In this document: in pieces, positions 1 to 64,000 of the stretch
Layout: each line of letters begins with the position of its first letter
Numbering within the stretch: position 1 is the first letter of the stretch
Origin: Halopiger xanaduensis SH-6
GTDB taxonomy: Archaea; Halobacteriota; Halobacteria; Halobacteriales; Natrialbaceae
Length of the DNA: 64,000 bases
Assembly (NCBI RefSeq): GCF_000217715.1
Contig: NC_015666.1
Coordinates: 2,306,270 to 2,370,269, forward strand
Reading direction: 5' to 3'
Made by a program: the position numbers and the translations under genes
The notes under the pieces: model-generated
What the model was told of the DNA's origin: nothing
What the model saw: only the letters and a program-made list of their open reading frames with translations
The model's database searches: none

Positions 1-89
1 GAGGCCCCATCGCTCGTGCGGACCGATCGCCGCCGGTTCGGCCGGCGACGGAGGCTTGCGAACGGCGCGGCGAGCGCGATCGGCCAACA

Positions 90-2411
90 ATGTCAGGACA
101 CGATTCACACGACGAACGGCAGGCGGAGGAGAACGCGACAGATAATTCGGAACCCGCCGGTAACAGCGATCGGACGAACGAGACCGAGCAGTCGATCGCC
201 GACGGCGGCTCGAGCGAGACCGACGGCGGAAGCGAGAGCGACGGTCAGCCCGGAACCAGCGACCGCACCGAGGGCGTCGACGAGAACAGCAAGCAGGACC
301 AACTCGACGAGGTGCGGGAGAACTCCGAGGGCGAGGAGCTGACGACGGACCACGGCGTCAAGGTCAGCGACACGGACAACTCCCTGAAGGCCGGCGAGCG
401 CGGGCCGACGATCATGGAGGACTTCCACTTCCGGGAGAAGATGACCCAGTTCGACCACGAGTCGATCCCGGAACGAGTAGTCCACGCGCGTGGAACCGGC
501 GTTCACGGCTACTTCCAGCCCTACGAGGATCCGGATCTCGGCGACGAATACGACGATATCGAGGAGCTGACGAAGGCGAAGGTTCTGACCGACCCGGACC
601 AGAAGACGCCGGTCTTCACTCGGTTCTCGACGGTCGTCGGCTCCCGGGGCTCCGCGGACACGGTGCGAGACGTCCGCGGCTTCGCGACGAAGTTCTACAC
701 CGAGGAGGGCAACTGGGACCTCGTCGGGAACAACATCCCCGTCTTCTTCATCCAGGACGCGATGGAGTTCCCCGATCTGGTCCACTCGATCAAGCCGGAC
801 CCCGACGACGGGACGCCGCAGGCCTCGGCGGCCCACGACACCTTTTGGGACTTCGCCTCCCTCAAGCCCGAGATTACGCACATGATCATGTGGGTCCTCT
901 CCGGTCGCGCGCTCCCGCGCGCGTATCGGATGATGCAAGGGTTCGGCGTCCACACCTTCCGGCTGGTCAACGAGGAAGGCGAGTCGGTGTTCGTCAAGTT
1001 CCACTGGGCGCCCGAGTACGACACCAGCCAACTCGTCTGGGACGAGACGCAGAAGATCGCCGGCAAGAACCCCGACTTCAACCGTCAGGACCTCTACGAC
1101 GTCATCGAGGCTGGGTACGAACCCGAGTTCGAACTCGGGGTTCAGATCTTCGACGAGGAGGACGCCGAGGAGTTCGACTTCGACGTCCTCGATCCGACGA
1201 AGATCGTCCCCGAGTCGGAGGTTCCCGTGCGGCCGATCGGGAAGATGACCCTGAACGAGACGCCGGACAACTTCTTCGCGGAGGTCGAGCAGGTCGCGTT
1301 CCACCCCGGGAACGTCGTCCCCGGGATCGACTTCTCGAACGACCCGCTCCTGCAGGGCCGGCTGTTCTCCTACCAGGATACCCAACTCAATCGCTTCGGC
1401 AGCGCCAACTGGGACGAGATTCCGATCAACCGGCCGATCGCCGAGCGGCACAACAACCAGCGGGCCGGCTTCATGCGCCAGGAGATCAACGAGGGCAAGG
1501 CCTCCTACAAACCCAATTCCATCGGCGACGACGATCCGCAGGAAGCGCCCGAGGAGGAGGGCGGCTACGAACACTACGCCGAAAAGATCGACGGAAAGAA
1601 GATCCGAAACCGCTCCGAGAGTTTCCAGAACCACTTCGATCAGGCCCGGCTGTTCTGGAACAGCATGACCGAACCCGAGAAACAGAACATCATCGACGCC
1701 GCCCACTTCGAACTCGGCAAGGTCGACCGCGTGGAGATCCGCGAGCGGATGGTCTACGACCTGTTCAACAACGTCGACCACGAGTTCGCCAAGCGCGTCG
1801 CGGAGGGCATCGGCGTCGAGCCGCCCGAGGAACCCGGCGACCAGATGCCGACCCACGACCGCGAGGACTCGCGGCTGAGCATTGAAGAGCGCCGGGACGC
1901 CGACTCCATCGAAACCCGCAAGATCGCCGTCCTCGTCGACGACGACTACGACAGCGACCACCTCGAGACGATCCAGTCCACCTTACAGGACGAGGGCGGC
2001 CGCGTCAAGATCGTCTCGAAGGTGCTCGGCGACAAGGAGGCCGAAAACGGGGATACGGTCGCGGCCGACAAGAGCCACGTCACCACGGAGTCGGTCCTGT
2101 TCGACGCGGTCTACGTCCCCGGCGGCGACCACGTCGACGCGCTCGTAGAGCAGGGCAACGCGAAGCACTTCGTCGCCGAGATGTTCAAACACAAGAAGCC
2201 GATCGCCGCCGCCGGCGCGGGTACAGACCTGCTCGAGGCGGTCGAACTGCCGGGCGTCGACGTCGCGAACGCCCGCGAGGGCATCGTCTCCGAGCAGGGC
2301 GTCGTGATGGATCCCGACGGCGAGGACCTCGAGTCGTTCGCCGAGGAGTTCGTCGACGCGATCGCCCAGCACCGCCACTGGGAGCGCGATCCGAAGGAAG
2401 TACCGGCCTAA
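90..2411 (+). CDS. katE: Large-subunit (HPII-type) catalase
   Basis: Heme catalase that splits hydrogen peroxide into water and oxygen in the cytoplasm. The 773-residue length fits the large-subunit clade rather than the ~500-residue small catalases. An acidic low-complexity extension fills roughly residues 1-90. The catalase core follows, with the distal His in a VVHARGTGVHG segment and the proximal heme-ligand Tyr in RLFSYQDTQ near residue 430. The last ~160 residues, starting near TRKIAVLVDDDYDSD, are the flavodoxin/DJ-1-like domain typical of HPII enzymes. I chose the ATG at 90 because acidic, haloarchaeal-looking sequence starts there at once. Two minus-strand regulators lie just downstream, but nothing in the sequence proves they control it. 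Confidence 0.95.
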   Translation: MSGHDSHDERQAEENATDNSEPAGNSDRTNETEQSIADGGSSETDGGSESDGQPGTSDRTEGVDENSKQDQLDEVRENSEGEELTTDHGVKVSDTDNSLKAGERGPTIMEDFHFREKMTQFDHESIPERVVHARGTGVHGYFQPYEDPDLGDEYDDIEELTKAKVLTDPDQKTPVFTRFSTVVGSRGSADTVRDVRGFATKFYTEEGNWDLVGNNIPVFFIQDAMEFPDLVHSIKPDPDDGTPQASAAHDTFWDFASLKPEITHMIMWVLSGRALPRAYRMMQGFGVHTFRLVNEEGESVFVKFHWAPEYDTSQLVWDETQKIAGKNPDFNRQDLYDVIEAGYEPEFELGVQIFDEEDAEEFDFDVLDPTKIVPESEVPVRPIGKMTLNETPDNFFAEVEQVAFHPGNVVPGIDFSNDPLLQGRLFSYQDTQLNRFGSANWDEIPINRPIAERHNNQRAGFMRQEINEGKASYKPNSIGDDDPQEAPEEEGGYEHYAEKIDGKKIRNRSESFQNHFDQARLFWNSMTEPEKQNIIDAAHFELGKVDRVEIRERMVYDLFNNVDHEFAKRVAEGIGVEPPEEPGDQMPTHDREDSRLSIEERRDADSIETRKIAVLVDDDYDSDHLETIQSTLQDEGGRVKIVSKVLGDKEAENGDTVAADKSHVTTESVLFDAVYVPGGDHVDALVEQGNAKHFVAEMFKHKKPIAAAGAGTDLLEAVELPGVDVANAREGIVSEQGVVMDPDGEDLESFAEEFVDAIAQHRHWERDPKEVPA

Positions 2412-2499
2412 CGGCCGCCGAATGGATGATTTCCGTCTTTTGAGTTCGGTCTGAGACCGTCGATCGAGGAAACCCGTTCACGGCCGATTTCGAGGGAAC

Positions 2500-2859
2500 T
2501 CACAGTACGAGCGGTGCGTCGAGACCGGGATCGGCGTCGATGATGGCCGAAAGCTGGGGCTGTAAGCGGTCGAACCGGGACGTCGGTTCCACCAGCCCCC
2601 GTTCCCGGTCGTAGTCGACGAGCGACAGGTCCGCTAACTTCGGGAGGTGGACGTGGTGCAGCGAGATCCGAATCCGCGTCGATTCGTCCTCGGAGACCGC
2701 CTCCGGCGGCGCGTGGTGATTGTATTTGACGATCGTATGCTCGAGGTCCCGCACGGTAAGCGACCGCTCCTCGCCCGCGAGTGCCGCGAGAACGATCCGA
2801 CGGTGTCGGTCCTGACACAGCTCGAGGACGGTACTGAATTCGGTAGATGTCCCAACCAT
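2500..2859 (-). CDS. DUF7344-type winged-helix protein
   Basis: Soluble protein of about 119 residues belonging to the haloarchaeal DUF7344-like winged-helix group, probably a DNA-binding regulator. Visible features are an N-terminal helix pair (TVLELCQDRHRRIVLAALA), a probable recognition region and the family-typical ISLHHVHLPKLADLSLVDYD segment. The frame opens 9 codons earlier, but the internal ATG before VGTSTEF starts directly at the conserved part, so I prefer it. It is tail-to-tail with the catalase gene. The target is unknown. Confidence 0.8.
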   Translation of the reverse strand: MVGTSTEFSTVLELCQDRHRRIVLAALAGEERSLTVRDLEHTIVKYNHHAPPEAVSEDESTRIRISLHHVHLPKLADLSLVDYDRERGLVEPTSRFDRLQPQLSAIIDADPGLDAPLVL

Positions 2860-2947
2860 ACCGGAATAAAACGCCCCTTCGGGCAAGAGGCGAGGGGCTG
2901 TATAGTACTACTTCCATCACCGCCGGAAGACGATCCGAGGATCTGAT

Positions 2948-3610
2948 CTACTCCTCGTCGGGATGAGTGATCGTCAACGTACTCGTGATGAGATTGTTGT
3001 ACGCCGCGCGGAACCGGTTCGAGAGCGTCTGCTGGGAGACGCCCAGTATGTCGGCCAGTTCGCGCATCGTCACCGCCCGCGGAACCTCGTAGTAGCCCGC
3101 CTCGAGCGCGGTGATCAGCGTTTCCCGCTGCGTCGGCGTGAGGTCGTACTGGGCGCTCGCCATCGGCTGTTCCTGTTCCTGGATCCGGTTGAGTTCGTAG
3201 GAGATGTCGTTCTCCTCGCAGTACGCTTGAAAGTCCGAGAGCGAGTCACGATTGTCGAATCGCATCCGGAGGTCCCACTCCTCGCCCTTCCCGATCGCTC
3301 GCATGATCGTTGCGCCGAGGTCGACGTACGCGTAAACGATCGTTTCGATGTTGTCCGTCCACTCGGCGCGGTACAATCTCGCCCCCTCCACCTCGTCGAC
3401 GTTGGCGATATTCTTCACGGAGTCGTCGTCCCGAAACGCGTCCTCGAACGCCGCCTGATCGTCGCCGCTCACCCAGAAATACGGCATGATCCGATCCTCC
3501 ATCGTCGCCACCACCTGCTCGATCTCGACGACCATCTGCGGCGCCGCCGTGAGCGCGTGGTGCATCGCAAGATCGTCCGATTTGACGGAAAATTCGGCGA
3601 TAATGCTCAT
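2948..3610 (-). CDS. Bat-type HTH_10 transcriptional regulator
   Basis: Predicted DNA-binding regulator of the bacterio-opsin-activator (HTH_10) family, 220 residues. The N-terminal ~155 residues form the alpha/beta sensor-like domain usual in this family. The C-terminal HTH_10 domain starts at LTPTQRETLITALEAGYYEV and contains ELADILGVSQQTLSNRFRAA. I chose the ATG giving MSIIAEF because that is the canonical start of these proteins; the open frame extends 13 codons further. The ligand and regulon are unknown. It is a useful comparison for the C-terminus of the fusion protein at 9365-10153. Confidence 0.88.
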   Translation of the reverse strand: MSIIAEFSVKSDDLAMHHALTAAPQMVVEIEQVVATMEDRIMPYFWVSGDDQAAFEDAFRDDDSVKNIANVDEVEGARLYRAEWTDNIETIVYAYVDLGATIMRAIGKGEEWDLRMRFDNRDSLSDFQAYCEENDISYELNRIQEQEQPMASAQYDLTPTQRETLITALEAGYYEVPRAVTMRELADILGVSQQTLSNRFRAAYNNLITSTLTITHPDEE

Positions 3611-3743
3611 AGGATCGATTTGCGAGCGAGCAAGATAAGTGCCGGTCACGATACGACAACGACCGCTGCGGTCGACCGGCCGACGACCGGCCCAACCGGG
3701 TCCCGCGTCGCGTGAGCCGTCACCGAGCGAAACGCGTCACCGG

Positions 3744-5981
3744 TTAGACGTCTCCGTCCTCTCGGGCCGCCTCGAGGTGCCGGCGTTCGATCAGAACCTC
3801 GTCGGCCTTCTCGTTTGCCTCGTCGGGCTCGTATTCGCTCGCGACCTCGCGGATCGCACGCATCGACGCGTCGCGAACGAGGGCTTCGAGGTCGGCGCCG
3901 GTGTACCCTTCGAGTTCGGCCGCCAGCTCGGCGATGTCGAGGTCGTCCGCGAGCGGCTTCCCGCGGGCGTGGACCTCGAGGATCTTCTCGCGGGCCTCGC
4001 GGTCGGGCTCGCCGACGTAGACGTGCGTGTCGAGTCGGCCGGGACGGAGCAGGGCGGGATCGATGTGCTCCTTGCGGTTGGTCGCGGCGAGGACGACCAG
4101 ATTCGGGTTCTCGCGCATGCCGTCGAGTTCCGTCAGCAGTTGCGAGACGACGCGTTCGGTGACCTCGTGGCCCTCGCCGCGGGCCGAGGTGATCGCGTCG
4201 ATCTCGTCGAAGAAGACGATAGAGGGCGCGGACTGGCGGGCGCGCTCGAACACCTCGCGGATGGCCTTCTCGCTCTCACCGACGTAGCGGTCGATGATCT
4301 CCGGGCCGTCGACGCGGATGAAGTTGACGTCCGTCTCGCCGGCCAGGGCCCGCGCGAGCAAGGTTTTGCCGGTCCCCGGCGGCCCGTGCAGCAAAACGCC
4401 GGAGGGCGGTTCGGTATTGGTCTCCTCGAACAGGCGGTCGTAGGTCAGCGGCCACTCCACCGATTCGCGGAGGGTGCCCTTCGCCGCCTCGAGGCCGCCG
4501 ACGTCCGAGAAGTCCGTGTTCGGCGATTCGGCGACGTACTCGCGCATCGCGGACGGTTCAACCGCCGCGAGCGCCTCGTCGAAGTGGCGCTTACGGACCG
4601 TCGGGTTCCGGTTCCATTCCTCGCGGTCATCGGTATCGGTCGGCCGACCGCGGATCGCCGCCATCGCGGCCTCGCTTGTCACCGAGTCGAGGTCCGCGCC
4701 GACGAAGCCGTGGGTGCGTCGGGCGATCGCGTCGATGTTGACGTCGTCGCCCAGCGGCATCCCGCGAGTGTGGACCTCGAGAATCTCCCTGCGGCCTTCC
4801 TCGCCGGGGACGCCGATCTGGATCTCGCGGTCGAACCGGCCGCCCCGGCGGAGCGCGGGATCGATCGCGTCGACGCGGTTGGTCGCGCCGATGACGATGA
4901 CCTCCTCGCGGGCGTCGAGCCCGTCCATCAGCGTCAGCAGCTGGCCGACGATCCGGTTCTCGGCGTCGCCGTCGTCGTCGCGCTGGCCGGCGATGGAGTC
5001 GATCTCGTCGAAGAAGATGATCGTCGGCGCGTTCGCCGACGCGGTTTCGAACACCTCGCGGAGCCGCTCCTCGCTCTCGCCCTTGTACTTCGACATGATC
5101 TCCGGCCCGGAGATCGTCTCGAAGTTGGCGTCGACCTCGTTGGCCACCGCGCGGGCGATCAGCGTCTTCCCGGTCCCCGGCGGCCCGTACAGTAGGACGC
5201 CGGAGGGCGGTTCGACCCCGAGTCGGCGGAACAGATCGGGCTCCGAGAGCGGCAGTTCGATCATCTCGCGAACGAGTTCGAGTTCCTCGTCCAGGCCGCC
5301 GATGTCCTCGTAGGTGACGCCGGAGGTCGGTTGGGTCGCGGACGCGGCTGCGGAGGGCGTGCCGGACTCGGACGCTGCCCCGGTGCTGTCGGAGCCGCTC
5401 GAGTCGCCGCCGGCTCCGCTCGAGGATCGAGAGCCAGTCGCGGCCGTCGCACCGCTGTCGATCGCATCGGGGGTGTGAATCCGGATCGTCGTCGTGCTCG
5501 TGATCCGCACGTCGCCCTCGGGAGTCGTGTCGACGACCTTGAACGGCTCCGCACCGACGCCCTCGACCCGGATCTGCTCGCCGGCCCGGACCGGGCGGTT
5601 GCGGAGTTTCTTGGTCGCCTCGCGCTCGGCGACCTGCCGTTCGTTGGCCGACAGCGACGGCGGCGGCGTCAGCGTGACGCGCTCGGCCTCGCGGATCGAG
5701 GACTTGTCCGCCGGCCGGACTGTCACCGCGTCGCCGACGTGGACGCCGGCGTTCGCGCGAGTGTCGGCATCGATCTGGATGACGTTTTCCGCCACCGACG
5801 GGTCGGCCGGCCACATCTTCGCGACCGTCTCCGCCTCGCCGTCGATGATGACGGTGTCGCCGCTCAGTACGCCCAACTGTCGCCGCGCCAGTTCGGGAAT
5901 CCGTGCGACGCCGCGGCCGGCGTCGCGCTTTTCGGCCGCTCGTACCGACAGTGAAACGCCGTCCGAATCCGACCCGCTCAT
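3744..5981 (-). CDS. CDC48/p97-type AAA+ ATPase (VAT-like)
   Basis: Double-AAA ATPase of 745 residues that unfolds and remodels proteins, often for proteasomal degradation. The N-terminal double-psi barrel and CDC48_2 domains cover about residues 1-170. A Ser/Gly/Thr-rich linker follows (about 172-222). D1 has Walker A GPPGTGKT at 266-273 and Walker B IIFFDEID at 321-328. D2 has a second GPPGTGKT near residue 540 and IVFFDEID. Both Walker B motifs keep the catalytic acid. The C-terminus ends in an acidic tail without a clear HbYX proteasome-docking motif. The gene appears monocistronic. Confidence 0.95.
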
Positions 5982-6113
5982 ACCCCTTGGTTTCGGCCCT
6001 GTCGTCTTGAGAATTTCCCCGCGGCGTCACATCGCCTTGGACGCCGCCACGAGCGTTCCCGTCCCGTTCCACTCGGAGAAACGCATTTGGGCGTTCCCGT
6101 CGCACCGTGTGGT

Positions 6114-6248
6114 ATGGTCGTCCAGACCGAGCGCGACGACGCCACCTGGTACGAGTGCGAAACCTGCGGGTTGCTCTTCGACGAGAAGTCGGACGCAACC
6201 GAACACGAGAAGCACTGCGACGGCTCCGACCCGTCGTACATTCAGTAA
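6114..6248 (+). CDS. Very small zinc-finger protein (44 aa)
   Basis: A 44-residue protein of the kind annotated as haloarchaeal small zinc fingers (DUF7128-like). The sequence shows CETC followed about 17 residues later by H-x3-HC, giving two Cys plus a His/Cys pair that could bind one zinc. It begins at the ATG in the context gtATGGTCGTC and ends in TAA. It is convergent with the GIY-YIG-like gene. Its role is unknown; proteins of this class are proposed to mediate protein or nucleic-acid contacts. Confidence 0.8.
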   Translation: MVVQTERDDATWYECETCGLLFDEKSDATEHEKHCDGSDPSYIQ

Positions 6249-6271
6249 CCAGTACGCCCGGCCGCGGCGGA

Positions 6272-6517
6272 CTACTCGAGGCGCTCGCGGTGCTCCGCCG
6301 CGACCTCTCGGGCCTGCTCGCGGGTGTGCGTCGCCGTCCAGCGGACGCGCGCGGCGTCGCCGTAGGCGAGCGCAGTCTTGAGTTCGTCCCGCAGGATGCC
6401 GTGATCGACCGAGATCACGGTCCCGGAGCCGTCGCCGAGTTCGTAGACGCCGGGTTTGTCGGGGGCGCTCGAGACCGTCTTTCGGTCGAGGTCGCGCCAG
6501 GGTTTGCTGAGCGGCAT
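6272..6517 (-). CDS. Degenerate GIY-YIG-like small protein
   Basis: An 81-residue protein with the overall pattern of a minimal GIY-YIG domain: GVYELGDGSG strand, LRDELKTALAYG helix, VRWTATHTREQAREVAAEHRE. In active GIY-YIG nucleases the second motif is YIG; here the position reads VISVDHG, so nuclease activity looks lost. The stop is 2 bp from the neighbouring DUF5796 gene, so the two probably share one transcript. Function is unknown, and the fold assignment is by pattern only. Confidence 0.75.
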   Translation of the reverse strand: MPLSKPWRDLDRKTVSSAPDKPGVYELGDGSGTVISVDHGILRDELKTALAYGDAARVRWTATHTREQAREVAAEHRERLE

Positions 6518-6519
6518 GC

Positions 6520-7014
6520 TTACTCGTTCGCTCGGTCGTCGTCGGCGTCGTTCGCGTCGGCCTCGTCTTCACTCTCGTCGTCGACTTCGCCCTCCGCAAC
6601 CAGTTCGTACGCGTGTTCGCTCAACTCGTCCTCCGCGAAGATGAACACGCGGCCGTCGACGACCTCGAGGTCCGCCTCGACGCGGATCGAGTACGCCTCC
6701 GTCGTGACGGTCACGCCCGGGAACAGTACCTCCTCGTCGTCGGCCTCGAGCATGACCCGGCCGACGCCGGTCGACTCGAGGATCTCGTCGTGGGTGTCCC
6801 GGTCGTTGACGTAGGTCATCACGCCCTCGAGGCCGTCGGGGTCGGTGACGAGGACGTGGACGTCCTTGCCCGGCGGCGTCGTGATGGACTCCGCGACGGG
6901 CTTCGGCGGCCCGTGGTAGAACACGTCCCGGCCGTCGAGGTACTCGACGACGATGCCGCCCTCGACGAAGTCGACGCCGATCGTGCTGGGTGCGACGTTG
7001 CTGCGCTCGCTCAT
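6520..7014 (-). CDS. DUF5796 family conserved haloarchaeal protein
   Basis: A 164-residue soluble protein matching the widespread haloarchaeal DUF5796 family. It starts with the conserved segment SNVAPSTIGVDFVEGGIVVEYL and contains VFYHGPPKP and VHVLVTDPDGLEGVMTYVNDRD. The tail after residue ~140 is almost purely Asp/Glu/Ala and probably disordered. The start is the ATG just before SERSNVAPS; the open frame upstream is arginine-rich and looks non-coding. It is the first gene of a likely two-gene unit with the GIY-YIG-like protein. No biochemical role can be assigned. Confidence 0.85.
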   Translation of the reverse strand: MSERSNVAPSTIGVDFVEGGIVVEYLDGRDVFYHGPPKPVAESITTPPGKDVHVLVTDPDGLEGVMTYVNDRDTHDEILESTGVGRVMLEADDEEVLFPGVTVTTEAYSIRVEADLEVVDGRVFIFAEDELSEHAYELVAEGEVDDESEDEADANDADDDRANE

Positions 7015-7233
7015 TGGGAAGACGTTCGGCCGGAGTTCGGAAAAGCGGTGCGTTCCGCCGGCCCGCCATCGCTCTCGTCCCGCTGGGCCGGGGAGCCGAT
7101 CGAATCGCGCCAGCGGCGCTCGAAGCGGAGCCTCTCGAGCCGACCGGACGACGAAGTCGATCAACAGCTTTGCGAATTGGCAACCCCCGTCGAGACCGTC
7201 AGCCGTAAATAGCCGCTTTGAGAGTGTACCCGT

Positions 7234-8106
7234 ATGGACGGCCGCGCCGTTGCCCCCGCAGCCGGGACGGTTCTCAACGCGCTCGCGACCGGAGTCGGCT
7301 CCGCGTTCGCGATCGACCTCGAGACGACAGCGAGCGTCGAACTCACCGACGACGGCGAGTACGTCGGCGAGGTCGACGGCCAACCCGACGCCGACACGAC
7401 GCTCGTCGAGCGCTGCGCCGAATTCGCGATCGACGAGTACGCCGAACGAGCGGGCTTAGATCCCGACAAAGTTGGCGCCCGCGTGCGAACCGAGAGCGAG
7501 GTGCCGATGGCCTCCGGCCTCAAGAGTTCCAGCGCCGCAGCCAACGCGACGGTGCTCGCGACGCTCGACGCCCTCGAGATCGCCGAATCAGTGGAGCGCG
7601 TCGAGGCCTGCCGACTCGGCGTCCGGGCGGCCCGCGACGCGGGTGTGACGGTCACCGGCGCGTTCGACGACGCCAGCGCGAGCATGCTCGGCGGCGTCAC
7701 CGTCACCGACAACCGCGGCGACGAACTGCTCGCCCGCGGAGAAATCGAGTGGTCGGCGCTGGTCTACACGCCCCCCGAGCGGGCCTACAGCGCCGACACC
7801 GACGTCTCGGCCTGCGAGCGCGTCGCACCGATGGCGAAACTGGTCGAGGAACTCGCGCTCGAGGGCCGCTACGGCGAGGCGATGACCGTCAACGGCTTCG
7901 CCTTCTGCGGCGCCTTAGAGTTCTCGACCGGCCCGATGATCGACGCCCTGCCCGACGTGGCCGGCGTCTCGCTGTCGGGGACCGGACCGAGCTACGTCGC
8001 CGTCGGCGACGAGGACACGCTCGAAACAGTTCAGGAGCGGTGGGCCGATCGCGACGGAACGACACGATTACTGGAAACGCGAACGGACGGAACACAAGTA
8101 CAATGA
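7234..8106 (+). CDS. aroK: Archaeal shikimate kinase (GHMP family)
   Basis: Phosphorylates shikimate to shikimate-3-phosphate in the aromatic amino-acid/chorismate pathway. Archaea use a GHMP-fold enzyme unrelated to bacterial AroK. The 290-residue length and the ATP-binding motif PMASGLKSSSAAANA near residues 90-105 fit this family, as does the GTGPSYVAVGD glycine-rich segment near the C-terminus. The stop overlaps the next start (ATGA at 8103-8106), coupling translation to chorismate mutase, another step of the same pathway. Confidence 0.93.
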   Translation: MDGRAVAPAAGTVLNALATGVGSAFAIDLETTASVELTDDGEYVGEVDGQPDADTTLVERCAEFAIDEYAERAGLDPDKVGARVRTESEVPMASGLKSSSAAANATVLATLDALEIAESVERVEACRLGVRAARDAGVTVTGAFDDASASMLGGVTVTDNRGDELLARGEIEWSALVYTPPERAYSADTDVSACERVAPMAKLVEELALEGRYGEAMTVNGFAFCGALEFSTGPMIDALPDVAGVSLSGTGPSYVAVGDEDTLETVQERWADRDGTTRLLETRTDGTQVQ

Positions 8107-8483
8107 CTCGAGAGTCAGCGACCGACGGGAACGGAAGCGGGAACGGAGCCGACGAGGAATCGGAGCCACGAACGCCGGACGAGATGAGCCTCGACGAACT
8201 GCGCGAGGAAATCCAGACGATCGACCGCGAGATCGTCGAGCTGATCGCCCAGCGAACCTACGTCGCGGACACGATCGCGCAGGTCAAAGAAGAGCAGGGC
8301 CTGCCGACGACCGACGAGAAGCAGGAACAGCAGGTCATGGAGCGAGCGGGCGAGAACGCCGAGCAGTTCGATGTCGATGCGAATCTGGTGAAGGCGATCT
8401 TCCGACTGTTGATCGAACTGAACAAGATAGAGCAAAATCACCATATCCGAAGCGAAAACGACACACAGTGGGAGGACGAGTAA
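8103..8483 (+). CDS. Chorismate mutase (AroQ type)
   Basis: Rearranges chorismate to prephenate for Phe/Tyr synthesis. This is a 126-residue AroQ-type all-helical protein. After an acidic ~28-residue leader come LDELREEIQTIDREIVELIAQR, with the conserved Arg and Glu, and the typical VKEEQGLP and NLVKAIFRLLIELNK helices. It overlaps the shikimate kinase gene by 4 nt, a common haloarchaeal pairing. The last ~15 residues are more polar and end at the edge of an AT-richer region. Confidence 0.9.
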   Translation: MTRESATDGNGSGNGADEESEPRTPDEMSLDELREEIQTIDREIVELIAQRTYVADTIAQVKEEQGLPTTDEKQEQQVMERAGENAEQFDVDANLVKAIFRLLIELNKIEQNHHIRSENDTQWEDE

Positions 8484-8787
8484 ACTGAAGAACAGACGAA
8501 ATCTACTGCTATTATAAAAAGGCAGTATATGAGTAGTAGATAGTAATCCAGTTTCTTTATCCATTTCAAGTGACCAATCCAAGACGGTCGAATCGTTACA
8601 TAGAGATGCGTATTGACTGCCAAGGTACCTACCAATTTTAGATAGTGCCGCCGAGTCGTGCTGAATGCAGAGCGTATATTCAGCAATATAATCTATCAGC
8701 GGCTGAAGAAATAGTCAGATCTATTTCAGATGTTATTATATTTACTTCCGACAGGTCTCAACTAATGGCTTTGTGAACTACTGAATC
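8484..8787. other. AT-rich intergenic region
   Basis: About 300 bp between the chorismate mutase stop and the HxlR gene stop. Base composition drops sharply (runs such as attataaaaaggcagtatatgag), unlike the GC-rich DNA before it. I see no convincing gene, RNA or repeat. It marks the left edge of the accessory patch reaching to about 11.17 kb. Confidence 0.6.
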
Positions 8788-9147
8788 TCAGGAACACTCA
8801 AGTTGATCCGATCCGTGCCGTTCCATCCATATCTCTAGTCCTCGAAAAACTGGCGTGAGATCGTTTACCATTTCTGTTTCTTCGTATTCTACTCGTGGAG
8901 GAATTTCGTCGTACTGTGTACGTTCAAGAAACCCAACTTCGACAAGTTCATCGAGTCGTCGAGAGAGAGTATTCGGCGAAAGTTCGAGCGAATCTTGGAG
9001 TTCGCCGAAACGGATCGACTGCTTGTCTGTAGTGACAATTTCATTGAGGATTGCTAAGGTATGTGCCTTCCCGAGAAGTGAGAAGAGCGTACTCTCATCA
9101 ACCCCTTCGCCCCGTTTTGACCCTTGACTTCCTTCGCCCTCGCTCAT
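8788..9147 (-). CDS. HxlR-family winged-helix regulator
   Basis: A 119-residue MarR/HxlR-like DNA-binding protein. The HxlR domain runs from about residue 20: LFSLLGKAHTLAILNEI, then the recognition helix region FGELQDSLELSPNTLSRRLDEL, then the wing (VGFLERTQYDEIPPRVEYEET). The N-terminal Cys found in redox-sensing HxlR members is absent. It is divergent from the NAD(P)-domain/HTH fusion gene, and a perfect 17-bp palindrome lies 7 bp upstream of its start codon, which suggests autorepression. Codon use is less GC-biased than in flanking genes, fitting acquisition by transfer. Confidence 0.9.
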   Translation of the reverse strand: MSEGEGSQGSKRGEGVDESTLFSLLGKAHTLAILNEIVTTDKQSIRFGELQDSLELSPNTLSRRLDELVEVGFLERTQYDEIPPRVEYEETEMVNDLTPVFRGLEIWMERHGSDQLECS

Positions 9148-9153
9148 AGCACC

Positions 9154-9170
9154 ACTACGAAATTCGTAGT
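9154..9170. promoter_or_regulatory. Perfect 17-bp palindrome, candidate HxlR operator
   Basis: ACTACGAA-A-TTCGTAGT is an exact inverted repeat (8-bp arms, 1-nt centre) starting 7 bp upstream of the HxlR-family start codon. Its length and place suit binding of a dimeric winged-helix regulator that blocks its own initiation region. Binding is inferred. Confidence 0.6.
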
Positions 9171-9190
9171 AATAGATGTTCCGAAGAGCT

Positions 9191-9210
9191 GTATCCTCAG
9201 TTGAGGATAC
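9191..9210. promoter_or_regulatory. Perfect 20-bp palindrome in divergent region
   Basis: GTATCCTCAGTTGAGGATAC is an exact inverted repeat with 9-bp arms and a 2-nt centre. It lies 44 bp upstream of the HxlR start and 155 bp upstream of the divergent fusion gene. It differs in sequence from the adjacent palindrome, so it may serve a second regulator, possibly the HTH_10 fusion protein itself. Function is inferred from symmetry and position. Confidence 0.55.
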
Positions 9211-9364
9211 TACAAGAGGAGCGAGCCACGTACTTCAGGTTTCAATTGAGACGGGTATGGATTGATAAGTTGATCCCTCACTTCCACTCTCGGTAGTAGC
9301 AACCAGACTCCTAACTTGGTAGCTTTTCACGTCCCCACTCATAGGCTGGAACGGAAGACCATTG

Positions 9365-10153
9365 ATGAAAATCGGAATGATTGGCGCAGGGAATGTCGGG
9401 AGTACAGCCGCTCAGAACTTCGTTGAAGCAGGCCACGAGGTTATGATTAGTAATTCTCGGGGGCCAGAAACACTCACCGATCTCGTTGACGATCTGGGAA
9501 GCAACGCTCATGCGGGGACCGTCTCTGAGGCAGCCGATTTCGGCGAAGTCGTCATGGAGGCGATTCCGTTCAATGCATACAAATCCCTCCCTGCGGACAC
9601 TCTCGGTGATAAGATCGTTATCAGTGCCTCAAATTATTATCCGGGACGTGACGGACTAACCGACGTAGGGAAGACACATACGGACCTCGTTGCGGATCAT
9701 CTCGAAGACTCAAGAGTGGTCAAGGCATTCAATTCTATTTATTGGGAAAACCTCCGAGACGGACAACGGCTCGAGGCCGATCCGGATGACCGTTTTGCGA
9801 TATTTATCGCTGGGGATGATGATGAGGCGAAAAGTGTAGTTTCGAGTCTTATCGAAGATATTGGATTCACTCCTGTGGATACAGGTCTACTTACTGAGGG
9901 AGGCCGTCACATAGAACCGGGTTCGCCGATCTATACTGGCTCACTGACCGCGAGTGAGGCACGGACGCGGTTAGCGGCACTCAAAGCGACTGTGGCTGCA
10001 TATGAAAACGGCTACTACAGTCCCTCGCAGGAAGTCACAATCCAAGAACTAGCTGATGAATTAGACATGAGTGAAGAGTCGCTCTCAGAACATCTTCGTC
10101 GGGGGACAGAACAACTCATCAGTCAATATCTTAAGTCATTCCCCTTTAGTTAA
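9365..10153 (+). CDS. F420-reductase-like Rossmann domain fused to HTH_10
   Basis: A 262-residue protein with two parts. Residues 1-~200 are a COG2085-type dinucleotide-binding domain (NADPH:F420 oxidoreductase-like): glycine loop MIGAGNVGS at 5-13, NSRGPETL at 30-37 typical for the 2'-phosphate of NADP, and GSPIYTGSLTASEAR near where stand-alone relatives end. Residues ~205-256 continue into an HTH_10 (bat-type) domain, AALKATVAAYENGYYSPSQ...IQELADELDMSEESLSEHLRR, closely matching the HTH at 2948-3610. I use the ATG at 9365; a TTG one codon earlier is less likely. It could be a redox- or F420-state-sensing regulator. It is divergent from the HxlR gene. Both domains look complete, with no frameshift. 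Confidence 0.88.
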   Translation: MKIGMIGAGNVGSTAAQNFVEAGHEVMISNSRGPETLTDLVDDLGSNAHAGTVSEAADFGEVVMEAIPFNAYKSLPADTLGDKIVISASNYYPGRDGLTDVGKTHTDLVADHLEDSRVVKAFNSIYWENLRDGQRLEADPDDRFAIFIAGDDDEAKSVVSSLIEDIGFTPVDTGLLTEGGRHIEPGSPIYTGSLTASEARTRLAALKATVAAYENGYYSPSQEVTIQELADELDMSEESLSEHLRRGTEQLISQYLKSFPFS

Positions 10154-10487
10154 GACTCACAAGCTCTACGGTTGGTGTCTATGCCGTCCTGGGGTTTTCT
10201 CATCAAGTTCTTTTAGGGTTTGCCGGTCAGCAGTGACGAGCAATTTTCCACTCTAGACGAGTAGAATCAAGGAGATACATCGAACGCGGTGAAGATTACT
10301 GGTTACGCTGGTATAGAATAGTACAAAAATATGGGGGATTGTGACTGAATTATATTGCTACCATCAGTAAAAACGGCTCGGACTTTGCTAAGATAGAACT
10401 GAAATACCAGATTCAGATATATCCTCTATCTGAACAAGGTAGAACAAAGAGAGAACCGGTAACAGCTACTCTACCGGATTATTTCCA
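10154..10487. other. AT-rich intergenic region, no gene seen
   Basis: About 330 bp between the end of the fusion gene and the VapC stop. It is AT-rich (for example gtacaaaaatatgggggattgtgactgaattatattg) with no supported reading frame, RNA gene or repeat. Composition matches the rest of the accessory patch. Confidence 0.55.
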
Positions 10488-10880
10488 CTAGTACGACCGT
10501 ACTTCGAGGTCATCGACGCGGTTGAAATGTTCGGTATTTCTCGTGATAATCGGCTCATCGTTCAGGAGGGCAGTTGCTGCGATAATACAATCCTCCCGCT
10601 CGAGCTGCTTGCCGCCGTTGATTAGTTCACCGGAGAGTTTCCCGGCTTTTCGCATTACGGTTTGGTCGGCACTTACTACGTGCTTCGTTTCCAGTACGTC
10701 GAGGATACGTTCTCGTTTCGTTTCTGGCACTTGTGAACGGGCGACACCCTCGTAGAGTTCGAGCACCGTTACGGAGGGTACTTTCTGTGGCCGTGATTCC
10801 TTCTCAACGATGTCGAGAAGCCGTTTTGCGTTTTCGTCTCCACGTAATAGGTCGATGATAAATGATGTATCCTGAATCAT
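10488..10880 (-). CDS. vapC: VapC-type PIN-domain toxin
   Basis: A 130-residue PIN-domain ribonuclease, the toxin of a VapBC toxin-antitoxin pair. The acidic catalytic residues are visible: Asp in MIQDTSFIIDLL, Glu in VTVLELYEGV, and Asp in REDCIIAATAL, followed by IITRNTEHF. The start overlaps the antitoxin stop by 4 nt (ATGA), the usual translational coupling. Targets of such enzymes are commonly tRNA or rRNA; the specific target is unknown. Confidence 0.92.
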   Translation of the reverse strand: MIQDTSFIIDLLRGDENAKRLLDIVEKESRPQKVPSVTVLELYEGVARSQVPETKRERILDVLETKHVVSADQTVMRKAGKLSGELINGGKQLEREDCIIAATALLNDEPIITRNTEHFNRVDDLEVRSY

Positions 10881-11137
10881 TCCGCCTTCCCGTTACCAAC
10901 TGCTTCGTCTAGCTCCGCTGTGAGGCGGTCGCTCCGTTCTCTCGAGCGAGTTCGCCCCTCCTCGATAGCGCTTTCGAGGTCCGAAGCCTCCTCCTCGGAG
11001 AGGATACCTGCGACTTCATTCCACGACCGTTCTCCTGCGAGTCGTTTGACGGTTTCACTGAAGCTCTCCCCTTCTTTCTTCCGAGCCTTCAACCGCTCGT
11101 AGGCTTCTTCGTCGAGTGAAATCGTTTTCGTCGCCAT
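10877..11137 (-). CDS. vapB: VapB-type antitoxin
   Basis: An 86-residue antitoxin partner of the adjacent PIN toxin. The N-terminus (ATKTISLDEEAYERLKARK) is the ribbon-helix-helix DNA-binding segment of haloarchaeal VapB proteins. The C-terminal half is charged and would wrap the toxin. I chose the ATG giving MATKTIS; a TTG 10 codons upstream leads into the operator sequence. A short inverted repeat abuts the start codon. Confidence 0.9.
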   Translation of the reverse strand: MATKTISLDEEAYERLKARKKEGESFSETVKRLAGERSWNEVAGILSEEEASDLESAIEEGRTRSRERSDRLTAELDEAVGNGKAE

Positions 11138-11138
11138 C

Positions 11139-11155
11139 GTAGTACACAGCACTAC
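11139..11155. promoter_or_regulatory. Inverted repeat at vapB start, candidate operator
   Basis: On the coding strand GTAGT-7 nt-ACTAC ends just before the vapB ATG. The arms are only 5 bp, but the position over the initiation region suits autoregulation by a VapB-VapC complex. Support is positional only. Confidence 0.4.
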
Positions 11156-11280
11156 ATGCATGCTCAAAAAGTATGGCGTATAGATCGTGCTCGTCGCCGG
11201 TAGACAGATCGGTTAAAGAAGCGACGAGAATACGGAACCCGGAAGCCGCGTCGCGGGAAGTTCGGCCCTGGTTTCGGCAC

Positions 11281-12084
11281 CTACGTCCACGTCTCGACCG
11301 ATTCCAGCAACGTACTAATCGGGGTGCTCGTCGTGAGTTCCTCGAGTTCCGGAAACTCCGCGTACAAGTCGTCGGATTTCGAATAGTCCTTCCCGTCGTC
11401 CGGCCCCGTCGTCGTTCCGCTGACTACGCCGACGACGTCGCCCTCGAGCGTCAGTAACGGGCCGCCGCTGTTTCCCTGCGACGTCGGAACCGTCGAGAGC
11501 AGCCACTCGCTGGCCGCCGGGTGGTCTTCGTAGCGTCCGATCGACATTATCCAGTCGCCGTACCGCCCGGGGTGGCCGATCGTCACCAGCGGATCGCCGT
11601 CGCTGAGCGCCGACTCGTCGCCGGTCGAAAGCCCCGAGAGTCCGTTCGAATCGGTCTGGACCAGCGCGACGTCCGGAATCATATCCTGGTGATACCCCAC
11701 GCGCGTCGCACCGGCGGTTTCTCCGTCGAACGTTTCGATCGTGAACGACCGCCCGTCGATGACGACGTGCGAGTTCGTCACGATGTAGCCCTGCGCCGCA
11801 TCGAGGACCCAGCCGGTTCCGGTGGAGCCGTTCGATCCGCGGACGATCACGACGGCATCGCGGGCGGCTTTCGCCGTCGTTTCCGCGCGCTCGAAGACGT
11901 CCGTCGAGAACCCGGTGGCCGTGTTCGATCGGTTCGAATCCGGCTCCGTCGGCTCGTCGATCGAGTCGCCCGTCGTGTCGGTCGAGTCGCCCGTCGCGTC
12001 GTCGAGGCTCGCACAACCTGCGAGTCCCGCAGCGAGCCCCGTCGCGGTGACTTCGAGCACGCTTCGCCGCGATCGCCGATCCAT
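11281..12084 (-). CDS. Secreted trypsin-like serine protease lipoprotein
   Basis: A 267-residue exported protein. An RR-containing Tat-like signal (DRRSRRSVLEVTATG) ends in lipobox LAGC with the lipidated Cys at 24. A Thr/Asp-rich linker follows. The protease domain has a complete triad: His in VTNSHVV, Asp in MIPDVALV, Ser in TSQGNSGGPL. Residues around GWVLDAAQGYIVTNSH resemble DegP/HtrA-type S1C proteases, but no PDZ domain is present. It probably acts outside the membrane on misfolded or specific surface proteins. It appears monocistronic. Confidence 0.9.
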   Translation of the reverse strand: MDRRSRRSVLEVTATGLAAGLAGCASLDDATGDSTDTTGDSIDEPTEPDSNRSNTATGFSTDVFERAETTAKAARDAVVIVRGSNGSTGTGWVLDAAQGYIVTNSHVVIDGRSFTIETFDGETAGATRVGYHQDMIPDVALVQTDSNGLSGLSTGDESALSDGDPLVTIGHPGRYGDWIMSIGRYEDHPAASEWLLSTVPTSQGNSGGPLLTLEGDVVGVVSGTTTGPDDGKDYSKSDDLYAEFPELEELTTSTPISTLLESVETWT

Positions 12085-12306
12085 GGCGGATTTGGCGAGT
12101 GGACCGGTAAATAGATTCTTGCCGTCTTCGACGGTTCGGCCGGCGCCGACCTCGAGCCTCGAGGCTTGCCGCGCGACGGGATCGACTCGAGCCCGAGCAG
12201 CGGTTCTCGTACCGGTGCCGCTCTGATAAGTTCGGATTGGGGCCGACGAGCAGCTGCAGTCACCGCGCGAAATAGTCGGACGGTCGTGAGTGCCGTCGCG
12301 ACGTCT

Positions 12307-12852
12307 TCACGCCCGCTTGGACGTCTTCTCGCTCGAGTCCACCGCCTGCGGATCGGACCGCAGCCCCAGGTACGCCACGCCGGCGCCGATCACGAACACG
12401 ATCGTCGCGAGGTAGATCGGGCCGAGGTGCGTCGCCCAGTTGTGCGCGAACAGGTCCATGTAGTGCATCGGCAGCGCGATCGCCAGGCCGACGACGGCGG
12501 TGACGACGGCCGCAGCCCACGCCCACAGCAGGCCGCTGCGAACCCCGTACCACGCCAGCGCGGTCACCGCGATTCCCGTCGCGATGATGAACGCTGCAGT
12601 GGCGACGTGGAGGTGGTTGATGTAGTGCATGATCGCCGGATCGATCGCGTCGAGGTCCGCCGGCGTGACCCCGTTGAGCGTCGCGACGCCGAGCTCGAAG
12701 CCGCTCCCGAAGAAGGTTCGGGCCAGGAAGACGACGCCGTAGCCGACGAAGGCGACGCCCGCGAGCGCCATCAGGAGCGCTCCCGTTCGCACCCCGCGTC
12801 CGGGCTCGTAGTCAGTCTCGCGGCGGTCGATGGTTGCTTGCTCTGTGCTCAT
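12307..12852 (-). CDS. Four-helix membrane protein of unknown function
   Basis: A 181-residue polytopic protein with about four hydrophobic segments (ALLMALAGVAFVGYGVVFLA; VATAAFIIATGIAVTALAWYG; WAWAAAVVTAVVGLAIAL; IYLATIVFVIGAGVAYLGL). His residues in HYINHLH and PMHYMDLFAHNWATH could bind heme or metal, but this is speculation. It follows a DUF1059 gene by 27 bp on the same strand, so the two are probably co-transcribed. I do not recognise a named family. Confidence 0.78.
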   Translation of the reverse strand: MSTEQATIDRRETDYEPGRGVRTGALLMALAGVAFVGYGVVFLARTFFGSGFELGVATLNGVTPADLDAIDPAIMHYINHLHVATAAFIIATGIAVTALAWYGVRSGLLWAWAAAVVTAVVGLAIALPMHYMDLFAHNWATHLGPIYLATIVFVIGAGVAYLGLRSDPQAVDSSEKTSKRA

Positions 12853-12879
12853 AATTGGTCGCGTTCAGTTTGCGTCGAT

Positions 12880-13092
12880 TCAGACCTCGACGTCGGTCAT
12901 GTGTTGCTCCTCGATCTCCTCGAGCGAGTACTCCTTTCCGTGCTGTTCGCTGACGTGGTCGCGCGTGATCTCCAGCAGTCGGTCCTTGTCGTCCGCCTCG
13001 GTTCGCATGAGGAAGACGCACCCCGACACTTCGGTGTCGCACGCTACCTGCACGGCTGTTCTCCCCTCGTCTCGCTGTTGTTCGGTAGTCAT
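12880..13092 (-). CDS. DUF1059 family small protein
   Basis: A 70-residue soluble protein resembling DUF1059: VQVACDTEVSGCVFLMRTEADDKDRLLEITRDHVSEQHGKEY. The Cys pair in CDTEVSGC and the HVSEQHG motif are typical of these small conserved proteins of unknown role. The start is the ATG giving MTTEQQR. It lies 27 bp upstream of the four-helix membrane protein gene in the same direction. Confidence 0.8.
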   Translation of the reverse strand: MTTEQQRDEGRTAVQVACDTEVSGCVFLMRTEADDKDRLLEITRDHVSEQHGKEYSLEEIEEQHMTDVEV

Positions 13093-13173
13093 CGTTCGGA
13101 CGCCTCCGCCAAGAGACGCTACGCGCCGCCGACGCATGGAGGCACCTCGTGACGGTCGTGCACCGGGCGGGCC

Positions 13174-13210
13174 CGTTGCAGCCGATGACCGCTCGTCACG
13201 GGCTGCAACG
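13174..13210. other. Strong inverted repeat (hairpin or operator)
   Basis: Perfect 10-bp arms CGTTGCAGCC and GGCTGCAACG are separated by 17 nt that contain a nested TGAC/GTCA pair. It sits between the end of a minus-strand regulator gene and the DUF1059 start. It may terminate the regulator transcript or act as an operator for DUF1059. There is no U-tract on either strand, so a simple intrinsic terminator is less likely. Confidence 0.5.
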
Positions 13211-13281
13211 CTCGAGACGGACCGAACCCTCGTCGCTCGAAACGAGCCGACCACTCGGTAACGACGGTTACAGTATCACCA

Positions 13282-14091
13282 TCACCCCGCAGTCGGCTCG
13301 AGGGCGAGCGGCCGCGCCTCTTGACGGTAGGCTTCGAACGTCGATTCCGCCCACTCGCGCGCCGCCGGCGAATCGGTATCGACCAGGACGCGAACCGTTC
13401 CGGTGGTCCGATCGCAGCAACTGATCGCGATCCGGTCGTCGAAGATGCTCACCCCGTACGGCGGCACGTCGTCGTGCAATCGAACCGTGAGATTGCCGCT
13501 CTCGAGGGGTGCGGCGCAGTGGTCCCGGTAGGTCGAGCGGACGTATCCGGCGGCGCTCGGCGGGTCGATGATCTCCGCCTCCATGCCGTCGAGGATCCGC
13601 CGTCGAAGGTCGTCCCTGCAGGGCTCGAGCAACCCGACGTCGGGGCCGACGAACCGAAACCGAGTCGTCGAGCGCAGCAGCGACGCGAATCGGTTCACCG
13701 GCCGGTACGGCGCGTCGACGTCGGCGACCGTCACGACCGCGTCGCGGACCATCTCGACGGTGAACCCGTGGTCCGCCGACGGGAGCCACCGCCAGATATC
13801 CCGGAACTGCCGCTCGGTAGCGAACCGGTCGAGCAGGTCCCGTAACCCCGTCGCGACGAACGCGCCGAGCGGCGTCGCCTCGTACCGATCGCCGGCTCTG
13901 TTGATCCAGTTGCGCTCCTCGAAGGCGCGCAGAATCCGGCTGATCGTGGACGCCGACGCTCCGGTCCGCGCCCGAAGGTCGGCGCGCGTCCGCGGCCGCT
14001 CGGCGAGCGCGTCGAGTACGGCGACGCGGTGTTCCGATCGGACGAGGAATTCGACGTCCTCGAGCGGCCCGGATGTGGTATTTGGTAGCAT
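13282..14091 (-). CDS. Winged-helix regulator with DUF1724-like domain
   Basis: A 269-residue predicted transcription factor. The N-terminal winged helix (VLDALAERPRTRADLRARTGASASTISRILRAFEER) is ArsR-like. The C-terminal ~180 residues resemble the domain of the methanogenesis-regulator-like/DUF1724 family common in haloarchaea, which ends near SIFDDRIAISCCDRTTGTVRVLVDTDSP. A potential ligand-binding role for the C-terminal domain is known only by analogy. No adjacent gene clearly reveals the target. Confidence 0.85.
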   Translation of the reverse strand: MLPNTTSGPLEDVEFLVRSEHRVAVLDALAERPRTRADLRARTGASASTISRILRAFEERNWINRAGDRYEATPLGAFVATGLRDLLDRFATERQFRDIWRWLPSADHGFTVEMVRDAVVTVADVDAPYRPVNRFASLLRSTTRFRFVGPDVGLLEPCRDDLRRRILDGMEAEIIDPPSAAGYVRSTYRDHCAAPLESGNLTVRLHDDVPPYGVSIFDDRIAISCCDRTTGTVRVLVDTDSPAAREWAESTFEAYRQEARPLALEPTAG

Positions 14092-14157
14092 ACAACATGT
14101 ACGCGCAGTCGGCCTATAGCTGTTCGGTCCGCGAGGGCCGCGCTGGTCGTGCGCGGC

Positions 14158-14973
14158 TCAGATGATCACTTCGTCGGCGGGGAGGTACTCTCGTTCCGTT
14201 CGTCGTGCTTCCGTCCCCGCTTCGACGAGCGTCGACTCGGTCACCTCGTCCGCGAACCGGTCTCGATCCGGGTCGACGCGCTCGAGCATCGACGTGAACG
14301 TCGTGCCGCGGTGGCCGCCCGCCCCGACGATACCGCCGTACTTGCGCTCCTCGAACGACGTCTCGTCCGGGTTCGGAAACGCCTCCCGAATGCGCTTGGC
14401 GGTCTCCCTGATGTACTCGGCCGCCCGTCGCTGCGAGTGCTGACTGTCCGCGTAGAACGCCTCGGCGTGCTCGTCGCACAGATCTTCGGTGAGGTGGTGC
14501 GGCGATTCGTAGCGGACCGACTCGGGGGTCGTGTAGCCGCTGGCGAACCGAATGTTCACCGTGAAGCTATCGGGGTAGCGCAGAATGAGCGGGAAGAAGG
14601 TAAGCTCCGAGACGGTCGTTCGCTGCTGGATCCGCCAGAGCCCCTCGACGTAGTACGCGGTGAGCCGTCCGATCCGATCGTCGCGGTCGCCGCGGTAGTA
14701 CGCCATCGCGACCGCCTCGTAGTTCTCGCCCGCGATGCGGCGACAGCGACGCTCGAACGTGTCGGCCAGCCGCTCGAACTCGGTCTCGTGGGCGTCGAGC
14801 AACGGCACGTCGGGATCGGCGAGCAAGTCCGCGCGCTGCTCGCGCGCATCGGCCACGGCCGTCATGTGCTCGTGGAACGCGCGCTCGGCCTCGAGGTCGG
14901 GGAGCGGCGTGCGAACCGCTCGCTGGTGGAGCACCCGCGTCTCGGCGTTAAATCGGCGGTGGGTGCCGGTCAT
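14158..14973 (-). CDS. Conserved-looking haloarchaeal protein, unknown
   Basis: A 271-residue soluble acidic/basic protein without a signal or membrane segment. It contains a repeated aromatic, helix-rich pattern: FHEHMTAVADAREQRADLLAD; YYVEGLWRIQQRTTVSELTFFPL; EYIRETAKRIREAFPN. The codon pattern is strongly haloarchaeal, so it is a real gene, but I do not recognise the family. An ATG at 14973 and a GTG three codons upstream both could start it; I prefer the ATG. The C-terminus is acidic. Confidence 0.72.
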   Translation of the reverse strand: MTGTHRRFNAETRVLHQRAVRTPLPDLEAERAFHEHMTAVADAREQRADLLADPDVPLLDAHETEFERLADTFERRCRRIAGENYEAVAMAYYRGDRDDRIGRLTAYYVEGLWRIQQRTTVSELTFFPLILRYPDSFTVNIRFASGYTTPESVRYESPHHLTEDLCDEHAEAFYADSQHSQRRAAEYIRETAKRIREAFPNPDETSFEERKYGGIVGAGGHRGTTFTSMLERVDPDRDRFADEVTESTLVEAGTEARRTEREYLPADEVII

Positions 14974-15119
14974 TCGAGACACTGTTCGGCCCGGTGAGTC
15001 TTAATTACGGGTCCTTCGGCGAGGTTCGCCACGAGCGAGCCGTCCGACGTATCACCGTTGGTTACAGTAATCGAACGCCGGAAAATGATTGATACGGGGA
15101 GTCGGGAAACACGGGGACG

Positions 15120-15704
15120 ATGGCTACGGTTCACTGGAATCGAAGTTCGACGGCGGGTCGCGCGATTCGATCGCGAACGGCTCGACTCGAGCGTCGGGTC
15201 CTCGGTCGCACGGTTCGCAGCGTCCGAGCGGCGAGACTCGCGGACGGCGCGAATCGGCGACGGCGGGAACGAGCAACGGTACGCAATCGATCGCCGGATT
15301 CGACGCTCCGAACTGACGGCGGCAGCGAGCAGTCCGGCACCGACGAGACGGCGACGATCGAATTTCTCGACCGCGAAACGGTGCGGATCGTCGGCGACCT
15401 CGAGGAGACCATCCTCTCGCTGTTCTGGTGGGACGAGTCGGGCCGCGTCGGGACGATAACGGAGCCGATCGGCGGCGTCGACGGCGAACGGACCGTCACC
15501 GTCGCCGAGGCGTTCCCCGAGCAGACGTTCGCCTCCGGTCCGGTCGTCACCGGCGTCGAGGGATTCACGACCCCGGGACCGTCGGTTCCGGGTACCGGCG
15601 ACGTCGCCGCCTCGAATCCCGACCTCGAGAATCACGTCGAGGCCGTCCGCGACGAGTACGCGGACGCCGGCGAGCTCGAGGATCCGTTCCCCGACGCGAG
15701 TTGA
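15120..15704 (+). CDS. Hypothetical protein; only the C-terminal two thirds convincing
   Basis: A 194-codon frame whose C-terminal part (from about residue 75, ATIEFLDRETVRIVGDLEETILSLFWWDESGRV) has strong haloarchaeal codon use and composition. The first ~70 residues are Arg/Ser-rich (RSRTARLERRVLGRTVRSVR), unlike any native haloarchaeal N-terminus. Either the true start is inside, with no ATG available, or the 5' end is eroded or frame-shifted: the other plus frames are also open here. No domain is recognised. Confidence 0.5.
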   Translation: MATVHWNRSSTAGRAIRSRTARLERRVLGRTVRSVRAARLADGANRRRRERATVRNRSPDSTLRTDGGSEQSGTDETATIEFLDRETVRIVGDLEETILSLFWWDESGRVGTITEPIGGVDGERTVTVAEAFPEQTFASGPVVTGVEGFTTPGPSVPGTGDVAASNPDLENHVEAVRDEYADAGELEDPFPDAS

Positions 15705-15722
15705 GTCGTCCCGCTCGCGCGG

Positions 15723-16100
15723 TTAGAGCTCCGGGACCGGAACGACCACGACCGGACGCGTCGCCGCCTCGAGGACGGCCTGCGCCGTCGACCCGAGGGC
15801 CGCGGTCGCGTCCGGATTGCCGCTGCGGGCGCCGACGACGAGTTCGTCGGCGTCGATTTCGTCGGCAACGTCGGGGAGGACCGAGGCGGGATCGCCGTCT
15901 CGGACGTCCGTTTCGACGGTACCGACGGTTGCGAGGCGAACCGGGGCGACGTTGAGCGCCTCTCGGGCGTCCTGTCGGGCCGTCTCGTCGTCGACGGCGG
16001 CGACGACCGTCACCGAGTCGTCGCTCGTCGCTCGACCGTCCAGGTAGTCACAGATCGCCGCGGTCGTGTGTACGGAGTCGGTGCCGACCAGATACTGCAT
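15723..16100 (-). CDS. Short UspA-family universal stress protein
   Basis: A 125-residue single Usp domain. The N-terminal beta strand (MQYLVGTDSVHT) and C-terminal ATP-loop-like segment GARSGNPDATAALGSTAQAVLEAATRPVVVVP fit the family. The central region is shorter than in ~145-residue relatives. Usp proteins bind ATP or other small ligands under stress; the ligand here is not predictable. An 8-bp inverted repeat lies 58 bp upstream of its start. Confidence 0.88.
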   Translation of the reverse strand: MQYLVGTDSVHTTAAICDYLDGRATSDDSVTVVAAVDDETARQDAREALNVAPVRLATVGTVETDVRDGDPASVLPDVADEIDADELVVGARSGNPDATAALGSTAQAVLEAATRPVVVVPVPEL

Positions 16101-16477
16101 ATCGGCTGCAGGAAGCCCAGTACCAAGAACGCGGCGCCGAAAACGTCCGGCGGCGGGGCGTTTTCCGACCGAGAAAACGCGCTTGCACCACTAATACGGT
16201 AGCGTCGAAAGGAGTGCGTGGGGACGTGATCGGTCCGATCGCGTCCCGCCGATCCCCACTGCCCGATCCCGGATCGAACGACACTCGCCCTCCCCTCTCC
16301 ACCGCCGTTTCCCGCGGCTCGCGTTGGGTCGTTCGATCCGCCTGCCACCCTCGAAGCGGTCCTCCCCCTTCGTCCGCATCCAGTCCGCGTTCGCTTCGGC
16401 CCTCACGGTCGTGATCGCTCGCGCGAACACGTCCGGTTCGTTCGTGTTCTCCGGCCGGTCTCAACGTGTCGTCGATC
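16101..16477. other. Intergenic region with an inverted repeat
   Basis: About 377 bp upstream of the UspA gene and downstream of the DUF7521-like gene, without a supported gene. The only structure I see is the GCGTTTTC/GAAAACGC inverted repeat at 16158-16180. An AT-richer element (accactaatacggt) near 16190 could be a promoter. Confidence 0.5.
16158..16180. promoter_or_regulatory. 8-bp inverted repeat upstream of UspA gene
   Basis: GCGTTTTC and GAAAACGC, an exact inverted pair, are separated by 7 nt. It is located 58-80 bp upstream of the UspA-like start codon, a usual place for an archaeal operator or activator site. Function is inferred. Confidence 0.45.
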
Positions 16478-16786
16478 TCAATGCTGGCCGTACAGCGAGT
16501 ACATAATCGCGAGCAGCCCGAAGAGCCGGCTCACGTTCTCGAGGAAGGCCGTCACGATCTGCTCGAGGTCGGTCACGGTCGTAATCACGACGTTCACGAG
16601 GAACGGACAGAGCGTCAGCAACAACAAGCCGCCGGCGAGGTAGAGCATCGAGGGCGCGTCGTTGCGACGGTAACCCCGGTAGGCCTGGTAGGCGATGAGC
16701 GTCCCGAAGATGGCGACGAGAAAGAGGCTCGCGACGGTCAGGAGTTCGAACAGCGTCGCCTCGTCGAGCCGGACGGGGGCGCTCAT
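16478..16786 (-). CDS. DUF7521-like small membrane protein
   Basis: A 102-residue protein with about three membrane segments (LFELLTVASLFLVAIFGTLIAYQAY; MLYLAGGLLLLTLCPFLVNVVI; LFGLLAIMYSLYG). It starts within an ATGA overlap with the upstream winged-helix gene. That pairing of a wHTH protein and a small three-helix membrane protein recurs in haloarchaea, so the membrane protein may sense a signal for the regulator. That functional link is inference. Confidence 0.8.
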   Translation of the reverse strand: MSAPVRLDEATLFELLTVASLFLVAIFGTLIAYQAYRGYRRNDAPSMLYLAGGLLLLTLCPFLVNVVITTVTDLEQIVTAFLENVSRLFGLLAIMYSLYGQH

Positions 16787-17130
16787 CGCATCCCCTCCCA
16801 CATTCGCGTGAACTTGTCCGCGACGTCTTCGTCGCGATACGATACCTCGAGGTCGAACGTCCCGTCTTCCAGCGAGAGTTCCAGGTGATCGAGGTTCGCG
16901 CTGTAGACGCTGTAGTGGTTCCCGTCGGGTGCGAGCTCCGTCTCTTCGGTGACGAGGCGACACGCTTCGAGGCGATCGAGCCGACGATATATCGTCGGCA
17001 AGGACGCATCACACCGGTCGCTCAAAGTACTGGCAGACATGGGTTCGACGCTCGTATGGGTGAGGATCTCCCGCGCGTACTCGTCGTCGAGGACTGCGAG
17101 CACCGTCGACAGGTCAGTCTCCTCACTCAC
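16783..17130 (-). CDS. ArsR-like winged-helix regulator paired with DUF7521
   Basis: A 115-residue DNA-binding protein: TVLAVLDDEYAREILTHTSVEPMSASTLSDRCDASLPTIYRRLDRLEACRLV is a clear winged helix, followed by a beta-rich C-terminus (HYSVYSANLDHLELSLEDGTFDLEVSYRD). I take the GTG at 17130 (VSEETDL) because upstream residues are Arg-rich and non-conserved in look. Its stop overlaps the membrane-protein start by 4 nt. Likely a transcriptional regulator; target unknown. Confidence 0.82.
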   Translation of the reverse strand: MSEETDLSTVLAVLDDEYAREILTHTSVEPMSASTLSDRCDASLPTIYRRLDRLEACRLVTEETELAPDGNHYSVYSANLDHLELSLEDGTFDLEVSYRDEDVADKFTRMWEGMR

Positions 17131-17384
17131 TGGTAGCTGAATCGTTCTGGTACTGATATGAAAAGCAGTCCGGTTTTTCTGACCCAGAAAACACGGACCG
17201 TTTCGGGGCCGGCGGGGGTTTCCCGGCAAGACGGACCGGTGAACTCGAGGCGGTATGCGGTCGTTACCGACGGCCGATCACGACGGACGGAAGTGGCAAT
17301 CGGGCCTCGTAACCGCCGCGGATCGCGACCGGGCGGCGGATATCACGCCCATAACTAACCCGGTCGGGCGGCTGTCGTACCCTG

Positions 17385-18014
17385 ATGTGGCCATGGGAGC
17401 ACGCGATCGTCGGCTACCTCGTCTACTCGCTCGTGAGTCGCCTCTACTACCGGGAGTCGCCGGACGGGCCCGAAGCGCTGGCGGCCGTGGTCGCGTCGGT
17501 GCTTCCCGACGTCGTCGACAAACCGCTGGCCTGGGAACTCGAGGTGTTCGAGACGGGATACGCGCTCGGGCACTCGATTTTCTTCGCGGTGCCGCTCGGG
17601 ATCGCGGCCGGGCTCCTTACACGCTCGCTCGGACGGACGCGAGCGGGCGTCGCGTTCGCGATCGGCTACCTCCTGCACCTCCCTTCGGACATTCTCGACG
17701 GGTACCTCCGCGGTGGCGTCGTATACCCCGAGATCGTCCTCTGGCCCGTCGCGACGGTGCCGACGCGGAGTCGAGCGCAGGGGCTTTTCGACCAGTTCTT
17801 CGAGTTCTTCGCCCGGTATCGCGACGAGTTGGTAGCCGGTGATCTCTCGACGTATCGAACGGTCCAGATCGCGCTCGCAGTCGGCGCGGTGCTCGTCTGG
17901 CTGGCCGACGGTGCGCCCGTCCTCCGGGAGTGTCTTGCGGGTGTGAAACGCCTGGTCCTCGGACTCGGCGGGCGGAACGACCGCTCGAAGGCCGGTCCCG
18001 GCAATCGGGAGTAG
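17385..18014 (+). CDS. Membrane-bound metal-dependent hydrolase (YdjM-like)
   Basis: A 209-residue membrane protein of the LexA-binding/inner-membrane metal-dependent hydrolase family (DUF457/YdjM-like). Conserved His/Asp motifs are visible: WEHAIVGYLVYS at the N-terminus, LPDVVDKP, GHSIFF, and LLHLPSDILDG. Four hydrophobic segments are present. The substrate is unknown. It lies just upstream of the surface-polysaccharide region, but a separating 345-bp gap makes co-transcription unlikely. Confidence 0.82.
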   Translation: MWPWEHAIVGYLVYSLVSRLYYRESPDGPEALAAVVASVLPDVVDKPLAWELEVFETGYALGHSIFFAVPLGIAAGLLTRSLGRTRAGVAFAIGYLLHLPSDILDGYLRGGVVYPEIVLWPVATVPTRSRAQGLFDQFFEFFARYRDELVAGDLSTYRTVQIALAVGAVLVWLADGAPVLRECLAGVKRLVLGLGGRNDRSKAGPGNRE

Positions 18015-18359
18015 GCGATCGGCCGGTCGCCATTTTGGGTCGCGATCGTCGTTCGAGTTCCAGTTGCGCCGATCGGTATCAGTCGCCGTTACGGACTTCG
18101 AATAAATCCGTAATGTCGTCATTTACTATCGTATCGGTGCCGGTGAGAGTGACAGTGGAATGAGCGATACGATCCGGCGATATCGTCCCTCGAGCCGCGA
18201 CCGGAGGGCGCCGCTGCGATCCCGTCCCCGCTGTAGCCGTTCGAGACGTCGACGGGGACGGCGACCGGCGGACCCGCAGCGACCGCCCTCGAGCGACGGT
18301 ACCGTCACCGCCGACGACGCGACCGACGGAGCGACCGGGGCGACCCGGTTGATAGACGG
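18015..18359. promoter_or_regulatory. Leader region of the glycan cluster with an inverted repeat
   Basis: 345 bp without a convincing gene. It includes TTACGGA and TCCGTAA (18089-18095 and 18107-18113), an exact 7-bp inverted repeat around an AT-rich 11-nt centre, followed by an AT-rich stretch near 18120. This is the most likely promoter/operator zone for the deacetylase-PGF-CTERM pair, but 247 nt separate it from the start codon. Confidence 0.45.
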
Positions 18360-19463
18360 ATGACCGACGCGAACCGAACGGAGCGGCGCTCCCGGCCGAC
18401 GGCTGCCGGGAGCCGAGACGGGACCGGCGCGGTCGAGGACCCGGTCCAGCGGAGCACGCGCGTCGAGGAGGTCCCCCGCGACGCCGAGTTCGCCCTCTGT
18501 CTGACCCACGACGTCGACCGGCCGTACAAGGGGGTCCGATCGCTGTACTACGCGACCCAGGAGCGACCGGGCTACCACCTCGGAACCGCCCTCTCGGGGT
18601 CGAACCCCTACTGGCAGTTCGAGGAGATCATGCGCCTCGAGGCCGAGCTGGGCGTGCGGTCGGCCTTCTACTTCCTGAACGAGCAGCACCTGCTGGCCGA
18701 CCGGCCCGCGCGGGAGTGGCTCTCGCCGGCCAACTGGGTGCAGCACCTGGGACGGTACGACGTCACCGCCGACGAGATCGTCGACGTGATTCGCGCGCTC
18801 GACGACGGCGGCTGGGAGGTCGGCATGCACGGCTCGTACCACTCCGCGGACGACCCGGAGCGGCTGCGCGAGGAGAAAGCGACGCTCGAGAGCGTTCTCG
18901 GCGGGCCGATCGCCGGCGGCCGCCAGCACCACCTGCGGCTGACGGTGCCCGAGACGTGGGAGTATCACCGCGAGATGGGGCTGCAGTACGACGCGAGCCT
19001 CGGTTCGCCGACGGAGTGTGGCTTCCACGAGGGGTACCACCCGCTGCGGCCCTTCGACGACGAGTTCCTCGTCTTCCCGCTGACGATCATGGACCAGGCG
19101 CTGCCGGATCCCGCGGCGAACCCCGACGCCGCGCGCCGGACCTGCGAGCGACTGCTGCTCGAGGCGGCGAACCACGGCGCCACGATGACGGTTCTCTGGC
19201 ACCCGCGCTTCTTCAACGAGCGGGAGTTCCCGGGCCACCGGGAGCTCTACCGCTGGGTCGTCGAGCGGGCGCTGGATCTGGGCGGGTGGGTCGGCTCGCC
19301 CGGCGCGTTCTGCGACGCGCTCGAGGACGGGCGGACGACGGCGACTGGTGACGACGCGACCGCGACGGCGGGCGTCGAACCGTCCGACGTCGAAACCGAA
19401 CCCGGCCTCGAGGACGAGCCGGCGGAGGCAGCGCAGCCGTCGACCGTGCGGGGTGAACCATGA
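18360..19463 (+). CDS. Polysaccharide deacetylase family protein (NodB-like)
   Basis: A 367-residue cytoplasmic protein with a NodB-like fold, likely removing acetyl groups from sugars or glycan precursors. The catalytic/metal motif LCLTHDVDRPYKG (Asp-Asp pair) occurs near residue 45, and the H-x3-H motif is GMHGSYHS near residue 160. The C-terminal WHPRFFNEREFPGHRELY is typical of the DUF-type deacetylases in haloarchaeal glycan clusters. The last ~45 residues are acidic and disordered. It overlaps the next gene by 4 nt (ATGA), implying a shared function at the cell surface. Confidence 0.88.
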   Translation: MTDANRTERRSRPTAAGSRDGTGAVEDPVQRSTRVEEVPRDAEFALCLTHDVDRPYKGVRSLYYATQERPGYHLGTALSGSNPYWQFEEIMRLEAELGVRSAFYFLNEQHLLADRPAREWLSPANWVQHLGRYDVTADEIVDVIRALDDGGWEVGMHGSYHSADDPERLREEKATLESVLGGPIAGGRQHHLRLTVPETWEYHREMGLQYDASLGSPTECGFHEGYHPLRPFDDEFLVFPLTIMDQALPDPAANPDAARRTCERLLLEAANHGATMTVLWHPRFFNEREFPGHRELYRWVVERALDLGGWVGSPGAFCDALEDGRTTATGDDATATAGVEPSDVETEPGLEDEPAEAAQPSTVRGEP

Positions 19464-20815
19464 CGCCGCGCGCTCGGTCGGTCGCCGCCCTCCTGATGAC
19501 CGTCCTGCTGGTCTGCAGCAGCGTCGGGGTCGCGGCGGCGCAGTCGCCTGCGACGCCCCAAGAAGGGCCGGCGGTGAACGCGCAGATGCAGTCGGCCGAC
19601 TCCTACGTCGTCGAGCAGGGTGATATGTGCCGACAGATTCAGCCGCTCTCGACCAACGGCACGGTCGGGGCGTTCTACGACTACCGGAACCACGAAACAC
19701 ACCCCGAAGGCGTCGATCGACTTTACAGTTCGTACGGAACGACCCATCTGCAGGAGGAGAACACGAGCGCCCTCTTCCTCCACCGCGGGACCGACGGCGT
19801 GAGTCTCGTCGCCGTTCACGGCCGCCTCGAGGGCGAGACGGCCGGCGGCGTCGCCTCGTTCGACATCGTCGGCGTGCCAAACGAGACCGAGTGGGTCGTC
19901 CAGGACGACCTGTACGACGGCGAGTCGAACATGGCCCAGTGGCACCGCGGCGACGGCTGGATCGGCGCGGACTGGATCTGGAGCGAGTCCCGCACCGACG
20001 GCGGCGCGATCCGGGGCGGGCTCAACGGCGAGTTCGCCCTGACGGTGCAGCCGGCGTTCAACGAGGAATCGCCGTTCTACGAGAACGAGAGCCTCTACGA
20101 CCCGGACTTCTACGGGAACGGGACGGTCGAGGACTGGGAGGTTCTCTCCGGCGACGCCGACGACCCCGAGCGGTCGTCGCTCTCGCTCGAGGAGCCGGTG
20201 ACGATCCGAACCGGCACCTGCGACGACCCCTCCGTCACGTACGAGCGCACCGACGGCGGCATCGCCGCGACGATCGACGGCGCGACGGCGGACGATCAGG
20301 TCGCCCTGCAGCCGACCAGCGGGACGAACGAGAACGTCACGTTCGAGCGCGTCGCCGTCTCCGGCCTCGACGACGCCGGGTCCGTGACGTTCGCGAACGA
20401 GCGGCCCGAGGGGCTACTCGCGTCGCCCGAGGGGGTCGACTCGCTGTCGCACCTGACGATGGACGGCGACTCGAGCGTGGACGCCTCGGCGACCGTCACG
20501 TTCAGCGTCAACGCCGCCCTGCTCGAGGAACGCGGCCTCGAGCCCGACGATGTTGCGCTCTACGAGGCCGACAACGAGAGCGGCGAGTGGACGCAGGTCG
20601 AGACGACCGTGGCCGAGGAATCGGCGACCGAGTACCGGTACACCGCGGAAGTCGCGTCGCTCGAGGCGGTGACGGTCGCGGAATCGCGGACGGACCCGGA
20701 TACCGGCGACTCGAGTTCGATGCCCGGCTTCGAGATCGGCGCGACCCTCGGCGCCCTCGCGGCGCTGACCGCGCTGTGGGCCACTCGAGGTCGAGGGCGC
20801 GAACGCGATCGGTGA
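19460..20815 (+). CDS. Secreted PGF-CTERM anchored surface protein
   Basis: A 451-residue exported protein. It has a Sec-type signal (SVAALLMTVLLVCSSVGVAAAQ) and an extracellular body with several N-glycosylation sequons (for example NGT, NET, NVT). A PGF-pre-PGF-like beta domain follows (VTFSVNAALLEERGLEPDDVALYE). It ends in a PGF-CTERM signal, MPGFEIGATLGALAALTALW plus a basic tail, recognised by archaeosortase ArtA for lipid anchoring. It is translationally coupled to the deacetylase. No catalytic motif was recognised. Confidence 0.88.
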   Translation: MTPRARSVAALLMTVLLVCSSVGVAAAQSPATPQEGPAVNAQMQSADSYVVEQGDMCRQIQPLSTNGTVGAFYDYRNHETHPEGVDRLYSSYGTTHLQEENTSALFLHRGTDGVSLVAVHGRLEGETAGGVASFDIVGVPNETEWVVQDDLYDGESNMAQWHRGDGWIGADWIWSESRTDGGAIRGGLNGEFALTVQPAFNEESPFYENESLYDPDFYGNGTVEDWEVLSGDADDPERSSLSLEEPVTIRTGTCDDPSVTYERTDGGIAATIDGATADDQVALQPTSGTNENVTFERVAVSGLDDAGSVTFANERPEGLLASPEGVDSLSHLTMDGDSSVDASATVTFSVNAALLEERGLEPDDVALYEADNESGEWTQVETTVAEESATEYRYTAEVASLEAVTVAESRTDPDTGDSSSMPGFEIGATLGALAALTALWATRGRGRERDR

Positions 20816-20881
20816 CGTCGATCGGCCGCTGCGGACGGCCGCGCTCGCGGTCTCGAGCGCGAAGCGCCGCGGAGCGACGTC

Positions 20882-21874
20882 TTATTCCCCCCAGTCGATG
20901 AGGGGCGCTCGCTCCGACTCGTGGAGGACGAACGGGCCGATCGCTCCCGATTCCTTCGCGATCGAGGCCGTCCGAAGGACGTACGCCGTGAAGATGAAAA
21001 ACGGGATCAACGCGATCGTTACGCCGCCGTTGATGAGCCAGACGATGGCGGGAACGCCGAGTACCGTCCCCGACACGATCTCGGGTTTCAAGTAGAGCGC
21101 GGCGTAGATCGAGAGGATGAGCGCCGGAATACCCGTGACGAGAATCCGTCGGGAGAGGTTGACCAGCTCCCACTGGAGGTAGTGGGCCTTGAAGAACTCC
21201 TCCGCCGGCCCGAACAGCTGTAAGATGTCGACCAGGTCGTCGATCGCCGCCCGCGTCTCGTCGTCGATGCTCTCCTGGTGTTCCCAGTACAGTCGGCGCA
21301 CGAGGTAGATCTTCCACGAGTAGTTGTACGAGAGGGCGGCCCGCATGATCGTGAACTCCCCGAAGGGGGCGTCTTCTAACTCGTCGGTGATCTCGTCGGC
21401 GCTCGCGGCGATCCGGTCGACGAGCTGATCGACCCGTTCCCGAAGAAGTCGATCGTCGTTCCCGTCTACGGCCTCCCGAACCGCCCTGGCCCGATCGACG
21501 CTCGTGTTGATGAGCGTGCTCAGGAACCGCTCGGGCTCCGGGGGGCCGGTCCACTGAAACTCCCGCTCGGAGTCCTTCCTGAACGCCATCGATTTGTCCA
21601 TCCGCTCGCGCTGTCGGCCGAGCGACCCGAACTCCTCGGAGAGGACGAGCTGGTTGATCGAGACGACGAGCGTCATTCCGGTGATGAGAACGCCGACGAG
21701 GGTCTGAAACAGGGTCTCGATCGTGTCTCCGTCGGCCAGTATCGACTCGAGGGGGATATCGAGCGCGCTGAAGACCGTCAGGAGACCGAAACAGGCGACG
21801 GTCAGGACCCCCGTAACGGTCAACCGGTTCGCGCTGAACAGGAACCAGTCCCGGATCGAGTTCCCGTCATCCAT
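20882..21874 (-). CDS. Membrane protein of unknown function (bestrophin-like topology)
   Basis: A 330-residue protein with two N-terminal membrane segments (LTVTGVLTVACFGLLTVFSAL; TLVGVLITGMTLVVSINQLVL), a long soluble helical middle (about 100-230) and two C-terminal segments (LVTGIPALILSIYAALYL; GVTIALIPFFIFTAYVL). The 2+2 topology with a large helical middle is reminiscent of channel-like DUF proteins, but I cannot name the family. It is transcribed against the deacetylase pair. Confidence 0.75.
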   Translation of the reverse strand: MDDGNSIRDWFLFSANRLTVTGVLTVACFGLLTVFSALDIPLESILADGDTIETLFQTLVGVLITGMTLVVSINQLVLSEEFGSLGRQRERMDKSMAFRKDSEREFQWTGPPEPERFLSTLINTSVDRARAVREAVDGNDDRLLRERVDQLVDRIAASADEITDELEDAPFGEFTIMRAALSYNYSWKIYLVRRLYWEHQESIDDETRAAIDDLVDILQLFGPAEEFFKAHYLQWELVNLSRRILVTGIPALILSIYAALYLKPEIVSGTVLGVPAIVWLINGGVTIALIPFFIFTAYVLRTASIAKESGAIGPFVLHESERAPLIDWGE

Positions 21875-21949
21875 CGTCGATCGGACGTGCTAGCGACCCG
21901 TGGGGGGAGGACGGTTCGACGGTCATCTCTCGAGCGAACGGAGGTCTCA

Positions 21950-21967
21950 CAGCCGTATAATAGGACG
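21950..21967. promoter_or_regulatory. CAGCCGTATAATAGGACG element, copy 1
   Basis: An 18-nt sequence that recurs, with a 3-nt insertion, at 23351-23371, and whose TATAATAGGAC core recurs at 29275-29285. It lies about 75-95 nt upstream of the minus-strand membrane gene ending at 20882. The AT core could be a TATA box; the conserved flanks suggest an additional binding site. Confidence 0.4.
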
Positions 21968-22108
21968 TGCGCTCGATAGCTTGCAGCGGGGACCGAACCG
22001 CCGATAGCGCCCCGAAATAGCCGATCGACGGAATCGGCTCGACGCTCGAGGGAACCGCGAGATCGCACCGTCTCGAGTCGAGCGAGTCGAACAGCAAGAC
22101 GAGCCGTC

Positions 22109-23227
22109 TCAGTCGCCGCCGACGCCGACCGAGCGCTCGAGTTCGGCCGGCTGTCGCTGGCCGAACTGGGCGAGGGCGTCGAGCCCGTCGACGCGGCCGC
22201 GTGCGGTCGCCACGTCGACGATCAGTTCGGTGAGGTTCACCGTGTCCGCGAGGAAGGCGTTGCGCCGGCGCTGCCACTTCTCGTCGACGTCGTCGGACCG
22301 GAGCAGCGGCACCGCGCGGTCGACGATCGCGTCGGCCGAGGCCACGTTGTGAATCAGGCCCTGCTCCTCGAGCGCGACGAAGTTGCCCATGTCGTCGTCG
22401 CCGACGAAGGAGTTCGAGCGGATCGCCGGCGTGCCCAGCAGTGCAGCCTCGGTGACCATCGTCTGGGTGTCGGCGACCAACAATTCGGCTTCGGCGAGGG
22501 CGTCGTGCATCAGCGCGGGGTGGAGATCGAACGGCCGCGCCGGCAGCCCCTCGAGGTCGGCCTCGCCGCTCTCGTCGGAGACGAGCACCGTCGCATCCTC
22601 GCCGAGGCGCTCGACGATCCGGCGGCGATCGTCGGCCGTGAGCCCCCGCTTGCCGACGTCGTGTTGCGAGCCGAAGGCGTTGAGCCGGAGGATGACGTAG
22701 GGTTCGTCGGCCCCGAGCTCGAGGCGGTCGCGGATCGACGGGTTCGGCTCGTAGATTTCGGGGTGGAGGTACGCACACTCCTTGAAGCCGGGGAAGACGT
22801 AGTGGTTCCGACCCAGATTCTTCCGGAAGGTGTCGGGCGTGAGGACGGCGCGGGCGAACGGCGTCGAGATCGTGTGGTCGAACGACGCCGGCTCCGAGTC
22901 GATGAGCAGGACCGTCGGCGTCCGCAGGACGGCGCCGGTGTGGGCCGCGTAGCCGCCCATGCCGAAGACGAGATCGGGATCGAAGCGCCGCGCCTGCGTG
23001 ATCGCGCGCGCGTAGTGGGCCGGCAGGCGGCTCAAGAGCGACCCCTTCGAGGTGTCGCAGGCCCCGTACACCGCGTACGGGAGCTCGTACCACTCGAGGA
23101 GATCGACCGTGCAGGTGTAGTCGCGAGCGAGCACGAGCACCTCGTGGCCGCGGTCGCGCAGCCGCCGGACGGCGTGTTTGTACAGATGGACGTGTGCCGG
23201 GGTGTTCGTGAAAAACAGGTACTTCAT
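22109..23227 (-). CDS. DUF354 family glycosyltransferase-like protein
   Basis: A 372-residue cytoplasmic protein of the DUF354 family, which resembles UDP-GlcNAc 2-epimerase/GT-B glycosyltransferases. It begins MKYLFFTNTPAHVHLYKHAVRRLRDRGHEVLVLARDY, the classic N-terminal Rossmann half. Further motifs are LVFGMGGYAAHTGAVL and LVADTQTMVTEAALLGTPAIRSNSFVG, typical of the nucleotide-sugar side. The start is the ATG at 23227; the open frame upstream holds the regulatory motif. It is divergent from the toroid/GT4 pair. Confidence 0.85.
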   Translation of the reverse strand: MKYLFFTNTPAHVHLYKHAVRRLRDRGHEVLVLARDYTCTVDLLEWYELPYAVYGACDTSKGSLLSRLPAHYARAITQARRFDPDLVFGMGGYAAHTGAVLRTPTVLLIDSEPASFDHTISTPFARAVLTPDTFRKNLGRNHYVFPGFKECAYLHPEIYEPNPSIRDRLELGADEPYVILRLNAFGSQHDVGKRGLTADDRRRIVERLGEDATVLVSDESGEADLEGLPARPFDLHPALMHDALAEAELLVADTQTMVTEAALLGTPAIRSNSFVGDDDMGNFVALEEQGLIHNVASADAIVDRAVPLLRSDDVDEKWQRRRNAFLADTVNLTELIVDVATARGRVDGLDALAQFGQRQPAELERSVGVGGD

Positions 23228-23270
23228 GCTGGAAGGCACCGTATCGTGAACGGTGCCCCGTCGACGGGGT

Positions 23271-23297
23271 TTGTTATCTAGCTCGTACCGACTGTAA
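23271..23297 (-). promoter_or_regulatory. Shared glycan-cluster upstream motif, copy A
   Basis: On the coding strand TTACAGTCGG, 10 nt, then ATAACAA, ending 44 nt before the DUF354 start codon. The same arrangement precedes four other genes in this region (26083-26110, 31283-31309, 33267-33293, 34715-34742). It may be a combined regulator site and promoter element. Confidence 0.6.
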
Positions 23298-23350
23298 CGC
23301 GAAGCGGGAAGGTCAGCAGTCGGACCCTTGGCCGCGAACCGGGGCGGTAA

Positions 23351-23371
23351 CAGCCGTATAATAATAGGACG
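23351..23371 (+). promoter_or_regulatory. CAGCCGTATAATAATAGGACG element, copy 2
   Basis: Near-copy of the 21950 element. TATAATA lies about 30 nt before the ATG at 23392, so it could be the TATA box of a leaderless or near-leaderless transcript for the toroid gene. Confidence 0.5.
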
Positions 23372-23391
23372 ACTCGGCGAGGATCCCGTCA

Positions 23392-24693
23392 ATGCAGTCG
23401 CAAGGACTTCACGTGCCGGACGATCGGGCAGAGACGGGATCGCGCGTTCGGGACGTCGATCGGTACGTCTCCGCGCTCGATTCGATGCTCGCGTACGCGC
23501 GCCGGCGGGACTACATCGGGCCGGATTACGGCGACGGGATGAGCAGCCAACTCCTGCAGGCGCTGCCCGTCGAGAACCGGTTTCTCAATCTGGTCGTTCA
23601 GGAGACCGTCAAGCGCGCGCCGATCGACGTCAGGCCGCTCTTTCGCGTCGAACAGCGGCGCAACTACATGGGGGCGGCGCTGTTTTCGATCGCGAATCTG
23701 AACTACTACGACCTCCTGCAGGCGCGGGGCCAGCGCACCGACCCCGGCTTCGACCCGCTCGGCGAGGCCGAGCGGCTGGCCGAGTGGCTCCTCGAGGAGA
23801 GCCTCTCCGGCTACAGCGGCTTCTGCGGCGGGCATCGACACGAGATCCAGCACCTCCACACGAAGGGCGTGCCGAGCGATCCCGACATCGTTTCGACCTC
23901 GTGCGCGGTCAAGGCGCTCCTGCGGGTCGCCGAACACGAGGGGCGAGAGGAGTACGCCGAGATCGCGCGGACGGCGGTCGACTTCATGGTCGAGGACCTG
24001 AACTACCGCGAGGTCGAGGAGGGCGCGAAGATCGACTACCACCTCAACCACCCGGAGGACTCCTACACGATCAACGCGGCCGCGCTCGGCGCGCAGATGC
24101 TCGTCGACCTCTACGAGTACTTCGGCGACGAGGAACTCCGCGAGCGTGCGACGAAAATTTTCGACCACATCGCGGCCAACCAGACCGACCGCGGCGGCTG
24201 GCCCTACCGGCTCCCGGCGGACGCGTCGCACCTCTCGATGGACAACCACCACAACGGGTTCGTCATCGAATCCTTCCAGCGCTACCGCGAGGTCGTCGAC
24301 GAGGGCCGGTACGCCGACACCCTCGAGGACGCAGTAGAGTTCTACCGCGAGGAACTGTTCGAACTCGACGGCGCGCCGAACTTCGACGAGGAGAGCGCCT
24401 ACCCCCGCGACATCCACGCCAGTACGCAGGGCATTCTGGTCTTCACCCGCGAGGGCGACCTCGAGTTCGCCGAGCGGATTCTCCGCTGGGTGCTCGCGAA
24501 CATGCAGGTCGAGGGCGAGGAAGGGCGGTTCTACTACCGCAAGTACCGGCACCACACCAAGCGCGTGACGCTGATGCGGTGGTGTCAGGGCTGGATGTCC
24601 TACGCGACCTCGGAGTTCCTGCTGGCGTGTCTCGAGGACGACGCTGACGCCGACACCGAGGCCGAGGACCGCGCCGAACCCCTGGAAATATGA
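23392..24693 (+). CDS. Alpha/alpha-toroid protein of the glycosylation cluster (AglQ-like?)
   Basis: A 433-residue soluble protein made of repeating helical pairs, resembling six-hairpin glycosidases or terpenoid-cyclase-like toroids. Such proteins are often misannotated in haloarchaea as antibiotic-transport proteins. Visible signatures are FCGGHRHEIQHLHT, DYHLNHPEDSYTINAAALGAQM, RGGWPYR and SMDNHHNGFVIESF. It may trim or process surface glycans, as proposed for AglQ of Haloferax; the equivalence is inference. It overlaps the next gene by 4 nt (ATGA), so it is made together with the GT4 glycosyltransferase. Confidence 0.75.
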   Translation: MQSQGLHVPDDRAETGSRVRDVDRYVSALDSMLAYARRRDYIGPDYGDGMSSQLLQALPVENRFLNLVVQETVKRAPIDVRPLFRVEQRRNYMGAALFSIANLNYYDLLQARGQRTDPGFDPLGEAERLAEWLLEESLSGYSGFCGGHRHEIQHLHTKGVPSDPDIVSTSCAVKALLRVAEHEGREEYAEIARTAVDFMVEDLNYREVEEGAKIDYHLNHPEDSYTINAAALGAQMLVDLYEYFGDEELRERATKIFDHIAANQTDRGGWPYRLPADASHLSMDNHHNGFVIESFQRYREVVDEGRYADTLEDAVEFYREELFELDGAPNFDEESAYPRDIHASTQGILVFTREGDLEFAERILRWVLANMQVEGEEGRFYYRKYRHHTKRVTLMRWCQGWMSYATSEFLLACLEDDADADTEAEDRAEPLEI

Positions 24694-25928
24694 GCGAAAC
24701 GACTGCCGAACGGACGGCTGGAACGGACGCGCCGGCCTCGAGCGACGGCGCTGGACCGACCGACGCGGACGGGGGTGCCGACTCGACCGCTGGTCGCGGC
24801 GAGACGTCGTCGCCGGCCGATTCCAGAGCACGCTGGCGACGTCCGATCCCGGACGAGGCCGACGAAGACGAACACGACGACGCTCGCGTGCTCGTGATCA
24901 CCGGGCTCTCGCACAAGAACGAGCGCCACTACGGCCCGCTCGCGGACGTCGCCGGCGAGACGACGCTCGTCTGTCTCGAGCCCGAGCGCGCGATCGACGA
25001 CGCCGAGTACGTGCAGGTGCCGGAGATCGGGCCGCGACTCCTGCGGGTCCTCCTGCTGTTCTTCGTGGCCCTCTACGAGGGGTACCGCAACGAGTACGAC
25101 GCCGTCGCGTCGATCTCGCTGCTGCCGTACGGGCTCTACGCGCTCGCGCTGAAGGCCGTCTACGGCTATCCGGCGCACCTGGGAATCATCGGCATCGACC
25201 TCGACCACCACGCTCGGCAGTGGTACGGCGCCGGACCGCGCTGGGCGTTCAGGCAGTTCGACGCGATCTCGGTCCCCGGCTCCGCCCACGCCCGTGAACT
25301 CGTCCGAATGGGCGTCCCCGAGGAGCGCATCGAGATCCTGACGAACGCGATCGACGTCGACACCTACCACCCGATTCCGGCGGACATCGACGCCGAGTAC
25401 GACTTCGTCTGGCTCGGCCGCTTCAGCGCGGAGAAAGACCCCATCCTGTTCGTGAGGGCGCTCGCCCAACTCGAGGCCGACGGCCGCGACTTTCAGGCGG
25501 CGATGGTCGGCACTGGCTCCGATCGAACGGCGGTCATCGACGAAATCGCCGCACGTGGCCTCGAGGACCGCATCGATCTGCCGGGCTGGGTCGACGACCC
25601 GCTGTCGTACTACCGGCGCTCGGACGCCTTCGTGCTCACCTCGCGGCGCGACGCGCTGCCGCTGGCGATGCTCGAGGCGATGGCGTCGGGCCTCGCGCCG
25701 ATCGTTCCGCGAGTCGGCTCGGTTCCGGACGTCGTCACCGATGGCGAGAACGGGATCGTCGTTCCCGACCGGACGCCGGCGGCGTTCGCCAGGGCGATGG
25801 CCCGGTGTCTCGACGATCCGGGCTACCGGGCGGACCTCGCGGACGCCGCGCCGGCGGTCCGCGACGAGTTCGAGATGGACGAGGCGAGCGAGGACTGGCG
25901 GCGGATCCTCTCGACGCTCGCGGGCTAG
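24690..25928 (+). CDS. GT4-family glycosyltransferase
   Basis: A 412-residue GT-B glycosyltransferase that transfers a sugar from a nucleotide donor. The first ~55 residues are a disordered Thr/Ala/Asp leader. The donor-binding half shows VWLGRFSAEKDPILFVRAL, AMVGTGSDR, and DAFVLTSRRDALPLAMLEAMASGLAPIVPRVGSVPDVVTDGENG, with the conserved E-x7-E-like region of GT4 enzymes. A single hydrophobic stretch (LLRVLLLFFVALYEGY) suggests membrane association. It is coupled to the toroid gene. Confidence 0.9.
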   Translation: MSETTAERTAGTDAPASSDGAGPTDADGGADSTAGRGETSSPADSRARWRRPIPDEADEDEHDDARVLVITGLSHKNERHYGPLADVAGETTLVCLEPERAIDDAEYVQVPEIGPRLLRVLLLFFVALYEGYRNEYDAVASISLLPYGLYALALKAVYGYPAHLGIIGIDLDHHARQWYGAGPRWAFRQFDAISVPGSAHARELVRMGVPEERIEILTNAIDVDTYHPIPADIDAEYDFVWLGRFSAEKDPILFVRALAQLEADGRDFQAAMVGTGSDRTAVIDEIAARGLEDRIDLPGWVDDPLSYYRRSDAFVLTSRRDALPLAMLEAMASGLAPIVPRVGSVPDVVTDGENGIVVPDRTPAAFARAMARCLDDPGYRADLADAAPAVRDEFEMDEASEDWRRILSTLAG

Positions 25929-26082
25929 CGCCTGCGTGCTCTCCGTAGCGCCGTTCCGCTCGGTTCGGCCGCCGTCGCGTGCTCACTTCCGTTTCCGAAC
26001 TCGAGTCCTCGAATTCCTACCCGATCGATCGGCACTCGCCGTCGCTCGGTTCGCGCGTCCCTTAGAGACAGTTCCGCGGCCG

Positions 26083-26110
26083 TTACCGTCCGGTAGCAGC
26101 GTGATAACAA
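26083..26110 (+). promoter_or_regulatory. Shared glycan-cluster upstream motif, copy C
   Basis: TTACCGTCCGG, 10 nt, ATAACAA, ending 29 nt before the FemAB-like start codon at 26139. Spacing between the two boxes is identical to copies A, B and D. Confidence 0.58.
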
Positions 26111-26138
26111 AACGAATAGTCGTCGCAGGCAGACACAC

Positions 26139-27158
26139 ATGGACATCGAACGACTGACGCTCGCCGAGTGGGGCGAGGCGCTGCCCCGGTCCGGGTTCGA
26201 GGTGTTCCACGACCCCGACGCGCTGACCGTGCTCGACGCCCACACCGACGCCGAGATGCGCCTCTACGGCGCGTTCAAGGGACAGCAGGCGGTCGGCCTT
26301 CTCCCCGTCTTCGTCGACGAGAAGTCCGTCGGCCGCACCGTCTTCTCGCCGCCCGTCTCGCTTGGGGTCCCCCGCTTGGGGCCGATCATCAACCCGAACA
26401 GCCCGAAGCGCCGCAAGTGGGAACGGATCAACAGCGAACTCGCCGAGGCCGTCGCCGCCGACCTCGAGACCGACAAGCGCTCGACGCTGTTCCGGATGAC
26501 CTGCCCGGTCGGCTACGACGATCCCCGTCCCTACAACTGGAACGGCTTCACCACGGAGCCGAAGTTCACCTACGTCGTCGACCTCGAGGGCTGTTCGGAC
26601 GTCGAGGACGCGATGTCGGGGTTCAGCAAGAGCCTCCGCAACGAGATGCGCCGCTACGACGATCTCGACCTGACGATCGAGCAGGAGGGGATCGATTCGG
26701 CGATGCGGATCTACGAGGACGTCGTCGTCCAGTACGAAGAGTACGACGACACCGCGCCGATGACCGAACCCTTCCTCCGCGATCTGCTCTCGTCGCTCGA
26801 CGACGACCGCTGGCGGGTCTACGTCGCCCGGACGCCGGACGGCGAGTACAAGAGCGGCATCATCACGCTGTTCTCGAACGATCTGGCCTACTACTGGCAG
26901 GGCGGCGTCGTCGCGTCCTACGAGCACGTCAGCGTCAACAACCTCCTCCACCGGGTCATCCTCGAGGACATCGTCACCGATCCGGAACTCGAGTCGGTGA
27001 CGGGGTACGATCTGGTCGGCGCGAACACCGAACGGCTCTGCGAGTACAAGGGGAAGTTCAACGGCGAACTCCGGCCCTACTACGCGGTCGAATCGGAGGG
27101 GCTCGAGATGACGCTCGCGAAGTCCGTCTACAGCACCGTGAGCGGCTCGCTGAAGTGA
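26139..27158 (+). CDS. FemAB-like (GNAT fold) acyltransferase, paralog 1
   Basis: A 339-residue protein of the FemAB/BioF2-like acetyltransferase superfamily, which transfers acyl or aminoacyl groups to cell-surface precursors. Motifs shared with the paralog at 35068: FKGQQAVGLLPVF, FSPPVSLGVPRLGP, DDPRPYNWNGF...FTYVVDL, and YDLVGANTERLCEYKGKFNGELRPYY. No signal or membrane segment is seen. It probably decorates a glycan or lipid-linked precursor in the cytoplasm. It has its own copy of the shared upstream motif. Confidence 0.83.
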   Translation: MDIERLTLAEWGEALPRSGFEVFHDPDALTVLDAHTDAEMRLYGAFKGQQAVGLLPVFVDEKSVGRTVFSPPVSLGVPRLGPIINPNSPKRRKWERINSELAEAVAADLETDKRSTLFRMTCPVGYDDPRPYNWNGFTTEPKFTYVVDLEGCSDVEDAMSGFSKSLRNEMRRYDDLDLTIEQEGIDSAMRIYEDVVVQYEEYDDTAPMTEPFLRDLLSSLDDDRWRVYVARTPDGEYKSGIITLFSNDLAYYWQGGVVASYEHVSVNNLLHRVILEDIVTDPELESVTGYDLVGANTERLCEYKGKFNGELRPYYAVESEGLEMTLAKSVYSTVSGSLK

Positions 27159-27231
27159 GCCTCGAGTAGTCGCATTCAGTCTCCCCGCCGAAAACGAAGC
27201 GAACGAACGGGTCGATTTTCGAACCGCGGCG

Positions 27232-29217
27232 TTATCGAGCGTCGTACTCGACGTCGACGAGCGCGTCCCCGTTCAGCCAGAAGTCCGTGATGTTGCCGCT
27301 GAACCAGTAGGCGTCCTTCGAGCCGTCGACGGAACCCTCGACCGCGGTGCTGTCGACGCTGTCGCCGTCGTCGATCGTCGCGTCCTGGTAGCTCGCCTTC
27401 TCGACCGATCCGGAGACCTCGAACCGATACCGGGCCGATTCACCGGTCTCGGTTGCGTCGATGACGAGCGCGTTCGACGGCTGATCCTCGGAGTCGTCCT
27501 CGTTTTCGTCGTTCTCGTCGTTCTCGTCGTCTTCGTCGCCGTCGTCACCGGAGGTTGCATCGATGACCTCCTCGACGGACAGCTCCTCGCCGTCGAGTTC
27601 GACCCACATCACGTCGGGCTGGTCGATGTCGATCGACGTGACAGGACCCGAGACGCGGAAGGCGTCGCCGTAGCCGCCGCCGGTAAGTCCGCTGACGCGG
27701 TACGTGCCGTCCGACTCTTCGATCGTGTCGTTGCCGTTGCCGCCGATACTCCCGCCGGAGGGGCTCTCGTAGTCGGCCTCGGCCAGTTCGACGGCCCCCT
27801 CGGCCGTGAACTCGTACTCGGCGTACCTGGCGTCGGCGTCGGTCACGAACGCGAGCAGGTGGTCGCTTTCCTCGCTCTCGTCTTCGTCGCCGTTGTCGCT
27901 GTCGTCATCGGACGTGGCTTCGATGACCTCCTCGACGGACATCTCCTCGCCGTCGAGTTCCACCCACATCACGTCGGGCTGGTCGATGTCGATCGACGTC
28001 ACGGGACCGGCGACGCGGAAGGCGTCACCGTAGCCGCCGCCGGTGAGTCCGCTCACGCGGGCCGTGCCGTCCGACTCCTCGACGGAGTCGTTACCGTTGG
28101 CGCCGATGGAGCGACCGGACGGGCTCTCGTAGTCGGCCTCGGCGAGTTCGACGGCCCCCTCGGCCGTGAACTCGTACTCCGCGTTCCGCGCGCTGGGGTC
28201 GGTGACGAACGCGAGCAGGTGGCCCTCGAGTTCCTCGTCGTCCTCGCCGTCCTCGTCGGGTTCGTCCCCGTTGCTCGGCGGGGACGGACTGACGCCGCCG
28301 CTGCCGCCGCCCGAGGCGGCCTCCTCCGCCGAGAGCGGCACGCCTTCGACCTCCTCGGGGGAGGTGCGCTGCGGTGAACCCGCGGACGAGCCGTCGATCG
28401 AGCCCGAGTGAACGTGTTCCGTCTCGTAGCGGACGTTCTCGAGTCGCGGTCTGGCGTCGTCCCGCCAGTGGCCGTCGCCGACGCGGATGTCGCCGAGGTT
28501 CGAGTCGGAGAAGTCGCAGTCGACGACTTTCGGTGAGTTGTAGAACGCCCAGAAGCCGCAGTCGGAGCCGACGGAGACGCAGTTCTCGACGCGGCTGCCG
28601 TCGGTTCCCACGCGGAACGAGGAGGCGACGCAGTCGGCCGCGTAGCTGTTGGTGATGATCACGTCGCCGCCGCCGCCACCGCCGCTTGGGTGGGAGGAGA
28701 GGTCTCCCGGCGAACTGCCGTAGATCGCGTTGTCGGGCATGTCCTGGATGTTGACGTTGTTGATCCGGATCGTCCCGCTGTGGGCGTTCGCCACGTAAAT
28801 GCCCGTGGGGCCGTTCGGGTAGGAGTCGCCCGTCGCCCCGTCCGCGAAGTAGTAGTTGTCGATGACGCCGTCGCCGCTGACGATGAACGGCTCCGCCTTC
28901 GTCGTCTCGTCCCAGTTCCCGCGGATCCCGAGGTTGCGGACTTCCCAACCCGACCCGCGCGCGGAGATCTGGAATTTCGCGTTCCGCGCCGAAATGTCGA
29001 TCAGCGTGTTCTCGAGCGTGTCGCCGCTCCCGAGGGAGATCGTGTGCGTTTGTCCGGCGGGGACCTCGATGACGTCGTAGTCCTCGCCGGCAGCTGCAGC
29101 GGAGCCGGCGCCGGCGACGCCGAGCGTCACCGCACTCGCGGCCGCTTTCATATAGGAGCGCCGACCGACCAGCGTTCGTTCGTCGGAATCCGAGCCAGAC
29201 TCCTCGTTGGTAGTCAT
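27232..29217 (-). CDS. Tat-exported beta-helix protein with C-terminal repeats
   Basis: A 661-residue secreted protein. The Tat signal is GRRSYMKAAASAVTLGVAGAGSAAA, spanning about residues 18-43. Residues ~50-280 form a right-handed parallel beta-helix of pectate-lyase type (NTLIDISARNAKFQI, RINNVNIQDMPDNAIYG, VIITNSYAADCVAS). The C-terminal ~370 residues hold two nearly identical ~102-residue modules with a 120-residue period and a divergent third, joined by Asp/Glu/Asn-rich linkers. It probably binds or cleaves an extracellular polysaccharide. The start is the ATG before TTNEESG; upstream sequence is promoter. Confidence 0.85.
   Translation of the reverse strand: MTTNEESGSDSDERTLVGRRSYMKAAASAVTLGVAGAGSAAAAGEDYDVIEVPAGQTHTISLGSGDTLENTLIDISARNAKFQISARGSGWEVRNLGIRGNWDETTKAEPFIVSGDGVIDNYYFADGATGDSYPNGPTGIYVANAHSGTIRINNVNIQDMPDNAIYGSSPGDLSSHPSGGGGGGDVIITNSYAADCVASSFRVGTDGSRVENCVSVGSDCGFWAFYNSPKVVDCDFSDSNLGDIRVGDGHWRDDARPRLENVRYETEHVHSGSIDGSSAGSPQRTSPEEVEGVPLSAEEAASGGGSGGVSPSPPSNGDEPDEDGEDDEELEGHLLAFVTDPSARNAEYEFTAEGAVELAEADYESPSGRSIGANGNDSVEESDGTARVSGLTGGGYGDAFRVAGPVTSIDIDQPDVMWVELDGEEMSVEEVIEATSDDDSDNGDEDESEESDHLLAFVTDADARYAEYEFTAEGAVELAEADYESPSGGSIGGNGNDTIEESDGTYRVSGLTGGGYGDAFRVSGPVTSIDIDQPDVMWVELDGEELSVEEVIDATSGDDGDEDDENDENDENEDDSEDQPSNALVIDATETGESARYRFEVSGSVEKASYQDATIDDGDSVDSTAVEGSVDGSKDAYWFSGNITDFWLNGDALVDVEYDAR
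27555..27861 (-). repeat. Intragenic repeat copy 2 of beta-helix protein
   Basis: Encodes HLLAFVTDADARYAEYEFTAEG...VEEVIDATSG, nearly identical to 27915-28221. The 360-bp period and near-identity in DNA suggest recent duplication or gene conversion. Confidence 0.75.
27915..28221 (-). repeat. Intragenic repeat copy 1 of beta-helix protein
   Basis: Encodes HLLAFVTDPSARNAEYEFTAEG...VEEVIEATSD. Differs from copy 2 at few positions (for example SPSGRSIGANGND against SPSGGSIGGNGND). A third, divergent module (LVIDATETGESARYRFEVSG) follows copy 2. Confidence 0.75.
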
Positions 29218-29537
29218 ACACTGCGGTTCAGGAACAGTCCGTCGAAGTAAGAATCTCTTCAACTGATTAGTCTTTATAATAGGACAGTCATGATCGAGCA
29301 ATCATCAGGGAAGACGAATAAACTCGCTAATGTGAATGTGAGGGAGAGCAGACGATCGGCGACAAAGTGCGGTTCAGTGGCTGCCTCGAGGCGCCAGGCG
29401 GACAAATCGGCGACGAGCGGAAGCGACGGCAGCGTCAACACTGCTCAAGCGCACACTGGCGGTAGTGGCGACGGACGGCGCGGACCCAGTGCCTTCGGAA
29501 CGGAAAACAGGAAGAAACGGCGAGGGGCGTCGCGCCG
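29218..29537. promoter_or_regulatory. Intergenic region upstream of beta-helix gene
   Basis: 320 bp with no supported gene. TATAATAGGAC at 29275-29285 is the third copy of the element found at 21950 and 23351. It lies about 60 nt upstream of the beta-helix start, read in the same orientation relative to the chromosome as the other two. Confidence 0.45.
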
Positions 29538-31073
29538 TTAACTCAGTTGCGCGACGGCCCGGCGCAGATCCAGCAGGCCGCTGGTGACCGCCAGCGCGAG
29601 CCAACTGACGACGCCGAGGAGGACGATCGCGAGCAGGGAGGCGACGCTCGAGACGTAGGGCAAGCCGAGCACGACGATCAGGGACATGCCGCCTGCGATA
29701 CTGCAGACGGTCAGGGCCGTCCGGAAGAGCGACCGGAGCGGGAGGGACAGTTCGGAGTGGATGAGGTAGATGTTGATTCCGACCATGATCGCGTAGCTGA
29801 TCACCGTCGACAGCGCCGCGCCGACGACGCCGATCGTCGGCAGGAGGACCAGGTTGAGAACGAAGTTGAGCGCCGCCGTTCCGCCCTTCGAAAGCGCCCT
29901 GTGGCGGGCGCGTCCGAGGAAATCGAGCGCGTCGTCGGTGATCTTGTTGATCGACTGGAGGACGACGAACGCCGCGAGCACCTGCACGATCGGAATCGCG
30001 CCGAGATAGCCGTCGCCGAAGACGTATCGGACAGCAGGATCCGCAACCAAGGCGATCCCGGCGGCGGCGGGGACGTAGAAGAGCAGGTTGTACTCGAACG
30101 TCGTATGGTAGATCTCGGCGGCCCGCTCGAGGTTGTCGCTGGACTTCGATTCGCCGTAGGCGGGCGCGAGCGCGAACCCGAGCGAGCTCGCGGGCGCCGT
30201 CACGAACTCGGTCAGTTGCTTGGCCAGGGTGTAGTACCCGACGGCGACGGGGGAGAGGATCGCCCCGACGAGCACGATGTCGACGCGCTTGTAGAGGATC
30301 GACGCGGCGCCGGTGACGGTGAGCGGGAGGCTGTACTCGAAGATGCGGCGGGTGAGGTTCTCGGTCTCGTCGGCGTCGTCACTCCCGGCCGACGAGGCTC
30401 CCTCCCCATCGGTCGACCCGGTCGCGGCCGTCTCACCGGTCGCGTTCCAATCGGCGCCCGACACCCACCGGTAGAGGACGGTCAGCCCGAGCGTCGCGCT
30501 CAGCGCGTAGCCGACGACGTAGCCGAACAGCGCCCCGGCGACGCCGAACCCGAGCGCGAGCAGCGACAGGACGGACGCGAGGATGCCGAGGTTCGCGACG
30601 ATCAACAGCAGCGCGCTCCAGGAGACGCGGTTGAAGCCCTGACAGAGGAAGTACCCGAACGAGTGGAGCGTCCGGGCGACGATAAAGAGGAATCCGATCG
30701 TGAGCAGCCAGACCAGGTCGGGCTCGCCGAACTGCGCGGCGATCGGCCCGCGGAACGCGAGGACCGTCCCCGCGACGACCGCGATCGCGATCACGTTGAA
30801 CGTCAGCGCGCGGCGGACGATGAACGGAATCTTCGACGGATCCGTCTCGCGGAACTCGGTGACGTACCGCGCGGCCGACTTGGCGAACCCCATCCGGCTG
30901 AAGAAAATCGCCACGCTGCAGATCGAAATCGCCAGGTACAGCAGGCCGTACTCCTCCGTCGTCAGGAAGACGTTCGTCAAGAGGAGCACGAGCAGGCCGT
31001 TGACGCCGACTTCGACGACCTTGGCGGCCAGATTCGCCTTGAACCCGCTGACGAGCTTGTCGGTTTCGGGCAT
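29538..31073 (-). CDS. Polysaccharide flippase (MOP superfamily, AglR/Wzx-like)
   Basis: A 511-residue protein with about 12-14 membrane helices, of the oligosaccharide/polysaccharide flippase family. It probably moves lipid-linked glycans across the membrane. It begins with the typical KLVSGFKANLAAKVVEVGVNGLLVLLLTNVFLTTEEYGLLYLA. An acidic cytoplasmic loop sits near residue 230 (STDGEGASSAGSDDADETE). The start is the ATG at 31073; the open frame upstream is Arg/Pro-rich and unlikely coding. Copy D of the shared motif lies 210 nt upstream, implying a long leader. Confidence 0.9.
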   Translation of the reverse strand: MPETDKLVSGFKANLAAKVVEVGVNGLLVLLLTNVFLTTEEYGLLYLAISICSVAIFFSRMGFAKSAARYVTEFRETDPSKIPFIVRRALTFNVIAIAVVAGTVLAFRGPIAAQFGEPDLVWLLTIGFLFIVARTLHSFGYFLCQGFNRVSWSALLLIVANLGILASVLSLLALGFGVAGALFGYVVGYALSATLGLTVLYRWVSGADWNATGETAATGSTDGEGASSAGSDDADETENLTRRIFEYSLPLTVTGAASILYKRVDIVLVGAILSPVAVGYYTLAKQLTEFVTAPASSLGFALAPAYGESKSSDNLERAAEIYHTTFEYNLLFYVPAAAGIALVADPAVRYVFGDGYLGAIPIVQVLAAFVVLQSINKITDDALDFLGRARHRALSKGGTAALNFVLNLVLLPTIGVVGAALSTVISYAIMVGINIYLIHSELSLPLRSLFRTALTVCSIAGGMSLIVVLGLPYVSSVASLLAIVLLGVVSWLALAVTSGLLDLRRAVAQLS

Positions 31074-31406
31074 CGATTTACGACCCGTCGGCGGTCGGTC
31101 TCGACTCGAGGGCATCACTGTGCGGTTCGATTCGGGGGAGGGCTCGACAGGAATCTGGTACCGTCGGTCCGCCGCCGAGCCACCACGAGCGGGCATCCGA
31201 ACAGCCGATGCGATACGAGGACGTCCGGGACTGGCGTTCGAGATCCGGCATTAACCAGTACAACGCTAGCCGGATCGAGCCCTTGTTATTGATCAGCTAC
31301 CGGATTTCACGCCGACCGTGCGGGATTTTGCGGCCGATTGAATCCGTGATCAGCGTCGGAGAAGGGGCACCAAATCGGAGAGTCGACGCGACGGCCGTAC
31401 TCGAGC
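31074..31406. promoter_or_regulatory. Leader of flippase gene with shared motif copy D
   Basis: 333 bp without a supported gene. On the minus strand AAATCCGG, 10 nt, ATAACAA occupies 31283-31309. Unlike the other copies it is far (209 nt) from the annotated start, so either the transcript has a long 5' leader or the motif also acts at a distance. Confidence 0.45.
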
Positions 31407-33233
31407 TTACTCGAGGCTCGAGTCGGTGTCGACGTAGTAGAGGTCGAACTCGCCGTTGGACTGCACCCGGTTCACGTGGGGCTGCGTCGCGACCGAGTCG
31501 AGTTCCTCTTCGGTGTACCGGAGTTCGTTGTACGCGCTCACCTCGCGTTCGTAATCGACGCGCGTCAACGCGAGATATCTGTCCTCGTCGTACCGCGTCG
31601 CGAGCGGGTCGCCGAACGACGACTCGTCGAGATTCTGATGGCGGTGCATTCGTTCCGCGTTCCCGTTGATCGCGTCGTCGAACCGATTCGGTCCGTCCCG
31701 CAGTCCGAGGAACCCGATGTCCTCGTCCTGGTTCTCGAACGCGGTCTCGTAGCCGTTCATCTGCGTGTCGCTGACGTGCGGGGAGGCCTTGTACGTGTAC
31801 GGGGACGGAATCACGGCCGCGAGAGAGAGGACCAGCAACAGGGCGAAGCCGACGGCGATGACCGGATGGCCGGGAACGAACCGGGACCGATCGCCCGAAA
31901 ATTTGGTCGTAAGTCCGTGGATCGCGATCGAACCGAGCAGCGTCACGAACAGCATCATCAGCCCGAAGACACGGAAGTGCATCGTCGAATCCGGCGCGAG
32001 GAAGTAGATTCCGAACAGCGGGACGAGCGCCACCAACGCGCCGAGGAAGTACATCGTCTCGGCTCGAATCGACGCGAACCAACTCGAGTTGCGCCGGACG
32101 ACCACGCCCAACGCGAGCGCGCCGACGAGGAGCACGAACACCAGTTGCGCGGTGAACAGTTTGAAGAACACCTCGACGAGGCTGCCGCCGATCGCCGAGA
32201 GCGACGCTCCCTGTACCGCGACGGTGTCGCCGGCGCCGCTGCGACCCTCGAGTACGAACTCGATCGCCGCAGAGAAGAAGTGCTCGAACATCCCGCTGAA
32301 GAAGTCGTGGTTCGAGGTCCACACGAGGAACAGGCCGATCAGAAACGCCGAGTGGCCGTAGAGCGTCGTCTGGCCGGCCATCCGACCGTCGCTCGCGACG
32401 CGCCGCGCGAGGAACTGGAGCGCACAGATCCCGAGGAAGACGGCGATCAGGTGGGCGACGAGCTGGGGGTGATAGACGACGGTCGCGATCGAGACGAACG
32501 CGAGGGCGACGCCGATCGCGGACGCGGGCCGAGAGACGCTCTCTCGACCCGGCCGAACGTACTTGACGAGGAGGTACACGAGCAGCGCCGAGAACAGCAC
32601 GGCCTGGGACATCGCGTGCGCCTCGAGGAACATCGAGATCGTCGTGATCGGCAGCAGGAGAAACGCAGCAAAGGCGCCGATCGCCGCGGCGCGGCCGCGA
32701 TCGTCGGGAACGATGGTGCCGACGCAGAGCGGAACGAACGTACAAAACACCAGCACGGCGAGCAGGACCATCAGCAGCATCGAGCGCGAGAGGGGGATGC
32801 CGAGGGCCGAGTGGATGAAGACCGTCACCGTGTGGATACCGGGATAGTAGAGGTCGAACGGGACGATCGTGCCTTCGGAGAGGGCGCGCGCCCAGCCGAG
32901 GTGCGTTAGCGCGTCGTGGTGGCCGAGAAAGCGGTAGCCGCGGACGATGGGGAGGCCGACGAACACGGTCATCACGAGGCCGCCGAGGGCGACCGCGAGT
33001 CCGCGGTCCGTCCGTCTGTCGCCGCTTGACGGGCCGAACGCGACGGCGAGCGACGCGGCCAGCGCGACCAGCAGGCCGGCCCAGACCTCCGCGGGGGTCA
33101 TCGTGTAGAACGAGAGTTCGTAGCCGGTCGCCGGATTCGAACGCGCGACGAGCGCGCTGGCGGCGACCGCGAGGAAGCCGAGTGTGAGCGCTACCTTTCG
33201 AAGCGAACCGCCGACGGGTGACTGCGTTGACAT
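31407..33233 (-). CDS. Large polytopic GT-C-like membrane protein
   Basis: A 608-residue protein with roughly 12 hydrophobic segments followed by a ~130-residue soluble extracellular C-terminal part (SPYTYKASPHVSDTQMNGYE onward). The FLGHHDALTHLGWARAL loop after the third helix looks like the first luminal loop of GT-C glycosyltransferases, with acidic and His residues. It could be a lipid-phosphate-sugar-dependent glycosyltransferase or polymerase for the surface glycan. The family is not certain. Copy B of the shared motif lies 34 nt before the ATG. Confidence 0.78.
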   Translation of the reverse strand: MSTQSPVGGSLRKVALTLGFLAVAASALVARSNPATGYELSFYTMTPAEVWAGLLVALAASLAVAFGPSSGDRRTDRGLAVALGGLVMTVFVGLPIVRGYRFLGHHDALTHLGWARALSEGTIVPFDLYYPGIHTVTVFIHSALGIPLSRSMLLMVLLAVLVFCTFVPLCVGTIVPDDRGRAAAIGAFAAFLLLPITTISMFLEAHAMSQAVLFSALLVYLLVKYVRPGRESVSRPASAIGVALAFVSIATVVYHPQLVAHLIAVFLGICALQFLARRVASDGRMAGQTTLYGHSAFLIGLFLVWTSNHDFFSGMFEHFFSAAIEFVLEGRSGAGDTVAVQGASLSAIGGSLVEVFFKLFTAQLVFVLLVGALALGVVVRRNSSWFASIRAETMYFLGALVALVPLFGIYFLAPDSTMHFRVFGLMMLFVTLLGSIAIHGLTTKFSGDRSRFVPGHPVIAVGFALLLVLSLAAVIPSPYTYKASPHVSDTQMNGYETAFENQDEDIGFLGLRDGPNRFDDAINGNAERMHRHQNLDESSFGDPLATRYDEDRYLALTRVDYEREVSAYNELRYTEEELDSVATQPHVNRVQSNGEFDLYYVDTDSSLE

Positions 33234-33632
33234 TCGAACTATCCCGTCGTTCGCCGATCGCGGGCCTTGTTATTCGCTCGTTGCCGACTGTAAGCACTGC
33301 AGTACCGTCGTCAGAATCGGACGGTCATCGGTCGCTGTCTTGCTTTCAGATAAAAACATCGCAGCATCCGACCGATAGTCGACAGCTGCGACCAAGCCAT
33401 CGCGGTCGCGTAGTCGGTAACAAGGTTCGCATCTCGAGACCGAATCTCGAGGCCGGACGAAACGGGCGATGCACGGACAACGTGGCTATCCAGAGACGAC
33501 GAACGAGTAACGGAACTGTGAGCACGTCCAACCGATGCAGAGCACGCGACGAGAATGCGAGCGATTATCGTCGATCACTCTCCGCGATTATCCGCGACAC
33601 TTCCCCGCGTCTTCGAGAAAACGAAACGCTCG
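33234..33632. promoter_or_regulatory. Intergenic region with shared motif copy B
   Basis: 399 bp between the GT-C-like start and the DUF1616 stop. The minus strand carries TTACAGTCGG, 10 nt, ATAACAA at 33267-33293, the best match to copy A. No gene is seen in the remaining part. Confidence 0.55.
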
Positions 33633-34676
33633 CTACCCGTCCGACTCCGCCTCGAGATCGTCGTTGATCTCGACCCAGAGGTAGCCCGACCGGTACGCGT
33701 TGTCGACGGTCGGCGTGTCCGGCACGTCGCCCTCGTAGAGCAGTACCGCGATGCGGACCTCGCCGCTCTCGGCGGTCGGTGTCACCGACCGCTCGGCGGT
33801 CGCGGTCTCGCCGTCGCCGACGCTGTACTCGACGCGCTGGTGGTCCGTCCGCTCGAGTACCGAGCCGTCCTCGAGCCACTGCTCCTGGACGACGGCCGTG
33901 TACTCAGTTGTCGACCCTTCTTGGTTCTCCACGGCGATCGTGAGCGGGACGGACTCCCCGGACTCGATCTCGGTCGTGTAGTTCCCTGCAACGAGCTCGC
34001 CCCCGTCGTCCTCGCCGAGGAGTCGGAGGTCGGTGTACTGCTCGGCCTGCTGGGGCGAGACGAGCGCGTAGCCGACGCTCGTCAGCGCGATCACCATGCT
34101 GACGATCAGGACGACGTTGACCGCCGTGTACGCGATTGATCCGCGATCGACGATCGCGGCGCGGGCGGCCCCGACCTTGCGGAGCAGCCGGAGCCGGTAG
34201 CGATCCTGGGCAGGGACGCGGAACCGACGGACCGTAGCAACCGCGACGGTCAGCAGCACGAACCCGCTCACGGCCCCGACGACGACGGGACCCGTAAACT
34301 CGAGCGACAGGGCCGCGGCGGTCAGCCCGATCAGCGGCAGCGACGCGAAGCTCAGGCCGAACGCGAGCGCGGCGCGTTCGACCTCAGTTACGTCTCGCAT
34401 TTGGCCGATGCCGAAGCCCGTCGACGCCTCGAGCGGGGCGGCGCGGGGGAACAGCGCGGCGACGATCGCGTAGCCGGGTGCGAGGAACAATAGCGGAAAA
34501 CCGACCGCGGCTCGCACGACCGGGGAGCCGATATCGACGACCGTCAGGAGGAGGGTCGCGACGGCGACGAATCCGGCGACGGCGACCAGATCGGTCGGCG
34601 TTCGTGTGACGAGGCGTCTGGTTCCCTGGCCGACGGCGACGACCGGCCGAACCGTTCGAATCAGGAGGTCTTTCAT
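33633..34676 (-). CDS. DUF1616 membrane protein
   Basis: A 347-residue protein of the archaeal DUF1616 family. Four to five membrane helices span residues ~30-180 (AVAGFVAVATLLLTVVDI; FPLLFLAPGYAIVAALFP; ALAFGLSFASLPLIGLTAAAL; VVGAVSGFVLLTVAVATV) and another near 200. An extracellular beta domain with NYT/NQEGST-like sequons completes it. DUF1616 genes recur in archaeal surface-glycosylation clusters, but no enzyme function is established to my knowledge. Copy E of the shared motif lies 39 nt upstream of the ATG. Confidence 0.85.
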   Translation of the reverse strand: MKDLLIRTVRPVVAVGQGTRRLVTRTPTDLVAVAGFVAVATLLLTVVDIGSPVVRAAVGFPLLFLAPGYAIVAALFPRAAPLEASTGFGIGQMRDVTEVERAALAFGLSFASLPLIGLTAAALSLEFTGPVVVGAVSGFVLLTVAVATVRRFRVPAQDRYRLRLLRKVGAARAAIVDRGSIAYTAVNVVLIVSMVIALTSVGYALVSPQQAEQYTDLRLLGEDDGGELVAGNYTTEIESGESVPLTIAVENQEGSTTEYTAVVQEQWLEDGSVLERTDHQRVEYSVGDGETATAERSVTPTAESGEVRIAVLLYEGDVPDTPTVDNAYRSGYLWVEINDDLEAESDG

Positions 34677-35067
34677 TTATCCGTCAGTTATCCGATACTC
34701 GACCGGTTCGGATATTGTTACTCGTCGTATAACCGACTATTCAGTGAGGCTACTGGTCGAATCACCGCTCGACTCGCTGGTTTGGAACTCCGCTGCGTCG
34801 CTCGCCGGCGCCACGGACGCAAGACGCGACTGCTCGAGGCCGAACTGCGGCCACAGGCGGGAACCGAACGATCGTAGCGGGTGACTATACTGACCGTCGG
34901 GTTCGGTAGCCACACCGTCGAACACGACAGCGATCGTGACAGACAGCCCGCGATGACGGAAACAGGTTGCTTACAAAGTGCTCGTGAAGCGATGGGTCGC
35001 GTATGGTACGCCGAGCGACTGACAGCGACGACGACGTTCCATCGGCCGTCGCCGGGTGGTCGAGCGC
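34677..35067. promoter_or_regulatory. Divergent promoter region with shared motif copy E
   Basis: 391 bp between DUF1616 and the second FemAB-like gene. On the minus strand AGTCGG, 11 nt, GTAACAA occupies 34715-34742. On the plus strand a weaker TTACAAAG sequence near 34973 might serve the FemAB gene. No coding sequence is supported. Confidence 0.5.
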
Positions 35068-36075
35068 ATGAGCATCGACGTCCGCGTCGCGACCGACGAG
35101 GACCGCGAGAAGTGGAACCGGTACGTCGAGCAATCACCGCAGGGAACGCTGTGTCACGAACTCGAGGCGCTGCGGGTGCAGGCCGACTACTCGGATGCGA
35201 CCTTACACCCGCTGATCGGGTTCAAGGGACAGGAACCGGTGGGGCTGTTTCCGGTCTTCGAAATCAACAAGCAGTTCGTGACGACGGCGTTCTCGCCGCC
35301 GCCGCACCTCCGGGTCCCCTACCTCGGGCCGGCGTTCCTGAACATGGCGAAGCTAAAGCAACGCAAGCGCGAGCGGCGCCGCCAGCGGTTCATGGACGGC
35401 TGCTTCGAGTGGATCCAGTCGGAACTGGCGCCGAAGTACGGTCACATCCGGACCGCCACGGCGTTCGAGGACTCGCGGCCGTTCAAGTGGAACGAGTACG
35501 ACGCGACGCCGGAGTACACCTACGCGGTCGATCTCACCCTCGACGAGGACGACCTGCTGATGACCTTCAGCAGCGACGCGCGGAGTAACATCCGCAACAC
35601 CGACGACGCCTACGAGATCGAGGTCGGCGGCCCCGAAGAAATCCGGCTGATCCACGAGCAGGTGAAGAACCGCTACGAATCCCAGGATATCGGCTTCGAC
35701 GTGCCGGTCGAGTTCGTCCTCGATCTCGCCGAACAGTCCGCGAACGGCCACGTTCGGCCCTACACCCTCCGCGTGGACGGCGACTTTATCGGCGGCATCC
35801 TGGCGCTCGAGTACGGCGGCACGACCGGCCGATGGATGGGCGGCGTCCGAACCGACGCCGACGTCGACGTGGCCACGAACGACCTGCTCGACTGGTCGAT
35901 CATGCAGGACGGCCTCGAGAACGGGCTCGAGACGTACGACCTCGTGGGCGCGGATACGCGCCGGATCAACCGATACAAGGCGAAGTTCAATCCCGAACTG
36001 CGGACCTACTACAGCCTCGAGTACGGGAAGTGGGGGATGCGGCGGCTCGCGTCGCTGTACGATAGCGTCAAGTAA
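35068..36075 (+). CDS. FemAB-like (GNAT fold) acyltransferase, paralog 2
   Basis: A 335-residue paralog of the protein at 26139-27158, sharing FKGQEPVGLFPVF, FSPPPHLRVPYLGP, DSRPFKWNEYDATPEYTYAVDL and YDLVGADTRRINRYKAKFNPELRTYY. The N-terminal ~40 residues and the middle region differ, which suggests a different acceptor or acyl group. I use the ATG at 35068 (MSIDVRV); a GTG four codons earlier is possible. No signal peptide. Confidence 0.83.
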   Translation: MSIDVRVATDEDREKWNRYVEQSPQGTLCHELEALRVQADYSDATLHPLIGFKGQEPVGLFPVFEINKQFVTTAFSPPPHLRVPYLGPAFLNMAKLKQRKRERRRQRFMDGCFEWIQSELAPKYGHIRTATAFEDSRPFKWNEYDATPEYTYAVDLTLDEDDLLMTFSSDARSNIRNTDDAYEIEVGGPEEIRLIHEQVKNRYESQDIGFDVPVEFVLDLAEQSANGHVRPYTLRVDGDFIGGILALEYGGTTGRWMGGVRTDADVDVATNDLLDWSIMQDGLENGLETYDLVGADTRRINRYKAKFNPELRTYYSLEYGKWGMRRLASLYDSVK

Positions 36076-36167
36076 CTCGAGGGCCGCTCGCGGGCGTTTC
36101 GATCGTATTTTCGAAGTCGGTCTCGGGAACGATTGCGCGAGGATCGTTGTGAAACGGTACTCGAGGG

Positions 36168-36611
36168 TTACGCGTGCACGACCGTCGTATCCCCGAGCAT
36201 GTCGCCGAGCCGCTGGTTATCGTCGCTCGACAGCACGAGCAAGATCGCGATTACTACCGGGAACAGCGACGAGCCGCCGAGGACCTTCGTGATATTTCGG
36301 ATGACGGCACCGGAGCCGGTACACGGCCGTCCGTCAAGGTGGACGACGCGAAGCCCGAGCAGCATCTTTCCGGGCGTCCGTCCCCACTTCGCTTCGGTGA
36401 CCATGTAGTACGCCGTCGAGGCGACGAGTCCGATGATCGCCGCGATCCCTTCTGCCGCTTCGGCCGGCGCACCGTCCGGCGAAAACAGGAGGAGCACCAG
36501 CACGATCGCGACGAACAACAGGATGAACATGACGATACCGTCGACGAACCACGCGACGCCTCGCTCGAGGAGGCCCGCGTGATTTAGGGTCGAACGTCGG
36601 GAACCAACCAT
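36168..36611 (-). CDS. RDD family membrane protein
   Basis: A 147-residue RDD-family protein: GLLERGVAWFVDGIVMFILL contains the Arg and Asp of the family, and WGRTPGKMLLGLRVVHLDG is the second signature. There are three membrane helices. RDD proteins have been linked to ion transport or left unassigned; nothing here decides. It is divergent from the phosphatase-superfamily gene. Confidence 0.85.
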   Translation of the reverse strand: MVGSRRSTLNHAGLLERGVAWFVDGIVMFILLFVAIVLVLLLFSPDGAPAEAAEGIAAIIGLVASTAYYMVTEAKWGRTPGKMLLGLRVVHLDGRPCTGSGAVIRNITKVLGGSSLFPVVIAILLVLSSDDNQRLGDMLGDTTVVHA

Positions 36612-36790
36612 ACTCCTCGAACCTCAGTTGAAAAATATATCTTTTGTGTCTCGTTTCCGGCCGGGAAACGGCTGCCGACTGTCGATTGGCTCGGTCCGGC
36701 ACCACCCGCGGGTGACCGACGTTGGAAGGCGAACGATTCGACTCGTAACCGCGTCCATAACCAAGACCCGGCGTCGGGAACTACCGGCCG

Positions 36791-38404
36791 ATGGACGACG
36801 GATCTTCCCTCCAAACGCTGCTCGTCGGCATCGACGCCGCCTGCGACCGCGTGTTGGCACCGATGTTCGAGGACGGCGACCTCCCGGCGCTCGAGTCGAT
36901 CTACGAGCAGGGGGTGAGTAGCTCGCTCGAGTCCCAGATTCCCCCGTGGACGGCCTCGGCTTGGCCGTCGCTGTACACCGGCAAGAACCCCGGAAAACAC
37001 GGCGTCTTCGGCTTTCTCTCCTTCGACGGCTACGACTGGGACGTGGTCAACGCCAGCGACGTCCGCGAGCGGGCGCTGTGGGAACTGCTCGACGACCACG
37101 GGCTCACGAGCGTCGTCGTCAACGTTCCCGTCACGCACCCACCGCGGGAGTTCGACGGCGCGTTGATCCCCGGCTACACCGCGCCGGAAGACCCCGACTG
37201 CCATCCCTCGGGGCTCCTCGAGGAGGTCCGCGACGAGATCGGCGAGTACCGCGTCTACCCCGACGAGGACGCGGCTGACCTCGGAACGGCCTACGTCGAC
37301 TGCGCGCGGATGCGCGGCGAGGCGTTCCGGTACCTCGCCGACCGCTTCGATCCGGCGTTCGGCTTCCTCGAGTTCCAGGGAACCGACTCGATCTTCCACG
37401 AGGAACCCGAGAACGACGAGGCGATCCGATCGATCTACCGCGAGGTCGACCGCCAGCTCGCCACGATCCTCGAGTCCCACGACCCCGACACCGTGATCGT
37501 CGCGAGCGATCACGGGATGGGGCCCTACGACGGCTACGAGTTTCGGGTCAACGACTACCTCCGCGATGAGGGGCTCGTTGCGACCGAAAACGGCGGCGAC
37601 GGGATGCCCACGTGGGCGACGGTTCGGGACGACAGCCTCAAGCGGGGCGAAGACAGCACCGAGTACGATCCCGGCGCCGCCGAACGCGCAATGGCGGCCG
37701 CCGCGAAGGCCGGCCTCACGAGCCAGCGCATCGGACGGCTCCTCGAGCGACTCGGGATCTACGACCTCGTCGCGGCCTACGCCCCGACCGGCCTCGTCAA
37801 CGCGGGCGCGACGCAGGTCGACTTCCCGGAATCGACGGCCTACGTCCGCTCGCGGATCGAACTCGGCGTCCGGCTCAACCTCGAGGGACGGGAGCCGAAC
37901 GGCGTCGTTCCCCGAGAGGAGTACGAGACGGTCCGAACGCGCGTCATCGACGCGCTGCGCTCGGCGACGACGCCCGACGGCGAGCCCGTGTTCGAGGCGG
38001 TGCGCCCGCGCGAGGAGTTCTTCCACGGCCCCGAAAGCGAGCACGCGGTCGATATCGTGACGATCCCGGCCGACTTCGAGCACCTCCTCTCGGCGACGCT
38101 GCGGGACGAGCCGTTCGGCCCGCCGTCGGAGCCGTGGAACCACAAACTCGGGGGGACCTTCGCGGCCCGCGGCGCGGCGATCGATTCGGCGGCCGACCTT
38201 GGCGACCCGCACCTGTTCGACGTGGCGCCGACCGTTTTGGCGTCGCTGGGCGTCCCGATCGACGACCGGATGGACGGCCAGCCGCTTCCCTGCGTCGACT
38301 CGCCGGGGACGCAGTCGTACTCGCGGGCCGACGACCGGAACGCCGTCGCGACCGCCGACGAGGCGGTCGAGGATCGACTCGCCGATCTGGGCTACCTCGA
38401 GTGA
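36791..38404 (+). CDS. Alkaline-phosphatase-superfamily phosphodiesterase
   Basis: A 537-residue cytoplasmic enzyme of the type I phosphodiesterase/nucleotide pyrophosphatase fold. The nucleophile Thr is at about residue 54 in QIPPWTASAWPSLYTGKNPGKHG. Metal ligands are visible in LLVGIDAACDR (Asp15), FLEFQGTDSIFHE and VIVASDHGMGPYDG. Such enzymes lie in many archaeal glycan clusters and may act on nucleotide-sugars or lipid-linked intermediates. The upstream sequence carries a weak ATAACCA box 28 nt before the ATG. Confidence 0.87.
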   Translation: MDDGSSLQTLLVGIDAACDRVLAPMFEDGDLPALESIYEQGVSSSLESQIPPWTASAWPSLYTGKNPGKHGVFGFLSFDGYDWDVVNASDVRERALWELLDDHGLTSVVVNVPVTHPPREFDGALIPGYTAPEDPDCHPSGLLEEVRDEIGEYRVYPDEDAADLGTAYVDCARMRGEAFRYLADRFDPAFGFLEFQGTDSIFHEEPENDEAIRSIYREVDRQLATILESHDPDTVIVASDHGMGPYDGYEFRVNDYLRDEGLVATENGGDGMPTWATVRDDSLKRGEDSTEYDPGAAERAMAAAAKAGLTSQRIGRLLERLGIYDLVAAYAPTGLVNAGATQVDFPESTAYVRSRIELGVRLNLEGREPNGVVPREEYETVRTRVIDALRSATTPDGEPVFEAVRPREEFFHGPESEHAVDIVTIPADFEHLLSATLRDEPFGPPSEPWNHKLGGTFAARGAAIDSAADLGDPHLFDVAPTVLASLGVPIDDRMDGQPLPCVDSPGTQSYSRADDRNAVATADEAVEDRLADLGYLE

Positions 38405-38519
38405 CGCGCCGAGAGCGCCGAGTCGCGAGTCGCCGAAATTCGCGCGACCACCGCGAGTTCCCGACGGTGGAGAACGAGCCGCGGTGATTTAACCGACCGG
38501 TTCCACGATTCGAATCCGG

Positions 38520-39317
38520 ATGACGCTTTTCGAGAACCTCGCGCTGGTGTTCGTCGCCGGACTCGTCACCGCGCTGGCGACCGGACTCGGGGCGCTCCCG
38601 TTCCTCTTCTTCGAGTCGATCAGCGACCGCCGGAACGTCGTACTGTGGGGGATCGCGTCGGGCATCATGCTCTCGGCGTCCGTGTTCGGTCTCGTCGACG
38701 AGGGGCTGGCCGAGGGGACGCCGGGCCAACTGCTCGTCGGCTTGGCCGCCGGCGTCGTCCTCGTTATCGTCGCTCACGAGATTCTACTCGACATCGACAT
38801 CGATCCGCGCGCGTACGAGGAGGCGAACTTCAAGAAACTCGTGCTCATCCTCGGCATCCTGACCGTCCACAGCTTTCCGGAGGGGGTCGCCATCGGCGTC
38901 TCATTCGCCGATCTCGGCCTCGAGGGCGGGATCGCGCTGTTCGGCTTCACGGTGCCGCTGCTGGCGATCTTCATGACGGTCGCGATCTCGATCCACAACG
39001 TCCCCGAGGGGACCGCGATCGCGATTCCGCTCTCCTCGATGGGCGTCGACGACTGGAAGCTCGTCTGGTGGGCCGTCTTCTCGAGTCTGCCCCAACCGGT
39101 CGGCGCCGTCGTCGCCTTTAGTTTCGTCCGCGTCGCGCGCGAGTTTCTCCCCTACGGCTTCGGCTTCGCCGCGGGTGCGATGATCTATCTCGTCCTCACC
39201 GAGTTCATCCCGGAGGCGCTCGACCTTGGCGAGGGACTGCCGGGCGGCGGCCGGCGGGAACTCGTCGGCGGGCTCGCCGTCGGCGTCGCGGTTATGCTTC
39301 CCCTGCTATCGATCTGA
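38520..39317 (+). CDS. ZIP family metal transporter
   Basis: A 265-residue polytopic protein of the ZIP family that carries Zn2+ or related divalent metals. The two signature helices are clear: LTVHSFPEGVAIGVSFADLGL and ISIHNVPEGTAIAIPLSSMG. The residue spacing HS-PEG / HN-PEG is as in zinc ZIPs. It is probably monocistronic; a short gap separates it from the phosphatase-family gene. Confidence 0.92.
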   Translation: MTLFENLALVFVAGLVTALATGLGALPFLFFESISDRRNVVLWGIASGIMLSASVFGLVDEGLAEGTPGQLLVGLAAGVVLVIVAHEILLDIDIDPRAYEEANFKKLVLILGILTVHSFPEGVAIGVSFADLGLEGGIALFGFTVPLLAIFMTVAISIHNVPEGTAIAIPLSSMGVDDWKLVWWAVFSSLPQPVGAVVAFSFVRVAREFLPYGFGFAAGAMIYLVLTEFIPEALDLGEGLPGGGRRELVGGLAVGVAVMLPLLSI

Positions 39318-39557
39318 GCTGCCGTCGTGGCAATTATTCGACTCCTATTCGAGTGTATAATACCGAAACACAGATTTAGCACGGTATGACAGTAGCGAAC
39401 GAATGCGGTACCGTGGCGATTCCGAACCTCCGCGTCGGTTCGCCGAGGCGTTTCTCGGAGCGACGCCGCTGGAAGCAGTCGTCCGTCCCAGTCGCCCTGC
39501 AAACGAGTCGGACGACCGCCACCCGAACGAGTACGACGCTGCCGGAGTGATCCGCCC

Positions 39558-40730
39558 GTGAGCGACGTCGACGCCGCGCTCGGGGACGCCGCTGAAATCT
39601 ACCTCCGCCGGAAAACAGTCGGCGACTCGGGCGGCCCGGAAACGGGCGGCACGTACGCCGCCAAGGCCGAACTGATCCTCGAGCGGTTCGTCGACTGGCT
39701 CGAGCGCGAACACGGCGTGCGATCGGTGTCGGCGCTCGAGACCGAACACATGCGATCGTACGCGCGCGAGTTGCGCGACCGCGCCGACCGCGGGGAGTAC
39801 GCCCCCGCGACGGCCGGCACCTACTACGCCGTCGTCCGAGCCTTCCTCTCGTGGTGTGCCCGCAGCGACATCATCGCGGCGAACCCGGCCGCGAGCGATC
39901 GGGCGACGGAACCGCTGCCGAGCGCCGAGTCCCGCTCCGACCGCGAGTGGGAGTGGACGGCCGAGCAGCGCCGCCGACTCGAGGCCTACGTCCGCGACCG
40001 GGCGCTCGCGGTCGACCGCGAGCGGGGATCGGACCGCGAGGACCGGCGCGACCGGTTGCGCGAGTACGCGATGGTCGCCGTCCTCGCCCACTCGGGAGCG
40101 CGGGGCTCCGAACTGTTCCGGGTCCCCCAGGACGACCGGCGGACGGGCGCGACCTGGGACGACGTCGACTTCTACACCGGGACGATCCGCGTGCTCGGCC
40201 GGTCCCAGCAACTCGAGGACGTCTCCCTGCTCGCGCCGGCGCGCACGCCGCTGCGCCGGTACCGGGTCGCGCTCGATCCGCCGTCGAACGACTGGCCGCT
40301 GTTCCCGACCCGCCACGCGCCGTCGATCGCCAGCCGCGTCCGCTCGACGTTGCGCGACCGGGGCTACGACGACGAGGAGATCGAGGCCCTGCTCGAGGAG
40401 CGGACGGCGACCGAACTCGCCCGCGAGCGGTCGATCGCGCCACCGGCGATCACGACCGAGGGCGCTCGCTCGGTGCTCAAGCGACTCTGTTCGGCGGCCG
40501 GGATCGACGTCGACGGCGAGTACCTCACGCCGCGCGTGGTCCGCGACGATACCGTCGTCGATCGATCGCGACGCGAAACCGTTCCCGCAGGCGCCGACGC
40601 CGGCTCGGTGTCGATGCTCGAGCGCTCGACGGCCGTCCCCGAGACGGAGACGCGGCCAGTGGTGCTCGAGTCACCGGCCGGGCGGACGGATCCGCAGTCA
40701 CGTGCGGACGGCTCGAGCGACGGCGACTGA
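39558..40730 (+). CDS. Tyrosine recombinase-like protein with degenerate catalytic end
   Basis: A 390-residue protein. Residues ~10-110 are a SAM-like core-binding domain (YAAKAELILERFVDWLEREHG...AFLSWCAR). Residues ~165-320 follow the phage-integrase fold, with the first catalytic Arg at 182 (VLAHSGARGSELFRV). The H-x-x-R box, normally after YL-x-PHG, reads YLTPRVVRDD at 322-331, and no Tyr occurs after residue 322, so the nucleophile is missing. The last ~50 residues are disordered. It is either an inactive domesticated recombinase or an eroded integrase. I saw no attachment-site repeat nearby. Confidence 0.75.
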   Translation: MSDVDAALGDAAEIYLRRKTVGDSGGPETGGTYAAKAELILERFVDWLEREHGVRSVSALETEHMRSYARELRDRADRGEYAPATAGTYYAVVRAFLSWCARSDIIAANPAASDRATEPLPSAESRSDREWEWTAEQRRRLEAYVRDRALAVDRERGSDREDRRDRLREYAMVAVLAHSGARGSELFRVPQDDRRTGATWDDVDFYTGTIRVLGRSQQLEDVSLLAPARTPLRRYRVALDPPSNDWPLFPTRHAPSIASRVRSTLRDRGYDDEEIEALLEERTATELARERSIAPPAITTEGARSVLKRLCSAAGIDVDGEYLTPRVVRDDTVVDRSRRETVPAGADAGSVSMLERSTAVPETETRPVVLESPAGRTDPQSRADGSSDGD

Positions 40731-40843
40731 GGCGGACGGCTTTTGGCGTGTGAGTATCCAGCGCCTCGAGTCGCTGTGTCACTGCTGTCAACGAGTGGCG
40801 ATCAGAGCGGAAGGACAGAAGACGGACCCGGTCGGTCAGGCGA

Positions 40844-42715
40844 TCAGACGAGCAGCCACAGGATCACCGTCAGCACGAGCGTCAACACGAAGACGGTCGT
40901 CCCGATCCCCATCCGGAGGTGGAGCGTCGACGGGCGGCCGCCGTCGGCGGGACGGCGCTCGTCAGCGTCGACCAGCGGCATCCGGCGAGCGGCCGCGTTG
41001 ACCGCGAGCACCGGGTTGTTGCCGATCCAGTAGCAGCGCTTGACGCCTGCGACGACGATCGCATCGACCAGGGCGTACAGCTCGGTCGTCGCGATCATCG
41101 ACCAGCGGCCGAGGTAGTACCCCGCCGGGTAGACGAACGACGCCGGATCCGGCAGGTCGAGCTTCGAGAGCGGTTTGCGGACGATCGCGAAGGTGACCAG
41201 CGCGATTCCCGTCAGGATCCCCGCCGTCTCGAGGTGGCCCGGGCTGTACGGATGGAGTTCGCTCTCGCCACCGCCCGGATACGCGAACGCGAAGTGACCG
41301 TCGGCACCGTGGAGCGTCGGCGCGAGGTCGGCCAGTCCCTGCCACCAGACGCCGAAAAGCAGGCAGGCGCCGCCGAGGCCGAGCATCGCGACCGTTTGTC
41401 CGGGCTTGGCGTCGGGGACCGAGATATCGCTCTCGCCGTGGAAGAAGACGTAGTAGCCGAGCTTGATGAACGACAGGAGGGTGCCGATCGCGCCGAGCCA
41501 GAGCAGCCAGTACAGCGCCCCGAACTCGTCGACCCCGTAGTAGTGGGGATCGGCTGCGTCGAAGAGCATCCCCTTGCTGACGTAGCCGTTGAAGCCCGGA
41601 ATCGCGGTGATCGAGAGCGCCCCGAGGCCGAAGCCGATCGCGGTCAGGGGCATCTCGCGCCAGAGCCCGCCCAGATTGTAGAGGTCCTCCTCGCCGGTGC
41701 GGTAGATGACGACGCCGACGGCCATGAACAGCAGGCTCTTGAACAGGATGTTGTTGAACAGGTGGCTCATGGCGCCGGCGGTGGCGAGTTCGCTCTCGAC
41801 CATCCAGGCGCCCATCCCGATCCCGGCGACGATGTAGCCGAGCTGGGCCTGGATGTGGTACGAGAGGAGCGCCCGCATGTCGTGTTGCAGCAGAGCGAAG
41901 GTCGCGCCGTAGACGGACATCAGGCCGCCCATGTACGCGATGTAGATGCCGAGGTCGCTCTCGGCGCCGATCGGGAACGCCCGGTAGAGGACGAAGGCGC
42001 TCGTCTTGGTCGTGTAGACCGAGAGGAACACCGACGCCGCGATGTGGGGCCGCGGGTAGGTGTCGGGCAGCCAGCTGTGGAAGCCGATGAAGGCGACGTT
42101 GACGCCCATCCCGAGCACCGCGAGCAGTTCCGGAATCCCGCTCGCGATTCCCTCGTTGGCGGCGTAGAGGAAGGAGCCGACCTCGACGTAGTGGACCGCG
42201 ACAGCCAGCATCACGAGCACGCCGCCCGTACCGTGGAAGACGGCGTACCGGAAGCCGGCTCGGACCGCCTCGCCGCCGTAGTGCCAGACGACGAGCGTGC
42301 TCGTCACGGCCATCAGCTCCCACATGAACAGGAGTACGAGCCAGTCGCCGGCGAAGGCCGCCCCGATCGAGGAGGCGACGTACGCGAGCGCGAATGCGGT
42401 TAGCTCCTTGCTCGCCTCGCTCGAGTAGGCGTAGATGACGCTGCAGATCCCGAGGAAGCCGAGGCCGAGCCCGACCATCCGGGCGAACTCGTCGACGTAG
42501 AACGGGACGACCTCGAAGCCGAGGAAGGTGCCGCCCAGATGCTCGCCGCCGGGTGCGACCAGCGAGATGGCCAGCACGGCCGCGAGACTGAGCGCGCCGA
42601 CGGTAAAGCCGGCGAGCCGGGGCAGTACGAGCACGAGCAGCGCCGCCGCGAAGACGAGCAGCGGCGGGTAGGCCATCGAGAGCAGTTCGAGTTCGAGTCC
42701 GATTCCGAGCGTCAT
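40844..42715 (-). CDS. Mrp antiporter subunit D (third copy)
   Basis: A 623-residue polytopic protein of the NuoM/N-MrpD family with a C-terminal extension beyond the usual ~500 residues. Proton-channel motifs are present (VFHGTGGVLVMLAVAVHY; GFHSWLPDTYP; MSHLFNNILFKSLLFMAVGVV). Its start overlaps the stop of the preceding subunit by one base (TGATG). It is the last gene of the operon. Two or three D-like subunits together probably replace the single large MrpA plus MrpD of bacteria. Confidence 0.88.
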   Translation of the reverse strand: MTLGIGLELELLSMAYPPLLVFAAALLVLVLPRLAGFTVGALSLAAVLAISLVAPGGEHLGGTFLGFEVVPFYVDEFARMVGLGLGFLGICSVIYAYSSEASKELTAFALAYVASSIGAAFAGDWLVLLFMWELMAVTSTLVVWHYGGEAVRAGFRYAVFHGTGGVLVMLAVAVHYVEVGSFLYAANEGIASGIPELLAVLGMGVNVAFIGFHSWLPDTYPRPHIAASVFLSVYTTKTSAFVLYRAFPIGAESDLGIYIAYMGGLMSVYGATFALLQHDMRALLSYHIQAQLGYIVAGIGMGAWMVESELATAGAMSHLFNNILFKSLLFMAVGVVIYRTGEEDLYNLGGLWREMPLTAIGFGLGALSITAIPGFNGYVSKGMLFDAADPHYYGVDEFGALYWLLWLGAIGTLLSFIKLGYYVFFHGESDISVPDAKPGQTVAMLGLGGACLLFGVWWQGLADLAPTLHGADGHFAFAYPGGGESELHPYSPGHLETAGILTGIALVTFAIVRKPLSKLDLPDPASFVYPAGYYLGRWSMIATTELYALVDAIVVAGVKRCYWIGNNPVLAVNAAARRMPLVDADERRPADGGRPSTLHLRMGIGTTVFVLTLVLTVILWLLV

Positions 42716-44649
42716 CAGTTACTCACCTCCGTCAGGAGTTGGTCGAAGGGAACGCCTTCGAGTTCGTCGAAGGGCATCCCGAAGACGCCCTCGACGATCC
42801 GCACCGCGAGGTCGAGGAAGACCGCGTGGTCGGGGACGATCCCGAGCACGACCGCACCCGTCGCGATGATGGCGATGGGCGCGAGCATGAGCCACGTACT
42901 CTCCGCGAACGGCGAGCGACGCGGCCACCGGCCGGCCGGCGGGCCGCCGGTGAGGTGGTCGTCGTGGTCGCCGTGGTGGTCGATGCTGCTGACCTGTTCG
43001 CCCGTTCCCGCGGGCACGTCGGCGTCGCTCGGATATTGGTCGACGGCGTACTCGTAGTCGTCGTCACCGTCTTCATCCTCAGCGTCGGGTTCGGTTTCTT
43101 CCGCAGTGACCGAGTCCGCCGCATCGGTCGCCTCCGAACGGTCCGTCTCGCTCTCGCCGCCGTCGGCGACGGCCTCCGCGTCGTCACCGTACGACTCGAC
43201 CAAGCCGCCCCGCGGGAACTCGAGGAACGGTTTGGCGTCGTGGCGGTCCTCGCTCTCGAAGAAGGCGGTGTAGACGACCGGCCAGAAGTAGCCGATGTTG
43301 AGCACCGCCGAGAGCAGCAAGGCGCCGGCGAACAGCCAGTAGCTGCCGCCGACGTCGCCGGTGCCGATCAGCATGTAGAACTTGCTGACGAAGCCGGCGA
43401 TCGGCGGCAGGCCGGCCATCCCGGCCGCGCCGATCGTGAACGCCGACAGCGTCAGCGGCATGCGCTTGCCGATGCCGGCCATCTCGCTGATGTAGTCGGT
43501 GTGGGTCTCGACGTGGATCGCACCGGCGCAGAAGAACAGCGTGAGCTTCGCGAACGCGTGGGCCGGGATGTGGAACAGCGCCCCGACGATCGCGTAGGGG
43601 TGGAGCAAGGAGAGTCCGAGTACGATGTACGACAACTGCGCCGTCGTCGAGTACGCGAGCCGGCGCTTGAGGTGGTCCTTGCGCATCGCGATGATGCTCG
43701 CCGCGGTCAGCGTGAACGCGGCGACGAGCGCGACCGGGATGTTGAGCCCGACTTCGCCGATGCCGGGCACGTCGAGCGGCAGGTCGTAGATCAGCCCGGG
43801 GCCGTAGACCTCGAGGATCACTCTCGAGATGCCGAAGGCGCCGGACTTGACGACCGCGACCGCGTGGAGCAGCCCGGAGACGGGTGTCGGCGCGACCATC
43901 GCGTCTGCGAGCCACGAGTGTAGCGGCATCAGCGCGGCCTTGACGCCGAAGCCGAGGATCAGCAGGAAGAAGGCGGCCTGCGCGTAGACCGGTTCGGCCT
44001 GGGCCGCCTCGGCCAGTGCGGTGATTCCGCCGGCCTCGAAGGCAAGCGTCGGCTCCTGCACCAGGCTCGTCAGCCAGTAGACCATGACCGTCCCCGCGAG
44101 CAGGAAGACCCCGCCCCCGAAGAACGTGTACGTGATGTACTTGCGGCCGGCGATGCGGGCCTCGTCGTCCTCGTTGTGGGCGACCAGCGGGTAGGTCACC
44201 AGCGACAGCAGCTCGTAGAAGACGAATATCGTCACGAGATTCGCCGCGAAGGCGATCCCCACGGCGCTCGAGAGGCTGGCCGCGAAGGCCGCAAAGAAGC
44301 GGGTCTGGGCGTGTTCGTCCAGCCCGCGCATGTAGCCGGCGGCGTAGAACGAGGTAAAGATCCAGAGGAAACTCGCCAGCAGGGCGAAGAAGATCCCCAG
44401 CGGGTCCGCGCGGAGGGCGAAGTCAAGCCCCTCGAGGAACCGGATCCCCGTCGCTTCGTAGAGGCTCCACTCGTAGACGGTGCCGTTCATGATGCCGGGG
44501 AGCATGCTGGCGACGAGGCCGAACTTCGCGAGCGCGGCCAGCACGGACCAGCCCTCGCGGAGGTTCGGTCGGCGATGCGATGCGACGATCAGGACGATCG
44601 CGACCGCCGACACGAGGACGGCGGCGAGCGGGCGAATGTCGGCAACCAT
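42715..44649 (-). CDS. Mrp antiporter subunit D (second copy) with charged insert
   Basis: A 644-residue NuoM/MrpD family membrane protein. Key motifs: VFYELLSLVTYPLVAHNED, MPLHSWLADAMVAPTPVSGLLHAVAVVKSGAFG, and HLKRRLAYSTTAQLSYI. After the helix bundle lies a ~100-residue acidic insert (GGESETDRSEATDA...DEDGDDDYEYAVDQYP) ending with His-rich DHHGDHDDH. A further membrane segment and a soluble tail follow. One-base overlaps (TGATG) join it to both neighbours. Confidence 0.88.
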   Translation of the reverse strand: MVADIRPLAAVLVSAVAIVLIVASHRRPNLREGWSVLAALAKFGLVASMLPGIMNGTVYEWSLYEATGIRFLEGLDFALRADPLGIFFALLASFLWIFTSFYAAGYMRGLDEHAQTRFFAAFAASLSSAVGIAFAANLVTIFVFYELLSLVTYPLVAHNEDDEARIAGRKYITYTFFGGGVFLLAGTVMVYWLTSLVQEPTLAFEAGGITALAEAAQAEPVYAQAAFFLLILGFGVKAALMPLHSWLADAMVAPTPVSGLLHAVAVVKSGAFGISRVILEVYGPGLIYDLPLDVPGIGEVGLNIPVALVAAFTLTAASIIAMRKDHLKRRLAYSTTAQLSYIVLGLSLLHPYAIVGALFHIPAHAFAKLTLFFCAGAIHVETHTDYISEMAGIGKRMPLTLSAFTIGAAGMAGLPPIAGFVSKFYMLIGTGDVGGSYWLFAGALLLSAVLNIGYFWPVVYTAFFESEDRHDAKPFLEFPRGGLVESYGDDAEAVADGGESETDRSEATDAADSVTAEETEPDAEDEDGDDDYEYAVDQYPSDADVPAGTGEQVSSIDHHGDHDDHLTGGPPAGRWPRRSPFAESTWLMLAPIAIIATGAVVLGIVPDHAVFLDLAVRIVEGVFGMPFDELEGVPFDQLLTEVSN

Positions 44650-46229
44650 CAGTTAAACACCTCCGTCAGGAAGGGGGCGAGCATATCGGCGAGCGTCCCG
44701 CCGGCGAAACCGAGCGCGACGGCGGCGAGCGCGGCGACGACGACGACCGCGAGCATGCCGAAGGAGACGGCGTCGGGCGACCCCTTGGTGCGGAACGCGG
44801 CGGCGGGGTCGACGGTTCCGGGAGCGGTGTCGGGTCCGGACGGATCGTCGTCGGTGCCGCCGTCCGTCGCGGCCGTCCCCGTCGGACGGGGCCGTTCGGC
44901 GGCCGGCGGCGTGAAGTACATCTTCTCGAGCAGGCGTGCGGCGTAGGCGAGGGTGAGCATGGTACTGAGGAAGATCACGGCCGCGACGGGCCACAGTTCG
45001 GACTGAACGGCGCCGACGGCGATGTACCACTTGCCGACGAAGCCGATGCCCGGCGGGACGCCGACCAGCGCCAGCAGGAGTACGGCAATCGAGCCGGCGG
45101 CGACCGGGCGATCCGTCGCGAGGCCGGCGTACTCGTCGACGGTGCGGGCCCCGTAGCTCGTCGCGACGAGGGCGACCCCGAGGAAGAGCCCGGCCTTCAG
45201 CAGGCCGTGGCCGACGAGGTGGATCGCGGCGCCGACGAAGGCCGTCTCGGACTGGCCGGCGATGACGACCCCGTAGGCGGCGAGCACTAGACCGAACTGC
45301 GAAACTGACGAGTACGCGAGCATCCGCTTGACCTCCCGCTGGATCACGGCAAGGACCGTGCCGGCGAGGACGCTCACGCAGCCGATCGTGACGACGATCG
45401 GCCCCGCGCGGGGCATCGCGGCGAGGTAGTCGACCTCGAAGACGGTGACGATCAACCGCCCGAAGGCGTAGGCGGAGGCCGTCGAGACCAGCGCCGCGAT
45501 CAGCGGCGTGACGCCGTCGGGCGCCCGCTCGTAGGCGCTGGGCTGCCAGCTGTGCAGCGGCCACTGGGCGACCTTGGTCGCGAAGCCGACGATCATGAAC
45601 GCGAAGCCGGCCCGGATCAGCGTCGGATCGGCGTCCGGAATCTCCGTCGCGAGTTCGACCATGTTCAGCGTCCCCGTCGCCATGAAGACGAAGGCGACGC
45701 CGATCAGGTACATCGAGGCGGCGACGGTTCCAAGGATCAGGTACTTCAGCGCAGCGACCGCCGCCTCCGGACCGTCGCCGCTGGCGACTAAGGCGTAGGT
45801 CGCGAGGCTCGTGATCTCGAGGAAGACGAACAGGTTGAACACGTCGCCGGTCAGCGAGATACCCAGCAGGCCGCCGGTTAGCAGCAGGTAGGCGCTGTAG
45901 AACGTGTTCCCGCGCGGGCCCCCGCGGCGCGTGAACGCGAGAACGCCGAGGGCGACGGCGGTTATCAGCAGGACGATCAGCATCGAGAACTGATCGGCCA
46001 CGAGCTGGATGCCGTACGTTCGGGGGTAGCCGCCGAGTTCGTGGGTGACGGCCTCGCCACCGGCGTAGACCTCGCGTGCGAGATAGACGGCCCCGCCGAA
46101 CAGCCCGAGCGTGGTGAGCCCTGCGATGGGCCACCCCGTGCGGTCGAACCACAGGCCGAGCGCGATCGGCAGCGTCGCGGCGATGATCGGCGCGACGATA
46201 AACAGCGGCACGAGCAGTTCGCTATTCAT
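44649..46229 (-). CDS. Mrp antiporter subunit D (first copy)
   Basis: A 526-residue proton-conducting membrane transporter of the MrpD/NuoN type. Motifs: FLEITSLATYALVAS, WPLHSWQPSAYERAPDGVTPLIAALVSTASAYAFG, and EVKRMLAYSSVSQFGLVLA. The ATG at 46229 (MNSELLVPL) is preferred over a GTG two codons upstream; either way it overlaps the MrpC stop. The Asp/Pro/Thr-rich stretch near residue 460 is the only hydrophilic insert. Confidence 0.9.
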   Translation of the reverse strand: MNSELLVPLFIVAPIIAATLPIALGLWFDRTGWPIAGLTTLGLFGGAVYLAREVYAGGEAVTHELGGYPRTYGIQLVADQFSMLIVLLITAVALGVLAFTRRGGPRGNTFYSAYLLLTGGLLGISLTGDVFNLFVFLEITSLATYALVASGDGPEAAVAALKYLILGTVAASMYLIGVAFVFMATGTLNMVELATEIPDADPTLIRAGFAFMIVGFATKVAQWPLHSWQPSAYERAPDGVTPLIAALVSTASAYAFGRLIVTVFEVDYLAAMPRAGPIVVTIGCVSVLAGTVLAVIQREVKRMLAYSSVSQFGLVLAAYGVVIAGQSETAFVGAAIHLVGHGLLKAGLFLGVALVATSYGARTVDEYAGLATDRPVAAGSIAVLLLALVGVPPGIGFVGKWYIAVGAVQSELWPVAAVIFLSTMLTLAYAARLLEKMYFTPPAAERPRPTGTAATDGGTDDDPSGPDTAPGTVDPAAAFRTKGSPDAVSFGMLAVVVVAALAAVALGFAGGTLADMLAPFLTEVFN

Positions 46230-46590
46230 CGGCACGCACCTCCCGAAGGGTGTCCTCGCGGAGCGTCCCGTACTCCGAGTAGATGCGGATCACGAGCGCC
46301 AGCCCGACCGCCGTCAGCGCGATCCCGACGACGATGGCGGTCAGAACGATGACCTGCGGGAGCGGACTCGCGACCCGGCCGTCCGCCGGGACGACGGGCG
46401 ACACGCCCCCCTCGACGTAGGCCATCGCGACGAAAAACAGGAAGATCGCCGTTTGGAAGAGGCTCACGCCGATCAGCTTCTTCACGAGGTTCTCGTTGGC
46501 GATCACCATGTAGAGGCCAATTCCGAGCAGCACGAACAGCAGGACGTACGCGTACTTGGACGCGAGCGCGGCGGTCAGCGCGTCAATCAT
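46222..46590 (-). CDS. mrpC: Mrp antiporter subunit C (NuoK-like)
   Basis: A 122-residue protein with three membrane helices (YAYVLLFVLLGIGLYMVI; VSLFQTAIFLFFVAMAY; VIVLTAIVVGIALTAVGLALVIRIY), the NuoK-like MrpC of cation/proton antiporters. It overlaps both MrpB (8 nt) and the next D subunit, consistent with tight translational coupling. Confidence 0.9.
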   Translation of the reverse strand: MIDALTAALASKYAYVLLFVLLGIGLYMVIANENLVKKLIGVSLFQTAIFLFFVAMAYVEGGVSPVVPADGRVASPLPQVIVLTAIVVGIALTAVGLALVIRIYSEYGTLREDTLREVRADE

Positions 46591-47137
46591 CGTCGCTCAC
46601 CTCCGCTTCCGCCTCCGCGGCCCGCGAGTCGGTCGCGGGCGAGTCGGTCGGCTCGAGCCCGCCGGTGCCGCTCCGGTCCTGGGGGCTGAACCCGGCCGCC
46701 ATCGCGAAGAACAGGGTGACGATGACGCTCGAGACGATCAGCGAGACGCCGCCGACCTCGATCGCCTCGAGGCCCCACTTCTGCTTGTGACCGAGCACGT
46801 AGTAGATCCGGTCGTACTCGAGGAAGTTCCCGCCGAGGGCCATCATCGCCAGCCCGACGCCGGCGAAGATGGCGACCCCGCCGGTCGCGAGTCCGACGAG
46901 GACGCCGTTGCGGAGCCACTGGCGTGTCGGTTCGATCCCGAAAGCGAAGGCGAGCATGAGTATCGTGACGCCGACGATGGTGCCGCCCTGGAAGCTCCCG
47001 CCGGGCGTGTCGGCGCCGTGGAAGACCAGGAACAGCCCGTAGGTCAGCGTGAACGGGGCGATGATCTTGACGGCGGTCATGATCACCTGGCTCTCGGTGT
47101 AGGTGTCGTCGACGGAGTCTGCGTTGGCGTTTGACAT
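46583..47137 (-). CDS. mrpB: Mrp antiporter subunit B
   Basis: A 184-residue MnhB/MrpB family protein. It begins with a short acidic leader and then SQVIMTAVKIIAPFTLTYGLFLVFHGADTPGGSFQGG, the signature of the family. Four membrane helices are present. The C-terminal ~30 residues are acidic. I use the ATG giving MSNANADS, one base overlapping the upstream stop (TAATG). Confidence 0.9.
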   Translation of the reverse strand: MSNANADSVDDTYTESQVIMTAVKIIAPFTLTYGLFLVFHGADTPGGSFQGGTIVGVTILMLAFAFGIEPTRQWLRNGVLVGLATGGVAIFAGVGLAMMALGGNFLEYDRIYYVLGHKQKWGLEAIEVGGVSLIVSSVIVTLFFAMAAGFSPQDRSGTGGLEPTDSPATDSRAAEAEAEVSDDD

Positions 47138-47676
47138 TAGGCGAACACCTCGCGGTTCAGCACGAGCAGCGTCGAAATGCCGGCGGCGAAGACGACGACC
47201 GCCTCGCCGAAGGTGTCGAACCCACGGTAGGCGGCCAGCACCGCGGAGACGGCGTTGTGGACGCCCGTATCGTCGACGGTGTTCTCGATGTAGTACTGGG
47301 TCACGTCGGGGTTCGACCAGACCGGAGCGTTCGGATCGCCGACGTCGTACATCTCCGGCAACACCGTCGCACACAGGACGACGACCAGCGCACCCACGAC
47401 GACGACCGCCGGCACGTGGATCCGCTCTACCAGCCGGTCGGTCGACGGGCGGGTCGTCCGCGCGATGGTCAACAGGAGCAGGAGCGTCGTCACGCCGGCG
47501 CCGATCGCGGCCTCGGTCATCGCCACGTCGGGGGCCAGCAGGAACGTGTAGAGGATGGCCATCCCGAGGCTGTAGGCGCCGAAGACGATGATAACCGATA
47601 GCACGTCCCGGAACAGCGCCGTGGCGATCGCGGTCACGAGGATGAAGATCGCGAGCGCGTAGGCGAGCGCGATCAT
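47137..47676 (-). CDS. MrpA C-terminal-like subunit (DUF4040)
   Basis: A 179-residue protein matching the DUF4040/MbhE-like C-terminal part of MrpA: VIIVFGAYSLGMAILYTFLLAPDVAMTEAAIGAGVTTLLLLLTI, then GFDTFGEAVVVFAAGISTLLVLN. Bacterial MrpA carries this as its C-terminal end; here it is a separate protein, and the large N-terminal NuoL part appears supplied by the D-like subunits. ATGA overlap with MrpG. Confidence 0.85.
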   Translation of the reverse strand: MIALAYALAIFILVTAIATALFRDVLSVIIVFGAYSLGMAILYTFLLAPDVAMTEAAIGAGVTTLLLLLTIARTTRPSTDRLVERIHVPAVVVVGALVVVLCATVLPEMYDVGDPNAPVWSNPDVTQYYIENTVDDTGVHNAVSAVLAAYRGFDTFGEAVVVFAAGISTLLVLNREVFA

Positions 47677-48125
47677 CGGGTCTCACCTCCGTCGGTGCCG
47701 GCGCCGCCGTCCGGCGCGGGGTTCGGGCCGGCACCGGTATCGGGGTCGTCCGCGTCGTCGCCGCTCGCCGGCTCGGTTTCGGCCTCGCTCTCCTCGGCGA
47801 GCAGCGGCTCGACGCCCGACTCCGCGGCCGAGCGGGCGATCGCATGGGCCGCCGTCGGGTTCGTGATGAAGATGAAAAACAGCAGCAAGACGGTGTAGAC
47901 CGCCGCCTGCTGCCAGCCGAACGCGAGCGCGACGGCCGCGAGCGCGAAGCCGGCTCCGAGCGTGTCCGTCTGGGAGGCGGTGTGGGCCCGCGCGTAGATG
48001 TCGGGCAAGCGGAGCACGCCGACCGTCGAGACGAGCGTGAAGAACACGCCGAACCCGAGCAGGACGACGATCGCCCAGAACCGGATCGGTCCGAGCGAGG
48101 ACTGAAGCGGGACCGGCTCGATCAC
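47673..48125 (-). CDS. mrpG: Mrp antiporter subunit G
   Basis: A 150-residue MrpG/PhaG family protein with three membrane helices (IRFWAIVVLLGFGVFFTLVSTVGVLRLPDIYARAHTASQTDTLG is diagnostic). The last ~60 residues are an acidic Gly/Pro tail. The GTG start sits in a GTGA overlap with the MrpF stop; the long open frame upstream is Arg-rich and overlaps mrpF, so it is not part of this gene. Confidence 0.88.
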   Translation of the reverse strand: MIEPVPLQSSLGPIRFWAIVVLLGFGVFFTLVSTVGVLRLPDIYARAHTASQTDTLGAGFALAAVALAFGWQQAAVYTVLLLFFIFITNPTAAHAIARSAAESGVEPLLAEESEAETEPASGDDADDPDTGAGPNPAPDGGAGTDGGETR

Positions 48126-48418
48126 AGCACACCACCTCGGTCGACGGTAAACTTCGAGATGGCGATCGACATCAGGAAGTTCAACAGCGCGTAGATCAGC
48201 GCCACGTCGAGGAACCACGCCTGGTCGAGCCCGGCCGCCAGCAAGGCGAGAATGACGACCGTGTTCGTCCCCAGTACGTTCACCGCGAGCAGGCGATCCT
48301 GCGTCGTCGGGCCCGCGATCGCGCGGTAAAACACCGCGATCGCGAGGACGACGAACGCCGCGGCTGCGCCGAGGAAAATCTCCTCGAGGCCGGCGCCCGA
48401 CAGCGGTCCGAGCGTCAC
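48122..48418 (-). CDS. mrpF: Mrp antiporter subunit F
   Basis: A 98-residue MrpF protein with three membrane helices: FVVLAIAVFYRAIAGPTTQDRLLAVNVLGTNTVVILALLA is typical. The GTG start lies in a GTGA overlap with the MrpE stop. Confidence 0.9.
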   Translation of the reverse strand: MTLGPLSGAGLEEIFLGAAAAFVVLAIAVFYRAIAGPTTQDRLLAVNVLGTNTVVILALLAAGLDQAWFLDVALIYALLNFLMSIAISKFTVDRGGVL

Positions 48419-49479
48419 AGCTCGTCACCTCCGACGATCTCGGCGTCGTCCCGTTCGCGCGGCGAGGCGATGGCAGCCGACTCCCGGCCGTAGAAGACGA
48501 ACCGAATCGCCTTCTCGAGGCCGCCGTCGAACAGGTCCTCTCGGGCGGCGGGGATCAGCGTGTGGACCAGCAGCTGCTGGTTGTTGGCCCGAACCGTCAG
48601 CGTGCCCGGGGTGAGCGTGATGCTGTTCGCCAGCGCGGTCAGCGGGAGCCCGCTGCGGACGCGGGCGTTGACCCGCGTCAGCGTGGGTTCGATCGGCATC
48701 GACGGCCGCAGGATGACGGCCGAGACCGCGATGTTGGCCTTGAGGATCTCCCAGAGCAGGTACGGGATGTAGATGACGAACCGAACGACGCGAATCGGCG
48801 ACTGGATCCGATCGAGCGGGTACGTAAAGGTCACTCGAGCGAGGACGATCGAGACGATTCCGGCGACGGCGGCGCCCGTGACGAGATCGAACCAGTAGAA
48901 CGGATCGCCGAGCACGAGGTAGAAGCCGAATGCGATCGCGAACGTCGCGAACAGCCGGTCGAACGTCTCGCCGCCGCTGATCAACCGCTGGTGGCGAGCG
49001 GGCCGATCGACCGGCGCCTCGTCGAACGGCAGGTTCCTCGCCTCGAGCTCGCGCTCGAGGGGCTGGAGCATCGGCGCGGTCACGCCCGGACTGTACTCGG
49101 GGTCGAGGACGATCCGATCGACGTCGTTGTCGTCGACGTACCGGCCGAAGACGCCGGCGTAATCGCGGGGCCCGAAGAGCAGTTCGTCGGTCCCGAGGAC
49201 GGCGGTTTCGACCGCGACGTCGGCGCCGCCGGCGTCCTCCTCGACCCAGTTCGTCGCGCGCGAGAGCAACTGTTCGGCGTCGTCGTGGTGTTGCTGGCTC
49301 TCGGGCGCGTCGGCGTCGTAGGGGAGCGCGACGACTAGATGGACCTCGAGTTCGGGCTCGTCAGTATCGGCGCCGGCATCCGCGTCGGCCGCTTCGAGTC
49401 CGGACCGGACCGCGTAGCCGACCGTCTGTCGGACGGTCACCGTGTCCGACAGCGGTACGAGGACTCGTTTAGCCGCCAC
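48415..49479 (-). CDS. mrpE: UspA-like domain fused to Mrp antiporter subunit E
   Basis: A 354-residue protein. Residues 1-~165 are a Usp-like cytosolic domain (KRVLVPLSDTVTVRQTVGYAV; VDDNDVDRIVLDPEYSPG). The MrpE membrane domain follows, with helices DRLFATFAIAFGFYLVLG and LVTGAAVAGIVSIVLARV, the signature YIPYLLWEILKANIAVSAVILRP, and TLTPGTLTVRANNQQLLVHTL. It is the first gene of the nine-gene operon and has a GTG start. The fusion may link ATP or stress sensing to sodium/proton exchange; that is inference. Confidence 0.9.
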   Translation of the reverse strand: MAAKRVLVPLSDTVTVRQTVGYAVRSGLEAADADAGADTDEPELEVHLVVALPYDADAPESQQHHDDAEQLLSRATNWVEEDAGGADVAVETAVLGTDELLFGPRDYAGVFGRYVDDNDVDRIVLDPEYSPGVTAPMLQPLERELEARNLPFDEAPVDRPARHQRLISGGETFDRLFATFAIAFGFYLVLGDPFYWFDLVTGAAVAGIVSIVLARVTFTYPLDRIQSPIRVVRFVIYIPYLLWEILKANIAVSAVILRPSMPIEPTLTRVNARVRSGLPLTALANSITLTPGTLTVRANNQQLLVHTLIPAAREDLFDGGLEKAIRFVFYGRESAAIASPRERDDAEIVGGDEL

Positions 49480-49737
49480 GGCACATCCCTCCTGGTGACC
49501 GTCGTTGGATATTCATGACTCTCTTTGTTACTCGATTCAAGCGGTAGCCGTAGGAAAACGATTTCGTTCTCTGTTAATCGGCTCGAACGGTCGGGACTGC
49601 TTTCACGAGTTGTCAGTGCCGATACGAACACCGGACTCGGCGATCGAGTGATCATACGTTCGATTCGCCGAGCGGAACCGATCCGCCGGGGAGCACAACC
49701 TTTACAATCTAAGTTTCAGTAGGTAAAATTGGTTTGC

Positions 49738-49923
49738 ATGACACGGGCTGAAACCGTTTCCGATCGCATCGACACCGCACGGGCTGACCTGTCCCCGACG
49801 GAGATCGCCGTCGGACTCGCGTTCGCCGCCGCGATCGCGTTTACGCTGGTCTTCCTGCAGGAACCGCTCGTCCACGACGCGATGCACAACTTCCGGCACG
49901 CGGCCGGCATCGTCTGCCACTGA
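49738..49923 (+). CDS. cbtB: CbtB family cobalt-transport protein
   Basis: A 61-residue protein with one membrane helix (IAVGLAFAAAIAFTLVFL) and the characteristic C-terminal His motif PLVHDAMHNFRHAAGIVCH, of the CbtB family associated with cobalt uptake for cobalamin synthesis. Its stop overlaps the cbtA start by one base. The promoter region upstream contains AT-rich aacctttacaatctaag, a possible TATA element. Confidence 0.9.
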   Translation: MTRAETVSDRIDTARADLSPTEIAVGLAFAAAIAFTLVFLQEPLVHDAMHNFRHAAGIVCH

Positions 49924-50684
49924 TGCTGTACGACTACCTCAAGCGAGGGGTCGCCGCGGGGCTGGTCGCCGGCCTCGCGTACGGCCTGTTCGTAGCGCTC
50001 GTCGCGAATCCGTTGAGCCAACACGTCGAGGCGGTCGGCCACGAGCACGCGCACGAGCACGGCCACGCCCACGAGCACTCCCACGCCGTCTCGGAGCTCA
50101 CGACGACCGTCGTTAGCGTCGGGAGCGGCGTCCTCTGGGCGATCTTCCTCGGCGGCGTCTTCGCGATCGCGCTGTACTTCCTCGAGCCGGCGCTTCCGGG
50201 ACGGGACGCCGCGAAGGCGTACGTCCTCGCCGGCGCGGGCTTTCTGACCGTCTCGGCGACGCCCTGGCTCGTGCTGCCACCCGCAGCGCCGGGCGCCGAG
50301 CACCTGTACGGCGTACAGACGCGGCAGGCGCTCTACCTCGCGCTGGTCGTCGTCGGTGCGATCGTCGCCGCCGCGTCGGTCCTCGCGTACCGTCGGACGG
50401 CACCGCGACATCCCCTGGCTGGCGTCGTCGCCGGTGCGGCGCCGCTCCTTGCCATCGGCATCGCACTGCCTCTCCTCACGCCGACGACCGTCACTCACTC
50501 CGGACTCTCCGCCGACCTCGTCGCGGCCTATCAGGGAATCGTCGTCCTGAGCCAGGCCGCGCTCTGGGCGCTGCTCGCGGGCGCGTTCGGCCGGCTCCAC
50601 GACTGGGAGTCGGCGACGACGGACGTGACTGCCGAGCGGACCCGAGACCACGCGACTCGAGACGACCGCGTCGCGAACCCGTAA
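49923..50684 (+). CDS. cbtA: CbtA family cobalt-transport protein
   Basis: A 253-residue membrane protein of the CbtA family with about five to six helices. After the first helix comes a strongly His/Glu-rich loop (GHEHAHEHGHAHEHSH), a likely metal-binding site for Co2+. The rest shows SGVLWAIFLGGVFAIALYF and RTAPRHPLAGVVAGAAPLLAIG. It works with CbtB upstream. The usual cobalt chelatase genes are absent from the next few kilobases. Confidence 0.88.
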   Translation: MLYDYLKRGVAAGLVAGLAYGLFVALVANPLSQHVEAVGHEHAHEHGHAHEHSHAVSELTTTVVSVGSGVLWAIFLGGVFAIALYFLEPALPGRDAAKAYVLAGAGFLTVSATPWLVLPPAAPGAEHLYGVQTRQALYLALVVVGAIVAAASVLAYRRTAPRHPLAGVVAGAAPLLAIGIALPLLTPTTVTHSGLSADLVAAYQGIVVLSQAALWALLAGAFGRLHDWESATTDVTAERTRDHATRDDRVANP

Positions 50685-50688
50685 TTAT

Positions 50689-51051
50689 ATGCGAGATCGA
50701 ACCGCCCGGCAGCGCGAGCGCCTCGAGGCCCACGTCTTCGTCTGTACGAACGACCGCGAATCGGAACACGCCTGCTGCGGGGACGTCGGCGCCGACGAGA
50801 CGCTCGAGGCCGTCGTCTCCTGGCTGCGCGAGCGGGACGCGTTCTGGACCGCGGTCTCGGTGACGACGACCGGCTGTCTCGGCCTCTGCAGCGAGGGCGG
50901 GACGGCGATCTCGATCTAGCCGCGCAACGAGTGGTACTCCGACGTCCGCCCCGACGACGTACCGGCGCTGCTCGAGGACGCGTTCGGCCCCGATGCGGAA
51001 CGGATCGCCGGCGGAGACGGGGGCGGGGACGGGGACGAGAACCCCCAATAA
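50689..51051 (+). pseudogene. [2Fe-2S] ferredoxin-like protein interrupted by in-frame TAG
   Basis: The frame encodes a thioredoxin-fold ferredoxin: HVFVCTNDRESEHACCGD, then VTTTGCLGLCSEGGTAISI, with the cysteines of a [2Fe-2S] cluster. A TAG at 50917-50919 ends this at 76 residues. Reading on in the same frame gives PRNEWYSDVRPDDVPALLED and ends at TAA 51049-51051. That continuation looks like the normal C-terminus of the family, where Tyr (TAC/TAT) would fit the stop position. So it is probably a recent nonsense mutation; the truncated protein may still fold around the cluster. It is 4 bp after cbtA in a cobalt/cobalamin context. Confidence 0.78.
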
Positions 51052-51140
51052 CCAGCGAACGGCCGCCGCCGAACGCGACGTCCGAACGATCGTCCGACTG
51101 GAGCGCGAACTTTCTTCGGCGTTCATGTGGTCGACCTCCC

Positions 51141-52331
51141 ATGGCCGCACCCACAGATACCGATAGCGACGTCGTCCTCGTCGACGGCGTGCGAACGCCC
51201 CACGGAACGCTCCTCGGATCGCTCGCGGACGTCGAGGCGGTCGCACTCGGCCGCACGGCCGTCGACGGCCTCCTCGAGCGCGTCGACGTCGACGACGACG
51301 CTATCGACTGGGTCGCACTCGGAAACGCCATCCAGGCCGGTATCGGGCAAGTTCCGGGGCGACAGGTCGTCGTCGAATCGAGGGTTCCAAACGATACGCG
51401 CGCGACGACGATCAACGAGGCCTCGGGATCGGGGATGAGCGCCGTCTCGCTCGCGGCCGATCGGATCGCGGCCGGCCGCGCCGACCTGGCGGTCGCGGGC
51501 GGGTTCGAATCGATGACCGACGCGCCGTGGATCCTCCCCGGCTACCGGACCGGCCGCCGGTACGGCGACGTCGAACTCAAGGACTCGATGCTCTACGATT
51601 CGCTGTGGGACGTCAACCTCGACGTCCACATGGGCGAGATCACCGAGGGACTTGTCGACCGCGAAGGAATCTTCCGGGTGGCACAGGACGAGTACGCCCT
51701 CGAGAGCCATCGGCGGGCCGCCGAGGCGATCGACGACGGGGGATTTGACGCTGAGATCGTCCCGGTCGAGACGAACGGCGAAACGGTCGACACCGACGAG
51801 GGACCGCGACCGGACTCCACGCTCGAGGACCTCGCCGAACTCCCGACTCCCTTCCGCGAAGACGGCACCATCACGCCCGGCAACGCCTCCAAGCTCAGCG
51901 ACGGCGCGGGTGCAGTGTTGTTAGCCGACGCGGACGCGGCCGACGAGCACGGCCTCGAGCCCATGGCGCGACTCGTCGACTACGCAACTGCGTACCGCGA
52001 CCCGGATCGGTTCAACGAGGCCGTCGGCGACGTCACCGAGGCGCTGCTCGAGCGCAACGACCTCGCGGTCGACGACGTCGACGCCTACTGGATCAACGAG
52101 GCCTTCGCCGCGCAGGCGGTCTACGTGATGGGCCGCGTCGGCATCCCGCGCGAGAAGCTGAACCCGCAGGGCGGCGCGGTCGCGTTCGGCCACCCGATCG
52201 GCGCCTCCGGCGGGATGCTCGCGGCGAGTCTGGCCTACCAGCTTCGGGACGATCCGGACATCGAGCGCGGCGTCGTCGGGATGAGCATCGGCGGCGGCGG
52301 GGCGATCCTGGGGCTGCTCGAGGCGTGCTGA
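51141..52331 (+). CDS. Thiolase family acyltransferase with Ser at nucleophile site
   Basis: A 396-residue thiolase (acetyl-CoA C-acyltransferase fold) that would condense or cleave acyl-CoAs. The nucleophile loop, normally NKVCGSG, reads INEASGSG, with Ser95 in place of Cys. The catalytic His is present in GHPIGASGG (His351), but the C-terminal Cys of CIGGG is replaced: MSIGGG (Ser382). Haloarchaeal beta-ketothiolases with non-Cys triads are known from recollection of Haloferax work, so activity may be retained. The start is the ATG giving MAAPTDTD. It stands alone, not next to a DUF35 partner. Confidence 0.88.
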   Translation: MAAPTDTDSDVVLVDGVRTPHGTLLGSLADVEAVALGRTAVDGLLERVDVDDDAIDWVALGNAIQAGIGQVPGRQVVVESRVPNDTRATTINEASGSGMSAVSLAADRIAAGRADLAVAGGFESMTDAPWILPGYRTGRRYGDVELKDSMLYDSLWDVNLDVHMGEITEGLVDREGIFRVAQDEYALESHRRAAEAIDDGGFDAEIVPVETNGETVDTDEGPRPDSTLEDLAELPTPFREDGTITPGNASKLSDGAGAVLLADADAADEHGLEPMARLVDYATAYRDPDRFNEAVGDVTEALLERNDLAVDDVDAYWINEAFAAQAVYVMGRVGIPREKLNPQGGAVAFGHPIGASGGMLAASLAYQLRDDPDIERGVVGMSIGGGGAILGLLEAC

Positions 52332-52362
52332 TCCGATACTCGAGGAACGGATCCGGTTCGGT

Positions 52363-53337
52363 TCAGCCGCCGCGGGTGGCCGCCGCGACGCTCGGACCGA
52401 GCCGATGCCAGAGGCGACGCGCGAGAGCGACGCTCACGACCGCGAAGAGTGCCACGTAGACGTACCGCGAAAGCAGGATCGGGATGATGCAGGGCCGCCC
52501 GCAGCCGGTTCGGTCCACCATCGACCCGGTCAGTTCCACGAGGACGTCGACGAACTGCAGCGGAGGCGTCGTCGCGAGCGCGACGAACAGTCCGAGGAAG
52601 GCAACGAGTTCCGGAATCCGGCGGTCGCGTATCGATCGCCGGGCCGCTGCGAAACCGGACTCGTCCGGTCGACGGTCGAGCTGACTCCGAAGCGCGTACC
52701 ACGGCGTCGCGAAGACGATCGCGACGGGGATCGCGATCAGGCTCGCTGCGATAGCCATCGCAGCGGCTACGTATCCGAGTCCCGCTCCGGGGCCGCCGGT
52801 CTCGAGCGTGCTCCGAGCCGCTCGCACCCCGTACGCGGCGACGAGGGGTGGAAGGACGGCGATCCCTGCGACGGAACACGCTCGCTGCCGGCGCGTGGCG
52901 GCGACGTCGAAGGCGAGCAGCCAGGCGAGGTAGTAGCCGACCCAGAAGGAGCGATTCGTAGCGACCAGCTCTCGGAGTGTCTCGCCTGGTGACGTCAGCT
53001 GACCCGCCGAGGCGAACTCGAGTCCGAACAGGACTACGACGGCGCCGATCGCCGTCGAGAGGGTGACAACGAACGGAAATCGCGTCGACTGCGTCGCTCG
53101 AGTCCAACCGACGACGAGCGTACCGAAGACGAGGTACACCACGCCCACGTTGAACGGGTCGAAGAGGGGACCGAACAGCCGAAGTTGGCGCCCGTCTACG
53201 GGCGTATTCGTGGACAGGTACCGAACGAAGTCGGCGTGAACGAGGCTGTCGAAGACGAATCCGAGCGCGACGGCCAGAACGACGAATCCGATTCCCGCTC
53301 CGATTAGTCGCGTTCCGTTCCGCTGAGTCGTGCTCAT
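52363..53337 (-). CDS. Polytopic membrane protein of unknown function
   Basis: A 324-residue protein with about seven to eight hydrophobic segments (LIGAGIGFVVLAVALGFVFD; VGVVYLVFGTLVVGW; VVTLSTAIGAVVVLFGLEF; VAAAMAIAASLIAIPVAIVF; ELVAFLGLFVALATTPPL; YVYVALFAVVSVALARRL). A CGRPC pair lies in a loop near residue 280 and could form a disulfide. No family was recognised; composition is native. It is convergent with the thiolase. Confidence 0.7.
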   Translation of the reverse strand: MSTTQRNGTRLIGAGIGFVVLAVALGFVFDSLVHADFVRYLSTNTPVDGRQLRLFGPLFDPFNVGVVYLVFGTLVVGWTRATQSTRFPFVVTLSTAIGAVVVLFGLEFASAGQLTSPGETLRELVATNRSFWVGYYLAWLLAFDVAATRRQRACSVAGIAVLPPLVAAYGVRAARSTLETGGPGAGLGYVAAAMAIAASLIAIPVAIVFATPWYALRSQLDRRPDESGFAAARRSIRDRRIPELVAFLGLFVALATTPPLQFVDVLVELTGSMVDRTGCGRPCIIPILLSRYVYVALFAVVSVALARRLWHRLGPSVAAATRGG

Positions 53338-53508
53338 ACCGGTGCCCTCGTCAACCGACCGCCGGGGTATATGTTTTATGTGTTGACAGGTGGGCCGCCC
53401 GATCTCGTTCCGCGGTGGATCGATCCCGCATCCGACGGGTCGATCCGTCGGTTCGACTGGAAACCGGCTTCGAGACGTTTACCTACCGTCCGTCCACACC
53501 TCCACTAA

Positions 53509-54579
53509 ATGACGCTGTACTCGCGGGTTCGCCCCCTCGCGTTCAAACTCCCGGCCGAGACGGCCCACGGCCTCGGGAAGCGAGCGCTCCGGGCGGCCCA
53601 ATCCACCCGGCCGACGCGGGCGGCGATTTCTTTCGCGTACCGGTACGAGCACCCCGCCCTCGAGGTCGACCTGTTCGATACCACCTTCCCGAACCCGGTC
53701 GGCGTCGCGGCCGGCTTCGACAAGAACGCCGAAGTCACCCGCGCCCTCGAGGCGCTGGGCTTCGGCTTCGTCGAAATCGGCACCGTCACGCCCTACCCGC
53801 AAGAGGGCAACGACCGCCCGCGGCTGTTCCGCCTCCGGGAGGACGAGGCGATGGTCAACCGCATGGGTTTCAACGGCCAGGGGATGGAGCGCGTGAAGGC
53901 CCGGCTCGAGGAAGACGGCACGCCGAACGTCCCGCTGGGCGTCAACGTCGGGAAGATGAACTCCTCGAGCGAGGAGGAAGCGATCGAGGACTACCGCCGC
54001 GTCTTCGATCGGCTCTCGCCGTTCGCCGACTACGTCGTGGTGAACGTCTCCTGTCCGAACACGCCCGACGAGTTCGACGAGGCCTCGCCGGAGCACCTCC
54101 GGGCGATCTTCGAGACGCTCGAGGCGGAAAACGACGCGGACGTGCCGATCCTCGTGAAGATCGGCCCCGACGAACCCGAAAACGCCGTCCTGGACCTGGT
54201 CGATATCGTCCAGGAGTTCGGCCTCGACGGGATGATCGCGACCAACACCTCGACCGGCCGCGAGGGGCTCGCGTCGCCGAACCGCGAGGAGTGGGGCGGC
54301 TTAAGCGGCAAGCCGATCGAGGACCGTTCGACCGACGTGATCCGGACGATCGCCGACTACACCGACGGCGATCTCCCCATCATCGGCGTCGGCGGCGTCG
54401 ACTCGGCCGCGAGCGCTTACCGGAAGATCCGCGCCGGCGCCTCGCTCGTTCAACTCTACACCGGGTTCGTCTACCGGGGTCCCTCGACTGCCAAGCGGAT
54501 TAATAACGGGCTGGTCGAGCTACTCGAGCGCGACGGCTTCTCGTCGATTGAGGACGCTGTCGGGGCGGATCTCGATTGA
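53509..54579 (+). CDS. pyrD: Dihydroorotate dehydrogenase, class 2-like
   Basis: Oxidises dihydroorotate to orotate in pyrimidine synthesis, using FMN. The 356-residue length, the N-terminal helical extension (YSRVRPLAFKLPAETAHGLGKRAL) and AAGFDKNAEVTRALEALGFGFVEIGTVTPYPQEGN match the quinone-linked class 2, as do LPIIGVGGVDSA and GASLVQLYTGFVYRGP. The base position, Ser175 in E. coli PyrD (NISSPNT), is Cys182 here (NVSCPNT), as in class 1 enzymes. pyrC lies close by on the other strand. Confidence 0.93.
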   Translation: MTLYSRVRPLAFKLPAETAHGLGKRALRAAQSTRPTRAAISFAYRYEHPALEVDLFDTTFPNPVGVAAGFDKNAEVTRALEALGFGFVEIGTVTPYPQEGNDRPRLFRLREDEAMVNRMGFNGQGMERVKARLEEDGTPNVPLGVNVGKMNSSSEEEAIEDYRRVFDRLSPFADYVVVNVSCPNTPDEFDEASPEHLRAIFETLEAENDADVPILVKIGPDEPENAVLDLVDIVQEFGLDGMIATNTSTGREGLASPNREEWGGLSGKPIEDRSTDVIRTIADYTDGDLPIIGVGGVDSAASAYRKIRAGASLVQLYTGFVYRGPSTAKRINNGLVELLERDGFSSIEDAVGADLD

Positions 54580-54606
54580 GTCGGCCGTCGGTGTGGGCCG
54601 CCGGTC

Positions 54607-54843
54607 TCACCGGCCGATGAGCGATTTCAGCCTCGAGAGGAGTCCGTCCCCACCGTCGGACCCGATTTCGAGCTCGTCGTCGGTCGCCCGAAAGTCAGGA
54701 CCGAGCGTGTTCGCGGCCGACACCGCAGGACAGTCGTGGTTCTCCGGCAGCCGGTGCTCGGAGCAGTAGCCGTCTCCGCAGTACGAGCAGGAGTTTTTCA
54801 TGCTGTCGTCGCCGGAACAGCCCGGATACGCGCAGTCACCCAT
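54607..54843 (-). CDS. AN1-type zinc finger protein
   Basis: A 78-residue protein with an AN1-like finger: C-x4-C (CAYPGC) near the N-terminus, then CSYCGDGYCSEHRLPENHDC, giving the Cys/His ligands of an AN1 fold. The C-terminal third (DGLLSRLKSLIGR) is a short amphipathic tail. Such proteins may bind ubiquitin-like or other partners; the role is unknown here. It lies between pyrD and pyrC but on the pyrC strand. Confidence 0.85.
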   Translation of the reverse strand: MGDCAYPGCSGDDSMKNSCSYCGDGYCSEHRLPENHDCPAVSAANTLGPDFRATDDELEIGSDGGDGLLSRLKSLIGR

Positions 54844-54927
54844 TCGGTTCTAGGGAAGCGGTCAGATAGTATCAATCTGTGGTTCGTCGCTAGTTCTCCG
54901 CGAGCGAAACGTACCCATCAGTCGCGT

Positions 54928-56295
54928 CTATTCGACGTCGACGCGCGTCCCGTACCCCGACTCGCCGACGATCTCGCCGTCCTCGTAGACGACCTCACCG
55001 CGGACGACCGTTGCGACCGCTTTGCCGGTGAAGGATTCGCCGATAAACGGCGTCACGCAGTTCTTCGAGTGGAGTTCGTCGGCGGATTCGAGCGTCCACT
55101 CCCGCTCGGGGTCGACGATCGTGAAGTCGGCGTCGGTGCCGACCTGCAGCGACCCCTTCTGCGGGTACATGCCCCAGATCTGCGCCGGCCGGGTCGAGTG
55201 GCGGCGGACCCACTCCTCCATCGTGAGCCGCCCTTCGTCGACGAAGGAGAGCATGACCGGCACCTCGGTCTCGAGGCCGACGAAGCCGGAAATCGCCTCC
55301 CAGGTGTTGCCGAACGGATCGTCGACCTTCTTCTCCTCGGGCGTGTGGGGTGCGTGATCGGTGGCGATGGAGTCGATCGCGCCGTCCTCGATGCCGACCT
55401 CCCAGAGCTTCTCGCGCTCGTCGGCGTCCCGGATCGGCGGCTGGATGCGGGCCGGGTTCCCTTTCTCGCGCATGACCTCCTCGGTGAACCAGAGGTAGTG
55501 GGGCGTCGTCTCGGCGGTGACGTCGACGCCGCGTTCCTTGCCGCGGGCGACGGCTTCGGCCGCCGACCCCGAGGAGACGTGGAACATGTGAATCTTCGCG
55601 CCGGTCTCCTCGGCGAAGGTGATCATCCGCTCGACGGCTTCTTGCTCGGCGATGACGGGGCGAGAGTGAGAGTGGTCGATCGGGTCGTTGCGCCCCTCGG
55701 CCTTGAACTGCTCCGTGTAGTGGTCGATGATCTCTCCGTTCTCCTCGTGGAAGCCGAGCCGCTTGCCCGTCTCGCGGATCTTCGCCATGGCCTCGAGGAT
55801 CTCGCCGTCGTTCGGCGGCGGCACGTCGCCGACGGTCGAGCCGAGGAAAATCTTGAAGCCGAGCGCGCCGGCCTCGTCGATCTCGGGGATGAGATCGAGG
55901 TTCTCCGAGGTGACGACGGCGTAGCTCTGGAAGTCGACGTGGGCCGAGTCCTCCCCGCGCTCGAACTTCAACTCGAGGTGCTCGGGCCGGTCGATGACCG
56001 GATCGGTGTTGGGCATTCCGACGACGGTCGTGACGCCGCCGGCGGCGGCCGCGCGGGTCGCGGACTCCCAGTCTTCCTTGTACTCGAGGCCGGGCTCGCG
56101 GTTGTGGATGTGGCCGTCGACGATGCCGGGGACCAGGACCTTCCCCTCGGCGTCGACGACGCGGTCCGCGTCCGGCAGGCGGTCGCTGCGGCCGACGGCG
56201 ACGATGGTGCCGTCCTCGACGGCGACGCCCGCGTCGGGCGTGCGCCCCGCGGGCGTGACGACGGTACAGTTGCGGACGACGAGGTCGACGGTCAT
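54928..56295 (-). CDS. pyrC: Dihydroorotase
   Basis: A 455-residue metal-dependent amidohydrolase that closes carbamoyl-aspartate to dihydroorotate. The metal motif GIVDGHIHNREPGLEYKEDW, the carboxylated-Lys region LGFKIFLGSTVGD and AEVT-like GVDVTAETTPHYLWFT, plus SIATDHAPHTPEEK, match class I dihydroorotases. An allantoinase could look alike, but pyrD nearby favours PyrC. The start is the ATG at 56295 (MTVDLVVRN); 54 upstream codons in frame look non-coding. Confidence 0.9.
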   Translation of the reverse strand: MTVDLVVRNCTVVTPAGRTPDAGVAVEDGTIVAVGRSDRLPDADRVVDAEGKVLVPGIVDGHIHNREPGLEYKEDWESATRAAAAGGVTTVVGMPNTDPVIDRPEHLELKFERGEDSAHVDFQSYAVVTSENLDLIPEIDEAGALGFKIFLGSTVGDVPPPNDGEILEAMAKIRETGKRLGFHEENGEIIDHYTEQFKAEGRNDPIDHSHSRPVIAEQEAVERMITFAEETGAKIHMFHVSSGSAAEAVARGKERGVDVTAETTPHYLWFTEEVMREKGNPARIQPPIRDADEREKLWEVGIEDGAIDSIATDHAPHTPEEKKVDDPFGNTWEAISGFVGLETEVPVMLSFVDEGRLTMEEWVRRHSTRPAQIWGMYPQKGSLQVGTDADFTIVDPEREWTLESADELHSKNCVTPFIGESFTGKAVATVVRGEVVYEDGEIVGESGYGTRVDVE

Positions 56296-56564
56296 TGCCC
56301 TGCGTTTGCCGAGGACGGCGCATATAGCTTCTGTTGGCCGGCGGTCGCCGCGACGGGTTCCCTCGCGCGCGAGTATAATAGTCCCGCGATAGACGCGCCG
56401 TCGGCGCCAGACCATCGGCGACACGGACGCTCGACGGACACTCGAGATCTCCGACACGATACCGTGGTAGCGCCGATAAATCCGATATTACACGCCGTAG
56501 GCGGCCGGTACTACCGGGTACGAATAGTATACTAAACCGACGGGAGGTGGTCGAGAGGCGAGTA

Positions 56565-57530
56565 ATGGACTCGTCACCGATCCGCGATCAGACGGTTCTC
56601 GTGACCGGCGGCGCCGGCTTCATCGGCAGCCACCTCGTCGACACCCTCGCCCCGCACAACGAGGTTCGGGTGCTCGACGACTTCTCGACCGGCAGCCGGT
56701 CGCACCTCCCCGACGACGTCGAGGTCTTCGAGGGGGACGTCCGCGATCCCATGCTGCTCCAGCGCGCCGCCCGCGGCGTCGACCTGATCTTCCACCACGC
56801 TGCCGTCGTCAGCGTCACCCAGAGCGTCGACGCCCCGCGCCAGAGCAACCGAACCAACCTCGAGGCCGGCCTTCTCGTCTTAGAGCAGGCCCGCCAGGAG
56901 GACGCCCGCGTCGTCGTCGCCTCGAGCGCGGCGATCTACGGCCACCCCGAGGAACTGCCGGTGAGCGAGCGCGCGGCGACGAATCCGACCTCGCCCTACG
57001 GCGTCCAGAAGCTCGCGCTGGACCAGTACGCCCGCCTCTACGAGGAGCTGTACGACGTCCCCACGGTCGCCTTGCGGTACTTCAACGTCTACGGCCCGCG
57101 CCAGCAGGGGCCCTACAGCGGCGTCATCTCGACGTTCCTCGAGCAGGCCCGTGCCGGCGAGCCGATCACGATCGAGGGCGACGGCGAGCAGACCCGCGAT
57201 TTCGTCCACGTCGACGACGTCGTCAGGGCGAACCTGCGGGCTGCGACGACCGCGAACGTCGGCGAAGCCTACAACATCGGGACCGGCGATCGGACCTCGA
57301 TTCGCGACCTCGCCGAGACGATTCGCGACGCAACCGACTCCTCGTCGCCGATCGTCCACAAGGATCCCCGACCCGGCGACATCAGACACAGCCGTGCCGA
57401 CGTCTCCAAGGCGAGCCGCGACCTCGGCTTCGAGGCGACCGTGGGCCTCGAGTCGGGGATTCGATCGCTCGTCAGCGCCGACTCGGCCGAGCGGTCGGAG
57501 CCCTCGATCGAGACGGCAGCCGATTCGTGA
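56565..57530 (+). CDS. NAD-dependent sugar-nucleotide epimerase/dehydratase (GalE-like)
   Basis: A 321-residue extended SDR enzyme. The NAD loop is VTGGAGFIGSHLVD (about 15-28). The catalytic Ser is in VASSAAIYG and the Tyr-x3-Lys is YGVQK. ALRYFNVYGPRQQGPYSGVISTF and GEQTRDFVHVDDVV are typical of UDP-glucose/UDP-GlcNAc 4-epimerases. It supplies a sugar precursor for glycan assembly. The start is the ATG at 56565; the frame opens 6 codons earlier at a GTG. It is unlinked from the glycan region by 18 kb. Confidence 0.9.
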   Translation: MDSSPIRDQTVLVTGGAGFIGSHLVDTLAPHNEVRVLDDFSTGSRSHLPDDVEVFEGDVRDPMLLQRAARGVDLIFHHAAVVSVTQSVDAPRQSNRTNLEAGLLVLEQARQEDARVVVASSAAIYGHPEELPVSERAATNPTSPYGVQKLALDQYARLYEELYDVPTVALRYFNVYGPRQQGPYSGVISTFLEQARAGEPITIEGDGEQTRDFVHVDDVVRANLRAATTANVGEAYNIGTGDRTSIRDLAETIRDATDSSSPIVHKDPRPGDIRHSRADVSKASRDLGFEATVGLESGIRSLVSADSAERSEPSIETAADS

Positions 57531-57730
57531 GCGCGCCGATCGTCGCTCGAGCCGCGCGGTGCGGTCGATAGTCGCCTATAACGCTTGTGTCGGTACCGAC
57601 GCGTTTAGAGCGCACAAAACCGAGCTTTTCGCAACTGCTGTTGGCCATCGATCGATTGACGGAGCCGCCCTCAGCGTCGGGTTTGTGTAGGTGAGTGATA
57701 ACTATCGGTGTCGAGGCTCGAGACGCCCAT

Positions 57731-58099
57731 ATGCTCGGTAGCTCTCTGATCGACAACCTCGTCGTCTTCGGCGTGAGCCTCCTGATCGGTGCGCTCGGCA
57801 TCTACGCCGGAGCAAAGGTTATCGTCGATTCGTCGGATTACACGTACGCGATCATCACCGCGCTTATCGGCGCGATCATCTGGGGCGTGGTCGGCCTGTT
57901 CCTCGGCTGGATTCCGCTGCTGGGGCCGTTACTGGCCTTCGTCGCGTATCTGGCGGTGATCAACTCCCGCTACCCGGGCGGCTGGGTCGACGCCGCGGCG
58001 ATCACGCTCATCGCGTGGGTGTCGGTACTCGTCGTGCTGTACGTCCTCGCAGTCCTCGGCGTGACGGCCTTCGATGCGGTCGGCGTCCCCGGCGTCTGA
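57731..58099 (+). CDS. Small four-helix membrane protein, unknown
   Basis: A 122-residue protein, almost entirely hydrophobic: LIDNLVVFGVSLLIGALGIYAGA, YAIITALIGAIIWGVVGLFLGWI, LLGPLLAFVAYLAVI, and ITLIAWVSVLVVLYVLAVLGVTA. It is similar in look to small haloarchaeal membrane proteins of unknown role. I prefer the ATG at 57731 (MLGSSLID), which leads directly into the first helix. Confidence 0.75.
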   Translation: MLGSSLIDNLVVFGVSLLIGALGIYAGAKVIVDSSDYTYAIITALIGAIIWGVVGLFLGWIPLLGPLLAFVAYLAVINSRYPGGWVDAAAITLIAWVSVLVVLYVLAVLGVTAFDAVGVPGV

Positions 58100-58697
58100 T
58101 CGCCGGCGGCGCCGAACCCGACGCGTGTGCGACCGCGGACGCTCGCAGTTCGGATCAGTACAGTTGAGTATTACCAACTAAAGCCGAGTCGAATCCGGAC
58201 TAATCCGGCCGAACGTCCGACTGCGTTTATTCGACGGGTCAGTGAACGGCCACCCGACCATGAGATTCGAGTTCATCGTCAGGCAACCGCTCGCGGCGGG
58301 CATCGGAACACCGGCGCAGTTGGACGGGAGGGGACCGCTCGACGCTGGCCCCGCCCTCGAGACGGCGTCCATCGTGACCAGTCTCGTACCAGGTCGCGAC
58401 GGTACGTTCGGTCGGACTGGACCAACCCAGCCGCTCGCTGTGGATGCAAGGGGAGTGAACTTGGACGATGAACTCGCACTTTCTCGCACTCCCAGTCCCC
58501 GCTCCCGGGCCTTCAGAGTGGGAGGGTAAGCGAATCGCTGCCTGCGACATTGGTCGACGTTCCAGACATATAGTTTCCAAATAAATTCATCTAAAATAAT
58601 AACAAGACATGACTATAAAAAATGCTTTGTGGCACGGTCACGACGGTACAGAGATGAACGCGGGATCGCGGCCACAGACGACGCCAACACCAACGCC
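58100..58697. other. Intergenic region without a convincing gene
   Basis: About 600 bp. Frames exist on both strands around 58240-58580, but their composition is not haloarchaeal and neither resembles a family. A 13-bp inverted pair CGAGTTCATCGTC / GACGATGAACTCG brackets about 180 bp. The last 120 bp (from ~58560) are strongly AT-rich and likely contain the promoter of the membrane-anchored regulator. Confidence 0.5.
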
Positions 58698-59207
58698 ATG
58701 AGCAGTGAGACACACACCCCGGTATCCGACGTTTCGTTCGTCCTGTCGGACAGCGGCGTCAGCGGGCTTCTCGAGCCCGGCGTGGTGAACGGCCGATCGG
58801 TGGCATCGCCGCTGACGCTCCCCGACGCGCCGCTCCAGTTGGCCGGGCCGCACCTCGCTGCACTCTTCGGCATCGTCGCGCTCGCGCTCCTGGGAAGCGT
58901 CCTTGCAGTCCGGAACCGACTCGACGAGCGAAACCAGCTCGGCACTCCGCAGGAGCAGCCGACGGACGAGTTCGTCACCGACCGCGAGAAGATCCGACAG
59001 CTCGTCACCGAAAACGGCGGTCGGATGAAACAGTCGCGGATCGTCGACTCCGTCGACTGGTCGAAGGCGAAGGTCAGTCGCCTCTTGGCCGAACTCGAGG
59101 ACGAAGGCCAGATCACGAAACTTCGCCTTGGACGGGAGAATCTGGTTTGCTTACCCGGCCACGAACCGACGGCCTCGAAGTCCCCGGAACAGGCCCGAAA
59201 CGAGTAG
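58698..59207 (+). CDS. Membrane-anchored winged-helix protein
   Basis: A 169-residue protein: an extracellular or loop N-terminal part (1-~50), a membrane helix (HLAALFGIVALALLGSVLAV), and a cytoplasmic winged helix (DREKIRQLVTENGGRMKQSRIVDSVDWSKAKVSRLLAELEDEGQITKLRLGRENLVCLPG). This architecture recurs in haloarchaea, and such proteins may signal from the envelope to DNA. It ends 180 bp upstream of the 1000-residue secreted protein on the same strand. Confidence 0.82.
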   Translation: MSSETHTPVSDVSFVLSDSGVSGLLEPGVVNGRSVASPLTLPDAPLQLAGPHLAALFGIVALALLGSVLAVRNRLDERNQLGTPQEQPTDEFVTDREKIRQLVTENGGRMKQSRIVDSVDWSKAKVSRLLAELEDEGQITKLRLGRENLVCLPGHEPTASKSPEQARNE

Positions 59208-59387
59208 CGTGCGGGGTCGATTCAATCGTCGTTTTCCGGGGCGGCGCCGCTCCGTGCCGGTGCGTTTCGCGAACGGAACGAGAGGCTGATTCTGCCGTTC
59301 GGGCCCGTACTAGCCCGTTTCTCGCCGAAATGGTTATCCCAGTTTATGCGCTGAACGGACGATTGGCCACTGCCTTCACGGCAGACT

Positions 59388-62300
59388 ATGAACGCACGCA
59401 ATCAATTACTGGTCGTCCTCACCGCGCTGATGATGGTATGCTCGAGCGGGGCGATGGTTGTCGGAGCCGCATCCGGATCCGGTTCCGGGGCAACCGTCGA
59501 CGAGCAATCAGCGAGCGAGGGGGCGACTGTGGAGACACAGGCGCAGACACAAGCACAAGAGCAGGCACAGGACGAGAACGACACGGGCGACGAACCGATC
59601 GCCATCGAGCCCGACGAGGGTGACGGCGACGGTGATACCGGTGACGGACAACAGTCCGCGTACGTGACGTTCGAAGAACAGACGACCCAGGGCCAGACGG
59701 TCGTCGTCGACGAGGTAACGATGGCGAACGGCGGCTTCGTGGTGATCCACGATAGCAGTCTCCTCGTCGAGAACGTCATCGGCAGCGTCATCGGCACCTC
59801 GACGTATCTCGAGGCGGGGACCCACGAGAACGTCGAGATCACGCTCGACGAGCCGCTCAACGAGAGTGAGACGCTGATCGCAATGCCGCACCGCGACACG
59901 AACGCTAATCAGGAGTACGACTTCGTCGAGCAGCAGGGTCAGGCGGACATCCCGTACCTGGTCGACGACATGCCGGTGACCGATCAGGCGACCGTGACGG
60001 TCGGAGAGACTGAGCAGCCGGTTGAGGAGGAGCCGAACGAGACGGACGACGAGCCGGTCGTCGAGGAACCAAATGAAACCGACGACGAACCGGTCGTCGA
60101 AGATCCGAACGAAACCGACGACGAGCCGGTCGAGCAACCTGAAGAGCCAGTCGACGAAGAACCAAACGAGACTGACGACGTACCGGTTGAAGAGGAGCCC
60201 GAGCAGCCGGTTGAAGAAGAACCCAACGAAACCGACGATGAACCGGTCGTCGAGGAACCCGAAGAGCCAGTCGACGAAGCGCCGAACGAGACTGACGATG
60301 TCCCGATCGAGGAGCCCGAAGCGCCTGAAGAGCCCGCTGAAGAACCCGAAGCACCCGACGATATCGGGGCAGCGATCAACGTCGTGATCGAGGAGGCGAA
60401 CATCTTCGCGGTCGTCGAGTCGGACGACCTGCCGCACGACGACACGATGACCGACGGAGACGGTGTCGAAGACGACGATGCCACGAACGGCCTCGAGAAC
60501 GACACCGTCGTCAACGACATCGAAAACGGCGACGCCATCGTGAACGGCGCCAACGGCGACGATCACCTCGAGAACGGCATGGACGGCGTGGACGTAAGCG
60601 ATCAGCAGATCGAGATTTCGATCGAGGACGCTGACGTGACACCGATCCACGGCGACCAGATGCCGATGAAGTCGCCGGATGAGATGGAGGATGACGCCGA
60701 CACTATCGGTAGCAACGGTGACGAAGACGCGGTCAACGATACTGACGACGTCGACACACCCGTTGAGGACGATTCGGACGATCTCAACGAGACGACTGAC
60801 GACGACGCGCCGGTCGACGGCGCACACGAGATCACCGTCGGTCAGGCGACCGTCTTCGTCGTCGCCGAAGACGTACAGATGAGTGACGGCGGCACTGATG
60901 CGGCCGCCAACGGCTCCACCGTTACCGTCGGTCAGGCGACGATCTTCGTCGTCGCTGAAGACGTTCAGACGAGTGGCGGGGCCGAGGATCCCGTAACGGA
61001 CGACACCGACGAGACGGACCCGATCCAGAACGATACTGACGAGACCAACGAGACGATCGAGGACGGCCTCGACGGTATCGACGAGAACGAATCGGATAAC
61101 GAAACGCCGGCCGAAAACGACACAGCCGAAGAGAGTCCGATCGGCGATGACGACGAAACGGTGACTGACGACACCAACGAGACGGACGACGCTGACGTCG
61201 AAGATACGGCCGCCGATACCTCGGTGGACGAGACGGACGCGGCTGGATCCGGCTACCAGATCACGATCGAACAGTCGACTATCGTCGTCGTCCACGACTC
61301 CGACTCCGAATCCAACGAAACGGTGACGGACGACGACACCGACGCTGACGACGGCGCCGACGAAGACGGACTCGAGAACGAGACCGCCGACGGGGACGAA
61401 TACGATGACGACGAGACGGATACTGGCCTCGAGAGCGAGGGGGTCGGTGACGAGACGACGATGACGGATACCGACGGACAGATCGAAGTGACGATCGAGC
61501 AGGCGACGCTCTTCGTCCTCGTTGAGGGCATCGACGAGGTTCCGGAGGTTCCCGTTGAACAGCCCGAACAGCCGGAACAACCTGAACAGCCCGAACAGCC
61601 TGAACAGCCCGAACAGCCTGAACAGCCCGAACAGCCTGAACAGCCCGAACAGCCTGAACAGCCCGAACAGCCCGAACAACCCGAACAACCCGAACAGCCC
61701 GAACAACCCGAACAGCCCGAACAGCCCGAACAACCCGAACAGCCCGAACAGCCTGAACAACCCGAACAGCCCGAACAGCCTGAACAACCCGAACAGCCCG
61801 AACAGCCTGAACAACCAGAACAACCCGAACAGCCTGAACAGCCTGAACAGCCGACCGACGAACCGATCGGCGAGGAACCCAACGAAACCGACGAGGTGCC
61901 GGTCGAGGAGGAACCGGATGACGTCGAGGCACCGACCGAGCCGTTCGAAGTCGAGGCGTTCGACGCACCGGAAACCGCGACGATCGGCGAGACGGTCGCC
62001 GTCACCGCGACGATCACGAACCCGAGTGACGCGGAAGCGACGCAGAATATCCAGTTCCGGCTCGACGGTGACCTCATCGAATCGCAAGAAGTCACCCTCG
62101 AGGGCGGCGAAAGCCAGGACGTTACCTTCGAGATCGACACGAGCGAGTTCGCCGCGGGCAACTACGTCCAGATGGTCCTGACGGACGCGACGGGCGAAGT
62201 GGCCTTCATCGAACTCACCGAAGACGGCGACACGGAGACGGGGACTGACGATACCGATACCGACACCGACGCCGCCGACGGCTTCGATGACGACGAGACC

Positions 62301-62390
62301 GGCGACACTGACTTGGGGAACGACACTGACGAACTCCCCAACGAGTCCGGCGACAACGAAACGGTCGTCGGCGTCGTTAGCGCGAGCTAA
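59388..62390 (+). CDS. Secreted giant acidic surface protein with PEQ repeat
   Basis: A 1000-residue exported protein. The signal peptide is NQLLVVLTALMMVCSSGAMVVGA (about 5-27). A DUF7282-like beta domain follows (AYVTFEEQTTQGQTVVVDEV to near residue 205). Next come PNETDDEPV-type repeats (about 210-315). Six short beta motifs of the type ITVGQATVFVVAEDV are then spaced by Asp/Glu/Asn-rich linkers (about 330-720). A run of 32 Pro-Glu-Gln triplets follows. A CARDB-like domain (FDAPETATIGETVAVTATITNPSDAEA) precedes an acidic tail. No PGF-CTERM or transmembrane anchor is seen. It probably forms a flexible surface or matrix filament; function is inferred. Confidence 0.85.
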   Translation: MNARNQLLVVLTALMMVCSSGAMVVGAASGSGSGATVDEQSASEGATVETQAQTQAQEQAQDENDTGDEPIAIEPDEGDGDGDTGDGQQSAYVTFEEQTTQGQTVVVDEVTMANGGFVVIHDSSLLVENVIGSVIGTSTYLEAGTHENVEITLDEPLNESETLIAMPHRDTNANQEYDFVEQQGQADIPYLVDDMPVTDQATVTVGETEQPVEEEPNETDDEPVVEEPNETDDEPVVEDPNETDDEPVEQPEEPVDEEPNETDDVPVEEEPEQPVEEEPNETDDEPVVEEPEEPVDEAPNETDDVPIEEPEAPEEPAEEPEAPDDIGAAINVVIEEANIFAVVESDDLPHDDTMTDGDGVEDDDATNGLENDTVVNDIENGDAIVNGANGDDHLENGMDGVDVSDQQIEISIEDADVTPIHGDQMPMKSPDEMEDDADTIGSNGDEDAVNDTDDVDTPVEDDSDDLNETTDDDAPVDGAHEITVGQATVFVVAEDVQMSDGGTDAAANGSTVTVGQATIFVVAEDVQTSGGAEDPVTDDTDETDPIQNDTDETNETIEDGLDGIDENESDNETPAENDTAEESPIGDDDETVTDDTNETDDADVEDTAADTSVDETDAAGSGYQITIEQSTIVVVHDSDSESNETVTDDDTDADDGADEDGLENETADGDEYDDDETDTGLESEGVGDETTMTDTDGQIEVTIEQATLFVLVEGIDEVPEVPVEQPEQPEQPEQPEQPEQPEQPEQPEQPEQPEQPEQPEQPEQPEQPEQPEQPEQPEQPEQPEQPEQPEQPEQPEQPEQPEQPEQPEQPEQPEQPEQPEQPTDEPIGEEPNETDEVPVEEEPDDVEAPTEPFEVEAFDAPETATIGETVAVTATITNPSDAEATQNIQFRLDGDLIESQEVTLEGGESQDVTFEIDTSEFAAGNYVQMVLTDATGEVAFIELTEDGDTETGTDDTDTDTDAADGFDDDETGDTDLGNDTDELPNESGDNETVVGVVSAS
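61563..61850 (+). repeat. 32-copy 9-bp tandem repeat encoding Pro-Glu-Gln
   Basis: Unit CCYGAACAR, with small third-base variation, is repeated for 288 bp in frame, giving 32 PEQ triplets. Variation is mainly CCC/CCT and CAG/CAA, a pattern of expansion by slippage or unequal exchange. Repeat number may vary between strains. Confidence 0.9.
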
Positions 62391-62525
62391 CGGCTCGGAC
62401 TCGAACCACTCGAGCAGATCTATTTTTGTCGCCGTCGCGTCTGTGCGTGCTCACCGTCCACTGCTTGAGCGGCGGAGAACTAGTCGGACTCGCGTTCCGA
62501 CCGGAGCTGACGAACGGACACGGAC

Positions 62526-63029
62526 TCAGGTCAACAACCGATAGAGGCTGCTGGCCGCGACCGCGAGCAACACGAGCACGCTCCACAGCACGGGATCGAT
62601 ACTCGAGAGGGCCGGCAGTTCGAGGCCGGCGAGCGCGATAACCGCGAGGCCGAGCACGGCGGCGACCAGATGGAGCTGGAGGATCGTCGACGGATCGTCG
62701 TCGTGCCCGTCGACGTACGCGAGGACGTCGTCGAAGTGCGGACCGGGACCGATCGTCTTCGCGTCGGAGTCGTACTCGATGACGTCGTCCTCCTCGAGTT
62801 GCGGGAGATGCGTCTGCTGGAGGGAGACGTAGACGCTCTTGTAGAGGTTGTTCGGAACGGGCGTGGTGTCGGATTCCGTTTCGGCGATTTCGGTTGCGAC
62901 CTGCGAGACGTCGACCTGGCCGGACTCGTTCGCGAGCAACTGGACGATCGCGCGGCGTCTGTCGTTGCCGAGGATGTGAAAGACCTCGCTTTCCGCCAGC
63001 GACCCGGAACGACTCGTCTGAACCGACAT
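62526..63029 (-). CDS. DUF7344-type winged-helix protein with two membrane helices
   Basis: A 167-residue protein: a winged helix at the N-terminus (EVFHILGNDRRRAIVQLLANESGQVDVSQVATEIA), the family segment VYVSLQQTHLPQLEEDDVIEYDSDAKTI, and two C-terminal membrane helices (LHLVAAVLGLAVIALAGLEL; VLWSVLVLLAVAASSLYRLL). It is convergent with the 1000-residue secreted protein. Probably a membrane-tethered regulator. Confidence 0.85.
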   Translation of the reverse strand: MSVQTSRSGSLAESEVFHILGNDRRRAIVQLLANESGQVDVSQVATEIAETESDTTPVPNNLYKSVYVSLQQTHLPQLEEDDVIEYDSDAKTIGPGPHFDDVLAYVDGHDDDPSTILQLHLVAAVLGLAVIALAGLELPALSSIDPVLWSVLVLLAVAASSLYRLLT

Positions 63030-63482
63030 TGATTAGGAGGAGATCGCGAACGCGCTATCGACGGGCAGTCCATCGCCTACCATCATACACGTCTCCTGTT
63101 TTGCGAACCACTAACTTTAACCTGCTGTATTATTTACAAACGTATTTATGGGAAACGATTGAACTCTCGCCCGAGAAACGAGGGACGAGACGGAGTTATC
63201 GGTCAGTGCGGGCGTTCAGACCGGCGTTCGGAGGGACGCCGATCGGTTGTCCCGTCACGCGCGGTGTTTGTCTCGACTTCGGAGCCGTCCGGCTGCGGGA
63301 CTGGAACTCGTCGTTTGCGGATCGGCGACCGGTCGACTACGTAAGTATCATACTGAAACGTCCGTGATCGGAGAGGAGGCTGTCAGCAGGAACGCGTCGG
63401 TGGCTCGGTCGCGATCGGAAACGCGACGCGTCGGTCGCGGCGACGAGTCGCGACGAACGCGACCCGCACCGAGCCGCGCGGT
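63030..63482. promoter_or_regulatory. AT-rich upstream region and spacer
   Basis: About 450 bp. The stretch near 63105-63155 (taactttaacctgctgtatt... tttatggg) is AT-rich and contains several TATA-like sequences likely serving the minus-strand DUF7344 gene. I see no supported gene in the remainder. Confidence 0.45.
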
Positions 63483-63683
63483 TCACTCCGGGGTGTCGCT
63501 CGGCAGGTGGCTGCCCGACTGCATCTCCCGATAGGTCGTGCAGCCGGGACACCCGTGGACGACGTCGCCGTTGTCGCCGAAGACGCGGGCGAACTGTTGG
63601 GTGACGTGGGTCCCGCAGTTTCGACAGCGTGCGCCGGCCGTCGACGATTCCATGGGTCGCCATTCGTGTTGGTTCGAGTTCAT
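63483..63683 (-). CDS. Small zinc-ribbon protein (DUF7563-like)
   Basis: A 66-residue protein with CRNCGTHVTQQFARVFG and CPGCTTYREMQ, four Cys that would bind one zinc, as in the haloarchaeal DUF7563 family. Two ATGs are possible: 63683 (MNSNQHEW) and 63653 (MESSTAGA); relatives usually start close to the first Cys pair, so the shorter form is possible. Role unknown. Confidence 0.75.
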   Translation of the reverse strand: MNSNQHEWRPMESSTAGARCRNCGTHVTQQFARVFGDNGDVVHGCPGCTTYREMQSGSHLPSDTPE

Positions 63684-63850
63684 AGTGGATTTGTGATGGG
63701 GGTGTGGACGTGGGCGCGGAGTCGCACCCATCGCGATCGTCGTTCGGTACCGACCGAGTCGGCCGTCGCCCAGGATCGCGGGAACGCGACCGCAGCGGCG
63801 ACGTCGCGTGCAACGGAGTCGTCCGAGCACAGTACAAGGGAGGGTAGCAG

Positions 63851-64000
63851 ATGCGAATAAAGGAGGGCGACCGTTCACCCGACCCGCGGAATTGGACGCC
63901 CGGAAATAGCGTCTTTCCGTCCGACTACGCAGCAGCGGGCTATGAAACCGCCGAATTCGACGATAACGAATCGATCGACCTCAACGTGAATTCACACGGG
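63851..64000 (+). CDS. Partial reading frame running off the window
   Basis: An ATG at 63851 opens a frame of at least 50 codons with no stop before the edge: MRIKEGDRSPDPRNWTP... through GYETAEFDDNESIDLNVN. The acidic later part looks haloarchaeal, but a GGAGG sequence inside the frame could instead be an RBS for a later start. No family was recognised. Confidence 0.35.
   Translation, partial: MRIKEGDRSPDPRNWTPGNSVFPSDYAAAGYETAEFDDNESIDLNVNSHG

Follow-up and report, generated by a model that had tools for sequence, protein, structure and literature searches.

Within the stretch of Halopiger xanaduensis SH-6 DNA analysed here (64,000 nucleotides, hereafter the window; G+C content, 65.6%), five surface-glycan genes lying on both strands appear to carry a common upstream signal, raising the question of what this signal is, how widely it occurs and which protein might read it. 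To our knowledge, little is known of the control of haloarchaeal surface-glycan synthesis, and most of the gene families concerned (DUF354, DUF1616, FemAB, and GT-C-like) are without an assigned pathway.

The element at the window sites

An initial annotation had reported a two-box motif upstream of five genes, always in gene-sense orientation, and reading the sequence bore out all five sites. The DUF354/glycosyltransferase-4-like gene (22109..23227, minus strand; Pfam PF04007) is preceded by CGGTA-N8-ATAACAA at 23271..23290 (minus), 43 nt before the ATG. The same arrangement was read at 26091..26110 (plus), 28 nt before the FemAB-like acetyltransferase gene FemAB-1 (26139..27158, plus; PF13480), and at 31283..31302 (minus), 86 nt before the polysaccharide flippase gene (29538..31196, minus; PF01943 and PF13440), where it is kept in the sister species G001. 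For the remaining two genes, orthologues supported the reading of the sequence. The GT-C-like membrane protein gene (31407..33233, minus), which has no Pfam match and is conserved in the islands of five families, carries CGGCA-N8-ATAACAA at 33267..33286 (minus), 33 nt from the ATG, and the DUF1616 gene (33633..34676, minus; PF07760) carries CGGTTA, a spacer longer by one base, and GTAACAA at 34715..34735 (minus), 38 nt from the ATG. Aligned, all five sites share CGG(T/C)A, 8 nt, and RTAACAA, with a 9-nt spacer at DUF1616. The conserved core of the element is (C)GGTA or GGCA, exactly 8 nt (9 at DUF1616), and RTAACAA. The distances to the ATG, which rest on predicted gene starts, agree with the 29 to 44 nt proposed for four of the sites, the flippase site being the one outlier.

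The upstream box had been described as TTAC-AGTCGG, and this description stood only in part. It is complete at DUF354 and GT-C, whereas FemAB-1 has TTACCGTCCGG, and TTAC is missing from the flippase (TGAAATCCGG) and DUF1616 (GAATAGTCGG) sites. TTAC, present in three of the five window sites (DUF354, FemAB-1, and GT-C only) and missing at most other sites as well, was rejected as a component of the common element. A 13-bp palindrome, TTACCG-N-CGGTAA, seen in some FemAB-1 promoters, was also rejected, as it fails in the wider site set.

A weaker ATAACCA box had been noted before position 36791, and this box is real. A divergent sixth element, GTA-N9-ATAACCA (36745..36763, plus), recognised through orthologues, lies 27 nt before the ATG of a type I phosphodiesterase family gene (36791..38404, plus; PF01663). 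At this distance, the window gene and six close orthologues show ATAAC(C/G)A, and four more distant orthologues show ATAACAA. The element is absent from FemAB-2 and GH76, two glycan genes of the window island.

Occurrence in the genome and across haloarchaea

In the Halopiger genome (4,355,268 bases in four contigs), the pattern TTGTTAY-N10/11-CCGR, written as the reverse complement, gave seven matches over 4.36 Mb, five of which fall in the 11.5 kb of the window sites, compared with one match genome-wide for the reversed-pattern control. The Poisson probability of at least five matches in 11.5 kb is about 2e-11. Rather than being spread at random without glycan enrichment, the sites were clustered and glycan genes were enriched. 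The proposal of a dispersed regulon was thereby modified, since most sites of this genome lie in a cluster, with two more within 17 to 42 kb of the five. The pattern G(T/C)A-N8-RTAACAA yielded 13 matches versus 9 in the control, indicating that much of this list is noise; its meaningful matches included four window sites and sites before a Gfo/Idh gene (at 28 nt), a gene for a polysaccharide deacetylase (at 22 nt), and a PadR-domain gene.

A scan of 391 genomes of the class returned 138 matches to the element (122 with an 8-nt and 16 with a 9-nt spacer) versus 25 to the reversed pattern, counted by hand; outside the window's family, the numbers were 62 and 8. Because related genomes are not independent of one another, probabilities drawn from these counts serve as a guide only. 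Under a strict rule, an ORF start lay 20 to 140 nt downstream of 55 of 115 pattern matches compared with 2 of 30 reversed-pattern matches, and under a looser rule downstream of 74 of the 115. Among 69 downstream proteins, the leading Pfam assignments were glycosyltransferases, DUF1616, DUF354, phosphodiesterase, and FemAB-like acetyltransferase; glycosyltransferase 2, polysaccharide flippases, Gfo/Idh oxidoreductases, and polysaccharide deacetylases came next. A few families were unrelated (CheW, solute-binding, and aminotransferase), and some of these genes will be chance matches.

The families were labelled f1 to f10, f1 being the window's own family, Natrialbaceae. A stricter pattern with GTAA was found in 11 of the 125 genomes of this family, in three genera, against a control total of one match. 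At these loci, where the glycan islands occur in both orientations, the element precedes orthologues of DUF354, FemAB-1, GT-C, and DUF1616, and in other species the phosphodiesterase gene. With a looser pattern, many more loci were recovered, and the element stood before FemAB, DUF1616, DUF354, GT-C, other glycosyltransferase, and Gfo/Idh-like genes; in many Natrialbaceae, DUF354 orthologues are preceded by an element of the same CGGTA-N8-ATAACAA type.

FemAB-1 orthologues were also chosen by protein similarity instead of by the motif, leaving out one remote homologue with an uncertain start (L119); the relatives with names were nearly all Natrialbaceae. In all 29 orthologues of the window's family, window included, RTAACAA lies 27 to 34 nt before the ATG, and its last six letters are invariant. 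Identity is near 1.0 over RTAACAA and averages 0.45 in the upstream flank and 0.63 downstream. In two further families, RTAACAA was present at 27 to 35 nt in 17 of 30 and 12 of 30 FemAB-1 orthologues (29/60), nearly always with the GTA box, and several of the others have ATAACTA, ATAACCA, ATAACGA, or TTAACAA at about the same place. In f3 and f4, many of the FemAB-1 orthologues have no such element; in f2, f4, f6, and f7, islands were read in which the element precedes FemAB-1 or neighbouring genes. The expected presence of the motif upstream of orthologues in related genomes was confirmed within the family and beyond it: the element recurs before glycan-gene orthologues across Natrialbaceae and before a FemAB homologue in five other families.

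Spacing and promoter position

Among 142 RTAACAA words located 24 to 61 nt before a long ORF at homology-chosen loci, GTA occurs exactly 8 nt upstream in 76, and only 0 to 3 times at each other distance from 0 to 28 nt. Fourteen further GTA words at 29 nt belong mostly to GT-C promoters, in which an additional conserved GGTA lies 21 bp farther upstream. In 72 non-redundant sites followed by an ATG-started ORF (starts at 24 nt or more being accepted), RTAACAA lies at least 26 nt from the ATG, with a mode of 28 and a maximum of 93, most values falling between 26 and 48. Across 479 other upstream regions from these loci, AT-richness peaks at −34 to −27. Nothing TATA-like was seen 3′ of RTAACAA at the 72 sites, and the positions that follow are not AT-rich.

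As RTAACAA coincides with the AT peak of other genes, it would occupy the TATA slot in transcripts with no leader or a short one, and judging by its position and conservation it is probably a core-promoter element of that slot. GGTA would then be centred about 46 bp before a leaderless transcript start, where activator sites of haloarchaea are located. The canonical haloarchaeal core promoter has a TTWT TATA box and a CGAAA BRE (PMC4983044). The element agrees with it in having a core word at TATA distance from leaderless starts but lacks the TTWT box, the slot being occupied by RTAACAA. We consider it very likely that the promoter element itself is real. The earlier suggestion of a regulator site that overlaps the promoter and coordinates surface-glycan genes is thus supported, except that RTAACAA appears likelier to be a TATA-slot element than a plain operator half.

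Candidate regulator and rival explanations

No helix-turn-helix regulator was found among the scanned genes of the window island, for which ORFs of at least 110 aa were considered. A gene below this filter was found through its promoter element; it lies 0.9 kb to the right of the window, beside a DUF1616 gene, and encodes a 91-aa winged-helix protein with a PadR domain (PF03551, 53.1 bits versus a cut-off of 27) that matches the hsRosR structures with an E value of 2e-24. In all 30 Natrialbaceae orthologues, the promoter of this gene contains GTA-N8-ATAACAA, and a DUF1616 homologue is present at all 30 loci. Many genomes have a second promoter with the element close by, within 100 to 400 bp, and two further RosR-like homologues with the element were found, one 68% identical in the window genome (L336) and one 81% identical in another genome (L073). 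RosR-like proteins occurred in all 292 genomes of the class that were searched, as a class-wide regulator requires. The 91-aa protein is the best regulator candidate, and from these associations we put the prospect that it reads the element at somewhat below even. The element in the promoter of its own gene would imply autoregulation, though this gene could equally be one of the regulon's members instead of its master.

Taken together, the explanation we judge likely, putative regulator included, is a promoter class shared by haloarchaeal surface-glycan genes. RTAACAA would replace the canonical TATA box and be recognised by TBP/TFB, and the GGTA or GGCA box exactly 8 bp (rarely 9) before it would be the contact of a regulator. 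Such a weak, non-canonical core promoter would need a DNA-binding protein at the fixed-distance box, and through this dependence glycan genes on both strands and at separate loci would be switched jointly. The best candidate for this protein is the RosR-like regulator, whose association with the element is observed and whose binding is presumed; it could either activate or repress by covering the TATA slot. Either an 11-bp direct repeat or a weak inverted repeat can be seen in the two boxes. Both an activator next to the TATA slot and a repressor lying over it are therefore conceivable, and we prefer the activator.

In the repressor reading, both boxes would form one operator of a dimeric PadR/RosR-type protein over the TATA slot, RTAACAA would be kept mainly as a protein half-site, and release would turn the glycan genes on. 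The weak inverted repeat (KGT...ACA) is consistent with such an operator, as is the element in the promoter of the regulator gene, and RosR itself acts mostly as a repressor, binding close to the starts of genes (PMC4287449). However, the symmetry is poor (GGTA versus TGTTA), and no other TATA-like element was seen that could serve after release, so RTAACAA would still be the TATA element even under a repressor. We regard this explanation as possible but unlikely.

In another explanation, the element would be a core-promoter class whose reader is no classical regulator but a TFB, or a TBP-TFB pair, dedicated to it. Earlier work has proposed that TBP-TFB pairs of haloarchaea use distinct promoter classes (PMC2121645), and a TFB paralogue gene lies within or near many glycan islands, being inside the island stretches of eight genomes and 16 to 84 kb off in six others, the window genome included. 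Against this, the TFBs of two element-bearing genomes checked, from f2 and f4, are only 67% identical and no closer than other paralogues, the TFB gene is about 370 kb away in genome G010, and GGTA lies further upstream than a BRE; we regard a dedicated TFB as improbable. Inherited promoter sequence or chance similarity with no shared regulator would fit the partial overall conservation of orthologous upstream regions (the downstream mean of 0.63) but is contradicted by the occurrence of the element in non-homologous genes on both strands, the drop from near 1.0 in RTAACAA to 0.45 in the upstream flank, the exact spacing, the homology-fetched FemAB-1 upstream regions, and the far fewer control matches, and we consider it close to negligible.

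The favoured promoter class, with an activator beside the TATA slot, has partial counterparts among known systems. The bop promoter of Halobacterium, controlled by Bat with Brz, has an aberrant TATA box, GTTACA, and no recognisable BRE (PMC2121645), and it likewise combines a non-canonical TATA box without BRE with an upstream activator sequence (PMC2121645, PMC3184054). Its sequences and genes are different, and the element here is common to many genes across the class. The gas-vesicle promoters of coordinated genes have an upstream GvpE activator site whose short distance to the core promoter is critical, as the site has to be near the BRE (PMC4390858). A short fixed distance of the GvpE/Bat type is found here (GTA 8 nt from RTAACAA, 76/142), whereas the 20-nt GvpE site consists of two 8-nt parts 4 nt apart beside the BRE, parts that the element lacks, and GvpE is leucine-zipper-like, unlike the PadR-type winged-helix candidate encoded next to the glycan genes.

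The candidate is a homologue of RosR of Halobacterium salinarum, a protein that regulates further PadR genes and works jointly with TFBs (PMC4287449). By eye, the GGTA-N8-RTAACAA sites do not match the published RosR consensus TCGnCGACGAGnTCGnCGAC (PMC4287449), and the RosR regulon concerns oxidative stress and transcription, whereas the element precedes glycan genes. CsmR of Haloferax and EarA of Methanococcus also coordinate surface-structure genes from a site directly upstream of the core promoter, and for EarA a role in making up for a weak BRE has been suggested. The published CsmR consensus, TATCA-N4-TGATA upstream of BRE/TATA, was not seen here by eye, EarA has four 6-bp sites unlike the element, and their targets are archaellum, chemotaxis, and shape genes instead of glycan genes.

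A regulon with a promoter-proximal site is therefore a known kind of system; what is new is an invariant non-TATA word in the TATA slot, with fixed spacing, tied to glycan genes across the class. A literature search found no description of this element, many subscription papers being outside its scope. As a strict, searchable promoter signature, it assigns regulon membership to genes of unknown function, names a candidate regulator that makes a putative, hitherto undescribed gene-control circuit testable, and touches the long-standing proposal of different promoter classes in haloarchaea. A bolder reading, to which we give a low probability, is a separate haloarchaeal promoter class with its own TATA equivalent (RTAACAA, exactly 8 bp from GGTA), recognised by a RosR-like protein, a dedicated TFB, or both, that would act as a class-wide surface-glycan switch; if true, its logic would be comparable to that of an alternative sigma-factor regulon.

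TFB paralogue at the glycan islands

In many Natrialbaceae genomes, the glycan islands contain a TFB paralogue, or have one nearby, that is 82–98% identical. It was found in L037 (43–1101, minus strand) and in the further fetched loci L030, L027, L043, L036, L076, L075, and L031/L032, and the genome of the window (G000) carries it at C3:2403430–2404377. In most loci, for example L037, L027, and L036, the TFB start is preceded by a strongly conserved stretch, GTAAGTCGGTGTTTCC...GAAACCATGTGAACCCCTTACAGT, which showed no resemblance to any element named in this analysis.

GT-C and FemAB-2 upstream regions

In the promoters of the GT-C-like membrane protein genes, an additional conserved GGTA precedes the main box by 21 bp, a distance of two helical turns; examples lie upstream of window 33267–33286 (minus strand) and in L096 and L117. 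RTAACAA was absent upstream of the second FemAB gene of the window (FemAB-2; upstream of 35056). An RTAACAA-like word, CTTACAAAG, was observed upstream of several FemAB-2 orthologues, L033 among them.

Further element copies and an unusual ORF

A divergent copy of the element, CGGGATGACGTGCGATAACAA (L015, about 1007–1060; G000:C1:220506), which may be either a regulon member or a chance match, lies 34 nt before an ORF whose relatives on haloarchaeal plasmids are annotated as beta-galactosidase. Four loci of family f6 (L124, L126, L128, and L130) carry a well-conserved copy of the TTCGGCAACCGGCAAATAACAAAGCC type, and no long ORF was found within 140 nt downstream of these copies.

Elsewhere in the window, the ORF at 9362–10153 (plus strand) combines an F420-dependent NADP oxidoreductase domain with a C-terminal HTH_10 (Bat-type) domain, an uncommon pairing within one ORF.

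Follow-up and report, generated by a model that had tools for sequence, protein, structure and literature searches.

In Halopiger xanaduensis SH-6 the gene for a thioredoxin-like [2Fe-2S] ferredoxin, part of a unit with cbtB and cbtA, has quite probably been broken by a recent nonsense mutation, a Gln codon changed to TAG in the only stand-alone copy, with the loss presumably tolerated. By alignment none of the relatives examined shares the stop with this genome, and the gene is best read as in effect a pseudogene. This agrees with the preliminary description, which proposed a recent nonsense mutation or a sequencing error: none of the 51 haloarchaeal relatives stops at this place, and the segment beyond the stop is conserved.

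The ferredoxin frame and the neighbouring genes

The frame (50689–51051, plus strand) is located in a window of 64,000 nucleotides, the whole stretch of DNA that was analysed, within the 3,668,009-base contig C3 of a genome of 4,355,268 bases in 4 contigs, and the base call is from one assembly only. The reading frame confirms that it stays open for 43 sense codons past the TAG and ends with a TAA, and the reported adjacency to cbtAB is correct, with intact PF09489 and PF09490 genes directly upstream in the order cbtB, cbtA, ferredoxin (Table 1). The ferredoxin frame begins four bases past the cbtA stop, and the next gene downstream is a thiolase gene. By length alone, an open continuation of 43 codons is not above chance and means little in a GC-rich genome; among 48 selected ORFs of the window (at least 120 aa, codon-biased) nine end in TAG, and four of these nine stay open for at least 43 codons beyond the stop. 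The conservation of the stretch does exceed chance, since the same residues are found in one unbroken frame in all 51 haloarchaeal relatives.

Table 1. Features of the cbtB-cbtA-ferredoxin unit, with positions in the window.
Feature	Position	Strand	Remarks
cbtB, putative cobalt transporter subunit	49738..49923	+	61 aa, intact; PF09489 E 3.6e-16, profile 3-51 of 51
cbtA, putative cobalt transporter subunit	49923..50684	+	253 aa, intact; PF09490 E 2.2e-51, profile 3-237 of 239
5' part, thioredoxin-like [2Fe-2S] ferredoxin gene	50689..50919	+	76 codons + TAG; all four conserved Cys; PDB relatives 5abr, 1f37
Premature TAG	50917..50919	+	relatives: Gln codon 47/51, His codon 4/51
Rest of ferredoxin frame	50920..51051	+	43 sense codons + TAA; conserved C-terminal segment; 1f37 profile match reaches position 99

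The TAG codon in relatives and the age of the probable lesion

The 51 haloarchaeal relatives (49 distinct) consist of 22 from a search of 61 genomes, the own genome excluded, and 29 from a genome collection, where 80 of 109 relatives were kept and 51 of those 80 are bacterial. All 51 haloarchaeal frames are uninterrupted across the TAG place, as is characteristic of the relatives of a nonsense pseudogene, and from this codon each protein continues for another 30–50 residues. Orthologs ending at the same place, the outcome that the preliminary description had set against its own reading, are thus not found among them. The codons aligned to the TAG are CAG in 41, CAA in 6, CAC in 3 and CAT in one, and the haloarchaeal ferredoxins accordingly have Gln or His where the bacterial thioredoxin-like [2Fe-2S] ferredoxins have Tyr (50 of 51, with a gap in the remaining one, from a Chlorobaculum parvum MAG). 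The suggestion that an aromatic residue would fit at the stop is therefore right for the bacterial relatives but not for the haloarchaea. The proposed path from TAC has to be abandoned, the commonest haloarchaeal codon being CAG, and the TAG would most simply have arisen from it by one transition, since the haloarchaeal lineage has Gln at this place. In the Chlorobaculum parvum MAG the ferredoxin frame (near 739–906) ends early, just past the last cluster Cys, which may reflect either a genuine truncation or a fault in the assembly.

The sister species (one other Halopiger species was compared) has CAG at the TAG place, then the three codons that also follow the TAG in the window, and its product is 114 aa. 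From Nei-Gojobori counts with Jukes-Cantor correction, dN/dS against the sister is 0.27 before the stop (76 codons) and 0.11 after it (33 codons, a rough value from few changes), compared to 0.19 for cbtA, 0.14 for the thiolase gene and 0.19 for the USP/MnhE gene; the value of 0.87 for CbtB rests on only 2 synonymous differences. These ratios show, at the level of codon comparison, that the post-stop segment was under purifying selection as protein until lately, and since its dN/dS is only about 0.11 the mutation probably arose after the split from the sister species. The first 76 codons have no clear extra decay, which is expected for a recent mutation but equally for a wrong base call or a working short product.

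The translated part, its fold and competing explanations

As stated in the preliminary description, all cluster Cys precede the stop: C19, C30, C63 and C67 are invariant in 27 aligned sequences. The 76-aa part is similar to the solved structures 5abr (E 9e-7) and 1f37 (E 8e-5), and a whole-frame profile aligns with the Aquifex aeolicus ferredoxin 1f37 at positions 14–99, across the stop, with E 4.3e-11, placing the protein with the thioredoxin-like [2Fe-2S] ferredoxins of the Aquifex/FeSI type. A Pfam search of the 76-aa part at 1e-3 gave no match, and its NCBIfam matches are all under the family cut-offs. The structure models of the whole frame and the short form are both poor, with mean pLDDT of 52.4 and 57.7, and carry little weight; in the low-confidence whole-frame model the post-stop part forms a strand at 81–83 and a helix at 88–99, and in the fold search with this model the best match is 1m2a with E 3e-3, none being found at 1e-3. 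The Cys pattern of the frame is the same as in Aquifex aeolicus 1f37/1m2a and Azotobacter FeSI 5abr, which are also the top fold matches of that model, but unlike in these proteins the frame is broken before the last strand and helix. The TAG removes both elements from the translated product, and judged from the alignment and the model the complete fold would be present only if the frame were read through. The 76-residue fragment is probably unstable or inactive, and loss of function is likely for a short form that keeps the four Cys but loses the last strand and helix.

The preliminary description left room for a shorter functional product. A minimal ferredoxin of 76 aa is conceivable with its four invariant Cys, and the codons before the stop are under purifying selection, though this mostly reflects the time before the mutation. 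It is nevertheless very unlikely, as none of the 51 haloarchaeal relatives ends at the TAG place, nine residues invariant among the 27 aligned sequences are lost with the post-stop part (P78, W82, P88, V91, L94, L95, F99, G100 and A103, with several more that are near-invariant), and the strand and helix predicted by the low-confidence model would be missing. Readthrough or recoding of the TAG, by an amber tRNA or as pyrrolysine, would give the full-length protein and agrees with the conserved frame past the stop, but it is hardly to be expected in this genome. No CTA anticodon is found among 45 tRNA places (ARAGORN typed 42, and three with introns were read by eye as Asn, Arg and Gln), a list that lacks tRNA-Trp and hence is incomplete. 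The best PylS match of the genome scores 33 bits, far below the cut-off of 178, which one of 14 control genomes passes. The use of TAG as the end of nine of the 48 selected ORFs also speaks against recoding, and no special residue should be required at the TAG place because relatives have Gln or His there. Amber recoding and pyrrolysine insertion were set aside as unlikely on the incomplete tRNA list and the PylS result, and reinitiation past the stop is likewise improbable, there being no in-frame ATG, GTG or TTG after it and a single CTG at 50968. An Rfam search of 46000–55000 detected neither a structured RNA that might act as recoding signal nor a B12 riboswitch, and no terminator-like site was found at 49400–51200 with a bacterial consensus that is of little use for an archaeon. 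The tRNA-Asn(GTT), tRNA-Arg(TCT) and tRNA-Gln(TTG) genes of the own genome have apparent introns at the anticodon loop and are unreported by ARAGORN.

There is also a slim chance that the TAG is tolerated in another way, with the fragment carrying the four Cys, or low-level readthrough, still serving the CbtAB cobalt-uptake unit, which would then be served by a minimal or conditionally completed ferredoxin. The one serious rival is a single-base assembly error with the ferredoxin gene intact in the organism, which we regard as unlikely. The sequence on both flanks of the stop looks constrained in comparison to the sister and the TAG is one base away from the codon of most relatives, both in line with an error, but the genome is in 4 contigs with a completeness of 99.98%, and a finished genome seldom contains wrongly substituted bases. 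The total size also agrees with that of the finished genome of Halopiger xanaduensis SH-6, the species being given 4.35 Mb in PMC3910545.

According to the preferred reading, a recent nonsense mutation, one transition would have turned the Gln codon of the cbtB-cbtA-linked gene into TAG, translation would end after 76 residues, and the fragment without the last beta-strand and C-terminal helix would probably be unstable or inactive. The loss would be tolerated because many relatives can dispense with the gene and a different protein takes over electron transfer in cobalt handling or B12 synthesis, possibly a CbiX-[2Fe-2S] fusion encoded elsewhere on the same chromosome. Nonsense pseudogenes of prokaryotic accessory genes have a private premature stop and a conserved remainder in a patchily distributed gene; the ferredoxin of the window shares all three traits, with no notable difference. 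Most likely this is ordinary decay of a gene that is missing from many relatives.

Distribution, gene context and a possible role in cobalt handling

The ferredoxin gene is patchily distributed: 23 of 61 genomes have it. In the same set 18 genomes encode CbtA, 17 of which also have the ferredoxin, and in 16 it adjoins cbtA; the exceptions are G015, where it is not adjacent, and G055, which has no ferredoxin. Haloferax alexandrinus has cbtB, cbtA and the gene of a Trx-like [2Fe-2S] ferredoxin in succession (cds240-242), and their transcripts drop together under silver, with table values of -2.9, -2.83 and -2.95 (PMC10694973). The gene order is the same as in the window, whereas the third gene is interrupted in the window. 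The adjacency to cbtA, the CbiX and chelatase neighbours in another genome and the joint silver response point to a probable role of the ferredoxin in cobalt handling or B12 synthesis. The own genome also encodes CobN and CbiC, and in addition an intact CbiX of 412 aa with a C-terminal thioredoxin-like [2Fe-2S] domain (L168:1450-2688; around C3:2255254-2255484), and this fusion protein may cover for the broken ferredoxin. A second stand-alone ferredoxin copy was rejected, as the genome gave one match only at E 0.001. Among the matches listed in a literature search for Halopiger with pseudogene, ferredoxin and cobalt there is no mention of Halopiger. Another accessory gene broken in recent times means little as such, and the side value lies in the gene context; the strain would provide a naturally occurring loss of function of the cbtA-linked ferredoxin.

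The ferredoxin is present without CbtA in six genomes (G005, G013, G014, G022, G029 and G046), and neighbours were listed at these six loci and in G015, with ten neighbours typed. In G014 (L160:1803-8431), where no cbtA was found, the surroundings of the gene form a B12-type cluster: two CbiX genes lie to one side of it together with a DUF3209 gene and a PQQ_2-type gene, and a ChlI/VWA chelatase-like subunit is encoded to the other. In G005, G013, G022 and G029, where cbtA was likewise not found, the ferredoxin keeps its slot beside the USP/Mnh genes (named by eye), which gives the impression of a unit that has lost cbtAB.
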